64,000 nucleotides of DNA from Pseudophaeomoniella oleicola (lineage: Eukaryota; Ascomycota; Eurotiomycetes; Phaeomoniellales; Phaeomoniellaceae). The stretch spans positions 31,491 to 95,490 of the forward strand of contig QWDQ01000078.1 in assembly GCA_003868215.1 (NCBI GenBank). Reading direction: 5' to 3'. Positions 1 through 64,000 of the stretch are shown here, in pieces. Both the position numbers and the translations under genes were made by a program. Numbering within the stretch: the stretch's first letter is position 1; the number at the start of each line of letters is the position of its first letter. The notes under the pieces are model-generated. The model did not search any database. It saw nothing but the letters and a program-made list of their open reading frames with translations, and was not told where the DNA came from.

Positions 1-427
1 ACTTGGTGCAAGTTTACCATTGATTGTTGCATTATGATGTTTGGCTGTACGTACTACGTAGTATATCTGTGGGGTATCATTCCGGAAGGAGTATCGGACG
101 GTCGGTCGGTCGGACGGTCGGCGTTGGGTTGATCATCTTCCCCGTGTTTCTCTCTTTGTTCTTCTGGTCTGTCATAAACATCACGGTATTCTACTATTCG
201 GATGATGAACATTGTAGATCCAATCCCGAGTCCGCATGCTACAATATCTGAGCTTTGTCATTGATTGCATAAATCATATTGACGCCCCCAGCCCACGAAT
301 CATACTTGTGTGTGGAGCTTAGATGAGATCTAGTTCATCTCGGAACGGATTCATATCCGAGCTTGTGATGCTGAGAATCAATATAATCTGAACCTGTCTC
401 ATCCTTACTCGTTGTCCTAGGAACGTT
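1..427. other. Upstream region of the Zn2Cys6 gene, no gene seen
   Basis: No supported gene. It holds a TACTACGTAGTA-type palindrome near 52-63 and a CGGT-rich microsatellite at about 95-122. The 3' part is presumably promoter and 5' leader of the transcription factor that starts at 428. Confidence 0.6.
95..122. repeat. CGGT/CGGA microsatellite
   Basis: Short imperfect tetranucleotide run of CGGT and CGGA units seen directly in the sequence. It lies about 300 bases upstream of the transcription factor start. Confidence 0.8.
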
Positions 428-3025
428 ATGTCCACGTATCCCTGTCCATCTCCTGCACATGGGGGCGGTATTCAGGATCCAATGCAGCAAACACCCAAGT
501 CAAGCCGACAGAGACCCAAACCTCGATTGTCATGCAATCTTTGCAGGAGACGGAAGTATAGAATCCCGAACATACCTGCTATCAATAGCTTTTGAGCTAA
601 CCTACAAAGGATAAAATGTGACAGGGGGCAACCATGTGGTAATTGTACAGGTCATGGTCATGCACATGTGTGCACCTACAACCACACGAGGGATGGCGCC
701 TCGACCTCCCAGAACGCTTACATGGTATCGCATCCCAACCAAGACGGCAACGGTAGACAATCCAAACCCACCAAGTCCGCAAATCTTCTCGATAGGATCT
801 CCAGGCTCGAGGACGTTGTGGTCAAACTTACGAACGAGCTGAATTCAACTCGTCACGATCGCCACAGATCCCATTCGCCAGAAAGAATGCCCCTTGAGCA
901 CGGTGATATAACAGAGAACTTTGGGAAACTGAAATTGGAGGAATCCGAGACGAGTTATATGGGCAGCTCTCATTGGGAAGCTATCCTTGACGATGTATGT
1001 TACTCCCATCTGCAATATGACATTCCTTCGATCCAGCTGTATGCAAGCGCTTACACAGTTGTCGTAAGATCCCCGAACTCAACGAACAATCAAGGAGCTC
1101 GAATCATGTGCAGACCACGGATCACCACTGTCAAGATCAAAGCAGCTCCACGGAACCAGGATTGCTGTACGGGCTAAACAACCCGATCACGAAACAAGAG
1201 CTCCTCCAAAGTATCCCACCACGCTCTGTGGTGGATCAGCTGCTCTCAAGGTATTTCAATACAGTAGAGATACACATAAGTAAGTGGGATATCTACCTTT
1301 TCCAGATCTTCTAGATTACCTCCTAATCATATGCCAGTGTTCGTTCACGCCCCAACGTTCCTCAAACAGGTAAAAGCACTTGTCCCTATCTGTAGGTACC
1401 TACGATTACTGAAGATAGATATAGTACGAGAAGTTTTGGGATGATCCTTCCGCAGCTCCCGTCATGTGGATTGGCCTCCTCTTTGGAATGATGTGCCTCG
1501 CTGCTCAATCTCAGCAATATCTTTCGTCGTCCAAATCGACTTACTCCCCCGCTGAAGGCTGCCATAGTAATTTCACAGATCTGGCAGAGGCTTACAGGAA
1601 GAAACTCATCCAATGTCTTGTTTTGGGCAGATATGTCTACCCAGGACCTCATACTATCGAAACGCTCGCAATTTATTTCATCGTAGAGCATCTGAGGAGC
1701 CGCGATACGACTGTCTCTGAATATGTGCTCTTGGGGGTCATCATTCGCATCGCAATGAGAGCCGGCTTGCATATGGATCCGTCACATTCTCCACAAATTT
1801 CACCTTTCCAAGGAGAGATGCGGCGGCGAGCCTGGATGCGCTTGTCGATGCTTGATCTGGTCATATCTGTAATGGTCGGGCTCCCTCAAATGGTTGAAGA
1901 TAATCGATGCGATACGGCTGAGCCCCGGAATTTGCTTGATTCAGACTTCGATGAAGACACTAAAGAGCTACCACCATCTCGGCCCCAGACTGAGCTTACA
2001 CCCTCTTTATACTTTCTGGCCGTGAAGAGGCTTTTTGCCATTTCCGCTAAGGTATGGGACGTAAATACGTCGACCTCCTCCTTACAGTATAGCGAAATTT
2101 TGAAACTAGACGAGAAGCTAGAAGAGTCGCGAGGTGACTTCCCTCCCATTCTCAAGATGCAAGCTATGGCAGATTCGCTCGCCGACAAACCCGAGGTCAT
2201 TCTCTGGCGAATATTTCTTGAGATGTTATTCCTCCGCATTCGCTGTATCTTACATCGCAAATATCTGCTCCCAGGCCGCTCCGACTTGCGTTATATATAC
2301 TCCCACACAACGTGTATTGAATCGGCGCTGCAGATCATACGTCATCAACTTACTCTTCATCAAGAGAGCCAGCTGGATGGTCAACTCTATAACGTGCGCT
2401 GGAAAGTTACCTCCATGCAAGCGCACGGTTTCCTCTTGGCCACCACGATATTGTGTCTCGATCTCAACTGGGACGCAGAGGATGCATTGACCGGTAAAAG
2501 CAACCGGAGCCCAGAGAAGATACTCAAACAAGAAAACATTATCGAGCTCCTGAAAGAGACGTACCCGTTATGGGAGCGATCAAGCAAGTCATCACGGGAC
2601 GCACGCAGAGCTTTTGAGGCAATACAACTAGCTTTACGGAAGGCCACGTTCGCCGGACTTGTCAACTTGACTTCCTGGCTCAGAAATCCCTCTGGTTCAG
2701 CCGATCTGTCCTCCAACTCGTACAAAGGTCCTGCAGATGCTGATCTCCGGAGACCGTCGCCCATAATTCTCGAAAGTTATGCGCTTCCGTCTACAGTCAA
2801 CGGCCTCGACCCAACCTTGCTGCCACAGGAGCCCAATGATTCCCATTTCAATGACCTCTTTACAGACATCAACTGGGTAAGGGAATAACACAATCATAGT
2901 CGTACGAAACGATTGCTAACGAATACACACAGGGGACTGGGGAAGATCAATTTCCTAGCCTGAGCAATGAATACATGGATACTGATTTCTTGTTTCCGAG
3001 TTACCTTCGACAAAATTGGCCTTAG
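428..3025 (+). CDS. Zn2Cys6 fungal transcription factor with fungal-specific TF domain
   Basis: Predicted nuclear DNA-binding regulator of 773 residues; target genes unknown. My model has six exons: 428-555, 610-994, 1048-1279, 1338-1369, 1425-2876 and 2933-3025. All frames join, and the joined protein reads smoothly across each junction. The binuclear zinc cluster is split by the first intron and reads CNLCRRRKIKCDRGQPCGNC near residues 37-56, followed by a further Cys after a His-rich stretch. A short leucine-rich segment (LLDRISRLEDVVVKL) follows and could be the dimerisation coil. The middle region (HAPTFLKQ, then a YEKFWDD segment and WIGLLFGMMCLA) and the later RRRAWMRLSMLDL segment fit the fungal-specific transcription factor domain (PF04082 type). 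The acceptor of intron 2 (ending 1047) is the least certain border. The nearest gene is a convergent F-box gene 107 bases away, so context gives no hint of the regulon. Confidence 0.88.
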
Positions 3026-3132
3026 CACAAGGTCATACGTCAGCAGTAGAAGAATCGCTAATCGAATGTCAGGCGTTCTTTCCCTTAAAACCCTTCAGAC
3101 GTGCAATCATACATGTTTTACAAGCGCGCGTA

Positions 3133-4632
3133 TCAGGTCCGATACGGATTTACGTGTAGCACGTAATCAACCAATCTCTCCGGCTGGCCTCTCATTTCCT
3201 GCAACCTGCCTCTTAGCCACCGGTAATACCGATCATGATCCTCGTACCGTTCCAGCCAACTCTCCCCCCATACCGAACGCAGCACCTTCACGTCACCGTG
3301 GAGAGCGACCTTCAATTCTGCAATCCGTCTCTTCAGATCTTCAAGGTCCGTCTCTTCGATCGTTAAGTCTTCCCAGTCTACCTTGACACTGTTCCAATAT
3401 ATCATCAGTGGGAATGGCAGGTTGGTGAGCGCTTTATCAATGGCTGGGCGGTAATTTTTGAGGTACGGTCGCGGACAGATTCGGCGGAGCAGGATCCAGC
3501 CTTGGGTGAGGCCTCTGATTGTTGATAGGAGATACGCGAGGGCATGTGCGTCCCAGTACTCATAGATCTCGTGTGCGAGCTCCGCAACGCCTCCTTCTCG
3601 GGCGACGCACGCATTGCATCGGATGCTGTCGGTCATCTCCGCCGGTGTTGCAGAATCGTCGTCGTGCCGGGTCTTGGGGGCCCCCCTGAGCTTGGTCATA
3701 CCAACTCTGAAGGCGGCAAATTCTTGCCATGTCTCACATGCGGGACATCGGACCATGTAAAGCGTCGCGTAATCCTCTTCCGCGTCTGTGCGATATACCT
3801 TGTTAAGCGGAGGGTGACGGATCGGTGTGGTCCCGTCAGGACCAACGGGAAGCCCGACAAGGCCAGGGAAATACCTATCGAGACCTTTCTTCCAAGTGTA
3901 TTGCCGTGACTTCACTACCGGCACGTGTGCGCTCCCGATATTTGAATTGGTTGGGCGAGACCAGTGTCCAGCCTTGAATCGGCACTCGTTGCACATGCGC
4001 TTGTGGCGATGGCGGCCAATGAGCTGTAGTTCCGCTTCGCATTCCAATTGCTCACAGCGTTCGATATGTTCCTGCATGGCAGTGGCATTGCCAGGCGGAA
4101 AATCAAGATGATCGTGCCTGGCAGTCGCTTCATGATACTGCTTTCGCCAGAACCGCAACTCCTCACGATCCCTAGCCATTCGACGCTGAGTCCGAAGCCA
4201 TTTCGCCTTCCTGTCGGTATTCGGGGGTGTCCAACAATCCTCCAATTGCCTCGCTGCGGGGGCTTCGGGAGGTGGTTTACGCAGTCCTAAACGAAGTATA
4301 GAGTGATTATCAAAATGCTTATGACCGAGCAGACGAAGACACCCGACACAAGCGAATCTGATCTTCTTCTCCCACGCCTCAACGTCCGTGAAAGGAGGCG
4401 CGAGTCGATTACCCTTTGCCCGGACAGTTATTCTAGGACCACCGTACTCCTCAAGCACTTCGAGAGCCAAAAGTCGCTGCACGAACTGCGAGCGTGTCGG
4501 CTGGATCACCTGTCGAAAATAGCGACACGACTGCGAGAGCGAGATCAGGGATATGGGATCTAGCCCCTCGATTATCTGAAGATGGATTTCTTGCGGCAAT
4601 GAAAACAGTTGTGTCGTCGCCATTACTGCCAT
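3133..4632 (-). CDS. F-box protein with several Cys-x2-Cys pairs
   Basis: Intronless 499-residue protein. Residues about 9-50 (LFSLPQEIHLQIIEGL, then the SLSQSCRYFRQVI region) match the F-box pattern, which in known proteins binds Skp1 and recruits substrates to SCF ubiquitin ligases. No WD40 or leucine-rich repeats are visible. Instead the rest carries four separated Cys pairs (CVGC, CNEC, CPAC and CNAC), which could bind zinc. This architecture is common among poorly characterised F-box proteins of filamentous fungi; the substrate is unknown. Translation could begin at the first ATG (4632) or at a second in-frame ATG three codons later. It is convergent with the Zn2Cys6 gene. Confidence 0.8.
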   Translation of the reverse strand: MAVMATTQLFSLPQEIHLQIIEGLDPISLISLSQSCRYFRQVIQPTRSQFVQRLLALEVLEEYGGPRITVRAKGNRLAPPFTDVEAWEKKIRFACVGCLRLLGHKHFDNHSILRLGLRKPPPEAPAARQLEDCWTPPNTDRKAKWLRTQRRMARDREELRFWRKQYHEATARHDHLDFPPGNATAMQEHIERCEQLECEAELQLIGRHRHKRMCNECRFKAGHWSRPTNSNIGSAHVPVVKSRQYTWKKGLDRYFPGLVGLPVGPDGTTPIRHPPLNKVYRTDAEEDYATLYMVRCPACETWQEFAAFRVGMTKLRGAPKTRHDDDSATPAEMTDSIRCNACVAREGGVAELAHEIYEYWDAHALAYLLSTIRGLTQGWILLRRICPRPYLKNYRPAIDKALTNLPFPLMIYWNSVKVDWEDLTIEETDLEDLKRRIAELKVALHGDVKVLRSVWGESWLERYEDHDRYYRWLRGRLQEMRGQPERLVDYVLHVNPYRT

Positions 4633-5258
4633 GATTTTCTATCTTGTTCGCACATTCTGGGCCTTTTTTTTTTTTCTTTTCTTGTATGGGTACCTACCTA
4701 TATCTCAATAAATAACAAAAAGGTAGGTACCTACCTAGTTAGATGCCCAGTCATTGCTACTAATTAACCCGTGGGACCGTTGCATCGTTGATTACCTAGG
4801 TAGGCTGACGTCCGAATTGTTGGTGTCGGTCGGAACAACTGCAACAGGAGTCATACTGTAATTACTAGGTAGTTTGGGAATTATAGAAAGGATTTCAATT
4901 AATTTTACTAGTACCTAGTTGGGTCTTAAAATAGGTGGGTAATTTAGCAGTTACGTACCTAGTACCTAGTCGGCCCCCCCGCCCCGAACCGAACCTTTTT
5001 TCTGTATATTACTTGGTTACTTGGTAACTTAGTAGTAGACTGATATCGCACACGTAAGTTAGGTAGGTACTTAGGTGGATGGTGATGACTAGAAATTTTC
5101 CATGCTATTTCACAAATGGGTACCTTACTATACAATCCAAAGACTTAAAGAATTCGCAGCAGCTCAAACAGTAGCCTCAGTCATTAAGCATGGTGAAATA
5201 CTAGGTAACCTCCGCGATCCAGGCCCTCCCGTTCTCCATCTCTGCTCTCTTATCAGCC
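4633..5258. other. Gene-free region rich in TAGGTACC motifs
   Basis: Promoter side of the F-box gene. It contains a T-run at 4664-4675, a C-rich run near 4974-4985 and many copies of TAGGTA/TACCTA, several forming perfect short palindromes. No ORF with recognisable content was seen. Confidence 0.6.
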
Positions 5259-5669
5259 CTACCCGCGCGAACCGTTGAACCACTCATCATTCACCACTCT
5301 CCTCCCGGTCAATCCCTCCAACATGGCCCTCAACTCATCGAAATCGCATCGATTCTCATAGATGCTATTGAGAATCCTCGGAAAGGCGCGTGGTACTTCG
5401 ATTTCTTTTCCACGGTACCAGTCGACGTATGCCTCGAGCCAGCGTTGAGCTCTACCGAGAGTCATCTTGATCTCGGTCCAACAGACTGGACACTTGACGT
5501 CGGACGTTTCACGGGCCACGTAGAGCCTGGTGCATCTGGGGGTCCGTCCGGCACAGTCGACGCATTGGTTAGATCGGTGGAATGCGGCGCATTGGAAGTG
5601 ACCGCAGCTGTGGTACCAGGTGCATTCGTAACAGTGGTTCGGGTTGAAGAAGTTCGAATCAAGAGGCAT
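5259..5669 (-). CDS. Small Cys-rich hypothetical protein, possible zinc finger
   Basis: A 136-residue single-exon ORF with a genuine ATG at 5669. The N-terminal half has paired Cys and His residues (HCYECTWYHSCGHFQC, then CVDCAGRTPRC and CPVCW), spaced like a degenerate RING or similar zinc-binding fold. The C-terminal half is helical and acidic. Fungi have many small proteins of this kind with no assigned role. The neighbouring F-box protein is also Cys-pair rich, but nothing shows that they work together. Coding status is supported by the ordered Cys pattern rather than by any recognised homologue. Confidence 0.6.
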   Translation of the reverse strand: MPLDSNFFNPNHCYECTWYHSCGHFQCAAFHRSNQCVDCAGRTPRCTRLYVARETSDVKCPVCWTEIKMTLGRAQRWLEAYVDWYRGKEIEVPRAFPRILNSIYENRCDFDELRAMLEGLTGRRVVNDEWFNGSRG

Positions 5670-6915
5670 TGTGGACCGGGGTATGGATTGCAGATAGATA
5701 CTATAGGTATTGCAAGGTAGGAGTTACCCAGGTTATCTACCTATCAGTTGTACTGGTTGATGGTCGTTCCCTTTGTCGAGGACGAGAACTATTTGTTGGC
5801 TGGAGGAAAGTGAGCTCTGACATCCGACAGGAATCATCGACTTTATATAATTGAGAATGAACGCCATCTAGGTCAGACATTCTGACCATGCTCCGTCGAT
5901 TTGTATATCACATCATCAGTGTTGGACGAGCCATCACAACCTTGGGCATATGACGAAGCCACAGGAGAGTTCTCAGCGACTTCCTTGGACTTTTGTCGCA
6001 CAGGAGCATCATTCGGTTTCACATTGGCGTATTGTGCGACCAAATGTGACTTCTCGTCGCCATTGCTAGCTATCATGGCGTTCCCTCCCATGCCGAGCGG
6101 AACCAATCACTGGTTTCGACCTCACCGCCATTACCCATGAGCAATGGTCGAGGCCAGGCTCCGGTGATGCTCTTATCGAACATCACAATCCTGTATCACA
6201 TCATGGTGCGTCACCGTGTCACAAGAAGGATCCAGTTGTGCAGTGCGGACACAACACTGAGGAATGAGCGGTCGCCTGATACAACTTGCTGGAGTCAGAG
6301 CATACAGAATCGAAAGGATGTTTCCAGAGTGACGAAAATGATGCTAGACTCGAGCATTCAAAGCACAGACAGAGCTCTTGGTGGGCGAAATCACGACGCA
6401 GTGAGAACAGAAGTCAGCTTGGTGAGAAGGGAAAGCAGTGGACAGTATGGACGCTGTCCTCCGAGTGTGTCTGCAACAAAATGGCTCATGATTAGATAGA
6501 TATAGTTACTATACCTAGGAGGTGACCTCCGGTGTCGATGTGTACACTTTACTGCGTTGGAGTTTGATCTCACTTGAAGTAGGACAGTGAGTCGGGCAAG
6601 AATGTAAGGCAGTGATGACGTAATTAAAGGTTGTCCTATCATTGAACTTATTCCCGTAAACTCCGATGTTCCACCTCTTACTACGAATATCTACAATGAT
6701 TCAATGGATGCCGTTGATCAATTGATCTAGAGTACCTTACTGATTGATAACTATATCTTATTTTCCTTCTTCTTCATCAGTAGGCAGCTGACACATAATC
6801 AACCCATCAGACTTCCCAGGTATACTAGTAGATATTTTAGTATCTTCATCGCTTCCCATCACCACGTTCATCGAATCAACGCTTCTAGAAAATTGTACTG
6901 TCCGATCCGAAAGAA
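5670..6915. other. Intergenic region, no gene assigned
   Basis: About 1.2 kb. Overlapping short ORFs on both strands (5873-6140, 6137-6499) show no recognisable family or motif, and I do not call them. The last 200 bases are likely the promoter of the dehydrogenase starting at 6916. Confidence 0.55.
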
Positions 6916-7674
6916 ATGTCACGAATCTTCATAACCGGATCATCCGACGGCCTCGGCTCCCTGACTGCCCAAAAGCTGATCTCCCAAGGCCACCGCGTCG
7001 TGCTGCATGCACGGAATGCGCAACGCGCAAAAGATGCTCTCGCCGCCTGTCCAGACGCCGAAAATGTGCTCATCGCCGACCTCACTAGCGTCGCCGAGAC
7101 AAAGAAGCTGGCTGAGGACGTCAACGCATCGGGCCCCTTTGATGCTGTCGTGCATAATGCGGGACTTTATCAAGGAGTGGGTGGATTGAAGGGGAAGGAG
7201 GGACTGCCTGCGTTGTTTGCCGTGAACACGCTCGCTCCCTATGTGTTGACCTCTCTGATCGAGCCAAAGCCGAAGAGGCTCGTCTATGTGTCGTCAGGGT
7301 TGCACTCTAGTGGTGATGCCGGTTCGTTGAGTGATCTAGACAAGAAAGGATGTTCGTACGCGGACAGTAAGCTGCATAACATCATGTTGGCAAAGGCTTT
7401 TGCGAGGAAGTGGGAAAATGTGAGCAGTAACGCCGTGGATCCTGGATGGGTACCGACAAAGATGGGAGGACAGAGCGCGGTAGATGATTTAGGAGCGGCA
7501 GTGGATACGTTCGCGATGTTGGCGGCCGGGGATGGGATTGCGAAGGGGGAGACGGGGAAGTATTGGTACCAAGGGAAGGCGAAGAGCTGTAAGGCTGAGG
7601 CGAGTGATGTTGAGAAGCAAGAGAGGCTGTTGAGTGAGTTAGAGAGGATCAGCGGGGTGAACGTTCCGAAGTGA
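6916..7674 (+). CDS. Short-chain dehydrogenase/reductase (SDR family)
   Basis: Intronless 252-residue NAD(P)-dependent oxidoreductase with a Rossmann fold; substrate unknown. Visible motifs are the cofactor-binding TGSSDGLG at residues 7-14, NAG at 81-83, Asn104, a catalytic Ser in VYVSSG at 126-127, and the YADSK active site (Tyr148, Lys152). The post-active-site VDPGWVPTKMGG segment is the usual PG motif. The length is that of a classical SDR. The start is the first ATG, in the context AAGAAATG. No signal peptide or membrane segment is seen, so it is probably cytosolic. There are no pathway genes beside it. Confidence 0.93.
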   Translation: MSRIFITGSSDGLGSLTAQKLISQGHRVVLHARNAQRAKDALAACPDAENVLIADLTSVAETKKLAEDVNASGPFDAVVHNAGLYQGVGGLKGKEGLPALFAVNTLAPYVLTSLIEPKPKRLVYVSSGLHSSGDAGSLSDLDKKGCSYADSKLHNIMLAKAFARKWENVSSNAVDPGWVPTKMGGQSAVDDLGAAVDTFAMLAAGDGIAKGETGKYWYQGKAKSCKAEASDVEKQERLLSELERISGVNVPK

Positions 7675-10600
7675 AATTACGAATCGATATTGAAGTTATC
7701 CGCAGATAGATTTTACTTGGTATGTCATCAGTCTGATCCCGTACCTTCCTCCTCCTCGTCAGTCACCACTTCTTCGGGCACTTGCATCTCTTTCTACTAC
7801 CAACCTTCCTACAAGGCCGCTGGCGGACCATAAGTCTACCAACCAATCTGCAATATTAAATTTTCTCCTCGGAGTTCTGACTTTCATCTCATGATCATCC
7901 ACTGTTCTTTGCCATCAATGTTACAGTCAGCACAATTTAATCTATCTCAAAGCACTCTTCATCACAACTTTGTCATCTCTCTTCGATATCATTACCTGGC
8001 GCCTGAGGCGCAGGATATCAAGCACCTAGTAGACTGAGCTTGCCGTCAGTTCCCGCAGCTCGTTAGCTATCGCCGTGCGATACTCGATCGGGTATCCTAT
8101 CCTTGCTTACTCACGTTGCCTGCGTCGTCGAAGATGATCTCCGCCATCGCGATGTTCGAATCGAAGGCATCGATCAATTACAGACTGCAGGCGCTTTCAA
8201 CTTAGGAGCGCCATACTACATGTCAGTGGACTTTATTCAAACTTCATCTGTAGATACAGAAGGTTTTGCTTGCTAGCACCCGTGACTGACACGTCGTTTC
8301 AGTGACCATCGCGTCGTCTAGACTCCAACTTACCAGTATGTCGTCGCAGTTGTCATGCGACTCTCCCAGAGTTTGAAATTCAAACCCCTTTGCATTGAGC
8401 GTACCCCAGGTGTACACAATGTAAGCTCTCAAACTTTCAGGTACCTAAGGTACTTACTTCCTCATCCCTACGAGGGAATGATACTGATCTAATGAGTCAA
8501 TGACAGGACTCAGTCGATCGATCACTGAACCATCCAACCTCATAACGTTCACAGCTTATTACTACTAGGTATCTGCATATCTAGAACCATGAGCCAAAGC
8601 AGCCCAATATGACCAAGCTCAGTACTTGGAAGCTTGACTTCGAATTTCGCATCATACACTTGATCGCATCAAACGCAATGAAGGCCCTGGTTGATACTTC
8701 GCGGGTCAACTTCGCCAATCTACCAACATCTCAAGTTGCGACCTTTTATATGCAACAATCTCTCCGAGAACCTGTTGGCCTACCAAATCTTTGCAGACGA
8801 TTTACATACTACTGATTACTGGTTACAACCATCTACTACCTTAGTAAGGTTGCACGACAGACCGAGGACAAGCGCTGTGACATACATAAAACCAGTCGTA
8901 ACAATCCTGCCCAAGGCTTGGCCTGCGGGTCGGGCTGGGTTGCGGGTTGACCTTACCCATGGCGACAGTTCGCCTACTACTAGATACCACCTTCCTGCTG
9001 GTACCTATTGGGTTCTTCTTTTCTACCATCGATGCCCTCATCATTAGGCACTTTACACATATCCAGGTCGCCCTGAACTTCGGAATCCTTTGGTCACTGA
9101 CCTCTTTGCGATAACAGGTCGCAACATCGCATATTATAAGCTGCGCCATGGGTCGGGTTGAGTTGTTCAACGGTATGACCCCAACCCACCGCGGATACCC
9201 GGTGGGTTGCTGATAACCAAACCCGATTTGTACCCGCGGGCTGGGTTGGGTCGACGGTGAGAGTTACCTAGTAATTTACCTATACGGGTTGCTCACAATC
9301 ATGACTCAACCCAACCCATCGCGCAGCCTACGCATGTCAGCATCTTTTCTACTTACTACTATGTAGGCACTTACTCAGGAATGCATAGTCGTCCACAACA
9401 AGTTCCAGGTCGCATGAAGGGCATCTAGCACAGTAGGTACAAGTCTCCTGAAGGCTACTACTGAGACCAGGTCGAAACACTTCACCTCAGATGGCCGAAG
9501 ATGCTTGGTGATTCCAAGTAGTATAGTAGGTACCTACTAGGTACTCTAGGTGCTTAGTACATACTCAAAACTAACTCCTGTCATGCAATAGAGCATTGTC
9601 TTAGGATGGTTTGGATTGTGTTGCGGGTGCCCAACTCGCCTTGGACCCGCGTTTGAGTAGCACTTTCGTCACTACCATTAGCATTGGTCTAACCATCTCT
9701 ATAAAGTAATTATATTGTGAGTAAAGTATTTCCCCCTGATTTCGGAATAGGTACTAACCCGCTGCTAGCTAATCCAATCCGTTTGACTGCTTAACAGAAT
9801 TGCGCCTTTCTCTTCTTTTCAATGTTCACTTATACTACTAGGTAGGTAGGTACTAGGTAATTACAGTGGATGTTGCCTACCTTATCTTTAGCCAAATGCA
9901 ATTGGCCATATGTGCGCCTTTCGCTGGCGGGGTGTCAACCAGTACCTACCTACCTACCTTTTTGTCACTGGCCTTTTCATTGGACGTTTGACGGGATCCC
10001 GAGAACGATATGGTGGGAGATGTTGCATTAACGAGAGGACACATTCGCAGGTTGCGCAGCCACCGAGTTTTCTGACGAAGGTAAGGCCGAAGATGGTAGG
10101 CGGCCGTAGGCCTATAGGTAGTATCTACTACCTAGTAATCATCGATCTCCTACCGAAAATCTGTCAAGAGACAACTTCCATGTCATCCACTGCGGGTCTA
10201 AATGTCAACCATCGAGGATCAAAAGCGAAGAAAACTCGATGTTGAATGCTTTGCACTACGAGAACGCGAGTCAGAAACGGGAAATGATACGATTTCTCAA
10301 GCTGGCTGGCGCTTTGGTAGAGCGAGAAGGAAAGCCACAGATGACATCTGTGGTCAGCATATACCTGACAACAGCGACGAGAGGATGATTGTCGCAATCA
10401 AAATGAGAATCGATCTTCCTATCAGAGATGCCTCGCTCGTTGATGTACTGCAAAATACATAGCATTGAATCGGTCAGAGGCTTCATTTCTAAACACAATT
10501 GATACTATTTACGACGCCTCAATGTAAGCCACGGAGGGAACCGGTCCATACCGTACCTACTGAGTCAACAACTTGGTTCAGTTCTTCGTGGCATCCTGAA

Positions 10601-10837
10601 TTGCCTTTTCAGTATACTAGGTACCTATGCTTCGTCGACTTCCAAGTCCTGGAGATTGGAATCCGTTTCCTCTGCTCTCATTATGCGAGCCTTACTCTGG
10701 ACTGACTGCAGTAGCCTCGCCGTGCATACCTATTCATGCAAACATTTTTGGATAGAACGAGGGCAGATTCGCACTCGGTGGATACCTATTAGATCGGTTA
10801 GTGTACCTACTTCATTATATACAACAGAAGGCCAGAC
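7675..10837. other. 3.2-kb gene-poor region with repeat-like motifs
   Basis: No supported gene; ORFs are short, overlap on both strands and show no family signature. The stretch 8915-9330 and the spot near 9618-9654 are loaded with GGGTT and AACCC words on both strands. Further TAGGTAC palindromes cluster at about 9530-9560 and 9830-9955. It could contain decayed mobile DNA, but no terminal repeats or coding remnants are recognisable. Confidence 0.55.
8915..9330. repeat. Cluster of GGGTT / AACCC words
   Basis: Repeated short words such as GGGTTGGGTT, CGGGTTG and AACCCAACCC occur in both orientations over about 400 bases, with a related patch at 9618-9654. The pattern resembles a degenerate inverted or tandem repeat rather than coding DNA. 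No unit length is clean enough to define. Confidence 0.5.
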
Positions 10838-11968
10838 ATGGTGTGGTGTAGAGGAATTGAGGTACTATGCAGAAAACTGGTGGTCGTCGTCTGTCTCCTA
10901 GGACATACAATCATACAACCTACTCGCGCTTCCAGCTCCACAACGAATCTCACATATGTCATCCTTGAAGAGCATTGGATCTCGCCAGCTCTTACCAATC
11001 TAACGGCAGTAAACCCTGTCTTTCAGCTTCTCATCACGAAGAATGGCATCTTTGGTCAATACACTGTCACGGCATTGAAGGATATGGGAGCCATACGCTT
11101 GGCCAACATGACGTCTAACAACATTCGGATGCAGGTCGTGTCCAACAGTCCAACTCCAGCAGCTCTAGACCAACCAGTCTTGGTCAAGCATGCGAACGAT
11201 GAACTCGCTTCTCTTGTCGGTGTGTATCCAGATAGGTTCCGAGCGTGGGCCTATCTACCCATGGCATACCCAGACCTTGCTGCACAGGAACTGGAACGTT
11301 GCGTTACACAATTGGGCTTCATGGGAGCTTTGATTGACAACCACCTCGCAAATGGAACCTACTACGACGGTCAACAATTCTGGCCTGTTTGGAGCAAGGC
11401 GCAGGAGCTCGACGTCCCGATATACCTTCATCCAACCCTTCCAAACAGCTCAAGCGTACTAGGACAAAGCTTCGGGATCTACGCCCCGGCTTTGCCTACT
11501 GACTTCCCGCTCACCACAGCGGCTGCCCTCGCAACGGCAGCCTGGGGCTTTCATGAAGACGTTGGCCGACACTTCCTCCGCCTCTACACCGGCGGCGTCT
11601 TTGCTGAATTCCCCAACCTAAAGATCATCCTCGGCCATATGGGAGAGATGATCCCGTTCATGCTCGAACGATCTAACAAGTTCCTCAGCCGTGGCCTGAA
11701 TACGACGAACTCCTCTTCTGCAAGCTTGGTCGACATCTATGCAAAAAACGTGTGGATCACGACAGCGGGCTTCTTCAGCCTGGACCCGTTCAGTACGATC
11801 TTGCGAAACACCGCAATCGACAGGATCATGTACAGCGTCGATTATCCATTCTCGAGCAGTCGGGACGGTGCAGCATTTATGGCGGAGTTAAAAAAGAGTG
11901 GTATGGTGAATCTGACTGAGTGGGAGGCTATCGCGCATGGGAATGCAGAGAAGTTGTTGGGACTGTGA
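10838..11968 (+). CDS. Amidohydrolase-family protein (decarboxylase-like), likely secreted
   Basis: Intronless 376-residue protein of the amidohydrolase 2 family (PF04909 type), which includes gamma-resorcylate, 2,3-dihydroxybenzoate and 6-methylsalicylate decarboxylases. The expected metal ligands are visible: Glu44 and His46 in LEEHW, His198 in YLHP, His267 in LGHMGE and Asp335 in SVDYPF. Together with the NHLANGTYYDG segment these point to a decarboxylase or hydrolase acting on an aromatic acid, but the substrate cannot be read from sequence. Residues about 14-22 form a hydrophobic segment after Arg and Lys, suggesting a signal peptide. Several N-x-S/T sequons fit a secreted or lumenal protein, unlike the usual cytosolic family members. 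Confidence 0.88.
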   Translation: MVWCRGIEVLCRKLVVVVCLLGHTIIQPTRASSSTTNLTYVILEEHWISPALTNLTAVNPVFQLLITKNGIFGQYTVTALKDMGAIRLANMTSNNIRMQVVSNSPTPAALDQPVLVKHANDELASLVGVYPDRFRAWAYLPMAYPDLAAQELERCVTQLGFMGALIDNHLANGTYYDGQQFWPVWSKAQELDVPIYLHPTLPNSSSVLGQSFGIYAPALPTDFPLTTAAALATAAWGFHEDVGRHFLRLYTGGVFAEFPNLKIILGHMGEMIPFMLERSNKFLSRGLNTTNSSSASLVDIYAKNVWITTAGFFSLDPFSTILRNTAIDRIMYSVDYPFSSSRDGAAFMAELKKSGMVNLTEWEAIAHGNAEKLLGL

Positions 11969-12543
11969 TTGAAAAGGCGACGATTTTGCCTACTGGTACA
12001 CAGTAGTTGGTGAGCTTAACGACGAAATTGGCATACTAGGTATATAGCCCTCCTCGATGGGAACAGGATCCGTGCTAGAACTTGATTTTCCTGGCTATAC
12101 CAGATACCTAGTAGGTAGGTACCTTATCTATTACATACTACATACTAGGTACCTTACCTAGTACCATGTAATGTATTGATATGAAGGTTAGTACCTCTGC
12201 TAGATTAGTATGGTGATGTTGAGAAGACCTCTTACAAGGATGGGTTTCATTTTATGTAGGAAAGGAAAGGAATGGAATCTAGGTACCTAGGTTAATTAAG
12301 TTCCTTATCGCTGCTTATCTCGATCACGAGGTAATTACAGTCAGTACCAGGTAGTAAGATACCTATCTTGTCATCCAAACATTAGGCCAGGATAGATATC
12401 TATAGTATTAATATATTATAATTACTATAGTAAGATAAGTACTAGGTAATTCTAAGTAGTAGGTCCTCGGTAGTGGTGGGTATATAGTAACATAAAAAAA
12501 TTAGTAGGTACAGATAGACTCCTAGTCAGGCAGGGCGTATGTT
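11969..12543. other. AT-rich intergenic spacer with dense TACCTAGTAGG motifs
   Basis: Convergent spacer between the amidohydrolase and phospholipase genes. It is full of TAGGTACC, CTAGTAGGTA and related palindromic words, especially 12030-12180 and 12270-12500. No gene is seen. Confidence 0.65.
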
Positions 12544-14193
12544 TCAATTATAGCAGTACGTATCTAAGCAAGCCGCACACGCAGCCGCTGCCACCGCCGT
12601 CACCGTCACGCTCGACGGATCCGCCTTGGCCGTCAGCCCGCAGGCGAGACACAGCGGCCACGACGCGTTTCCGCCCTGGCTCGCGATCTGCACGCCGTTC
12701 GCGACGATGCCGCGCGTCACGTCGGCGTCGATTTGTAGCTGCAGCGTCGAGATGCCGCTGTCGTAGCTGAAGTCGGTGTTGGGGAGGTAGATGATGGTGG
12801 CGGTGGAGGGGTCGTGGCAGCCGAAGAAGGTGGCGCGCGTGTTGTAGCCGTTCGCGATGAAGATGTCCGAGGTTGGGATGAGGGGCATTTTGGTGAGGCC
12901 GGCGGCCGAGGCGGCGAGGTAGGTGTTGTGGAGTTGCGTACCGTCCGGGTAGTTGGTCGTGGTGTCGGCGTTGTTGTCGTTGACGATGATGACGTCGACA
13001 GCGCGGGAGGGTTGGAGGAAGGGCCAGATCGGGTTGCTCTGGGCGCTTTCGCCGCCGTCGATTAGGGTGAGGGAGGTCTCGGATGCGATTTCAGGGGATG
13101 GATAGGGCGAGTCGTAGAATGGGTTTGGGTAGACGGCGTAGAGGTCGCGCTCCGTCACGGGGTGGAGAGGCGAAATCAACGTTTCGAGGCCGCTGATGGC
13201 CGATGCGACTTCGGACCCCAGTGTCGTGTCAGGCTCACAGGCTTCGTTGAGGAGATTGGAGGATGTGGCGAAGATGTAGCCGAGCTGATCATACCCAGCA
13301 ACACACGTGCCATTGGCTGGATATCCATTGGATAGGGCAGTACCGACGACCGATGTAGGCACGAAGGCGTTGACCTCAGGGTCCCATGATCCCCACTCCA
13401 CTGGCGAGAATTCATATTGTGTGCTGTTGGCTTGACCGATGCAGGACATTGAATAATTCGTCACGCCCAGAGACGTCATTATAGGGAATGGCACGTTGGC
13501 TGAAGTGTAATTAGAGAATGAAGTCCATTCAGAGTATGTATCGTTGACGCCTCCATCAGTCCCGTCCAAGATTGCATAGGATATCAATCGACCCCAGGGA
13601 TCCGCAAGAGTGGGAGGGTATCCGGCAAGTTCTTTGGCTGCAAGGTCGGTCTCGATAGCCAGCGCCGCACCCAGATTTCCGAGTAAGGCTTGGAGGCTGA
13701 GAAGACTGTTCTGAAGGCCGGGGACCCACAGGTTATCTCTCAAGGAAGCTATTGTTGCCCAGTTGCTGGCTCCGAAAGAAGATAGTAACCAGGAGCCTCC
13801 CGACAGACCACTTTGATACGTCAAGGCTTGATAGACACCGCTCACGCCTGTCAGCGCTTCCCTTGCGTCAAGGCCTTCAATGACACCTCCACCGCTCAGC
13901 ATAGCACGATAGCCGCCACCGCTGGACGTCAAAGCAAGAGTCGGCAGACCGGAGCTGCTCGTGACCATGAAGGTCGAATTGAACTGACTCAGCCATGACG
14001 AAAACGATGCTGACGCCTTCGCTTGGCGGGCTGACCTGTAGGCTGATTCGTCTGCCGATAGACTGGTAGCCTCCCGTACGTATGATTTCGAGCTTGAGCA
14101 GGGGACATGCCTCGGCGCATAAGAGCTACTCACCCGGTCAATAGACAGAACAAAAAGCAACGAAGCCAGAATCAATGCAGTAGGAGCAAACAT
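12544..14193 (-). CDS. Secreted lysophospholipase / phospholipase B
   Basis: Intronless 549-residue enzyme of the fungal PLB family (cPLA2-like catalytic domain), which removes acyl chains from phospholipids and lysophospholipids. Family hallmarks are all present: the N-terminal YAPRHVPC segment, the oxyanion/Arg motif SGGGYRAM (residues 91-98), the nucleophile elbow GLSGGSW with Ser131, and the catalytic Asp379 in the LIDGGES motif. Residues 1-23 are a clear signal peptide. Many N-x-S/T sequons and Cys residues at the C-terminus fit an extracellular glycoprotein. No obvious GPI-anchor tail is seen, so it is probably released. A GTGAGT word early in the gene is not used as a donor, because the conserved YAPRHVPC lies within it. 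Confidence 0.95.
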   Translation of the reverse strand: MFAPTALILASLLFVLSIDRVSSSYAPRHVPCSSSKSYVREATSLSADESAYRSARQAKASASFSSWLSQFNSTFMVTSSSGLPTLALTSSGGGYRAMLSGGGVIEGLDAREALTGVSGVYQALTYQSGLSGGSWLLSSFGASNWATIASLRDNLWVPGLQNSLLSLQALLGNLGAALAIETDLAAKELAGYPPTLADPWGRLISYAILDGTDGGVNDTYSEWTSFSNYTSANVPFPIMTSLGVTNYSMSCIGQANSTQYEFSPVEWGSWDPEVNAFVPTSVVGTALSNGYPANGTCVAGYDQLGYIFATSSNLLNEACEPDTTLGSEVASAISGLETLISPLHPVTERDLYAVYPNPFYDSPYPSPEIASETSLTLIDGGESAQSNPIWPFLQPSRAVDVIIVNDNNADTTTNYPDGTQLHNTYLAASAAGLTKMPLIPTSDIFIANGYNTRATFFGCHDPSTATIIYLPNTDFSYDSGISTLQLQIDADVTRGIVANGVQIASQGGNASWPLCLACGLTAKADPSSVTVTAVAAAACAACLDTYCYN

Positions 14194-17157
14194 GTTGAAT
14201 TTCCAGCACGCGCGATAGCTTCAACCTCAGGGCACAGCGATCACCAGCAGCTGAGAAGAAAAAGCGACACGGACGTGGACATCATCTATCTTTTAAGTGA
14301 CGGCCGAACGGGTCTCCGCAGGAGTCGTTCGCTTAGTAGACGCGCCGGAACGGTCAAATATCTAAGCGAGAAGAATGCTGTAGACGATGAGGGCTTTCTT
14401 CTGGACTCTCTGATAACTTAACACCCACTTGTAAGGAGACCAATTGGTTTGACGCGCACGTCAACCACGAAACAAGGATAAAAGCCGACGATGACAAGTC
14501 GGCGTGCATGACCTGACGGCGGCAGGATCCTTCCATCCTTCCACTCTCCCTGGAGTTCGTCTGAACTATTCTTCCATCCAGGATATATCGGCAATGCTAA
14601 TGACGATAAGTGCAAACCACTATTGGATCTAAGTCGATAGTGCATTGCTACCGGGGCGACGATGGAGAACAACCGAGCAACGTTGGGAATTGTTGTTTTT
14701 AGTCTTCTCGCCTTGCACCAAGCTGGTTACTATGTATGGATTTCGACAGGGACCAGCCCGAGGACCCACGCAGAGCCGAAAATTGAAAGAGCCGAAAAGC
14801 TAGGCTGGAAAGAGGATATCGATGCTCCATGCTGTGTCTCTCTCATGCTATTCCAACATGCCCAACATCATGTGCTGTTAGTGGTAGCAACCAGACGAGA
14901 CATAAACGGGCCATGGCTGCTTCATTGCGTATGTCAAAAGTCGATCCCCGACAACAGGGCCAAAATCAATCATGATCAGGATCATACTACCAATATTCCC
15001 TGCATGGTTCGATAGATAGTCGCGCTATTAATATTAATATATGATGCCTGTTCATATATCCAGTCCCTTTTCTGGTATTCTTCCCCGTTTTGTCCACTTT
15101 CCGTGAAGCATTTGCCGAGGTCAGTTCTACTATGAAGTACTGCGTACTGCGTACTACGCAGGAGTAGACGCTGAGACCGTTTCGGTTGTGGGCTGAGACT
15201 TGCCTAATATTAATATCTAAACCCCTAGAATGGGGTCAGGCCATTGAACAACCGATGGGATCTCGTTGATTTCGTCCTACCAAAGAAGAAAAGAAGTGTT
15301 CGATAGGAGGCTGGCCCAGAATGTTCAAATTGATGTTACTTACTGTGTTCATGCAAATCACTCACGTCCAAGTCCCACATTCCCCTTGAGACTGAACACG
15401 TTGTAGTACGTAGTAATAGTCCGAGATCAATATTGGAAGAGAAGATCTACGTAGTACCGAGGAACTTACTAATTACATAGTATAGCAGATCCGCTGTCGT
15501 GGTACTGGTATTGGTGTTGGGTTCCTGGGCATCGAGGCATGTGCTTCGTGGATATCCATCAGCATCTTCTCAATCTGTCCAGAGTATCGTCTCGCCGTCA
15601 AATTGCGACGATCTCGGTAGCTTGAGCTTTTCTTCCTAAGTTAATTACCTAAGTACTACGTAGTAATTATTATTACTTCATCCAATCGACATACGTAGTA
15701 ATCGCAGGCATGATCCTCATCCTGCATCATCACCATTCAGCGTCTACAACGATAGCTGTAAAGAAAGATGCAGGACGGTTGATAGGTCTGTCGGAAATCG
15801 CTGTCTATCATGATAGTGTCTGTCTTCTTATTGGACTCTCGCGTAAGAAGAATCCATCAGGGTCGTCCATCACTCTGAGGTCCATCAGCTTTTATCGAGA
15901 TCAAACAAGATAAATAGGCAATTGCAAGCTAGATAAGGTGAGCTACGCGCCATCTTCCAGATTGGAAGGTCCCAATGCTCTGGCCATTGGCCGAGTGACT
16001 CTAGAGGTACCGACCACCTCAAGTCACAAAGAGATTAGTCCTATACAAACAACTCTAGATGACAACCAGATTTCCCATCATCTTCACGCGCCTACTCAAA
16101 AGTACTGGATTGACTATACACCATCCTTGTACCTCCAATAGCAAGCTCACGATTTCAGCAGCAGAGCGAGCGCCTTCTCATGATCTCGGCGTTCGCATCA
16201 TTGACTAGCCACAGAATAACCTGGCCGTGGGCAAGCAAAGCCGAACGCCACACGCCTCATCCTGAGTCTAACAGCACGACTTCTTTACTTTCCGAGAGCT
16301 GGCAACTTGTCGAATCTCCATGATCTTTTGGCGCGAAATGCGCTCCGTCCGGGACAAGCGGGTCACCCCAAAGTGTCTCTTATCAGCAATTCTAGATATC
16401 CGCCTTCTTGGCTGCGATTGTCAATTAACCATGATGACCACCCGAGATCGTTCACATTTCGAGCTTGGCATACAGGCGCAGAGGCATAGATACCGATAAC
16501 AATCCCATGATAACAGCCATCGACACCGTTGGACAGCGTGCTTCCAACTCACGGACTCCCCCGCGTGTTATCTCAGGTGGGGAGAGACTGCTGTGGTAGT
16601 AGTAGTAGTAGTACTATGGAAGTAACCCCTCGCCGATCGACCCCGTTGCAACATAGCGCTACCACGATGCAAACTATACTACTACATGCAACCTCACAGT
16701 CGAGAGTCTCGTGTTGTACGTAGTATACTACTCCGATCTTCTACTCTACAGCGTTAGCTCTTCTCATCTTGTTTACTGTCTTTGCCCTACTCTCCCCTGT
16801 TGATGCTCCCCTCCTCCCATACGTCCATCTCTCTATCCGCAGGGCGACGACTTCTTATAAGCCACATCTGGGCTGTACCACTCCGGATTGTCGTCCTCGC
16901 CGACCACACGGGTTTTACTCCGAAAGGTGGACTTGTAGGTCACCAGGACCAGGATGGCGATAGCACAACAGCAATGAAGTGGCCAAGTCTTATCTCTTGG
17001 CTACCCACCTCGTGGATATGGCCGATCACTCTTCCCTGTTCTCGTATGGCTGAGGGGTCTGGACGAGCCGTCCAAAGTTTACATTTATATGATGATAATG
17101 CCCGCTGTCACCTAGACCTAGGCACGCTTGCAGCATCCCGGAAGCGGCCAGTTCACC
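14194..17157. other. 3-kb gene-poor region upstream of the OPT transporter
   Basis: Short ORFs (for example 14662-15015, with a hydrophobic N-terminus) lack any recognised family and are not called. TACTACGTAGTA-type palindromes are frequent between 15130 and 15700 and near 16715. An AGT trinucleotide run lies at 16596-16613. The final part is likely promoter of the gene starting at 17158. Confidence 0.55.
16596..16613. repeat. (AGT)n microsatellite
   Basis: Six consecutive AGT-type units seen directly, in non-coding DNA about 550 bases upstream of the OPT transporter. Confidence 0.8.
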
Positions 17158-19821
17158 ATGCAGTTGAAGTCTTTCTTCCCATCTTCGGGGCGTCAGGCCT
17201 CCGAGAGCGCCTCTTCCACCTCTGGGGAGGTGATAGAATATCCCAGTGCTGGTAAAGACAACATAGAAACGACTGTCAAGAGCCACGGCCAAGTCACCGC
17301 TGCCGCTGATCAGTTGAAGAAGATTGAAAAGACGCACCAGTGGGACCCTAACCTGCCTCAGGGAGAAATTGATGCTTTACACGATGCAGTACAGTCCGAG
17401 GACCCCGAGAAGGTCCTCGAGGTTGACGCTGCCTTCACTGAGAATTCCCCTTACGATGAAGTCCGTGCTGCTGTGCGAAACACTGACGGAGAGGAGGTCG
17501 CGAACACCGTTCGTACCTGGATTCTTGGATTCATCTTTGTCACGGTTGGGAGCGGGCTCAACATGTTCTTGAGCATGAGGTCCGTCAACGTTCTACCGGG
17601 TGTATCTTGGACGCGTACTGACGTTCTACTTGAAGGTCTCCAGCAATCTCATTTCCGTCCATCGTTGTCCAATTGTAAGCGTCCATAGCCTCTCGATTGA
17701 ACCGTTCTCTGACTACTCATCAAGGCTCGTCTATCCCATTGGCTGCTTCTGGGCCAGGGTCGTCCCTACCAGGAAATTCCGTACTTTTGGGGTAGAATGG
17801 ACTTTCAACACTGGCCCGTTCACAATCAAGGAACACACGGTGATTACCATCATGGCAAATGTCTCTATTGGCTATGCCTACAGCACTGATGCCTTGATCG
17901 CCCTCCAAGCCAAACCGTTATATAACATCAATCTGGGTTGGGGATTCGCTCTGCTTTTCACGCTCAGCAGTCAACTTATCGGTATTGGACTCGCAGGCGT
18001 ATTCCGACGCTTGCTCGTTTGGCCCGCGGCAATGATATGGCCAGGACAATTTTCCAACACCTCGCTTTTCTACGCGCTCCACGATAAAAGCAAATCCGAC
18101 GCCAGCCAGGCATCGGGATGGTCAATATCGAGGTACCGGTGGTTCATGTATCTCCTGATGGGCTCCTTTGCCTACTACTGGATACCAGGCGTGCTGTTCC
18201 AAGCTCTGAGTTCATTCAGCTTCTTGACCTTTGCCATGCCTAACAATGTCGTGGTCAATCAGCTGTTTGGAGGAACCACCGGACTTTCCTTGATTCCAAT
18301 CACATTTGACTGGTCATACATCACCGGCTATCTTGGTGACCCACTTTTGGCACCGGTGCATTCGCTGGTCAATACATTGATCGGGCTGGTAGTGTTCGTC
18401 ATTTTGACAACGATTGGTATCGCCTACACAAACTCTCTGTCAGTACTCCCAATAGATACTCCCATGCGAAATACTGATGTCTTTATAGCTATGCTGAATA
18501 CCTACCCATCAACACCTCGTCCACCTTTGACAATACCCAAAGCAGCTACAACGTTAGCAAGATCCTCGGACCCGGTTTCACTTTCGACGAGCCTAGGTAC
18601 AAGAGATACTCTCCCATGTTTTTAGCTCCAACATTTGCACTGAACTACGGTCTTTCTTTCGCTGCACTTACGGCTTCTATCGTTCACACCATTGTCTTCC
18701 ACGGCAAAGAAATCTGGTACAGACTCAGAAGCGCTAAGAATCAAGAGCCGGATATCCACTTCAAACTCATGCAGAAATATAAGGAGGCCCCTGACTGGTG
18801 GTATGGTGTCCTCTTCGTCATCTCCTTGGCTCTCGGCCTTGCCACAGCACTGGCTTTCGACTCGCAACTCTCCTGGTGGGCATACTTCGTATCCAACATC
18901 GTCGCATTGGTCTTCATTATTCCAACATCCATGATCCTGGCCATCACCAACATCGCTCTGTCTCTGAACGTCCTGTCTCCTTTCCTGGCCGGATACATGA
19001 TCCCCGGAAAGCCGATTGGTGTGATGATCTTCAAGGTCTACAGCACCATCGTCCTGGGCCAAGCGCAAACATACTGCTCCGATCTCAAGTTGGCTCACTA
19101 CATGAAGGTTCCTCCGAAGGTCACCTTCTTTGCCCAAGTTGTTGCAACCATCTGGGCTAGTTTCGTGCAGATTGCTGTCATGAACTGGACTCTAGGTACC
19201 ATCGAGGATGTCTGCACCCCAACTCAAAAGGCGCGCTTCACGTGCCCGAACGGCAGGACTTTCTTCTCCTCGAGTATCGTATGGGGAGTCATCGGTCCTC
19301 ACAGGATGTTCGGCCCAGGTTCCATTTACGCCCAAATAAATTGGTACTGGTTTATCGGCGGCATCCTCCCCATCATTTTCTACCTGCTTGCCCGTTACTT
19401 CCCGCGCTCACGAGCCCGCCTCCTCAACGCACCGATCATGCTGGGCGCCATGGGTTGGTTACCCCCTGCGACTCCGCTCAACTTCTTCACTTGGGCCATG
19501 GCCGGTTTGGTGTTCAATTCCTGGATCCGCCGCCGCTGGCACGGTTGGTGGTCGACGTTCAACTACGTCACTGCCGCTGCTCTGGATGCCGGACTCATCC
19601 TTTCCACCATCATCATCTTCTTCGCCATCACGCTGCCAAACGTCACGATTCCTCAATGGTGGGGTAACGTTGATGTATTCAACACGATGGTAAGTTCCAT
19701 CTCATCTCATGTACGTGTCATTTGGAAATGTTGCTGACGCTATTGACAACAGGACGCTAGCTATACAGCTATCCGCAAGACTGTCGCAGAGGGAAGCACC
19801 TTTGGACCATCCTCGTGGTGA
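17158..19821 (+). CDS. Oligopeptide transporter, OPT family
   Basis: Predicted proton-coupled plasma-membrane transporter of small peptides, 814 residues, the usual OPT length. Exons: 17158-17579, 17636-17674, 17725-18438, 18489-19689 and 19753-19821. The joined protein carries the family motif SPYDEVRAAV before the first membrane segment, then NMFLSMRSPAISFPSIVVQL, which is rebuilt only when introns 1 and 2 are removed. Later come YPIGC, the LPINTSS region after intron 3, and HYMKVPPKVTF, a variant of the OPT KIPPR motif. At least a dozen hydrophobic segments are visible. The protein ends shortly after the motif WWGN, with GPSSW at the C-terminus. Intron 1 uses the weaker donor GTCCGT. I chose ATG 17158 (context TTCACCATG); no ATG lies upstream in frame within this exon. 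No neighbouring peptidase suggests a uptake cluster. Confidence 0.93.
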
Positions 19822-20718
19822 AGCCGCTGCTGAGATCGTGTGGTCTGCAATGCGCTCGGGAGGTAGACTGCGTGGCTGTAAATGATACTACAGTACGGGG
19901 AGGTAATAATATCCTGCTTATCCATTATTTTCATAGAACCTATATTCTGCACGATGTTTTGCCATAAGCAAACAAGCAAGCAAGCAAGCAAGCAAGCGAG
20001 CACTCCCGACCAATATACATGAACGTTACGAAGACCGGTTGCAACTTCCTCACAGACCTACCTAGGTACCTATCCATATTACCTCCTCCCCCTCCCCCTC
20101 CTCCTCATCCTCTTTCTCTTTTTCTCTTTTTCTCAACCCATCGACCTCGGTCGACGACAAGGAATAGATATCGTGATGAATTCACCGCCCGTATTTATTT
20201 TTTACCTACCTCGTTTTTCATTGAAAACCTCACCAAGTAATTATATAAAAAAAAGTGTGATATAAAAAAATGAAAAATTAAAAATCAGATCGGACATTTG
20301 ATAATATTATTAACTTGGGTAAGTTAATAATTATCGGATATCATCCGAATCCGTCTCGTCTCAACTTACAGTAATCAACTAAGTTAAAAATAATTACAGT
20401 AACTTAGGCAGACGGACGTTCTAGAACCAGGCGCCTTTCCCGCCTAAACCCGCTGCTGCTGTCTGGCCGTTTTTTTCTTTCTGTTTTTTTGGCCGCCCCC
20501 CCCCCCCACCGCGCCGGCCGGCCTGCCTTATCTCAACTCAAAAAAAAGGCCATTTTCCCTTCTTTCTCTCTTGTCTCACTCTCTCGATCGTACTATCTTA
20601 ACTATCTCAAGACCGAAGCGACAGGGAACTACCTACCTAGGTATCTACATATACATCACACATTACGCCGAAACCGCTCTCTCTCTAGATTTACAACAGT
20701 GTACCCATCTAAGCAAAC
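19822..20718. other. Intergenic spacer and pyrimidine-rich promoter
   Basis: Contains a CAAG tetranucleotide repeat (19973-19998), a long CT-rich stretch at 20078-20140, and a C-run at 20496-20507. The CT-rich DNA lies upstream of the small zinc-finger gene and looks like a typical fungal polypyrimidine promoter. No gene is seen. Confidence 0.6.
19973..19998. repeat. (CAAG)n microsatellite
   Basis: About six tandem CAAG units in the 3' flank of the OPT gene. Confidence 0.85.
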
Positions 20719-21135
20719 ATGGGTAACGGAGCAAAGGTACGTTACCTTCCCTCCTCCTTCCTCTTCCTCCCCCCAAGCCCCCTTCCCTTACCTTCATGTC
20801 CCTCTTCCCTAATCACATAGGTATAATTAATTAATTCATGATATAGGCCCAACAAAAGCGCGAACGAAACGCAAAAACCGCCCAAAACGCCGCCGGCCAT
20901 TCGCAACTCAAGACCGTTAGTTACCCCCCCCCCTCCCTCTCCCCCTCTCTTCAATCACCTCACTCAAACCATCCCTCTAACATCAAGGAATCTTTCCTGT
21001 GAATAGAACGCAGCAGCACAAACAATAGTCTGCAAGGCCTGCCGCTCGACGTTTCAGAGCACGATGAAAAAACCGGCGCTGGAGGATCATGCGAAGAATA
21101 AACACGCGAAGACTTATGAGGAGTGTTTTTCGTAG
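20719..21135 (+). CDS. Small zinc-binding protein (At2g23090-like / zf-met2 type)
   Basis: A 71-residue protein in three exons, too short to show as a long ORF: 20719-20736 (six codons), 20847-20915 and 21007-21135. It begins MGNGAKAQQKRERNAKTAQ, the basic low-complexity N-terminus of this eukaryotic family. It then has CKACRSTF and an EDHAKNKHAKT segment, giving a Cys2-His2 style zinc site. It ends in ECFS. Members are tiny, conserved proteins of poorly defined function, probably nuclear or nucleic-acid associated. Both introns have GT..AG ends, and the reading frame is phase 0 at each junction. The promoter is CT-rich, as for many highly expressed fungal genes. Confidence 0.9.
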
Positions 21136-21690
21136 GGTAGGCAGAGAGGGTAAAGGAGGAAGGACGACGGAAAATGTGACAGGATGTGAATGAAAAATTG
21201 GGTCTACGAAGATTCGAGAAAATGGGGGGGGGGGGGGAGCACGATAGAAAAAGAGGATCGTAGCAGGGAGTGCCAGTGGTAGTAGGGCAAAACCTGCGTG
21301 ATGAATTGGCGTAAATTGGGAAATATCTAGCGATGGCGCTTTTGTGGAGTGGACAAAATTCTCGTCTTCTTGTCTTTGCGCATGCGCGAGAAAAGATGGG
21401 TTTGAAGAAGAAGAAGATAATGATACTTTTTATTTGTTCTTGTTCCATGGAGCTTGCAGATGGACGGACTGACTGACATACATCGTTCCCTCCTTTTTCT
21501 GTTTCCCATCCCCCCTCTCCTCTCCTCCAGCAGATTTCTGCCTTGTTTGTTGTGTGTCTCCATGCATGCAATGGCCTTGTCCGTGACAGCGGCGGTTATC
21601 TCGCACCAATACGACAGCAGCGAAGCTTGTATACATGGGTTGTCCTCACAGTTGCACTCGTGTGGGCAAGACAGCTACGGAAGATGCTTT
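21136..21690. other. Convergent intergenic spacer
   Basis: 3' flanks of the zinc-finger gene (+) and the kinase-like gene (-). It holds a 14-base G-run at 21224-21237. ORFs on either strand here are low-complexity and not convincing. Confidence 0.6.
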
Positions 21691-23025
21691 TCACCAAAGA
21701 CCGATATTGCCCAACCGCTCACCAAGCTCCCCCACCACCTCTGTCTCTTCCGGACGTCTCGTCATCAGAGAAGACTCGTCTTCTTGCTGTTGCTGACGCT
21801 GATTCTGACGACGACTCCGACTTCCTTCTTTAAGGTTGAGGAAACCATCCGGATACTTGTCGACGAGCCGCTTCATCTCGTCGATCGCGACCCGCCGCCA
21901 AAGCCGATTTGATGGCCATTTGCACGACATTTCGAGGTCGACGCGTAGTAACGCGTACAGCGCGTTTCGGTCTTCGTAGTCTTCGATCGGGTCGGATTTC
22001 GGTATCAGCTTGTGGTAGGCGTCGGTGTAATCGGCGGTTAGTTTGGATCTTTCGGCTCTCCACATGGCGAGATCGTCTGTGAGCAAAAGGGAGGGTGAGT
22101 CTTCTTTTCCCCCCTGATGCTGGATGACAGATAAGAATCAAGGGCAGCTACTTACACTCGTTATGGCCGAAGATTGCTGAGCAATCATACAAAATCGGTT
22201 TGCCTGTCATCTGATCCACGCCAATGTTTCCTTCCCACAACTCGCCGTGGAGTAGAGCCGGGGTCAGTCGCCTACCGTTGGACTCCATCGGCCGCAGCAG
22301 TCGCGGAATGACCTTTGTGCACATCTCATTCGCCAATCCTTGCAACTCATCACTATGGCCTTGCCGTCCCTGTTCCAGTTTGATTGTTTCATGAAACCGG
22401 CGGGTGAAGAACTCTTCCCAAGTTTTACACCATCCATTGTCGAAGAGCAGATCGGACGTGTTATAGTTGAATCCGAAGTTGCCTGCCGGCGAGCTGGAGC
22501 TCTTGTGTAACTTGGCGATTAGAGTGGCAAGAGCTGCAGGTGTTGGCAGTCTTTCGTCCATCTCCTTGTACTCTGCTAGGTAGAAATGCCGCCCTGGCTT
22601 GGATGCCAAGGGACCTATCCAAATGGGACATGGGACACTACCTGGCAATAGGGAGTATATTGTTCTCGTCGATTCATACTCGCCTTTTGCTTGGATCTGA
22701 CTGTTCTTGGTCCGAAATATCTTCATTGCCATCAGCATGGAACCCCTTCGAGCCCAAATCTTCTGCTTTCACCTTCAGGTGATACGGCTGCACCGAACCA
22801 TCTGGTCGTTGAATATCCAATTTTGTACTGATAGCCCAGAGACTCATGAAATAGGTCGATGCCCACAGGACCCTCATTTCAGCCGGCAAAGCTAGGATGA
22901 TTAGTGCTGTGGCTCGATTGATCTGGAGACCACTCACCGTCGAGGACATTCGCATCAACCTCGGTACCCTCATACTTCTCGTCCTCTGGGATCTGGAGTT
23001 GAAACTCTGGTAAGATGCGTGGCAT
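21691..23025 (-). CDS. Fructosamine/ketosamine-3-kinase family protein
   Basis: A 388-residue protein of the fructosamine-kinase family (PF03881), related to aminoglycoside phosphotransferases. Characterised members phosphorylate sugar moieties of glycated proteins. Exons on the minus strand: 23025-22938, 22891-22744, 22700-22156 and 22076-21691. The joined protein reads GTEVDANVLDALP at the start. It then has a nucleotide-binding Lys in YHLK, GEYES near 85-89, LHGELWEGNIG (His230, Glu232, Asn237) and LYDCSAIFGHNEYDLAMWR (Asp251), which is rebuilt across intron 3. The catalytic position normally Asp in HGDLW is Glu here. Intron 2 is only 43 nt; it was chosen because it alone joins the two frames with a sensible sequence. 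The C-terminus ends in a Gln/Glu-rich tail. Confidence 0.85.
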
Positions 23026-23967
23026 TGCGATAGCTTACAATGGATTTTGCGCGACACCTTTCTGGAGAACTTGGTATGTAGATGCAACTCCTTCTCTGAG
23101 CTGAAACGGAAAGAGCGGTGGCAACCCACTGAACTTTCCGCTTGAGTCACCTCTTCAATGCCCCTCCATGCGATCCTATGTCGTACAAATGGTGGGGCGA
23201 AGTCGGACTCTGGGTGATGTGGACAAAGCAAATTGCCTGGGGACGGGGAGTGAGTCTGCCTTCCCCATCTCCCTCCGGAACGGTTGGAGGTTACGAAAAC
23301 CTCTCGGGAGTGGATTTCCAGCATTGACCTTTTTCTATGCTGACCGAGAATCAAGATGGAGTGGAATTCTGCAGGTGCCTGTGCTCGTCATACTTGAACA
23401 TGTGACTCTTCCAGCCGCTCTGCCAGGACGAATGGGATCGGTAGGTGTCTTCTTGACTGTATGAGTACTGTTGAACGTGATATATTAAGGTACATTAAAT
23501 CATCTGAATTGAGGATACTTATGTCAGTCTCCCAGATAGCATGACACGACATAGTGTCTGTCTACATCGAGTATATATGACGACGTCCCAGATAATCCTC
23601 GCGGCATGGTCTTAAGCATCGAGAGAAAAAGTTTGAATGTGTATGCTTTCGGACCATGGATAAAGAAGTTCAGTCACTGCATTATATTGACACAAGGGGT
23701 ATTTGAATGAGGATTCCTCGGCTCTTTGGGTTCGAAATCACACATCACCTCTGCGGCATTTGATCAACTTGGATCAACAGCGTATGAAATGTGGATTTGG
23801 TGTCAACGGATAGGCGATAATGCATTAAGATTGCTCATAGCGTGTCCTTTTTAAAACGATATTCCACAAATCAGCCATGGAGTCTGGCGACGACGTTGCC
23901 AACGGACCGAAGCTGATTTCCATCTGATGCTGCCTTCAAAATAGGCGAAGAGGTTCTGCGCGTGCTC
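23026..23967. other. Intergenic region, no gene seen
   Basis: Lies between two minus-strand genes: the promoter of the kinase-like gene and the 3' flank of the glycosyltransferase. Open frames that run through it are continuations of shadow frames. No motif is recognised. Confidence 0.55.
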
Positions 23968-25464
23968 CTAAGCCACGTCTTCGTCAAGTAAACCTCTATT
24001 GTACATTCCGAGTATGGCGACTTCGAGAAGCTTATCGAACCTGTTCGCTGCGATGGTGATATTGTCTGTGTGCGGATTAGGATTGTCATCCGCTACAGCT
24101 GGCTTGTGAGCATGTGCCTTGAAATATCTATGTCCCATCAGCTTTGCTAAGTTCCTGAAGCCTTTATGATCGAAGTCGTGAGGGAGGATTTCAACAACGG
24201 TGGATCCGGGAGAGAGAAATATGCTATGTGTCAGACCAGCACCATGGACGCCTGCCAAAATGTCTGTTTGACGGATACATTCAAGTTGCTTCGCGAAATC
24301 GTATGCTGCAAAGTCGACAAGTTGTATGTTGACGTTTGGATACTTGGTCTTGAGACGTTTGAGATGGGACTCTTCGTCGATAAGCTGACGTTGACCCTTT
24401 CTGTCAATGAAAGTAAGAGTAAGCGGCTTGTCGGACTTGGTGGTCTCTTCATCCTTGACGTGGTAGAAGTCAAGAATGCGTTTTGCGAATTTGTGGATCA
24501 GAACCGAGTGGGTGCAACTAATTGACTCCCAGTCACCCTGCCACAAAGGATTGCTCGCCCCTGGGAGAGGTAGAACTATGCGCGTCGGAGATGAGATATC
24601 GCCCCCTTGTAAGTCAGCTAGCTTGAGTGCTGGTCTACCACCGTTGAACATGCTCCATAAGTCCAGAAAGGGACCATCTGGCAGATCATCAACTATCAAG
24701 ACCTGCATGTTCTGCATATCGACGTCGGTCACGAATGGAACACCGGACACTGAATCGCTGGTCATCCGAAGAACATCAAGTGACATAGAAAGCGACATCA
24801 ATTGGAGAATTGTATGCCATAAATTGAAGGTGGGATCTTCTCTCTTTACAAGGAGTAAAACGTCCCTTGGTGTCGAAGTGGCTCTGTGATTGCTCAGAAC
24901 GACATGGTTCTGGAAAATGTTCCGTGGACCAGTTTGATACCAGTAGTCTGGGAATTCAGATAGATCGGGGATCTTGGTTTCTGAGTCTTCCGAGGTCAAC
25001 GTAATTAATTTGCACTGGACTAGAAACGTTTTCGTGTTTATGTTGAATGTGGCCGGTGCCCCTATGCAGAAGGAATCCGTATGATTGCTCGAAGTATCGC
25101 TATGAAAACATGTTAGACCCGTCGCGAAGGACGGATCACAATAAGCATTGGATCGAGCGCTGAGATTCTGTAGATAAGCCGGTCCATATCTCTCCTCGCA
25201 CCAGGTCGAGTCGCTCGGAGATACCTGATACTCGGCAGTTAAAAACGACAGCTGATCTCTACTGGTGGAAGGAGAAGAGGGTTCGGGTGAAGTCTCATGC
25301 GATGGGCTTGTATGGGTCTTGGAGACAGATCCAACATTGTGTGCTCTGGGACTGCCTTCAGTGACAGATGAAATACTCCTGAGTTGATATAGCACAAAAA
25401 CGAGTATAAGGCAGGCTGCAACAACAATGAACTTGTGACGTCGAGCGGAAGGACTGTTCAGCAT
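23968..25464 (-). CDS. Type II membrane glycosyltransferase, GT61 / DUF563 family
   Basis: Intronless protein of 498 residues from the ATG at 25464. The frame is open upstream, but without another ATG. An N-terminal basic stretch (SARRHKF) precedes a single membrane helix of about 20 residues and a Ser/Pro-rich stem, the topology of a Golgi or ER glycosyltransferase. The C-terminal region has the GT61 signature: FIDRKGQRQL, a TDILAGVHGAGLTHSIFL motif, then PGSTVVEILP and a RNLAKLMGHRYF stretch. The family includes xylosyl- and EGF-domain O-GlcNAc transferases; donor and acceptor cannot be assigned here. It shares orientation with the kinase-like gene downstream, but the 942-base gap argues for separate transcripts. 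Confidence 0.88.
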   Translation of the reverse strand: MLNSPSARRHKFIVVAACLILVFVLYQLRSISSVTEGSPRAHNVGSVSKTHTSPSHETSPEPSSPSTSRDQLSFLTAEYQVSPSDSTWCEERYGPAYLQNLSARSNAYCDPSFATGLTCFHSDTSSNHTDSFCIGAPATFNINTKTFLVQCKLITLTSEDSETKIPDLSEFPDYWYQTGPRNIFQNHVVLSNHRATSTPRDVLLLVKREDPTFNLWHTILQLMSLSMSLDVLRMTSDSVSGVPFVTDVDMQNMQVLIVDDLPDGPFLDLWSMFNGGRPALKLADLQGGDISSPTRIVLPLPGASNPLWQGDWESISCTHSVLIHKFAKRILDFYHVKDEETTKSDKPLTLTFIDRKGQRQLIDEESHLKRLKTKYPNVNIQLVDFAAYDFAKQLECIRQTDILAGVHGAGLTHSIFLSPGSTVVEILPHDFDHKGFRNLAKLMGHRYFKAHAHKPAVADDNPNPHTDNITIAANRFDKLLEVAILGMYNRGLLDEDVA

Positions 25465-26157
25465 GTTCCCCAGCCGTGTGATCAGAAATGATTGCCCAGT
25501 CAAATCCAGTTCATATTCTTCTGTGTGGATCTTTAGAAGCGAACAGCATCGAAGCGAGCGTCAACCAGGATAATCATAGGCGATAATGACCGTTGAACAA
25601 TGAAGTGTAAGGACGATGAATGCGCGTTTTCCTGGAGATTTCATTGCTGACCTAATACACACTAACCGAGTCCAGACATCGGATCCAACGACCGTTTCAC
25701 ATAATTAGTAACTGACCGGATATTTGATATGTCATTCATCACATATCCAGATAAAGCTATGTAGATGGATATGAATCTATGTATTCAGATATCTATCCCA
25801 TAATTTGTAATACTCCAACTCTAGGAACCACATGAGTTTTATAGGTATCTAAACTTAGCCCAGCAAATGATTTCTAGGCGCTTAAGCACTCCCTTTTCCA
25901 GTTCAGCCCCTGATGATTGAACTCAACCTAAACAACAACACCGGGGCTGGTCCTTTTTTCTTTTCATTTCTTCCCGTAATACATAAACGCAGGATTGCTT
26001 TGCGGTCTGGCTAGAATGTCATTCTCTCGGACTGATTGGAAAGCTATGTGCTTCGCTCATGGTAGCGTGGGCCAGCAATCCTTTCTCCCTTTTTTGGAGA
26101 AAACCTTCTCTCTATCTTCATACGTACAAGCGTCAGACCATATCGCACCTCAGAAAG
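25465..26157. other. Intergenic region, no gene seen
   Basis: Promoter side of the glycosyltransferase and 3' flank of the MYND gene. It is AT-rich with many ATCTAT/GATAT words, and no gene or structured repeat was recognised. Confidence 0.55.
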
Positions 26158-27657
26158 TCAGTTCTTCAATAGAGGAGCTTCCTTTTCAAGAGAGAGGTAT
26201 ACTGGCTCCCCTGAAAAATGACCCATGTCTTCCATCACAAGACCAGAACACCCCAACTTGGCAGTAGGAAAAGCACGTTCCTGCAACATCTTGCAAGAAA
26301 TCATTGCTTCATTCTTACACTTCTGCTTCGAACAGATTGGTATCGTCAAAATCTCGACCTGAGGGTTTTCTGCTTGGTTGTGCAGAAGGCGGTGCCTTAT
26401 ACCTTTGAGGTGAAGAATGAAACTACCGAGGCAAGGGTGGCTTCTGAGCCTAGGCTCAGGAAATGTGCCGAGTCTGTCATATTCGAGAATCTTCGACCAG
26501 AAAGCGGAAGCGGCACGGCTGTGAAGGTCATTCACGTCTCCCGGCGTTGTTCTGAAGACTATGGGTATGCTTTGACATAAGATGTAGCCTGCAGGAGATG
26601 CTGAGCTGCAGATGACGCAAGATCGCGGCGCATTCTCTAATATTACGCGGTGGTCTAGATGGGCCATGTACGAGCTGTAATCTTTGATCCAACCCTCCAT
26701 GTTCACATCTAGAAGCTTGGTGGGAACTCTGCCAACGGTCGCTGTGTACGTCAACTTACCACCTCGTCGAGTGTCGCCGCTGAAGACATTGAAGACCACG
26801 GACGTGAAGTCCTCTCCTCGTCCGCCAACTGAGCTGAGAACTTCGCGGTAAATTGTGCATATATTTTTATGATACTTCCAGTCCTTCTTCTGATGTTCTC
26901 TGCTGCAGTAACTGTACGCCGTCAGGAACTTCCTGTTATATTGTGATCGTTCAATTCACCTGAAGCCACACCCAGCTGCGCAAGCCTTAACTGTGTTCCC
27001 ACCTTGTACTCTACCCTCGAGACCACAATGTTGACAGAGTGATACACCAGTTGCACTTGTCCATGGCTGGTGGTCGATTGGAAGCCCGGTCAAAACTGGC
27101 AATGAATCTCCATAGGGATCGAGGTATGATAACAAGAAGATCTTAGCCTTCTTCTTGCATTCATTGCCATTGCAGGTGCGGATAACCCAATAGGTGGCAT
27201 GAGGCATATAAAACCCTAGCTTCTGTAATGTTCGTGATAGGTCCACGTCATCGTCTTCATTGGTTTTGATATTTGCTAGTGGACCACTGATGACGTTCTG
27301 TCTCCAGGATGCTGTCTCTCCGTAAGGCAAACCGTTGACCTTCAAGTCAGGGAAGATCTTCTGTGGGATGATTGTTGCGGTGGGTGAGTGAACAATGTCA
27401 ACCGCACTTGAAGCGCAGTACTCGCAGGAGGCCGGCTCTAGTTGGTTGATTTCCTGGGCATGGTCTGTGAGCAAATGACACCCATCCTCAATGACATGAA
27501 AGCGGATAAGTGGTGTCAACAGCTCCGTGAAGACTAGATGGTGGACTTTATGTGAGGTCTCATTATCCAGCCCTTTGAGAATAAAGACATTGAGATGGAT
27601 CGTGCTAGGAACACGGTCATGGAGCATGGGAGATACTGGTATTGGTGTGTCATCCAT
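26158..27657 (-). CDS. MYND-type zinc-finger protein
   Basis: Two apparent ORFs join through one 48-nt intron (26912-26959) into a single 483-residue protein; exons 27657-26960 and 26911-26158. Splicing rebuilds a MYND finger at about residues 208-251. It has CQHC, then CAAGC, then a tyrosine and Cys235 followed by SREHQKKDWKYHKNIC. MYND fingers are protein-interaction zinc modules. The sixth ligand, normally Cys in the SxECQ motif, is His239 here, which can still bind zinc. The flanking regions have their own Cys pairs (CEYC, CNGNEC, CVIC) and resemble other uncharacterised fungal MYND proteins. The first in-frame ATG is at 27657. Function beyond protein binding is unknown. Confidence 0.87.
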
Positions 27658-28317
27658 TGCCGTATCAATCAAGTGATTGGGACTCAAGCACAAAGAAGAG
27701 AGAATAACTAGGAATTATGACGTTTGAATGATGGCTCATGTAGTACAAGCAAGGAAGAAAGACTATGTACTTGAGGAAATGAAGGAGGACAAGGGAAAGT
27801 ACCAAGCAGTGGTGTAAGAGAGTATGTTCGTGCGACGTGTGGAACCCCCCCAATATGGCTTCACCGAGGTTATCATATGTGCACCAGCACCCTTGTAGCC
27901 ACTTTTCTTCGAGAAATATGAGGAAGTCCGTAGAGTCGCTTCCTCACAACATTGACAGAATATTCACTCAGGTAAAAGCCAAGAGTATACGGTGGAAAAT
28001 CCAGCGAAACAGCATACCTACCAATAGTAGCTATCTCCTTTTCAATGGATTACCTTGTGTAATTATTCACCCAATCCCCTTTCAAGGATACCCCTGAGAT
28101 ATGATGGATCCACTCTAATGGCTCCTCAAAAGAGCTCTTGTTTCGTTGGAAAGGTGTATATATATATTCCGAATGCCTCTAGAATGCTATTTCTGTAGAA
28201 CTCGTAGGAAAATGCCTAGTGGGTGTCATCATCATGACTTTTGGACGGAAAGGAAAATTGCTACTGTACAAGAATGAAAAACGAAGGTTACCACCGCCTA
28301 AGAGACAGTGACTTGTC
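27658..28317. other. Intergenic region, no gene seen
   Basis: Promoter of the MYND gene and 3' flank of the CFEM-like gene, both minus strand. No ORF with recognised content; a short TATATATAT run lies near 28159. Confidence 0.55.
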
Positions 28318-30765
28318 TCAACCAACTCTCAGGAAAAGCTCTCCCCGTCCGCCCTTTGTTGGAGTCAGACGTGTTCCACTGTTTGCGAATGGGCTCATAG
28401 GCGGATCTAGACCGCCAGTGCTGCTCGCTGTCGCTTGACTGTTTTGCCTTTGACGTGAATGAGGTGCAGATGCCGCGGTGGCAGCTGCTGCGTAACGATC
28501 TCTGCCGATTGTCTCCCATACCGAGGACATTCCAAGTCCAGTATACTCGGTCTCTGATTGTCTTTGCTGTGGTTGCTTAGATGAGATAATTTGAGACTGT
28601 CGATCTCGACGTCTATTCGCTGCATCGGTACTCAATCTCAAGCCTTGAACCATCGGACCTCGACGTTTCTCGAGGAGTGAAGGTGGCCTCATATCTGTGC
28701 TCTCTGAGAGTTGCGGAACTGCAGGCAGTGGTTTCCGTGTACTGGCAGCCGGCCCGCGGTTAGCCAAAGGGTGCCGAGGTGAATGTCGTGTCTGCTGGCC
28801 CCTGAACGGCGAGAGAAGCTGAGGCATCTGTGCTCGCTGTGGAGTCTTCATTACAGGGACAGGGCGTCCCTCTTCTGGCGGTGAAGGTTCAGTGGACTCA
28901 GAGCAGGTCAAGCCACTGTCCTCAGATTCAGGAGTGGTTCCATTACTAACGAGGAAGGATTGTCCTTCGGCCACGAGTCGGTCCTTTGGAGACTCATGTT
29001 GTGTTGGTGGAGTATTTTCGATGACTCGAATTGTCGGCTGAATAGAACTGGCGTTTTGAGGAATTTGGGCAAACACTGGTCCTTGTCGGGTCTGAGGAGA
29101 AGCGGAAGTACCGCGGATTGAGGGACCAAAGTAGTCGACATTTCGACGTACCGGGGATACGAAAGGGTCATCATCACCTCTTAGAACTAAGGGTTCAGGG
29201 AACCTGGGGGATTCGGCGACAGGCGACAGCATGGACTGGGTTGGTCGGAAATGGAGGGTCGTCCTGATTTGGTCCGCAGCTGATGGTTCAATCGCTGCAT
29301 CATTGGAGTCACGGTCATATTCGTAATCGTCGATCTCGAAGTTAGTGCTTTCTGACGTGTTGGAATATCGTGAGCTTGCCCTACTTGGGACCGGAATACC
29401 AGGGCGGTGGAAGGAAGGTGCACTTAATAGTTGCTCAGGCAGTTGAGACGGCAATGTAGGCTCATTGACGTCTTCCTTTCGGGGGACTGATGCCTCAGGG
29501 GATAATCTTGAGGCAGGACCAGAGACAGGTGTTGACCAGTCTTGAGGGTTGCCGTTGTCATAGACAGGGGTCAATGGTATTTGGCCCCTTTGACTTCTCT
29601 GTCTTTCCAAAGCATACATGCGAGCTCGCGGGTCTGTAGGTAAGCCATTTCCTGTCCTTGATGATATGATTCTAGGGGGAGGTTCACGCGTCGGATCTAA
29701 TATTTCGGCACTTTCCCGCTTTCTGTTCTCTGTCGCCACGGCCGGTTTAACATGAAGAGGAGCTGGCCAGAGAGTATACCTTGGCATTTCTGGAAGCAGC
29801 TGTGACGTAGTGTTATGAGAAGTGGCGCTAGCAGGAGACTGTTGCGCGATCTCTGGAGACACCGCCACGCCGATGTCCTCAGGTTTAATGCTCTTCCTCC
29901 AAAAGCTACGACGCCCCTCCGCACCTTGAGCAGGGGCAGCATTCGAGCTCACCATGGTAGCGCCTTGGAACATGTTTGAAGGTCGATACGTGCTGTCGGG
30001 TGCAACCGGGCGCTCATTAGAGCTGTTATCATTGTCCATTGGCCAATCCTTTTCATCTTCGTCCTTCCTTTTTCTTCTCCGAAGGAAAAAGACGAGAGCC
30101 AGCAAACCGAAGGCGAAGACAGCAGACGCCACACCACCAACAGCAACACCAATGATCTGTGAATTTGACAGAACATGGTGTGAGTCAGAAGCTGAGTTGG
30201 AAGAGGTCTGAGGTGCCGGTGTCTGCGCAGATACCGAGGTTGAACTGGCTGTGGCACTTGAGCTTGATGGGATAGCGAGGCTCGAGGTGGACATTGCGGC
30301 AGCGGATGTTGATGTGGTAGATGTTGAGTCGGAGGCTGTTAGGATTGAAGTCGGGGGATAGTCGGTTGATGTAGCAAAAACAGGAGGGGGTAATGAGGTC
30401 GGTATCACCGTCGTTGTGGTCATTAGTGTTGCTGTTAAAGTAGAATGTGTCTCTGGTAATGCTCCCTCAACCCCAGAACATATTTCGTAAGCAGAGTCTT
30501 CGAATTCGGTGTCGTTGGTGCAAGACGAAACCAGGCAACGTAGCGCCGCTTCTCCCAACGTGAACCCGGATGTAGTATTATGTGTACACAGACACTCGAG
30601 GTCTGTAACATCTAAACAAATAGAGGAAGGATAATATTCGTACACGTATAATTCGATACAAGTCAGTGAACAGGGCGGAAGATCTCTGATCAACGCTGAA
30701 GGAATGTTGCTGCACTGAGCAAGAGATGAGGCGACAAACAAGAATAAAGAGAGACGCATGGGCAT
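28318..30765 (-). CDS. CFEM-like cell-surface protein with one membrane segment and long cytoplasmic tail
   Basis: Intronless 815-residue protein. Residues 1-17 are a signal peptide. A Cys-rich domain follows to about residue 100, with Cys at 18, 32, 36, 50, 58, 60, 77, 82 and 96, including PCSLTC and DLECLC. This is the CFEM arrangement, except that nine Cys are seen rather than eight. In known fungi CFEM domains bind haem or act at the cell surface. A Ser/Thr-rich stalk leads to one hydrophobic helix at about 205-228, stopped by RRRKRK. The 580-residue cytoplasmic tail is disordered and rich in Pro, Ser and Arg. The topology suggests a wall- or environment-sensing surface protein rather than a GPI-anchored CFEM protein; that is inference. 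Confidence 0.82.
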   Translation of the reverse strand: MPMRLSLFLFVASSLAQCSNIPSALIRDLPPCSLTCIELYVYEYYPSSICLDVTDLECLCTHNTTSGFTLGEAALRCLVSSCTNDTEFEDSAYEICSGVEGALPETHSTLTATLMTTTTVIPTSLPPPVFATSTDYPPTSILTASDSTSTTSTSAAAMSTSSLAIPSSSSATASSTSVSAQTPAPQTSSNSASDSHHVLSNSQIIGVAVGGVASAVFAFGLLALVFFLRRRKRKDEDEKDWPMDNDNSSNERPVAPDSTYRPSNMFQGATMVSSNAAPAQGAEGRRSFWRKSIKPEDIGVAVSPEIAQQSPASATSHNTTSQLLPEMPRYTLWPAPLHVKPAVATENRKRESAEILDPTREPPPRIISSRTGNGLPTDPRARMYALERQRSQRGQIPLTPVYDNGNPQDWSTPVSGPASRLSPEASVPRKEDVNEPTLPSQLPEQLLSAPSFHRPGIPVPSRASSRYSNTSESTNFEIDDYEYDRDSNDAAIEPSAADQIRTTLHFRPTQSMLSPVAESPRFPEPLVLRGDDDPFVSPVRRNVDYFGPSIRGTSASPQTRQGPVFAQIPQNASSIQPTIRVIENTPPTQHESPKDRLVAEGQSFLVSNGTTPESEDSGLTCSESTEPSPPEEGRPVPVMKTPQRAQMPQLLSPFRGQQTRHSPRHPLANRGPAASTRKPLPAVPQLSESTDMRPPSLLEKRRGPMVQGLRLSTDAANRRRDRQSQIISSKQPQQRQSETEYTGLGMSSVWETIGRDRYAAAATAASAPHSRQRQNSQATASSTGGLDPPMSPFANSGTRLTPTKGGRGELFLRVG

Positions 30766-31834
30766 GATGTGAAAGACCTACGATCTTGTTAACAACGGCT
30801 TCAGTCATACTCTTTGTCTTCTTACCAGCTTGTACATCTGCACGCCATATGCAAACAGTCAAGGAAATCCATTCAATAGACACATGATAAATACAGATAG
30901 ACAAAGGAGAGGTTTTGCAATTTCAAGATAGGAACATATGAAACAGCGATGAGAAAGATGTAGAACAACAGCATGTTGAGTCACGAAACGCCCTTCAAGT
31001 AGTTTTTGACGGCCATTGCAGCGTTTGCAGGCCTCGACCAATCTCTGATGTCAAGTTCACGAAGTAGGCGCCAACTATGAAACTATGTCCCTGAGCATTC
31101 TGGTGTGGTGTTGATTGACTGTTTTTGCAGCCGATGGGCTGTCGTTGGTGAGATACGCGCCGAGTCGTTACCTGGGCGTTTACGACTTTGCTTGGTTAAC
31201 CGTAAAGGTGAGCAGGCAACTTGTCGGTCACCTTTCCGCTGACCTCAGTGCCAAGAAAGTGCGTCATCGTCATCGCAGTTACTACACAAAGGATTACAGA
31301 ATACGCTGATTTTCGTTTGTCCACCAAGCCTTAAAGTCACAATGGCAGTGTCAAGTAGCGTTTACTGTATCTCGTCACAATACTGACATGTTGTATCACA
31401 GCTAGGCCAGCCAGACAGGGGTTGCACTGGCTTTACGATTCACGAGTGGAACGATTGAGTCTTATATAGAACGTCTGGCATTTTCAAAGAAGTGTAGTAA
31501 AGTGTAATAGGTAGGCCCTCAGTTGTCTTCTAGGTGAAATCTGGAGAGCAAGGGTATCTATCCATGCTCCGCTGATATACTTGGTTCTTGAATACAAGTT
31601 GTAATTGAACGACAACCCAGCCAATCCTCCAATTCGACGGGAAACCCGACTGACGCTTCACTATTCCACATCGAATTCACACGAAACCTCAATCTGAATG
31701 ACGAGTAAACTCGTCAATGCCGTCCAAAAGTCCATTTGTATTATAACACGAGGGGATATCAAGATATGATGAAGGGATGGCGGACTTCATCGGATTTGTA
31801 AGAGGGCGCGGTCCAGAGCATAGCGACTCCTTCT
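30766..31834. other. Intergenic region, no gene seen
   Basis: Promoter of the CFEM-like gene and 3' flank of PMP3, both minus strand. Short ORFs on both strands have no recognisable content. Confidence 0.55.
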
Positions 31835-32171
31835 CTAGTACTTCAGGATGATGTACCTGCAGTGTATTAGCGATTTGAATGGCCAGTGATGTTCGGGACG
31901 TCAACTTACAGGGCATGGATAATACCGGGGATATAACCCAGGATGGTGAGAAGGATGTTGATGAGGAAGTCGCTGTTGCATCCACGCTCAAGGAAGACAC
32001 CAAGAGGTGGGAGAATGATGGCAAGAATGATCTTGAAGATATCACTGTCGCGATCAACTGTCAGTGAGCTGTTCTCAGAGCAATGCTTGGTGGACAGCAG
32101 ACCGCGCTCATTCGGCAAGCGGCGGCAAAGTCCACCACGATGAGAGAAACTCACGAAGGTGTGAAAGCCAT
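31835..32171 (-). CDS. pmp3: PMP3-type plasma membrane proteolipid (UPF0057)
   Basis: A 57-residue, two-helix membrane protein in three exons: 32171-32155, 32044-31910 and 31856-31835. The joined protein starts MAFTPSDIFKIILAIILPP, continues GVFLERGCNSDFLINILL and ends HALYIILKY. This is the canonical Pmp3/Rci2 layout and length. In yeast and plants these proteins help control membrane potential and cation tolerance under salt or cold stress. Exon 1 is only 17 nt. The first possible acceptor of intron 1 gives a stop, so the next AG (after GCGAC) must be used; this recovers the conserved start exactly. Neighbouring genes give no functional hint. Confidence 0.96.
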
Positions 32172-34432
32172 TGTGATTGTGGTTGCTTTGAAGCTTGAAG
32201 CTTTACAATTGGGTTATGAGGAAGAGTAGTATGATAATTGGTGATGAAAGACGAAAGTTCGTATGTATGTGAGCTTTTAAGAGATGACGTTGAGTGAAAT
32301 AGAAGGGAAGAGCGGAAGGCTGGGAGGATATTTATTTGGGGGGGAGAAAGTTTAGTCAACCTTAGGTAAAGTCATAAGTGGGATTATGATGAATGATGGC
32401 TGGGAAGGGCTCTGAGGAAGTGGATTAGTCGACTTTTCCTCGACCTTGGCCTTGGTTATCCTTGAACTTGCGTTGTTAATCTCCGTTACCGACATCCGTA
32501 ATCCCGCTAAAAAAACAGTACCTCTGCGAAATATCACCAGGGGCATACTACGTAGTACCAGGGAAAAGGAAGATCATCAGCGAGTCATTTCCGATTCACA
32601 GTAAATCAAAGGCCAAAGCTAGGTACATTCTATCCTTTGAGGAGGCACAGTTCAGATTAACCCTGTACACTTGGTGTTCAACCTGCCATGTAATTAATGG
32701 CTGTGTACCTGACGGAAGGCTGTACTGTATCAACTGGCGCGTATCGATATACTTTCCAGGTACGGGACTTATCTCCCTACGGTAAAGCCCCAGAGTCTTC
32801 GACAAAGAAGCGAACTACGTAGATACCGACAGGACCTAAATTTGGTGCAAGCGCTGATACAAATTGTTGTATGTACCGGCGGACTAGGCTGAAATCAAGC
32901 TCAGGACCGCGCCAATCGTCACCCATTGTCAATAAAGGATTTGCAGCAAAGTATCATCAACTATTGACAAACGTCATACGATAGTGCTTATGCATCAGTG
33001 CATATCCTGTTCATCTGCCAATTCTTGATTCGCACAGTCTGATTCGGTTCTTTTCTTGATTTGGGATTAATTATAGCACTCGCCACACTCGGGACATGAT
33101 GGTACTACGTGGCTGTGGTACTCTGCAGTATGTTGGATGTCCAGCCACACTTTGTGGCAAAGCTTACGGCATTGGCAAGTCGTAGTCACCGCTGATCTTG
33201 TGGCTGAGAATGAAGGGATCGTGCATGATGGCCATCGGAACTGCATATCACGGTATCAGTCTCCGTAGTGGATGCCATGAAACATTCATAGAGTTGTTGG
33301 ATATACCTGACTCGGTTATTTTGGTGCTCATGCTCATACGTAGTATGTCGATTTCGTTCCGGTGGACTGGTTTCTTGTCACCCCGGTTGGCCTCAACGCA
33401 GGCGAATCTCAGCATCAAATTATCTGCGTTGCTTTTCGTGCCCGTTATCAGTTGCTATCAACGTTGATTGCTAGCTGCACCTTTCTCTTCTTCTCTTTCT
33501 TGCTTGTCTATCTCTCTATGTTAAGTGATGCACCAAGGATAGTGCTGATGGTAGTAGGCTACAGATGACCTAAGATAAGGGGCAGGTTCGAATGCAAGAT
33601 CTGAAAGAATGCCAATGAGCTTGGTGAAGCCTTGAATTGTATTTGCGACCTTAAACGGGGGTGACATACTGCTGATGAGTGTCTCGGTCTGACTGGGTTC
33701 ACTTCGCCGTGGTCTGCGAGAACTTTGTGGACTACTTTACCAACAAGAGGACGTGGTTTACTGATGAAGGCCAAAGCGAGGTGGGAGATCAATCTCTTGG
33801 GCAGGGAGCCGGAGCGTTCCGTTCCAGGAAATGACGCTGAGCCGGGTCCAATCTCCAGTCACTCAGTCAAAACGGCGGAAGAGAAACAGAAAAGAGGCAA
33901 CGGAAAGATACATTTCTTTTATCTAGTTTTGAGGACCCCCAATGAGCATGAGACTGCAACTCTACACTTCGTTATTTCGCTATTGTCGCGTTCTGGGGTG
34001 AACTGCAAGCATTTTGTGAGCACAGATGTATTCGCAGGTACTAAGCCAATCAATGAGTATCACCTCATCTTGATAATGAGACAAAGTGGTGTACTATCTC
34101 AGATGTCTCCTAGCCGCCTCCAGCCGATGAGAACCTTGAAGAATAGTGGGGGTTCGGTTGTTTTCCATAGGTACCTATCTTACCGTAGTATGTACTCCGA
34201 GAGTCCGTACAATTGAGGCAATTCATGGCACAAACGGTTTGTCGGATAATCTGGAGTGCCAAGATATAATAATGACCGACCCCAATTTTTGCCCGGGGAA
34301 GCTTTAGCGATCATCCAGCTTTGCTTTTCTCCTCAACCTTTCCATTTCTATCATCCTCATATCGGTTGACCATCTCCGCTCATTGTTCTTTACTCAATTT
34401 TTTAAATTTGCTGTTGGCTTCTGCTCTTCAAT
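32172..34432. other. 2.3-kb divergent intergenic region, no gene seen
   Basis: Lies between PMP3 (-) and malate dehydrogenase (+). It contains several TACTACGTAGTA-like palindromes (near 32547, 32813, 33100 and 33335). ORFs at 33198-33467 and 33725-34216 lack ATG support or family features. The last 150 bases are pyrimidine-rich, as expected for the promoter of the highly expressed mdh gene. Confidence 0.55.
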
Positions 34433-35762
34433 ATGGCAAGCATGTTCACTAAGAAAACTTTTGGTGCCTTCCAGCGACGGGCCTTCTCTGTCTCGGCTCG
34501 ACAGGTGAGCTTTACATCGCCAATGCGCATTAGCCGACTAGCCGAGCGCATGTCATGGCGTTCATCAGATGCTGACTTATATCTCAGCTATCCAAAGTCA
34601 CCGTCCTTGGTGCCTCCGGCGGTATCGGACAGCCTCTGTCCTTGTTGATGAAGCTCAATCCTCGTGTAACGTAAGTTGGCGCATGCTCAACAGTAGTAGA
34701 CTCGGACCGAGCTGATTTCGACCAGACAGCTTGCACTTTACGATATCCGCGGTGGACCAGGTACAGAACCCTCACGGAAATGGATACGCAATCGCATACT
34801 AAATATCCATCACTTTAACAGGTGTTGCCGCTGACATCAGCCATGTGAACACCAAGAGCGTTGTCAAAGGTTTTGAAGCAACACCATCGGGACTGAAGGA
34901 AGCCCTTAGTGGCGCCGAGATCGTTCTGATTCCGGCTGGTGTCCCCAGAAAACCCGGAATGACCCGTGACGGTACTGATACTTGAATATGTCTCGCACGT
35001 GAGAGTGGCTGACCAGGTCCAGATCTGTTCAACACAAATGCCTCGATCGTCCGTGACCTTGCAAAGGCCGCCGCAGACGCTGCACCAAACGCAAACCTGC
35101 TCATTATCTCCAACCCTGTTCGTGAAGCCATACGTTGACAATATTGGACATATACTAATGTGATGCAGGTCAACTCCACCGTCCCAATTGTTGCCGAAGT
35201 TTTCAAGTCTAAGGGCGTCTACAACCCAAAGCGTCTATTTGGTGTTACGACTCTCGACGTTGTCCGCGCCTCACGCTTCGTCTCTGAAATCAAGGGTAGC
35301 GATCCTGCTGATGAGAGCATCACTGTGGTCGGTGGTCACTCTGGTGTTACCATCGTTCCTTTGATCTCACAATCCGGTCATGGCGACATCCAAGGTGAGA
35401 AACTTGATGCTTTGGTCAACCGCATTCAATTCGGTGGTGATGAGGTTGTCAAGGCCAAGGATGGCGCTGGTTCCGCAACTCTCTCCATGGCTATGGCTGG
35501 GGCCCGTTTTGCCGAGAGTTTGTTGAAGGCCGCTCAGGGTGAGAAGGGTGTCATCGAGCCAACCTTCGTTGACAGTCCATTGTACAAAGACCAGGGTGTC
35601 GAATTCTTCGCTTCCAAGGTGGAATTGGGGCCAGATGGTGTCCAGAACATCTTCCCAGTTGGCAAGGTTACCGACTACGAGCAAGGTCTGCTGGACAAGG
35701 CTCTTGTTGATTTGAAGGGCAACATCGCCAAGGGTGTTAAGTTCGTTAAGGAGAACCCATAG
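34433..35762 (+). CDS. mdh1: Mitochondrial malate dehydrogenase
   Basis: NAD-dependent interconversion of malate and oxaloacetate in the TCA cycle; 342 residues. Exons: 34433-34504, 34588-34670, 34726-34760, 34822-34971, 35023-35117 and 35169-35762. The N-terminus ([20 protein letters not shown]) is a basic, hydroxylated mitochondrial presequence. The spliced product shows [17 protein letters not shown] (NAD loop), [18 protein letters not shown] (substrate Arg residues and catalytic Asp region) and SNPVNSTVPI. The catalytic His is in VVGGHSG. There is no SKL tail, so it is not the peroxisomal form. Intron 5 uses the less common donor GTTCGT; splicing there gives the exact family sequence. All other borders are canonical. 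Confidence 0.97.
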
Positions 35763-38046
35763 ATGACAAGCACACTTTTGTGACATGCAACAGCCGAGCG
35801 GAGGTCAGTCAGGATAGAATTGGAGGATCCAAGTCTCTTTCTATAAGAGAACAATCTTAGATTTCTTCAGCTTCTACAGCTGACTAGTTCTTCAGAAATG
35901 ACATCTTGTATCATTGTAACATCTCTGGCTCTTTCTCTTATGTCACCATTCGCTCATGAGGCATGACTATCATGTGCTCTCTCCCCTCTCTCTTTTCTCT
36001 CCATCTCCCCGGAATTGGGCATGCGACCTACAGCGACAACGACCCGGTGAATGTCCAAGTACTTCTGATTTATCTGCAGATCCCAATGGACGGGTTATGC
36101 GACGAGGCTATATAATATACTTGTGTAGAGAGGAGGAGCCCCGTAGGTCTCTGTTGCTAACCTCAGCTAAAGTATTATGCGCACCGTGTTCATGAGTTCT
36201 AAATCACTTGTTCCGAGTGTGCGACAGACTGGCAACGCTTTTTGTGATAGGAATGATGAGACGTTATGTATCGCGATGTTGGGAAGTATGGTTTTACAAG
36301 CGTACGGGGAGTGACCTGCAACAAACACTCGGACCACTAGCTCGAGCTGGAATAGATACAGTAATTAGGTGATCTCCTGTGCGTGATATACCTGATCATA
36401 TCCGAGTACCGCAGTACTTTATACTGAATGCCAGTGCATGGTCACCTTGTCGAGACGGACCTAAATTCCTCAAGCATGGTTCCACAGAGGCAAATATCCA
36501 TAACATGTGATATACAAAGGACTCGCTGTATGAAATAGCCCCTTTGCAAGTGTGATTTGACCAGCCACGGTCTCGAAATCATCGAAGATGCCAAGTGAAG
36601 AAGCTCAATGAGGGTGTGCACATATCCTCACCTTGTGTGTTAGTTATGATCTGCCATTGGCCGAGATTCAGGTACGACGGTATGGGATGACGAGGGCGAA
36701 TTTTCCGTGAATGAGAGGGGAACAATTTTGGACAGGTCGTCGTTGTCGTCCGGTATTGTACTGTAAATAAGGTCTATAAGGGAGTCGCGCGACAACGGTA
36801 ATAGAGATATTATGACATGAGTTTGAGCTAAGACGCCTAGTAACGTTGTCCATAAAAGTAGCTTCATCAATAGGCGAACTGTTCTAGCATGATCGATTGG
36901 TATTGGCGCCTTCTAACAAAGTACCACGTACTCAGTAGGTCAGGAACGGCGTTGATGTTTCTATTTGATGAATTTGTGGGGGAAGAGACCAGGTCTCAGG
37001 TTGTCGAACAGCGCCCAGAAGCGCCGAGGTGCCCAGGGATGTCTACTCAAGGTACCTGAAGTAGGTAAGATTGCTAGTGGAAGGAATGAGCGAGTCCCAA
37101 GAGCATCTAGAAGTGCGTGAAACTCCTTTTCTGGCTTGTCTGCTGGATACTGTACTCGTCCGGCCGTCATACCGTAGTATATGGCAAGATGGATCACCAA
37201 TGGACCCGGGGATTGCGCGGTGTGTGGGTAATAGACCGTCACAGTAGGGTTGATACCTTGAACTTAGGGGCTACAAAGTTACCTACCGAGCGACCTAAAG
37301 TGATAATTCAAAGTGAGTTGGGATGGATCAAAAGCTTCATCAATAACGACGTAGTACATAGACTTAATGTCTGGGAGTATAATACTCCATACGGAGTATA
37401 TTCAAATAATAACAAGTGGCCACTCCGCCTCCCCATCTCGTTCAACTAACTATCACCACCTATCTCGCTCTTCTCTGGTCTCTTCATCCCTTTGACACCA
37501 TTTGAAAGGCGCATTGTGTCTTTTTCAGGTATATCATCTCGATTGCCTCCCTTCTCATTTGTATCATCGTTCCAATTCCCGACCCATTTTGATGGTTCTA
37601 GCTTGATTCCCCGTTAGTTGTGCTTCCGCGGGAGGAAGTATAGCCAACCATCTCCCTCCAGCACCTCGATCACGCCCAGCCTGCGCACCTGGGCATCGAA
37701 CCCCCCTTTCTTCTCTGCCATCGCTGCCATCGTTATTGTTCACTATTATTCATACGTCACTAACTGTCAAAGCCACTCGCCCGCACTTCGAAAGACTAAA
37801 TTGCTTGGAAGGACCACCCCTTGCGTCAGCGCTCGACGGTTCGCGTGGTCCAGGAGTATTCGCCCAGGGAACCTCCGTAGGTTTGTGGACCCTCAACACC
37901 AGATACTCGGTCCCAGATACTTACGCAGTCATATAGTGGTCTCTTGCAAGGGCAAGCTATCTCGACGCTCTGTTTCCTCGATATACCCAAAAGCAACCTT
38001 GAAGCGAGCCACAGCCATATTCTGAACTACAATCCCGATCATCGCC
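35763..38046. other. 2.3-kb intergenic region, no gene seen
   Basis: 3' flank of mdh1, then a long unassigned stretch. Short ORFs such as 36961-37242 (-) begin with non-ATG codons and have no known content. The region 37440-38046, with CT-rich DNA and many short ORFs, is likely promoter and leader of the gene starting at 38047. Confidence 0.5.
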
Positions 38047-39363
38047 ATGAATCCCTTCATATCTTGGGCAATAACACTGCTTCTTGCCGGGGGATACGCC
38101 TGGCATTTGGCTGGTAGACCGAATTTGCTGCAGAAACTGAAGCCTGCCGAGTCAACAAACGAGAAACCGGCGCAGGCGAAGGCGAGGAGTCAACGCAAGC
38201 AAGATCGCAAAGCTTCGGCAAGAGACATAAAAGCCGTAGGCGAAACAAGCTCTTCAGCATCTGGAAACGGAAGGCAGGAATCGAGATCACCAGTGGCTAA
38301 GAAGAGAAAGATCAATGGAATACCACAGGCAGAAGCCAAGCCTGACACCACGATTGGCACAAGCTCGGACCGAGATGAGGAAACCATGACAGCGAAAGAC
38401 TTCGCCAGTGCGATGGCCCAGGCCAGGTCTGGCACTGAATTTGCACCGTCGTCCCAACCAGGAAAGAAGAACAAGAGCTTCAAGCCACTTTCGTCCCCCA
38501 AACTTTCTGCAGGTGGTTCCTCAACTACCGGCGGTGACGCAGATGACGACTTATCCCCAGCCGTCTCTCCCCAATTGCACCCAACCAACGCCGGAGGTGT
38601 AAGCGACATGCTGGAAGCACCTGCGGGTCCTGCTGGTGTGCTCCGCATCACAGGTGAGGCCCGGCCACCCAAGAGCGCGAAGAGCACCCCAAAATCAGTT
38701 GAACCCGTTGAGACAAAGAAGCAGCGTCAAGCTCGAAAGAAGCGTGAGGAGCAGAAGGCCTTGATGGAAGAAGCAGAGAAGCAAAGGATACAATTACGAG
38801 ATGCTCAACTCCGGGGTGCTCGCATGGCGGCGGGTACATCGAATGAGCAGAGGTCAAATGCCTTCAAACGCCCTCAAACGAACGCCTGGGCTACCGGTAA
38901 GGAGAACGTTCCCCAGGACCCCACTCCTCTATACGAACCTCTTGACACTTTTGACGATAAACCCGCCAATGGTAAGCTAGTCAATGGGAAGGCCCCTGAT
39001 GAAAAACCGGAAGCCAGTGGCCCTCCCCCTCTGAGCATTGAGGCTGTGAAGGAAGCTGCAGGCATCTCAGGAAGCGGCTCTGAGTCTACCATGAGTTGGA
39101 CAAATGTCCCCTCGGAGGAAGAACAGTTGAAGCAACTACAGGAACAGGAGTATGACAACACGTGGAACACAGTATCAAACAAAAAGCAAAAAAAGGGCAA
39201 GCTTGGAAGTGAAAGCGAAGCAAGCAGTTCTGATCCTGTACAAAAGCACTCGAGTGCCGCCAACACTACTACAACCACCTCCTCATCGAGGCCTCAAGTT
39301 GGCGCAGTGAACTCTTATTCTGCGCTCAACTCAGGTCTGAAGGACTCTGCCTGGGAAGCATGA
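38047..39363 (+). CDS. Membrane-anchored, highly charged protein of unknown function
   Basis: Intronless 438-residue protein. Residues about 4-22 (FISWAITLLLAGGYAWHLA) form one N-terminal membrane helix. Nearly everything after it is polar, basic and low-complexity, which suggests a signal-anchored protein with a long cytosolic arm. A Lys/Arg/Glu-rich stretch near residues 220-265 (KKQRQARKKREEQKALMEEA) is strongly helical and probably a coiled coil. The tail has Trp-centred conserved-looking patches: NAWATGKENVP, MSWTNVPSEEEQ, NTWNTVSNKKQKK and the terminal DSAWEA. I do not recognise the family. The pattern of short Trp motifs in disordered sequence suggests docking sites on another complex, which is inference. 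Confidence 0.8.
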   Translation: MNPFISWAITLLLAGGYAWHLAGRPNLLQKLKPAESTNEKPAQAKARSQRKQDRKASARDIKAVGETSSSASGNGRQESRSPVAKKRKINGIPQAEAKPDTTIGTSSDRDEETMTAKDFASAMAQARSGTEFAPSSQPGKKNKSFKPLSSPKLSAGGSSTTGGDADDDLSPAVSPQLHPTNAGGVSDMLEAPAGPAGVLRITGEARPPKSAKSTPKSVEPVETKKQRQARKKREEQKALMEEAEKQRIQLRDAQLRGARMAAGTSNEQRSNAFKRPQTNAWATGKENVPQDPTPLYEPLDTFDDKPANGKLVNGKAPDEKPEASGPPPLSIEAVKEAAGISGSGSESTMSWTNVPSEEEQLKQLQEQEYDNTWNTVSNKKQKKGKLGSESEASSSDPVQKHSSAANTTTTTSSSRPQVGAVNSYSALNSGLKDSAWEA

Positions 39364-40444
39364 GCGAGTACTCTCTCAGGGAGGATTCAACGATATTCCA
39401 ATCTTTGCGGGTGACAAAGTGTCTTTATTGGCAATGCATATTTTCTACTGCATCACGCGGGGTGCAATGCTTTCTCGGTGTTCCTCTCGACTCCGGAATG
39501 AGTCAGGGAACAGTATGTAAGACTACACATTTCGGGTCCATTGAGAGAAAAGGGAAAAGTTTCCTCACTCATTCGCATTATTGGTGACATGGAGGATTGA
39601 TTCCAAAACTTCTTTTTTTTTTTTTAGGCTGCAAGCGAGGTCTATCGAGTGGTCGACTTCTCGCAGCAAAGCAAGTGCCTTATATGTCAAGGAGAAAGTA
39701 GACATACGCTTAGGCGTAGGCGGTACTTTGGTGATAGCATACACTCGCACGGTTGATATAGTCAATCCAAGCATTCTGGCACAGGAAATTCGTGCTTTTC
39801 ATTACCTGCCTTCAATATTGTCCCTCCTAGAGGCAAAGGCGTAAATGAGTCTGCCCTAGAGAGGCTTTGCCAGTCAATTACATGGCTCCAATTCTCTCCA
39901 ATTCGAGGTCCCACGGTAACCTCAGTTCAGACCAACATCCAATATTATCCAATACATCAAGTTGTTCAATCTACGTAGCAAAATGATCTCAAATTGCTTA
40001 CCCGCAGCCGCCACTTTCTGTCCCCAATCATCTATACAGTTACTAATACGTATGAGGCCAGTTTCCGGTCCCGGTAAGGATAAGTAGATCACGTCCTCTG
40101 CTGTGGTGGTTGCTTCCAATGAACAGGGAAGAGAAGACATCCTTCCCGCCCTCCACCACAGGAGACGTCATGTTTGCATCAAAAACAGCTCAGGATACAC
40201 GGCACATGATGGAAGCGAGAGGTGGGCGGAAAAGCAGGGAAAGGAAATGCGTGTCTTATTAACCGATAATGATGAGATATGATGGATGGGCTATGATGAA
40301 GTTATTCGAATAGATATCCCTCTTGTTTTTCCTTTCTGTCTTGTTTACCTTTGCATTTACTATATCTCTTCTCTGCTGTGTCAACTCATCACCATCTACT
40401 TCACATTCACACAAATTCGATAAGGAATAACACCAGAAGCCACA
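39364..40444. other. Intergenic region, no gene seen
   Basis: Contains a 13-base T-run at 39613-39625 and the promoter of the next gene. No ORF with recognised content. Confidence 0.55.
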
Positions 40445-41115
40445 ATGTCGTCGTAAGTCTCCTTGATCCACCAAACCCAACTCTCTTTCTTTCCTGTCAT
40501 AGCCTGTGCAGAGCTTCCCTCACTTCTACCTTATCAATCCTCTAGTGTTACGACACACCTCAGCACCTCAAGCTAACACATCTTCGAACTATAGCGGTGC
40601 ATCAGGCAGTGATGAAAAGATCTCTGGATCCAAGATCCAACCTCTCGACTCCGACACCAAGACGAATGTTCCCTTGGACCAAAGCTCGCGAGGCGCCGTA
40701 GGTACAGACCGAAACATCGATCAAGCAAGAATCGACCCCATTGGTGGAGCAGGTATGTATCATTCATTGCCTCCCGTCAACCCCTCCTACTGTTACCGTT
40801 GTCCTACACTCCTTTCCAACTCAACTCCCTTCCATATCCATCCATCCCATCACTCTCCCAAGTCCCCGGCATCCACCAAGAACAAACTCCCCAAACTAAC
40901 CTCCTCCCCTCTCTCCCCTAGGCCAATACCAACACACCGCCCCCCACACCTCAACCCAAGGCTCCACAGGCCTCGACTCAACCATCGCCGGCTCCAAGAT
41001 CTCCCCCCTCGACTCGAACGCGGACATCCCGACCAACAAATCCGAGGGCCTCGACGAGGAAATCATCGATGCATCCAGGATCGCGCCTGTGGCTGGTGTA
41101 AGAGAGGGACTCTGA
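40445..41115 (+). CDS. Small uncharacterised protein with an internal duplication
   Basis: A 119-residue protein in three exons: 40445-40452 (eight bases, ATG TCG TC), 40595-40752 and 40922-41115. Introns are 142 and 169 nt, long for this window. The protein contains two related units. Unit one has GSKIQPLDSDTKTNVPLD, then a Ser/Gly stretch and RNIDQARIDPIGGA. Unit two has GSKISPLDSNADIPTN, then EEIIDASRIAPVAG. A shared core GSKI-x-PLDS and an ID-x-(A/S)RI-x-P motif are separated by similar spacing. There are no Cys residues, no signal peptide and no membrane segment; it is probably soluble and largely disordered. I do not recognise a family. Clean frames across two introns and the duplication support it as a real gene. 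Confidence 0.78.
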
Positions 41116-41887
41116 GGTGGTTACTTGATCGATTGTATCTTTTTATGATTGTATATGAATGGGAAGATTTTTTGATGCCAGAAACGAGAAAACAAACAAA
41201 AAGTAGGGGGGGAAAAGGGGGAGCCCCGGGATATGGATGCGTGGTAAAAAAGGGAATTTTGCAAACGCTCTCCTCATCATCAAAATATTGTATGAATAGT
41301 AATATAATTATATTATCACCACCTTACTAGGTAAATACCTAGGTATATGGGTAATAGGTAAAGTCCTATGACCGAAACAAAAAAACCAAGAAGCGATTTT
41401 TTCTAATGAAGTTTCAATGAAATGAAATTCAAAATTTGGAAGAAATGATCACTTAAAAACCGCCCCTTCCTTCCCGGATCTTCCTTGACATCATATCATG
41501 TATGTATGAGGACTGACAGATGTGTGTCTCATGGTGATTTTTCCATGGTGATTTTTCCATGGTCGCCAGTGAAAAATATATATAGGTTGGAAAAATAATT
41601 TTGCGCGGGGGGGTTATTAGACTAGATCAGTCAAATGGACGGATGCAGTTGCGTATTTTACATAGGGTAAGTTACCTACCTAGATACCTATTCGAAACGC
41701 AGCTTCAATGTGGCTGTTGTTGTAACTAGTGAGATATCTAGCTAGTTGAGGTAGTTAGTTACTTAAGACAGGTGGTTTACTACAACTTTTTATCAATCCA
41801 CCGATTCATTTAATCCATCATATACGCCTTATGCGTTCTCAGATTCACAAAAACATACTCCCTCTCTCCCCCTCTCTCTCTTTTGGT
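41116..41887. other. Convergent intergenic spacer
   Basis: 3' flanks of the two-repeat gene (+) and CTK2 (-). It shows repeated GGTGATTTTTCCAT near 41532-41560, a G-run near 41606 and TACCTA motifs at 41330-41345 and 41665-41690. No gene seen. Confidence 0.55.
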
Positions 41888-44213
41888 TCATCGTCTTCCA
41901 TGATGTCCATGACCGTGGCCATGACCGTGCCATCCATGATGACCTCCTCCACCTCCGCCTCTGCCCTGTCTATACCCACCACCACCTCTGCCGCCGCCTC
42001 GATCTCGAGATGCGTCTCTACCTGCGCCTGTGGGGCCTAGAGGAGCTTGGGGTGGTGCGTTGGTGTTTCCGGTGCCGCTGGGGCCGATGGGGTCGAATCT
42101 TGATGGAGGCCCGCCGCCGCCACTGATGGGAGCAGAGGTCGAGTCGGTGCCGTTTCGAGTCGAGTCGCGGTCGCGGTCACGGTCTCGATTGTACTGATGT
42201 CTGTTGTTGTTGTCTCGGTTTGGAGGACCAGCGGGGGTAGGGCCGGTAGGGTCGAGATCTCTACGCTGTTGCTGTTGGCGCTGTGGTTGTTGAGATGTTG
42301 AGGATGGATGGTTCGGTTGGGCTGAGGCCTCATCGTCGTTTTCAACGAAGTATTCTTTTACGATATTCCGTTCTTCTCGTTCTCGTTCTGGGTTCAACAT
42401 GAACCTTACAGTACCTTCGCGGCCTCTTTCGCCTACGCGGGCGCCTGACACAGTGCGTGCCGTACCATTGACCACGGGTTGAGGGACCATCGATGAGATG
42501 GCAGTTGTGGCAGATGCGTCGGATGGGATGGGAACTGCCGTTGGACTCGTCGGAAGAGCATTAGCGGTAGCTGACCTGCGAGGTGGAAGGGGTGCGGAAT
42601 TTGCGCCGGTTGCAGGCCCCGTAGGTGGCATAGCACCTCTACGGTCCGTACCATTGACCGTGCCGTTGGCGCGAGGTGAGGTTGGGGATGTGGGTCGCCC
42701 TACGGGTAATGGGGGCTGTTGGTTTTGTATTTTGGCTCTCCATTCCGTATAGCGAGGAAGATCTTTGCTTTCAACTTCCTGGTTCAGTGGAATCCTGATT
42801 TCTAGGAAAGTGTCTATTGCGAAGTCTGGGCCAATGGTGGTGGAAGTTCGATTGTGAGTGTATAGTTCTAGTAAATCTAGAAGAGTTTCTGCGGGGAAGA
42901 TCAGTTCGGTGTTCGATGAGCGGCACAATCAACCAAGTCCATACAGGGCACCAAATAGCGAGAATTCACAAAAAGAGATGATGTACGTTGCATAATGAAA
43001 AGGACTCCTTCGCTCATTTGAAAAGAGGTCCGAATGAATGATTCTCGCAAAGGGAAAAAAAAGGGCAAAAAAAGAAACGACATACAACAGACGGGATTCG
43101 CTGGTGGTCACCCACCCAACTACTAACCGCCCGACCTGTGGCTTAAGTACGGCTGAGCGGACGGGAAGCCCTGTATTCCACAGTCTATGGTCGTATGTGA
43201 AAGAGAACAATCCAAAGCAGTATATAATAGACAAGGAAACACTCCGCACTTCCAAAAAACTCGGATCGAAGCAAGAATTTGTTGATGGGCAACGAAAACA
43301 GGGATTCATGAGCACTCACCCATTACCATTGAACGTGACACTTTCCACGTCCGATAATCTTCGCCAGACAAGATGATTTCGTTTGGCTCGTTATGTAACC
43401 TGCCTGCGAGCTCAAGACATGCAAATGCCATCGTTGCAGTAGTCTGTTTTAGCGGTGCAAAGGTTCGGTAGAGGTCGAGCGAGATGCCATAAGCTGTTTT
43501 GATGACAGGCGAAGTCTTGTGATAGCCATACTTCTTTGCTAATTTGATGAGCAGCACTTGTGGATGTCGATTCCGAAAATCAAAGCTAGAGGCTTCGAGC
43601 ATTAACCGTTCGAGACCAATGATGGTGCGGGAGTGATGTTCAAAGACCTATGTTGTTCAGTTGCAGCACACACATTAGCAGTCACAAATCAATCACTCAC
43701 AGCATCGTCGGGTGAAAGCTGATCTGATGGAGCTGTTTTCAGGTTATATGCGGCACACAGGATATCGCGTGACTTCTTCAAAGTATCTTCGATCTTGCAT
43801 GCAGTGAATAGTGCTGCTGCCGCTGCGTCCTGTAGTTAAAGTCAGCTTCCTGTCCCCAAGCACAGCGTGGACCACAAACCACATAAGCAAATTCGACATC
43901 TGGATGTACAAGACGAAATTTGTGATAGTAGACTGCAGCTGTATCGAACGTCCGTACTGGCCTGACATGGTCAGCCTCGAATCAGGAACCCCATCACGGT
44001 AGACTCGTACAATTTCAACGCTCTGCGGACATTATCGATCCAAGTGATACCCAGAAGACGGATATTCTCTTCTTTTGCTGGACTCACAGTCGTGTTCTGT
44101 AAGCATTTCTGGATCGTTTGTTCGAAAATGTATGGCTTAGCGACCGAGATATAGGACGGATGCGGACCAACACGGTTTCGATCACCTTCGCTCTCAATCT
44201 TCATTGGTGCCAT
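41888..44213 (-). CDS. ctk2: Cyclin subunit of the RNA polymerase II CTD kinase (CTK2-like)
   Basis: Predicted nuclear cyclin partner of the kinase that phosphorylates the polymerase II C-terminal domain; 580 residues. Exons on minus: 44213-44011, 43961-43880, 43829-43701, 43647-43320 and 42888-41888. Cyclin-fold segments are rebuilt by splicing: RNRVGPHPSYI, NIRLLGITWIDNVRRALKLP, VRTFDTAAVYYHKFRLVHP, then DAAAAALFTACKIEDTLKKS, and a second box ending METLLDLLELYTHNRT. The last 250 residues are disordered and rich in Pro, Gln, Arg and Asp. They end in an RGG-like and Gly/His-rich tail, which is unusual for the family. Intron 4 (42889-43319) is 431 nt, against about 50-70 nt for the others. 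It contains a same-strand 5S rRNA gene. Start taken at MAPMK. Confidence 0.9.
43055..43073 (-). terminator. RNA polymerase III oligo-T terminators of the 5S gene
   Basis: On the minus strand, just after the 5S 3' end, a seven-T run (43073-43067) is followed a few bases later by an eight-T run (43062-43055). Runs of four or more T are the standard pol III stop signal. Confidence 0.85.
43080..43198 (-). rRNA. 5S ribosomal RNA gene
   Basis: About 119 nt. The 5' end ACATACGACCATAG and 3' end GTTGTATGT match fungal 5S and pair over nine positions (helix I, one G-T wobble). GACTGTGG pairs with a downstream CCACAGGTC (helix II). The universal stretches CCCGTCCGCTC and GGGTGGGTGACCACC are present. 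The sequence also includes the AGTAGTTGGG and AGCGAATCCC segments conserved in ascomycete 5S. The gene sits inside intron 4 of the CTK2-like gene, in the same orientation. Dispersed single 5S copies outside the rDNA are normal in Pezizomycotina. The pairing, upstream TATA and terminators suggest an active copy rather than a pseudogene. Confidence 0.95.
43221..43228 (-). promoter_or_regulatory. TATA-like element upstream of the 5S gene
   Basis: ATTATATA on the minus strand, 23-30 nt upstream of the 5S 5' end. Dispersed 5S genes of Neurospora are known to need an upstream TATA element at about this distance, so the position fits a functional pol III promoter. Confidence 0.65.
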
Positions 44214-44721
44214 CTCGATCTGTGCAAGATGACTGCCATCAAGCGGAGATAACCAGTTTAGGAAAGTAGGAGGAAATGCAAGTCGTCTGCTGTATCCTCG
44301 AGCCTGGCAGACAATGTCAGATGCTGATTGGTTGAAGCTCGAAGAAGGAGAACTTACCCAAGGCGAATCCATGCCTAAAGACCTACTTCTCATCACGTGA
44401 TGTGCATCGCCTCAAATGCGACACGATAAACATTTTGAAGAATATTTACTTCCGGGTAAGTTTAATGGCAGTATTTCCTTGAGCTGCATCGCGCGATGCT
44501 ATCTGATTGACAGCTCGAAAAATCTCTGTCAACTTGTTGAGGTTGGATTGCGGCAAGGGAAATACCAGACGCAGGTCAGGACGGCAATGGCACGACCCTT
44601 CATCTCACGCCATATCTCAGGGAAGACTGCTGTTTTTGAACTACACATTTCCATTGCAAATTGTCATATCTTGATCAGAAGCTAAGTATTGATGTAGCTA
44701 AAACAGGTTCCAAAACGTCAT
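44214..44721. other. Intergenic spacer between CTK2 and the ATRIP-like gene
   Basis: Promoter of CTK2 (-) and 3' flank of the ATRIP-like gene (-). The open frame continuing upstream of the chosen CTK2 start lacks conserved sequence. No other gene is seen. Confidence 0.55.
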
Positions 44722-47175
44722 TCACCTCCTACTTTTCTGCGTCGGGAAAACGTCCAATAACGCCTCTGCCTCCTCTGGTGTAATAACCTGCTCGAGCATT
44801 TCATGTGCCATCACACATGTTTCATCATTGATACCTTCCTCCATCAAGGGCCCATCCCTGAACGCCAATCGCGTCAAAACAACCGCATGCTTTGGTACAC
44901 CACCGTTGACGGCCTGCAACTTCTGATGAAGATTAATATTGTTTCCGTGAAGCTCCAAGAGGCGATAGAATAACCGGACGCCCTCATTGACTAGGATCGA
45001 GTGAAGCTCTCGCGTCGGTTCTGGCGTGTACAAAGCCGCTACTTCATCGTAGATTGACCGAACCAATCGACCAATTGCTGCCGGGTGTTGAGCTAATAGC
45101 CAGCTTCCGTGAGTGTCCATGTTTTCCTGGGGATGGAAAGTTGACAATGCCAGCGTTGATAATAGCGACATGACCTCAATACGAAATTCCGAGATCTGCT
45201 CAGGTGTATATGGTGGTTCCCCTTCATCTGCACGTGGTGTCTCCCATAGCAGACATGTCAGCCGCTCAACAACATGTCTCTCAATAGTAGTTTGCTCCTC
45301 AGCCAACGCCGAGATCTTCCCGAAAGTCTTCGGTCGAATGCTTGTGGACAGAAGATTCAAGTTGAGAGTCATGTCGGATATTGGCTGACAAGAATTCAGC
45401 ATGATAAGGACGAACTCAATGTCCATGGTTCGCCAGAACTGGTCAATGTGGTCATCGTTATGCATGCAAGCATAAGCAATGTCAACAAGCAGCTCGAGGC
45501 ACTCTGTTGCGTTGACCTCGGGATTCAAGCTAGATTTTGGTGTGAATTTGAATTTCCCCTGGCTGCTACGAGAAACTGGAGAATGCTCGAATCGAGGGAC
45601 ACCATTGATCTTACCTGATGCTTGTAGCACTGGAAGCAGGTCAATGATTAGAGATGGAGCAGTTTTAACACTATCAAGTGAGATGATAAACTTGATCACG
45701 TCGACGAAAACAGAGACTGGAGTGTAATATTTCTCTTTAAGTGATTTGGACCACATGGACACGATGATCCTCGCAAATTCCACAGAAAGGTCATCTCCAC
45801 GCAAGAAGGAAGACTCCTCTATGACGATCGTCGAAAATTTGGTCTTAGAGTCCGAGGGGAAGGAGTATCCCGTAAGTACTTCTATTAGAGTCTCTTCCCC
45901 CTCACGAGGATGAAAGTTATAGACCTGTTGGAGGAATCTGAGACCTTCTTCGGGATGCTGCTGTCTCGCTAGCACTGGTTGTACGGTACCCTTTTCATGT
46001 GCGTCATTTTGAGCCCCTTCCACAGTCCCGAAAGCATCCTCGTGGCTCTCTAACACTAGAGGGGCAATAGGGCTGTCGTCTAATTGTTGGCGCTTACGCT
46101 TATTATTCACAGGTGTTGTTTTCTTTGACTTTCTAGCGGATCTGGAAGGAGAGAGCACACGGAGATCTTCATCATCAAAGCCGTCCCGGTGTGGTAATGA
46201 CTTTGTTTTCTTTGGCGTTGATATTGGGCTGTTGGCTGGATCATCCTTTGCTTTTGTGCGCAGATTCTGCTGCAAGCCTTTGACTCTCTTCGATTCTTCT
46301 GTAAGATCCTGCTTGAGGAACTTATTCTCCGTTGCAACGCGCTCGCTTTCCCTTCGCGCAGCCTCGACTTCAGCTCGATGTCTAGCGGCCTCTTCTTCAG
46401 CGGCTTTCTTCAATGTAGCCAGCTGTTTGTCATAGGTCTTTGATGTCTTTTCTTGGTTTGCTCGTATAATAGAGATCTCCCCCCTTTGAGTTTGCACGGC
46501 AGACTTTGCTTCCTGAAGGTCTCTGGTCAACCGATCTCTTTCCTGGAGTAATTGTTGAAGCTGAGAATGTAGTGCTTGAGGTAAATCTCCATTGTCGGTT
46601 GCAAACGCCGAGCTTTCGTGATCTAATAGCATAACATCGTTTTCAACTGTCCCCTGATACCTCTGCCCCGGCTTGTGTGGTTCGGTATGCCGCGCTTCCT
46701 GATGTCGCTGATAAGGTTGGGGAGGTGGACGGTGTCGTGTATGATCATTAGGCCCGTAACGGCGCACTCGATGCAGCTCACGTTGTGACACTTCATCTGC
46801 AACGTTCTGAGCTAGAAAAGAGACATTTTCCTCGGCTGGCGTTGGCAAATTTGCGTCATCGATCAAGTAGGCATCAGAAGAAGAAGGGCGTGTCTGCGCA
46901 TGGGACTGGACAAGATTGCTCTGCGGAACGGCATTCGATGGACGCCGCGCGGCGGCAGCATCATCATCGATCAACGGTGCCGGCGATACACTGACAGGTC
47001 CCTGTTGAATTGCTGCATTTGTTGTAGGGAAAGCATGCCGCTGAAGACCCTGTTGTGCTTGTTGGGTTGACAAGATGGCATTCTGCTCAAGCTCGTACAG
47101 AGTGTTGGCCGGTAGATCTTCAAACCCGTCATCTGAGAAATTGTCATCGTCTCCGATGTCGTCCATGCCATTCAT
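44722..47175 (-). CDS. uvsD: DNA damage checkpoint protein, Rad26/UvsD/ATRIP family
   Basis: Predicted partner of the ATR-type kinase in the DNA damage checkpoint, recruiting it to RPA-coated single-stranded DNA. Intronless, 817 residues from the ATG at 47175; a second in-frame ATG follows three codons later. The acidic N-terminus (MDDIGDDDNFSDDGFEDLP, then TLYELEQNA) matches the conserved RPA-contact region of fungal members. Residues about 210-310 form a long coiled coil (LLQERDRLTRDLQEAK and onward), the expected dimerisation and kinase-binding element. A basic patch (SARKSKKTTP, KRKRQ) follows, likely nuclear localisation. The C-terminal half is helical without named motifs, as in the family. 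The product would act in the nucleus. Confidence 0.85.
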   Translation of the reverse strand: MNGMDDIGDDDNFSDDGFEDLPANTLYELEQNAILSTQQAQQGLQRHAFPTTNAAIQQGPVSVSPAPLIDDDAAAARRPSNAVPQSNLVQSHAQTRPSSSDAYLIDDANLPTPAEENVSFLAQNVADEVSQRELHRVRRYGPNDHTRHRPPPQPYQRHQEARHTEPHKPGQRYQGTVENDVMLLDHESSAFATDNGDLPQALHSQLQQLLQERDRLTRDLQEAKSAVQTQRGEISIIRANQEKTSKTYDKQLATLKKAAEEEAARHRAEVEAARRESERVATENKFLKQDLTEESKRVKGLQQNLRTKAKDDPANSPISTPKKTKSLPHRDGFDDEDLRVLSPSRSARKSKKTTPVNNKRKRQQLDDSPIAPLVLESHEDAFGTVEGAQNDAHEKGTVQPVLARQQHPEEGLRFLQQVYNFHPREGEETLIEVLTGYSFPSDSKTKFSTIVIEESSFLRGDDLSVEFARIIVSMWSKSLKEKYYTPVSVFVDVIKFIISLDSVKTAPSLIIDLLPVLQASGKINGVPRFEHSPVSRSSQGKFKFTPKSSLNPEVNATECLELLVDIAYACMHNDDHIDQFWRTMDIEFVLIMLNSCQPISDMTLNLNLLSTSIRPKTFGKISALAEEQTTIERHVVERLTCLLWETPRADEGEPPYTPEQISEFRIEVMSLLSTLALSTFHPQENMDTHGSWLLAQHPAAIGRLVRSIYDEVAALYTPEPTRELHSILVNEGVRLFYRLLELHGNNINLHQKLQAVNGGVPKHAVVLTRLAFRDGPLMEEGINDETCVMAHEMLEQVITPEEAEALLDVFPTQKSRR

Positions 47176-47973
47176 TGCCAACCTCCATTGGAAGACGGCC
47201 AATACAGCTGCGACAGTCGCGGAGAGTATTCACTGGCGTTTGGTTGTAACGATAGCAAACAAATCAACAGTTTACCATGTTTCGTAGATCCACGCTTCAG
47301 AGCGATCATCAATCAATCCACCTTTTTAACTATTCTCCACTTCTAATCAGACTTGTAGGGGAGGTGTTCACGCCTAAAGGCCCTAGAGGTCACTGAACCC
47401 TTTAACAAGAAGACTCTAAGAAAACAACAATTCCAAAGGCTTTTACCGGCAGGGCGGCGTTAAAACAGGCCGAAACGTCAGCTAAAGCTTTCCCCCAATC
47501 GGACACAATGCCTTGTGTTTGCCCGACCCCCGACTCTTGTTAATTACATACGCAATAATACATCCAACGCACTCTTTTTTTTAAAGATACGGGACGCCCA
47601 GGCGCAACTGACGTAGCTTCATTCGTTGTGGGCACAGCACAATCTTACTCTACCTACATCACGCTTGGAGGTTTCGGCTGTTCCGCTTGTCTACCAATTT
47701 ACTGACCCAAAAACTACAGCTCCTCTTCAGTTTTCGTGTCACCCATCTCACTCCATACAGCAGCATCGAGCCGCTGCTCTTACGTGGCCGGCTGTTCAGG
47801 ATTCTCGCGCTGCTATCCGCTGGTCATTGTGTTCTCTTTCGAAAGGCACTCCGCCTTGGCTAAAGGCTCAGCATCCACTGTGATTTTCACGTGCTATTTT
47901 GCGCGCATTTTCGCCTCATACAAAAGCTGACTTATATTCGCCGTACCCTTACGACTCTACTGGAAAATTCGCA
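47176..47973. other. Bidirectional promoter region
   Basis: 800-base divergent spacer between the ATRIP-like gene (-) and CDP-diacylglycerol synthase (+). ORFs here are shadow frames. It has a short T-run near 47576, and no gene is recognised. Confidence 0.6.
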
Positions 47974-49502
47974 ATGGCGAAGCCAAGACGCTCAGTGCAG
48001 TTCAACCATAAGCAGAACGGTGGTGGAACGAAGCATAGGAGACAGAGTTCGTCAGAGATCAGCGAGTCAACATCAGAACGCGGAGGCCAGAATGGAGAGC
48101 CCAAAGGCGCTGCACCAAAGCAAGAGGTACATCCCGCAGAGATGAATGATGAATTGTCTTGCACGAGCGTATTCTGACTGTTCAACAGGATGCGAAGACC
48201 GGAGTATCGGAATATGAAAAGAAAAAGCAGAGCTTCATTACACGAACCATATGGACCTTTATCATGATCGCAGGCTTTTTCCTGGGCTTGTTCTCGGGTC
48301 ATGTGTACATCATCGCCATCATCACAGCTATACAGATCCTTTGCTTCAAGGAAATAATAGCAATAGGCAATGTACCCAGCAAAGCCAGAAACTTGAGGTT
48401 CACAAAATCTCTTAATTGGTATTTTCTGGCGACCACGATGTATTTTCTGTACGGGGAGAGCATTATCTACTATTTCAAACACATACTGCTGGTTGAGAAG
48501 GTTCTATTACCATTCGCAACCCACCATCGCTTCATCAGCTTCATGCTCTATGTTATGGGTACGTTCTACCTTATCCACAGGTTGTTTAGCGTACTGATAT
48601 CCTGATACAGGTTTTGTTTTCTTCGTTACTACTCTGGACAAAGGTCATTACCGTTTCCAATTCAGCCAGTTTGCGTGGACTCATCTTGCGTTATACTTTG
48701 TTGTTGTGCAGGCCCACTTTATTATGAACAATGTCTTTGAGGGAATGATTTGGTTCTTCTTACCAGCAGCCCTGGTCATTACAAATGACATTTTCGCTTA
48801 CATTTGCGGCATGACCTTTGGTCGCACTCAGCTAATTAAGCTGTCGCCTAAGAAGACTGTTGAAGGCTTTGTGGGAGCTTGGATATGCACCGTTATATGG
48901 GGGTATGGATTGACACATTTCCTGATCCGTTCGAAATACTTCATCTGCCCAGTCAACGACTTTGGCGCCAATGTCTTCACTGGGTTAGAATGCAAACCAA
49001 ATCCCGTCTTCATCGCGCGCCCTTATTACCTCCCCGAATGGACCCATATCAACCAAACTTTCATGATTGCACCAGTACAATTCCACGTCTTCGTATTTGC
49101 TACTTTTGCATCACTCATCGCACCCTTTGGAGGCTTCTTTGCATCTGGTCTGAAGCGAACTTTCAAGATCAAGGATTTTGGTGATAGCATTCCAGGACAT
49201 GGTGGCATGACTGATCGCATGGATTGCCAATTCATCATGGGGCTCTTCGCCTACCTTTATTATCAAAGTTTTATTGCTGTTTATAAGGCAAGCGTTGGTG
49301 GTATTATGGAGACTGCTATCAACGGCTTGTCTGTTGAGGAACAGATCGATTTAGTTAAAGGTCTAAGCAAGTATCTCTACAACCAGGGACTTGTGACGGA
49401 GAAGGTATGGCACTGCATAGGGGCTTCTAGAAGGAAACCTGACTGACTCGGTTCCAGGCGTTGGCATGCTTCACCAACGAAGCATCTCGCAAGTTGAGAT
49501 GA
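47974..49502 (+). CDS. cds1: Phosphatidate cytidylyltransferase (CDP-diacylglycerol synthase)
   Basis: Makes CDP-diacylglycerol from phosphatidic acid and CTP in the ER, feeding phosphatidylinositol and other phospholipids. 453 residues, close to the yeast enzyme. Exons: 47974-48126, 48189-48558, 48611-49404 and 49458-49502. A basic Ser-rich cytosolic N-terminus is followed by several membrane helices. The signature is intact: SGLKRTFKIKDFGD followed by IPGHGGMTDRMDC, with the Asp and His residues of the CDP-alcohol site. The segment TNDIFAYICGMTFGRT and SPKKTVEGFVGA are also family blocks. Intron 2 removal gives YVMGFVFFVTTLDKG, matching the family. The protein ends NEASRKLR. It is a single-copy housekeeping gene by character. 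Confidence 0.96.
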
Positions 49503-50810
49503 TCAGACCATCGCGATACTTTCCTTCCAGTTGTTCTGCCTATTCAGCGGTAGTCTCTTCGATTGTTCCTTTGTGTCGACACATCGATCTGAAGGTGACT
49601 ATGGTATCTTTTCGATCGACGGCACCCTCTGGAGCTGTACCTTATAATATCCACTCGCATGTGTATGTTTGTGTGGGATCTGACCTGTTATTGTCACGGA
49701 GGCGGAATATCTAGTGGGGCGTTCTTCTCTCACATCCGTATGATTTGTCCCAATTCTTGTCACGAGGTCATGAGAAAAGGAGACAGACCGAGCCATCAAA
49801 GCCGGGGGACTCTCAAAGGTTCACAATTGTACTCATACCATTGAAGCCATATCTGGCTGGCGAATGTGCCGTTTGATGCACTTCAAGTGTACAGTTATGG
49901 CAACAACCCACGTTAATAAACTGCTTAGACAGTATGCTAATGGGCCGGTCGTTGGTCAATTTCTAGAGTGTGCGCTGGGGCGGGCGGATCTGAATATCTC
50001 GTCTCGGTATCATATCTGATTATCATGATGTAGATTCTCCTCCCTCTCCCCTCTTGAAATTAATTGATCCCGACCATCTCAACGTTTGTTCATATATGTA
50101 TACATATAATTACCTACCTTATGTACCAGAGGGTACTATTTCGCACGCTCGCCAGAACGCACAAAGCCAAGAAGACAATTCGATTCCAGTACAGAAGTAG
50201 ATGTATCACTGGAAACATTTGGATGGACGGGAAAGGTAGGGAAGAGAGAAAACGTCGTGTTGATTAATTTGATTCAATGTGCCTGTTGCTTTGCACATAG
50301 GCGACGAACGCAGAGCAACGCGTCGTTTCTGGAAGAGATATAATTACATGTGTAACGTAGCATGATGAATAGTCCCAAAAGGGGCCTTTTGACACAGGAG
50401 GACGAAATATCCAACATAGGAAACCCCCCCGCCCGAAATTTCCGAGAAAAGAAAAAGGTCCAGAAGTAGAAAAAGCCCCTGTTACCCAGTGTAAAGGATG
50501 TAGATGTTCCCCTGGCCATGGTGTTAGGCGCCTGATACGCTTATATGTAATTCACTGTCCCTTGCTCTTTCCAGCTAGCATATTACTTCCGCAGATGCCA
50601 AAATGTCGGTAGAACAATCAACTTGTGGTGCTAGTAGTATTGTTGGTTGAGAAATGCAACAATATTGTTGGACATCACCAACAGTGGGATTTGCATCCAC
50701 CCATGCCACCTCTTATATATGTACTCCGGCCGGGCCCTGGCCTCCATAGAAATCCTAACGCCTTGACCATAATATTGCGCCGCTAAATATACCATCATAC
50801 AAATCGCAGA
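49503..50810. other. Convergent intergenic spacer, no gene seen
   Basis: 3' flanks of cds1 (+) and the membrane protein gene (-). Short ORFs have no family features. A C-rich run lies at about 50426-50432 and a G/C-rich palindromic word (CCGGCCGGGCCC) near 50727. Confidence 0.55.
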
Positions 50811-52921
50811 TCATGAAGTGTTGTTGATCTTACCGCTCACGTCGCTGCTGGCCCGCGTTCTTGAGGTCTCCAGACTGAGTCGTGGACTACAGTCAACCAC
50901 GCTGCTTTCAGGGGTTTCATCCGTCGCACTTGGAGTATACATGAACCCGTCCACGACACGAAGGTCACCGTGCAAATCCTCTGAGTACCGCGGGGGAGGA
51001 AGATCGGCTGATTCTCTGCTGAGGTCTGGTGCGTTGAGAGAAGATGATCCAACTCCTGCTTCCAATTCGGCTGGCGTTAGTCCTGTTTGGTATGGAGTAG
51101 TGCTCGCCAATCTGTACAATCGATCTCGACCTTCTCTTGCTCTGACCATTTCCCCTACTAGCTCGTGAGTGCGTCTTAGATCTCTTATTTCTGCTTGCAT
51201 GACATCTTCGCAGATAACATCTTGCTCGACGATATGCGCACCCTTTTCCTCGCAATCCTCTTGAGAAGGGGGGTTTCTGTATCGACTCCACCATTGTGCT
51301 AGTCTATGGCGTCGTGCTGCACGGCGGTATGCGCGGCGAGTTCGGCGTTCTTCACGCCGGAAAGCATGGTCTGCTCTGCGTTGTGGGGAGAGTACGAGGT
51401 GGCAAACAAACTTGAATGCGAATGCAGCCAATATAACTGCAAGAATGATTGATAGCGCTAGCATCCAGAAGTGGTGGGACTCATGCTGTTGATGTGGCGA
51501 CGGGAGGATAGCTGGAGATACTTTAGGATCTTCAGGACCTTGCTGCGGTGGCGAGGGGATGTCAGATGATGCAGAAACGCCATAGTGTTCAGTCGGGATC
51601 GACGGCTGTGCATCAGCCGGTGGCCGTAAATCATAATCTCCTTCAGGCGAGTGGGTTTTCTCAGCCGGAGAAGTAGGACGAGCATCGTGATGGGAGAAAG
51701 GACGGTCTGTGGATGGTGAGAAGTGGTCACTGTGCGCTGGTGGGCGTTCACTATGCGGGGGTTGTGGTCGTATATGATGCTCATCGTGGACAGGTTCCGA
51801 TACATGCTCCGAACCATCAGCATCGTCGTGTGGAAGTCTGTGGCCTGGGCAGACAGGTGCTGAATTAAGTGCGGACAAGTTCAGTATATCTTCGAGCAGA
51901 GTCTCGTCTACTTTAATTTCCTGCTTCATAGGTAGATGCGATTGTTCATCAATTACTGACGAATTCATTGGGCGCTGAAAGTAAGATGCAATCGAACGAG
52001 CGACTTGAGGGATTTTGCGTGTGACATTCTCCCAGAGGCAACGTACACTGTCGCACTTATTCAGTTTGGCTTTGAACGTCGTTAAGTCCTGTTTCAAATA
52101 GTCTTTGATGTGCTTTTTCTTCTCTTGAATCCGAAAGTGAAGCTCTAATGCTTCTTTCTTGAGAGTATGGAGCTCTTCCAGTTCTAGCTGCAAAGCTGAA
52201 ATCGAAGATTGCTGGGAAGGCGGATTTGGCTTAAACTGGTCGGCAGTAGATGGATTCACCCAAGAATCGATCACAGTCTCATCCATCGGCATCTCTGTCG
52301 CGTCATGACCAACACGGAGTATGGTAGGCTCTCGGCCTGGCTCAAACGCCAGCGTGAACCCAGCTCGACCAACCAAGCCCGGTTGGCTATCCAATGAGAG
52401 GGAGAGGATCTGAGCATACTCGCCATCTTGGCCACTTGCTACGCAGAATGACTTCCATCTGGCATCAACGAGTCGTTCTATCAAGGATTCCGAAAGAATG
52501 CTCTGAAGGGGACCAGCCCCTTCAGCTGTGTTACCGTCCCAGGCTTGCTCGAGGAGATTGCCATTGATCAACACGTGGTCGTCTGCACAGATTTTATGGC
52601 TCGCTCGGAGCCGTAAATTAAGCAGCTGGACAAATCAACGTTAGATGTAATCGCCGGTGAAAGCTGGTGGTACCTACGAGGTCGTCGTCTTCTATGTGCG
52701 AGCAGCCGTGACAAGGAACTGACAATTGGACCAAGACATCGTTCTGATCTGTTTCACTGTCAACTTGGCCGTAGTGAAAGAAGACTCAGAACAACGTTAA
52801 GGAATGGCTACATACGCTCAGATATCGATAAATCGGGTGCGGCTGCTGGCAACGCGGTGACAAGTTTCCATGCCAGGGCTACAGGCAGAAGCCAAATTTG
52901 AGTGGCCTGAATCGGCCTCAT
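50811..52921 (-). CDS. Predicted signal-bearing single-pass membrane protein, unknown function
   Basis: A 668-residue protein in three exons: 52921-52816, 52763-52678 and 52625-50811, with two 52-nt introns. Exon 1 encodes a signal peptide (MRPIQATQIWLLPVALAWK and a short Ala-rich end). The lumenal part contains a paired Cys motif VPCHGCSH and an LLINGN-like beta segment, then a coiled-coil region (LQLELEELHTLKKEALELHF) and a His/Pro/Asp-rich disordered stretch. One hydrophobic helix (FWMLALSIILAVILAAFAF) precedes an Arg-rich stretch and a cytoplasmic tail with PPPRY. I recognise the layout as one of the conserved, unnamed fungal membrane protein families but cannot assign a role. Frames join exactly at both introns. 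Confidence 0.8.
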
Positions 52922-54220
52922 GATGAGGAAAGAACAATTTGCAGAGGATCAATCCTCATCAACGGCTTGCCACTTCCAGGCAGACGCAATTGAAGGAAGG
53001 GAAGGAAATGGAAATGGGAATGGATCGAAATGACTTGCCAAATCCAATGTGACGATCAAAGAAAGTTGGAGCCTGGGAAGTAGAGAAATGGGGGGTTGCA
53101 GCTGATAAGTAAGCAGGATAAGGTAGAACTAGAGTAGAACTGGTTTGGTCCATACCTAAGTTACCTTACCATACCTACAACTTTGCCTAGGAAGTGGATT
53201 GACTGCGCCTAGAAGCTCGGAACCTCCCATCAGATCATAAGGAAGGACAATTGATTACAGAACGGTCTAGTACACCTGTTCCCTTGTTTTCCCCTCAGTG
53301 TCTAGGTATCAAATTGCAGTCAACAGGACATGGCGCATTTGTGTCCCAATGTAGATCAGTCATCATTGTCCGCGTCATTACTATGCTCTACTGGAGAGAA
53401 TAGCAATGTTGGATTGAATTCATTGGATTGGAGAGAGTTGGTTCAGGACCAATCTGACTTACTACGTAATAGACACCCAAGCCCAAGGGAGCATGCGTCG
53501 TCAGCGTCGTGTCGGTTTATTCGGCTTATTCGACCTCAAACTACTAACGACTAATAGACTTCAATATGGATTGTTGACTACAAGTGCTGACTCGTCTGTT
53601 AGGTGAAGACTTGCGTTTTCTGTCTTAATCCTAGGTTTATCCTAAGTTAGAACATGATGTGAACATTCTCTTTCATTCTATCTAGATCTAGCATTAAAGG
53701 TGTCCTTAGCACTAATTTACTATGTACTGTCCCTGTATGAACACCCAGATCAAACATCCAAGACACTCGCCAGATATCTCAACTAAACAGCGCTCGGCAG
53801 CAGATCATCTCTGATAGTATGAGTTATGGCAACCCCTGGCACTGGACATGATTCTTTAGCTTCTCCCGTCCTTCGCTCCTACCTCAAAGCATCTCAAGTC
53901 GTGGCGTTATTCGGTACTACTTGGTCGCGATCTCGGTATTTGCTGTACAGTAATCAATTATCGTCCCACTCGCCCTGCCTGCACCCCGAATTCTGTAGTT
54001 TGTAGTTTGTAGTTTGTAGTAGTAGTTTGCAGTGGACCCTGAAAAGCAACAAAGTCGTCTTAAGTCTGTCCTAGGTTTAGCGGGGCTTTCTATCTTTATC
54101 ACAATATCTTCCAGAAAGTCATCTACGTCAAAAGCTTTCGAAGGATAAGCGCCGTAGACAAGAAGTCCTGATCGCTAGCTTTGACGAACTTCCGGACTGC
54201 CGGTGAAAGCTCTCGTGACA
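52922..54220. other. Divergent intergenic region, no gene seen
   Basis: Between the membrane protein (-) and LSM4 (+). It contains a TGTAGTT tandem-like run at about 53996-54030 and TAGGT/TACCTA words near 53155-53180. No ORF is convincing. Confidence 0.55.
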
Positions 54221-54693
54221 ATGGTTGGCTCCCCCCAGTTTCTCTGTGACAGACCCATGAGACTGACATTGTTTTAAGCTTCCTCTGGGACTCTTGACAG
54301 CGGCCCAGGGGCACCCCATGCTCGTCGAGCTCAAAAATGGGGAGACGCTCAACGGTCATTTGGTCAATTGTGATACTTGGATGAACTTGACCCTGAAAGA
54401 AGTGGTCCAGACAAGCCCAGAGGGCGATAAATTCTTCAGATTACCTGAGGTCTACGTAAGAGGGAATAACGTATGTCCTGCTTCTTTACAATGCTGTCCA
54501 GCTGCTGATGTCAATGCAGATCAAATATTTAAGGGTGCCAGATGAAATCATTGATCTCGTCAAGGACCAGCAGCAGAACCAACAAGGCTCCAACCGAGGC
54601 CGAGGTGGGGGTGCCCATCGGGGAGAGGCTGGACGAGGAGACAGAGGCCGAGGTGGTCGTGGAGGAAGAGGTAGGGGTCGTGGCCCCAGGTAG
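54221..54693 (+). CDS. lsm4: U6 snRNA-associated Sm-like protein LSm4
   Basis: Ring subunit of the LSm1-7 and LSm2-8 complexes, which act in mRNA decay and U6 snRNA binding; 122 residues. Exons: 54221-54223 (the ATG alone), 54279-54470 and 54520-54693. The product reads [20 protein letters not shown], then the Sm1 block ([20 protein letters not shown]) and, after intron 2, the Sm2 block ([15 protein letters not shown]). The C-terminus is an RGG-rich tail ([13 protein letters not shown] and repeats), as in LSm4 of other fungi. The first intron begins GTTGGC immediately after ATG, an unusual but forced structure. LPLGLL is conserved at the family N-terminus and has no ATG directly before it. 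Confidence 0.93.
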
Positions 54694-55079
54694 CTATCTG
54701 GAAGGAGGAAGCAGTTTGGGTCTCATTGACCTTTGCATGGCATCTCACCCAGAGTGCTAGTCGTGAGGAAAATGGATTTTCTGTCTTGTCAGGCTACCTT
54801 GATACCCTCTACATATTCCCGCTGTTCTTCTCGTCTTTCACCAACATATTCTTAATGAAAAATCACCCAAAAATCCAAAACGAGCAGCTGTTGTCTGATT
54901 TCTACTATTCATAAATCTCCCTTATAGCCGGTGCAACCACATCATGCCCTGGATCACCATCTCTCCACGAATTTGATGCCAAGGCTTCTCCGCATATTGG
55001 ACCCAATGCAGCGAACTATGTTACTACCCATGTGTGCTGGCCTCAGCTAGTCCAAGCGGTTCTCCTGCGCCGTAGGAGA
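54694..55079. other. Short spacer between LSM4 and the PPR-like gene
   Basis: 3' flank of lsm4 and leader of the next gene. Two in-frame-looking ATGs near 55010-55032 lead into early stops. No separate gene is seen. Confidence 0.5.
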
Positions 55080-57001
55080 ATGCGAAGCACGGCCCTAATC
55101 CTCGAGGGCAGATGGGCATATGTGTCGCCTCAGTTCAACCCCTTGAAGGTCTTACCTCATATCAGGCTCAATCCAGTTTTGCAGCATCTGCATCATGTCC
55201 GCGCACTCTCGATGACCACGCTCAAAGCTCAGGCAGCCACCCTCCAGAATGATTCATTACGAGCCAGGCCATCGGAGTCTGCTTCAAGACCCGGCAAGCA
55301 CATAGGTGAACGAACATGGCAGGTACGAAATGCGCCGTCAGAGCTAGAACTCGGTTCTGCCGCAGACGAGGTTGAGCAATTAGAATGTCAGCTACGCGAG
55401 GCAGCACAAAATGCGCAGCTGCCGGCTGCTGTGCTTGCTCTGAGGGTCTTAGTTGATCAACACAAGAAACAGCCTACGTTAATGTATTACAAATACTGGA
55501 TTCAAGCAGCCTGTGACTCACTTTATGGTTCTGCGACTACCTTGCGCGTAATTTGGGATGAGATGTCCGCAGAGGGTATATTGATCGACAGTGAGGTCTT
55601 CCACACTTTTATAAAGGTTCGTCAAGCACAGTACAGCTTGGTTCGGAACGGAGACAAATGCTGACTCGTTATGTCGTATAGGCTCTCGCCTGTCACCCTG
55701 ACTATTTATTGCGCATAAGTATCCTTGAGCGCATGGAGCAACGATGGATATCCCTGACACCAGAAGGATGGAACTATGTGGTAGTAGGCCTCCTAAGAGA
55801 AAATCAAAATGCTTTCGCGGCAGAGATATTACAGGAGATGAGACACTTGGGTATCGGCATTCTGCGCTGGGTTCATGTTGCCCTTGCCTCTTGCTTCATC
55901 AATGCAGCTGAATACGTGGAGGGATACAAGATAATGCAGCAGATATCAGAGAGAGATGACACAATGGTACCCTTGAACTTGTGGCACTTGCTTCTTGAGT
56001 CGGCCAGCCGAGACTACGATGCTGAGATCATTCAGAAGGTCTGGACTGAGGTTGTTGCACCAGGGTACATCAATGTATCTTCCGGTGTCTGCCAAAACAT
56101 ATTGATTGCTGCTGTACGTTCTGGCAACAAGGAACTCGCAACAGCTGTTTTTCAGAAGCTCGCTGCCAGGAAAGATATCGCATCATTGGATATATGCGAG
56201 CCTCTAATTGAGTTATATGCAGCCTCAGGCGATATCGTAGGGTTGTTACGGACTCTCTGTTCTATGAAAGAAAATGGGTTGGACGCTGAGGAAGCCACGA
56301 TTCGCCCATTGATCACGTACGTCGATGGTAGCTCTGCTTCCGCCGAGGAAGAACCGCTGCAGATTCTGAAGCTCATGCTCACTGAAGAGCCCGAAATGAA
56401 GTCCAATGTGCCTATTGAGCTCCTCAACGCCTTGATGGAGTTACGGCTCCGTGCAGAGGAGCCACACTCTGTGAAAGCAATCTACCTCGACCGATTGGAA
56501 TACTGCGCAGCCGTACCCAACGTGCGTACGTATAACCTAGTCTTTCTAGCATATCAACAGCTCCGAGACTATGACGGGGCAATGACTCAGTACGATGAAT
56601 GGCGACACACCTCGTCTCTTCCAATTACTGATCATCGCATATATCACACCCTAATCAACTTGTGTATAGACACCAAACACTTCGCACGTGCGACCGATTT
56701 CATTGTCATGGCGCAAGAGACTGGGGTTCATCTGTATGAAAAAGCAATCAAATATTGGCTGCATCGTGTGGGTCAACAGTCATCTCGATCGCCTGACTCA
56801 TCATTTCTCCATGCCAAGTTGGTCGGCGCTCTGGAAGGGAGGGAAATCAGAAAGGAGATCGATGCTTTAAGTCCCAGCGGCGAAGATCTGGATCCAAACA
56901 TACGCAAGGCAGCAGACAAGCAAGTGCAGAGGATTCGGAACGCCAAAGCGGGCTACGCAACGAGGCATTTTTACCCCTCTTCGAGATCTCTTCGGAGATG
57001 A
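55080..57001 (+). CDS. PPR/TPR-like mitochondrial helical-repeat protein
   Basis: A 618-residue helical-repeat protein in two exons: 55080-55616 and 55682-57001. Intron donor GTTCGT is weak, but removal joins HTFIK to ALACHPD in frame. The N-terminus is basic, with little acidic residue content, fitting mitochondrial import. The body contains degenerate pairs of helices with PPR-type spacing, for example TPEGWNYVVVGLLRENQNAF, ISSGVCQNILIAA-like and VRTYNLVFLAYQQLRDYDGA. Fungal PPR proteins usually bind specific mitochondrial RNAs for translation or processing. The RNA target cannot be named. The ATG at 55080 (MRSTALILEGRW) is chosen; an upstream exon cannot be excluded. Confidence 0.78.
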
Positions 57002-58479
57002 ATACTGGCGACTCATTAGGAGCTCACAGAGTTCCGCCTTGGAGGCGTCCTCAGACAGAGAGGGGATATCACCAGGACACTTGGAGATGTTTGTTATAGA
57101 TCATCGAATGATTCACCTTTTATCACCGCCAAGTATGTGAACGGTAATGGCACGTTATGACTTCGTCTATATGGTATGACTTCGCCTCTGACCACATAGG
57201 CGACACGATGACAGATATTTGCTCAGAATGTAACGGTGGCAGCTGTCCTGTTTTTTGCTGCATTAATGATACCCATATGTATACACACGATCAGTAAACG
57301 TTCAGCATGCTATAAAACATGTGATTACCGTAACTGATCGAGCATGAGGACCCTGAAACGTTGCGCAGCAGTAGGTCGGTACTTTGTAGTACGGAAGCTT
57401 AAAGGTAGTAGCGGACCAAGTCAATCGGCCGATTCGGCCGAAGGACCCGCGAAACCGGATGGGCAAATTTTCGCTCGGTAAAATCCAATGCACTTCACTT
57501 CACCTTTGATTCAATTACAAAATGGTTCCATGCTTACAGGCTATCGCGTAGGCAGCTACCAAGGATATCGAACGCATTTACTCAATCGTGAATGGTTCTC
57601 TTCGTGCCTTTTTCTTCTCAAGAGTGTCAAGAGTGTCTGTCTACTGATGAGCGACGGAAGGGACTTATTGGTCTTGCTGGTAGAAGGAACTGCAATATCC
57701 GCGTCAATCCGTTGGAGATAACTTCGCCCAGTAATGGGGTACTACGTAGTATGCATGATTAGCAAGACTAGATGATTCAGCTTGCAGCGCTCGGCGGTAA
57801 TTGGAGGGGATTTTCTTCGCCTAGTGGAAGGCCACCACAAAAAGGATATTGGCATACAGTAGCTGATGATAATGAGAATTGTTCTTGCTGATGAATAGGT
57901 TCTACATAATTACCTTGGTAAGAGATAATAAGGGAAGCTCCGTGCTGGGTTTTGTTGAGGGGGTCAAGGCCAACGGCGGCTAATTAGGGAAGAGGAGGAT
58001 ATGACATAGCCTCTCCTTAAATGTCTGACTAAGCTTGGATCTGATACTCTGAGTGCATCATCATTGGGTATCTAGGTAGGTAGGTAGATAGGTAGGTAGG
58101 ACAATTGAACGAAACAAAGCCGGAGATGTAACCCAACTGAGCATCTCCTGTCAGTTTGATAAAGAAATTTGAAGAGGCTAGTGATATCCAGAGATTTTTC
58201 TGGATAGGCTGCTACGATCGTCAAGTTCGTGTTGTTTGGCAACAGCATTCAATGGAAACGTGAAGAGAGAGGCGAAGAAAAGCCAAAAGCAAAGGATACC
58301 TAACGGTACCCCACCGTCATATCTCATCGATCCATTGTCGTCACACCACAATTTTCACCCCTCCATTACTCTCCTTCTAACTCTTTCATCTCATACAATC
58401 TATCAATTGACAACTACCATCTTTGATCGATTGATTCAATACCACCCGGAACACATTTGACCTGTTATACATTGCAATC
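57002..58479. other. 1.5-kb intergenic region upstream of transketolase
   Basis: Contains a TACTACGTAGTA palindrome near 57738, an AGGT tetranucleotide repeat at 58074-58100 and a pyrimidine-rich stretch at 58360-58400 that is likely part of the transketolase promoter. No gene is seen. Confidence 0.6.
58074..58100. repeat. (AGGT)n microsatellite
   Basis: Tandem TAGG/AGGT units with one GATA interruption, about 380 bases upstream of the transketolase start. Confidence 0.85.
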
Positions 58480-60837
58480 ATGGGTTACGGAGAAATTGAT
58501 CAATTGGCGATTAACACCATCCGACTGCTTGCGGTATGTTCACCGTCCCGACCCCGCCATTTCTCAGAGCTTCGACTCTGCCATCGAAAGCTTTGCAAAC
58601 ACCACTCCGGATGCTCCGCGACTTGAATCAAGATGTGAGATACTGACATGATGCCTTTCTACAGGTCGATGGCACCTTCAAGGCCAACTCCGGCCACCCT
58701 GGTGCACCTATGGGTCTGGCTCCGGTCTCGCACGTCCTGTTCAACAAGTTCATGAGCTTCAACCCAAAGAATCCAGAATGGATGAACAGGGATCGATTCG
58801 TTCTCTCGTACGTATTAACCAGAATATTCGTGCGCTTCGTGACTTTGTGCGAAAGCTAACGGCATCTCTGTTCAGGAACGGTCACGCTTGCATGCTCCAA
58901 TATTCTCTGCTGCACTTGTTTGGATATGAGGTTTCGCTCAATGATCTCAAGAACTTCCGCGTGAGCACATCAGAAGCTATAGGATCTCGATCGGGAACTG
59001 ACGATTAAACAGCAAGTTGACAGTATCACCCCCGGTCATCCAGAAGCCCACGATACTCCAGGTATCGAGGTCACGACTGGCCCCTTGGGTCAAGGTTTCT
59101 CCAACGCGGTTGGTCTTGCTATTGCTCAAGCCCACACCGCAGGTACCTTCAACAAGCCTGGTTTTGAACTGATCAACAACCACACATATACCATATTTGG
59201 TGATGGATGCGCTCAGGAAGGTGTTGCAAGCGAGGCTGCCAGTTTGGCTGGTCACTTGCAACTTGGTAACCTCATTGCCATCTATGATGACAACAAGATT
59301 TCCATCGGTATGTATCAAGGAACTGTATGATCATTGTGTGTGACTAACAGAAGTCATAGATGGTGACACCAAGATTTCGTTCACCGAGGATGTGCTCAAG
59401 CGATTCGAGGCATACGGCTGGCACACTTTGGAAGTCAAGGATGGTGACCATGATCTCGAGGCTCTTGAGGCTGCCATCGCGAAGGCCAAGTCTGTCACTG
59501 ACAAGCCATCCGTCATCAAGGTCACTACTACCATCGGTTTCGGTTCTAAGCTCCAAGGTACTGGCGGCGTTCACGGCAACCCATTGAAGGCCGACGACGT
59601 TCAGCAAGTCAAGCAGAAGTTTGGCTTCAACCCAGAAGACTCCTTTGTTGTTCCTAAGGAAGTTTACGATTTGTATCACAAGAAGGCTGCTGAGGGTGCT
59701 GCCAAAGAGCAAGAATGGAACGCGATGTTCAAGAAGTACAGCCAAGAATACAAGGATTTGGCATCAGAGTTCACTCGCCGGGTCGAGAAGAAGCTCCCAG
59801 AAGGGTGGGAAAAATTGTTGCCGACATACAAGCCAAGCGACAAAGCTGTTGGTTCCCGTATCCTTTCGCAAAATGTTCTCGAGGCTGTTCACAAGGCCAT
59901 TCCTGAGCTCCTGTCTGGATCTGCCGATTTGACTCCATCCAACAACACTCGATGGAAGGATGCCCTTGATTTCCAACCACCTGCCACTGGTCTCGGAGAT
60001 TGGTCTGGCCGCTATATTCGATACGGAATCCGTGAGCACGCCATGGCTGCCATTATGAACGGTCTATCCGCATATGGCGGTCTCATCCCGGCTGGCGGTA
60101 CCTTCTTGAACTTCGTTTCATACGCTGCTGGCTCCGTCCGTCTGTCAGCTATCTCACAGCAACGGACCATCTACATTGCCACTCATGACTCCATCGGTCT
60201 TGGTGAGGACGGTCCTACCCATCAACCGGTTGAGACCTTGGCTCACTTCCGCTCCCTTCCCAACATGCAAGTATGGCGACCAGCTGATGGCAACGAGACT
60301 TCGGCTGCTTGGTATTTGGCTTTGACCTCGACGAAGACTCCAAGTATCCTTGCGCTGTCCCGTCAAGCTCTGCCAAACTTGGAGAACTCGACGATCGAGA
60401 AGGCTATCAAGGGTGGTTACACTCTGATCGACACACCAAACGCTGACCTCATCATCATTTCGACCGGTTCTGAAATCTCGATCGCTGTCGATACTGTCAA
60501 GGTCCTTGAGGAGAAGCACAACATCAAGGCCAAGGTTGTGAGCTTGCCGTGCTTCGAGGTTTTCGACGCCCAACCCAAGGACTACCAAATGTCCGTACTC
60601 CCTGATGGGATCCCAGTTTTGAGCGTGGAGGCTCTCAGCACACAAGGATGGCAAAAGTACTCCCACGAGCAATTCGGACTCAACAGATTCGGTGCGTCGG
60701 GGCCATACAAGGATGTTTATGAAAAGTTTGAGTTTACGCCAGAGGGCATCGCCAAACGAGGTGCTGCTACCGTAGATTTCTACAAGGGAGCTAAGGTTAG
60801 ATCCCCAGTCAACCGTGCGTTCCAACAATTGGTTTAA
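58480..60837 (+). CDS. tkl1: Transketolase
   Basis: Thiamine-diphosphate enzyme of the non-oxidative pentose phosphate pathway, cytosolic, moving two-carbon units between sugar phosphates; 684 residues, the family length. Exons: 58480-58533, 58665-58807, 58876-58960, 59013-59307 and 59360-60837. Visible motifs are [16 protein letters not shown], the GHACMLQY block with a catalytic His, [12 protein letters not shown], the cofactor motif GDGCAQEGV ending in [16 protein letters not shown], and in the pyrimidine domain [36 protein letters not shown] is also intact. All exon junctions restore the family sequence. It lacks a transit peptide or SKL tail. The neighbouring PTEN-like gene is same-strand but separated by 581 bases. 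Confidence 0.98.
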
Positions 60838-61418
60838 ACAAGCGAACCGGGATGGACGTTTACGAAGGAAGATTGAAGAACAGAATACCGGCGGACAATG
60901 TCAAACGGGTTCTGCGCTATTGACCACAGCAGAAGTCCTCGCGTAAACTTTTCGGTTTTGTGTCATGACAGACAAAGGTTCAGATAGACAAATGGATTTG
61001 TATGTTTCTTACATCATTGAGTCCGGCAAATAAAAGGCCAGATATCACTGTCCTGTCTTAGATGCCATTCGCTGGTTCATTCATGTGATTCCATCGGGAG
61101 AGGTGTTGTCTCTGTGATAGGAAACAGACATTGCTGTAGAGGGAGAGAGGTAAGGTATGCTTACCATGGATAAGCTTTAGGCTCGCGGGTCCCAAGACTT
61201 CCAAGGTTCCTTAGCGGCTGATGACGGCATGATCTCCTCCTCAGCCAGAATGACCCGCGTCAATGACAAACTTGTTCTACTACAACAACACTGTGAAGGT
61301 AGCCTTATTCTCAGAGATATCTTCGTGATACTGTCTTGATTCTGGCGGCTCGATGATGGTATTCGATTGCTAAATATCGCATCCTTGCTCACATCTGAGA
61401 GGTCAACGATTCTAAAGA
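60838..61418. other. Intergenic spacer
   Basis: 3' flank of transketolase and leader of the PTEN-like gene. No ORF with content; the stretch before 61419 has no in-frame alternative start. Confidence 0.6.
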
Positions 61419-63464
61419 ATGGTTGGTCACCTATGGCGCAAACAGTTGATCAACGTGGTATAGCTGACACTATTGTAGGCTTCCATCCTGCGTCAAATTG
61501 TCGCTGGGCCGCGTGCTCGGCATCCAGAAGCTGGGCTCGATCTTTGCTATGTCTCCGATTCCATAATAGCCACCAGTGGTCCTTCTTCAACATACCCTAA
61601 GAAAGCGTATCGTAACCCGACCGATCAATTGGTCAAGTTCCTCGATTACAAGCACGATACAGAATGGTCCATTTGGGAGTTTCGAGCAGAGGGGACTGGA
61701 TATCCAGACTCAGAGGTTTACGGACGGATACATCACTTTCCCTGGCCTGATCACCACCCACCACCTTTTGCGCTTATTCCCAGATTGATGGCGAGTATGC
61801 GCCAATGGCTGAAGTATGAGGACTTGGACGACAAGGCCGAGAACAGGAAGCACAAGAAGAAACGTGTCGCTGTGGTACATTGCAAAGCTGGCAAAGGGCG
61901 CAGTGGGACTGTCGCGTGCTCGTACCTAATCAGCCAGGAAGGGTGGAAGATGGAAGATGCCCTACAACGATTTACAGAACGCAGGATGAGGGCGGGTTTT
62001 GGCGCCGGAGTAAGTATTCCCAGTCAAGTACGGTATATCGGCTATGTGAATCGATGGACCAATGAATTGGGCAAGAAATATGTCGAGAGACCGGTAGAGA
62101 TCGTTGAAGTTCACGTATGGGGACTTCGAGATGGTGTGAAGGTAGCTGTTGAGGGTTATGTGGAGGATGGTCGCAGGATGGAAGCCTTCCACGTATTCAG
62201 GCGCGGCGAAAAGACGGTGGTTGACGATGGCAAGTCACGTTCCAGAGACAGTCTTCCACGCAGCAACTCAAAGAAGTCGTTGAAGAACGATGACGCTATC
62301 CTTAGTTCTCCCCAAGTACAGTCACCGGCAGCCTCAACCAGTTCATTCAACTCCGTCCCACAACCTGGAAACACAAACTCTACATCCCCTAGCTCACTAG
62401 CACCCGGCACCCAAACTGTCCTCCTCAAGCCTTCCAAGCCGCTGATTGTTCCCACCTCTGATATCAATATCGACTTCGAACGCCGCAACCGTGCTGGATA
62501 CACGGGCTTTACCTTTGTCACGTCTGTTGCTCATGTCTGGTTCAATACCTTTTTCGAAGGTGGATCATCTGGCCAAGATTCAGGCGTGTTTGAAATCGAC
62601 TGGGAAGCCATGGACGGAATCAAAGGCTCCGCACGTAAAGGAACCAAAGCTCTCGACCGAGTCAAGGTCCTCTGGCGTTATGCAAAGTCTCCCACCGAAG
62701 CGGGGGCTGAAGGGGAAGACAGACTCGGTAGAGTCATCACCGAACCAGGCAAAGGAGAACCCATCTCAGAAGGCCAGCCGACAGATTGGCGCGGTGCTGA
62801 CTCCGCCCACGAACAAGCCACAACCGATCCGGTCGGTGGTCTGTCCTCTGGGAAAGGCGCCACGGCTCTCACAGCGGGAACCTTCCTCGCCGCCAGCACA
62901 GACACGGCAGCCAAACAACTAGGTTTCCGGAAAGAAGACCCCAACTCCCAAGACGTGAGCCGTGCAAGCAGCATTCAAGATCCCTCAGAACACCCACCAC
63001 CCCAGTCCTCATCATCTGATACCCAAGAAGGCGGCGAAGAAGAAGAAGAAGAAGAAGAAGAAGAAGAAGAAAACCCTTACCCCGACCACCACCAGCAACA
63101 ACACCAACAACAATTCCCACCACAAGACTTCGACTCCCCCCTCGACTCCACCTCCTCCCCTTCCACAACCGCCAACATCGGCAAAGGTCCCAAATCCGCC
63201 TCCCTCCAATCCGAAATCCACGAGGCTTCTCTCGACCAAGATGAAGCTGGAAGTGAAGCCGAAGCGGACAACGAAAACAACAACCAAAATCAAAAAGAAG
63301 GTAGTGGTGGGGGCGGCGGCAGCACCACCGGCTCAGTCGGAGACATCGGTCTGGGCAGAATCGCAGATGTTGTCGAGGGGTTTAAGCAGAGTGTTATTGG
63401 AACTGTTGGAGGTGCTGGTGGTGCTGGTGGTGGTGAGAAAGGGAAGGAGAAGGAGGGAGAATGA
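61419..63464 (+). CDS. tep1: PTEN/TEP1-type phosphatidylinositol-3-phosphatase
   Basis: Dual-specificity lipid phosphatase family, which removes the 3-phosphate of PtdIns(3,4,5)P3 and opposes PI3-kinase signalling; 662 residues. Exons: 61419-61421 (ATG alone) and 61479-63464, with the intron starting GTTGGT. The N-terminus reads MASILRQIVAGPRARHPEAG, as in fungal PTEN proteins, which forces the ATG-only exon. The catalytic domain has a WPDHHPPP loop (Asp about 92) and the P-loop HCKAGKGRSG with Cys136 and Arg142. Position Thr of the human loop is Ser here. A C2-like region follows (VEIVEVHVWGL and later TFVTSVAHVWFNTFFEG), then a long disordered tail with a poly-Glu run encoded by a GAA repeat at 63036-63072 and a Gly-rich end. 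Confidence 0.92.
63036..63072. repeat. (GAA)n microsatellite encoding poly-Glu
   Basis: In-frame GAA trinucleotide run inside the disordered tail of the PTEN-like gene. Repeat length is likely polymorphic between strains. Confidence 0.9.
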
Positions 63465-63930
63465 GATATTGGTACATCATAATACACATATATATGTACG
63501 CAGTTATATCATAGATAGAGAAATACCCCCCCAGCCTAAATCTGTTGACTAGTCGGACATGAATGACAAGAAAGGACCAAGACAGAACAGACATGCACGC
63601 ATTGATTATTAACCTTCATTCAAGCTTAAGACTACCTTAGGTACATTCCCACCTACCTATCTGGTACCTATGCACGCATGAAAATGCTCACAAAAAAAGA
63701 CATCTAATAGTAACTAGGTACCTACCTACCTAGCAAATCGCTCAAAAATACTCCTAGTTTATCCTTTCCTGTGAAATGTCCAGAATAGGAATGACCTAAC
63801 TCCCTTTTCTTTGAGATGCAATGCAATGCAATGCACAACCTTTTTTTCGTTCGTTCGCTTCATTTCCCTTTTTTTTCCTTTTTAATCTCCTTTTTTTTTG
63901 GGGGGGGGGGGGGGGGGGGGGGTGGGGGGT

Positions 63931-64000
<70 letters not shown>
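63465..64000. other. 3' flank ending in a poly-G tract
   Basis: 3' flank of the PTEN-like gene, with TACCTA/TAGGTACC motifs at 63640-63735 and T-runs near 63840-63899. It ends in a nearly pure G tract that fills the rest of the window. Confidence 0.65.
63900..64000. repeat. Poly-G tract, probable artefact
   Basis: A G homopolymer of 101 bases with T only at 63923 and 63930. Runs of this length are not expected in a fungal genome; it looks like a sequencing or assembly end artefact. Confidence 0.8.

What the first reader, a model, noticed from the sequence alone, without database searches (positions are those of the whole stretch)
42889..43319. A complete 5S rRNA gene nested in the sense orientation inside an intron of the CTD-kinase cyclin gene
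Intron 4 of the CTK2-like gene is 431 nt, about eight times the other introns. It contains a full-length 119-nt 5S gene on the same strand, with a TATA-like element at 43221-43228 and pol III oligo-T stops at 43055-43073. Helices I and II pair. So a pol III gene lies in the intron of a gene whose product regulates pol II elongation, transcribed in the same direction. Dispersed 5S genes are known in Pezizomycotina; a sense-intronic placement in this host could create polymerase conflict or coupling of splicing with pol III transcription. Any such coupling is inference.
Basis: partly seen in the sequence, partly recalled or inferred. Interest (0 to 1): 0.75.

Follow-up and report, generated by a model that had tools for sequence, protein, structure and literature searches.

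The report
Dispersed fungal 5S gene in intron
A complete, normal-looking 5S ribosomal RNA gene sits inside an intron of a fungal cyclin gene, pointing the same way; the placement looks real but is about what scattered 5S genes in moulds would give by chance, and no special coupling is shown.

Summary
A full-length 5S rRNA gene (43198-43079, minus strand) scores 75.5 bits to RF00001. It lies in a 431-nt intron (43319-42889) of a minus-strand cyclin K/T/Ctk2-type gene, so guest and host share orientation. Splicing is inferred from frame and homology; no RNA data were available.

The copy does not look decayed. 30 of 34 consensus pairs form; the four that do not are equally unpaired in another fungal 5S. 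It has a TATA-like box near -28 and T-runs downstream, as has that comparator.

With Podospora figures, random placement puts about 2 to 4 of 72 full-length 5S genes in introns, half in sense. In a published reporter, an intronic Pol III unit lowered expression only in antisense, though sense cases of Pol II accumulation are mentioned. Best reading: an ordinary 5S gene tolerated in an intron. A new, post-hoc detail: outside the 5S the intron has no internal YAG, while the 5S carries seven possible cryptic acceptors.

The parts
41888..44372 (-). CTK2/cyclin K-like gene (CDS span, six exons: 44372-44358, 44303-44011, 43961-43883 or 43961-43880, 43829-43701, 43647-43320, 42888-41888)
   Evidence: exon joining gives one frame of 614 or 615 aa; Cyclin_N Pfam; cyclin K, T and Ctk2 among PDB sequences
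42889..43319 (-). 431-nt intron holding the 5S gene; begins GTGAGTGC, ends CTGATCTTCCCCGCAG; phase 1
   Evidence: frame kept over ...SMVM|ETLLDLLELYTH; cyclin K alignment has no gap at the junction but a two-residue gap about five residues before it and ends 12 residues after it; retention gives an early stop
43079..43198 (-). 5S rRNA gene, full length
   Evidence: RF00001 75.5 bits, positions 1-120/120
43220..43229 (-). TATA-like element TATTATATAC, -31 to -22 from the 5S start
   Evidence: comparator L005 has TTTAAATA at -30 to -23. An element of the kind searched appears at -34 to -21 in 2.8% of mononucleotide shuffles of the flank (pattern chosen after looking)
43055..43073 (-). two Pol III-type T-runs (T7 at 43073-43067, T8 at 43062-43055)
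42900..42904 (-). branch-point-like CTGAT, the only CTRAY in the intron

Best explanation
This is probably one of the dispersed 5S rRNA genes of a filamentous ascomycete (host group inferred, not tested) that came to lie in an intron of a CTD-kinase-type cyclin gene and stayed there. Pol III transcribes it from its internal promoter helped by the upstream TATA-like box and stops at the T-runs. Independently, Pol II reads through it and the whole 431-nt intron, 5S included, is spliced out. The two genes share DNA without a dedicated regulatory link. Shown: 5S identity, completeness, orientation, promoter-like and terminator-like context, frame and homology logic of the intron. Inferred: that other copies exist, that Pol III transcribes this copy, that the intron is spliced efficiently, and that there is no coupling.
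For: RF00001 full-length match. 30 of 34 consensus pairs form, against 28 of 34 in fungal comparator L005; the four non-standard pairs are the same in both; four pairs differ on both sides and still pair. TATA-like element near -28 in the window and L005, T-runs after the gene in the window, L005 and L002. Intron frame and cyclin homology. No YAG in the 309 nt of intron outside the 5S and the terminal CAG; mean 3.2 in dinucleotide shuffles, 1.3% of 5000 have none. Chance expectation of about 2.2 (whole genome) to 3.9 (non-coding DNA) intronic copies of 72 (Podospora passages; arithmetic).
Against: No RNA-seq, Pol III ChIP or related fungal genome was available, and no genome is held for the window. 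The expectation uses another fungus. The comparators are one full-length copy and one cut at a contig end, both from one MAG. The 5S fold alone is not unusually stable (z -1.06, 27 of 200 shuffles as good); the whole intron folds less well than most shuffles (z +1.73, 99 of 100 as good). The YAG and TATA tests were chosen after looking, and AG as such is not depleted in the flanks (8 seen, 10.0 expected).
Confidence: 0.8

Rival explanations
1. The sense-nested 5S unit affects its host: Pol III factors bound in the intron slow Pol II, so 5S activity tunes CTK2 output or splicing.
For: A nested Pol III MIR in Polr3e lowers host expression; the discussion cites an orientation-independent TFIIIB block at a yeast tRNA gene and reports that embedded Pol III loci in human cells, sense as well as antisense, coincide with Pol II accumulation (PMC5358760 section 9).
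Against: In the same paper's reporter a sense intronic Pol III unit had no measurable effect (section 6). Nothing in the sequence here points to a link; conservation of the placement is untested.
Confidence: 0.08
2. The 5S sequence in the pre-mRNA acts as an RNA element: it binds 5S-binding proteins or supplies cryptic 3' splice sites that give unproductive CTK2 transcripts, comparable to the 5S-like exon of plant TFIIIA genes (recalled).
For: The 7 internal YAGs of the intron all lie in the 5S; TTCAC followed by CATAG at the 5S start resembles branch point plus acceptor. Intron retention gives an early stop.
Against: The 5S sequence is explained by 5S function alone. Use of the YAGs is not shown. 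The plant precedent concerns a gene whose product binds 5S, unlike a cyclin.
Confidence: 0.06
3. A silent 5S pseudogene or RNA-derived insertion without Pol III activity.
For: Intronic location; four of 34 consensus pairs are non-standard.
Against: Those four are equally non-standard in L005. Full length, two-sided pair changes, TATA-like box and T-runs in place; an RNA-derived copy would not bring an upstream TATA box.
Confidence: 0.06

Closest known systems
Dispersed 5S rRNA genes of filamentous ascomycetes (e.g. Podospora anserina: 87 genes, 72 full-length; PMC2441463, passages)
   Same: single full-length copy without rDNA or tRNA beside it in the window, TATA-like box and T-runs as in comparator L005
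   Different: this copy sits inside an intron of a protein gene; the passages read do not say where the Podospora copies lie
Intronic Pol III MIR in mammalian Polr3e (PMC5358760, outline and sections 6 and 9)
   Same: Pol III unit nested in an intron of a Pol II gene
   Different: MIR is antisense, a SINE with A and B boxes, in a Pol III subunit gene; here sense, 5S type, cyclin gene
Plant TFIIIA genes with a 5S-mimic alternative exon (recalled; only a search listing seen)
   Same: 5S-like sequence inside a Pol II gene
   Different: plant element is exonic and part of an autoregulatory loop (recalled); here the 5S is complete and intronic and the host is a cyclin
tRNA-5S fusions of Yarrowia and Trichomonascus (PMC2911113 and PMC13130702, passages)
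   Same: dispersed ascomycete 5S genes in unusual transcriptional company
   Different: fusion is with another Pol III gene; ARAGORN found no tRNA in this window

Membership tests
5S rRNA (RF00001) | score above the Rfam gathering cut-off over the full model | tested here: met
   75.5 bits against 38, positions 1-120/120
5S rRNA (RF00001) | consensus helices form | tested here: met
   30 of 34 consensus pairs standard; 28 of 34 in L005
5S rRNA (RF00001) | transcribed by Pol III and built into ribosomes | not testable with these tools
   no expression data
Dispersed Pezizomycotina-type 5S gene | upstream TATA-like box near -28 and T-run after the gene | tested here: met
   window and L005 both; that Neurospora 5S genes need the TATA box is recalled, not read
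Dispersed Pezizomycotina-type 5S gene | other copies elsewhere in the same genome | not testable with these tools
   no genome is held for the window; one 5S in the window
Dispersed Pezizomycotina-type 5S gene | host is a filamentous ascomycete | not tested
   inferred from short introns and a fungal-type 5S; no taxonomic comparison was made
CTK2 / cyclin K-type cyclin | cyclin box related to cyclin K, T or Ctk2 | tested here: met
   Cyclin_N 27.1 bits, cut-off 23; cyclin K E 1e-16, 7jv7_B CTD kinase subunit beta E 4.7e-13
CTK2 / cyclin K-type cyclin | orthologue of Ctk2 rather than of a CDK9- or CDK12-type cyclin | tested here: inconclusive
   scores rank cyclin K, then T, with Ctk2 between cyclin T entries; no tree, no fungal orthologue set
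Pol III/Pol II interference unit (Polr3e MIR type) | antisense orientation in the intron | tested here: not met
   5S and host are both on the minus strand
Pol III/Pol II interference unit (Polr3e MIR type) | placement conserved among related species | not testable with these tools
   a CTK2 relative was found in 0 of 3 genomes searched, none of them a proper fungal genome; 0 of 34 candidate stretches in viral contigs confirmed with a 68-aa query

The most novel reading that the evidence does not exclude
A working 5S gene in sense inside the intron of a CTD-kinase cyclin couples ribosomal RNA synthesis to Pol II elongation control: Pol III occupancy or 5S-borne cryptic acceptors set how much full-length cyclin mRNA is made, and the intron flanks have been purged of competing acceptors because of it.
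Probability: 0.06. Interest if true: 0.7.

Novelty: new member of a known kind. Interest (0 to 1): 0.27.

Why it matters
It is a clean natural case of a Pol III gene sense-nested in a short fungal intron, useful for asking how Pol II, Pol III and the spliceosome share one stretch of DNA. In itself it is about what dispersed 5S genes are expected to give, so it matters mainly as a test case.

Tried and rejected
Other RNA in the rest of the intron: cmscan of 42700-43500 at E up to 5 gave only the 5S. A hairpin with 8-nt arms (42958-42965 / 43041-43048) is no more stable than shuffles over 42950-43050 (z -0.42, 61 of 200 as good). The whole-intron fold is not unusual in the stable direction (z +1.73). 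A weak 20-nt direct repeat (75%) between 43066-43085 and 42967-42986 was taken as T-rich chance and not followed. A target-site duplication was not tested specifically.

Comparators: the pattern scan of genome contigs gave 5 stretches; 2 of 5 (L005, L002) carry a 5S at gathering level, 3 of 5 do not (L001 and L004 no hit, L003 a T-box only). L005 and L002 are contigs of one MAG labelled deltaproteobacterial, which I read as fungal contamination. Four pattern scans of viral contigs gave 0, 0, 1 and 3 loci; 0 of these 4 loci has a 5S at gathering level. The RF00001 search of that MAG's genome gave two matches: L005's and a bacterial one beside LSU rRNA (L006), the latter set aside.

Papers: ten searches. 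In their listings I saw no title reporting a 5S gene in a fungal intron; this covers one open-licence library, listed results only, and is not proof of absence. Papers seen: PMC5358760 (outline with abstract, sections 6 and 9); PMC2441463, PMC2911113, PMC13130702, PMC10085805, PMC5148876, PMC11346459, PMC10781861 (passages only).

Full report
What is there. The window carries one 5S rRNA gene at gathering level, minus strand 43198-43079, matching RF00001 from model position 1 to 120 at 75.5 bits, E 3.5e-14. A 22-nt conserved piece of it occurs once in the window with up to 3 mismatches allowed and in 0 of 100 shuffles. ARAGORN found no tRNA gene in the window.

Host gene. A minus-strand gene runs from 44372 to 41888 in six exons. 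Its product carries Cyclin_N (27.1 bits, cut-off 23). Of 22 distinct PDB sequences matched at E 0.001, the best are cyclin K (E 1e-16), then cyclin T1, with yeast CTD kinase subunit beta, 7jv7_B, at E 4.7e-13. 'CTK2-like' is a fair name, but assignment to Ctk2 rather than cyclin K or T rests on the fungal setting. The introns are 54, 49, 53, 53 and 431 nt; the third is 50 nt with an alternative donor that also keeps the frame, and that 615-aa version was used in the searches. The long intron, 43319-42889, begins GTGAGT, ends CTGATCTTCCCCGCAG and is phase 1. Removing it joins ...SMVM to ETLLDLLELYTH in frame. The cyclin K alignments shown have no gap at the junction itself, but a two-residue gap about five residues before it, and they end 12 residues after it, so homology support for the acceptor side is short. 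If the intron is kept, the fifth codon from the junction is a stop (MGECS*). The intron is number 5 if the 15-nt first exon is coding, number 4 if translation starts at the exon-2 ATG. Splicing is inferred; no RNA data were available.

Is the 5S copy intact? Of 34 consensus pairs, 30 form in the window copy, including 9 of 9 in helix I and 7 of 7 in helix II, and 28 form in L005, a fungal-type 5S on a contig of a MAG labelled deltaproteobacterial. The four non-standard pairs of the window copy have the same letters in L005, so they look like shared departures from the model rather than decay. The two copies differ at 20 columns; at four pairs both sides differ and pairing is kept. This shows constraint on the 5S lineage since the two diverged, not on this copy alone, because the host's other 5S genes are unknown. 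On the 5' side lies TATTATATAC at -31 to -22; L005 has TTTAAATA at -30 to -23. An element of the kind searched appears in that stretch in 2.8% of mononucleotide shuffles of the flank; the pattern was chosen after looking. On the 3' side T7 and T8 runs begin 7 and 18 nt past 43080; L005 and L002 also have long T-runs just after the gene. That a TATA box near -28 is needed for Neurospora 5S transcription is recalled, not read here.

A detail not in the finding. Outside the 5S, the intron (309 nt, terminal CAG excluded) has no YAG trinucleotide; the mean is 6.5 in mononucleotide and 3.2 in dinucleotide shuffles, with none in 0.12% and 1.3% of 5000 shuffles. AG as such is not depleted there (8 seen, 10.0 expected in mononucleotide shuffles, 29% of shuffles as low), and YAG read on the other strand occurs six times. 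The 119-nt 5S has seven YAGs. Sliding the same two-piece template along both strands of the window gives zero YAGs at 5 of 12714 overlapping placements, some of which may be the intron itself. The test was chosen after looking, so I take it as moderate support that the whole stretch is a real intron from which competing acceptors were lost except where the 5S forbids change.

How surprising is the placement? Podospora anserina has 72 full-length dispersed 5S genes, 10545 coding genes, 1.27 introns per gene and 79.32 nt mean intron size (PMC2441463, passages). Introns are then about 3.0% of the genome, so random placement gives about 2.2 intronic copies of 72, or 3.9 if only non-coding DNA is open, half in sense (arithmetic). 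The window's fungus may differ; Phialocephala subalpina is reported with 20 5S loci (PMC5148876, passage), for which the expectation would be lower. One sense-intronic 5S is therefore unremarkable in frequency.

Does it do something to its host? The closest experiment read is the Polr3e MIR (PMC5358760): in a reporter intron the antisense Pol III unit cut expression by 20-30%, while the sense unit had no measurable effect (section 6). The discussion favours head-to-head collision for the antisense case; it also cites an orientation-independent TFIIIB block at a yeast tRNA gene, and reports that the handful of human Pol III loci embedded in Pol II-occupied genes, sense as well as antisense, coincide with Pol II accumulation (section 9). 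The sense placement here thus argues against collision but does not exclude a bound-factor roadblock.

Limits. No genome is held for the window, and the host group is inferred. A CTK2 relative was found in 0 of 3 genomes searched, which shows little since none is a proper fungal genome. The comparator set is one full and one truncated 5S from a single MAG. Conservation of the placement, expression and splicing remain untested.

Noticed in passing
44722-47202 (-): Upstream neighbour in the same direction is a Rad26-like (ATRIP-type, name recalled) gene: Rad26-like helical repeats at 247.8 bits.
   Followed up: no
L005 4011-4130 and L002 945-1038: Fungal-type 5S genes on contigs NYXK01000105 and NYXK01000238 of a MAG labelled Deltaproteobacteria: apparently fungal contigs in a bacterial bin; the second contig ends inside the 5S.
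   Followed up: partly
41888-42400 (-): The cyclin's C-terminal part is long and of low complexity, with RD-repeat, glycine-rich and GH-repeat stretches.
   Followed up: no
42958-43048: Hairpin with 8-nt perfect arms in the intron downstream of the 5S; not more stable than shuffles.
   Followed up: yes
43201-43185 (-): TTCAC followed by CATAG across the 5S start looks like a branch point plus 3' splice site and could be a cryptic acceptor.
   Followed up: no
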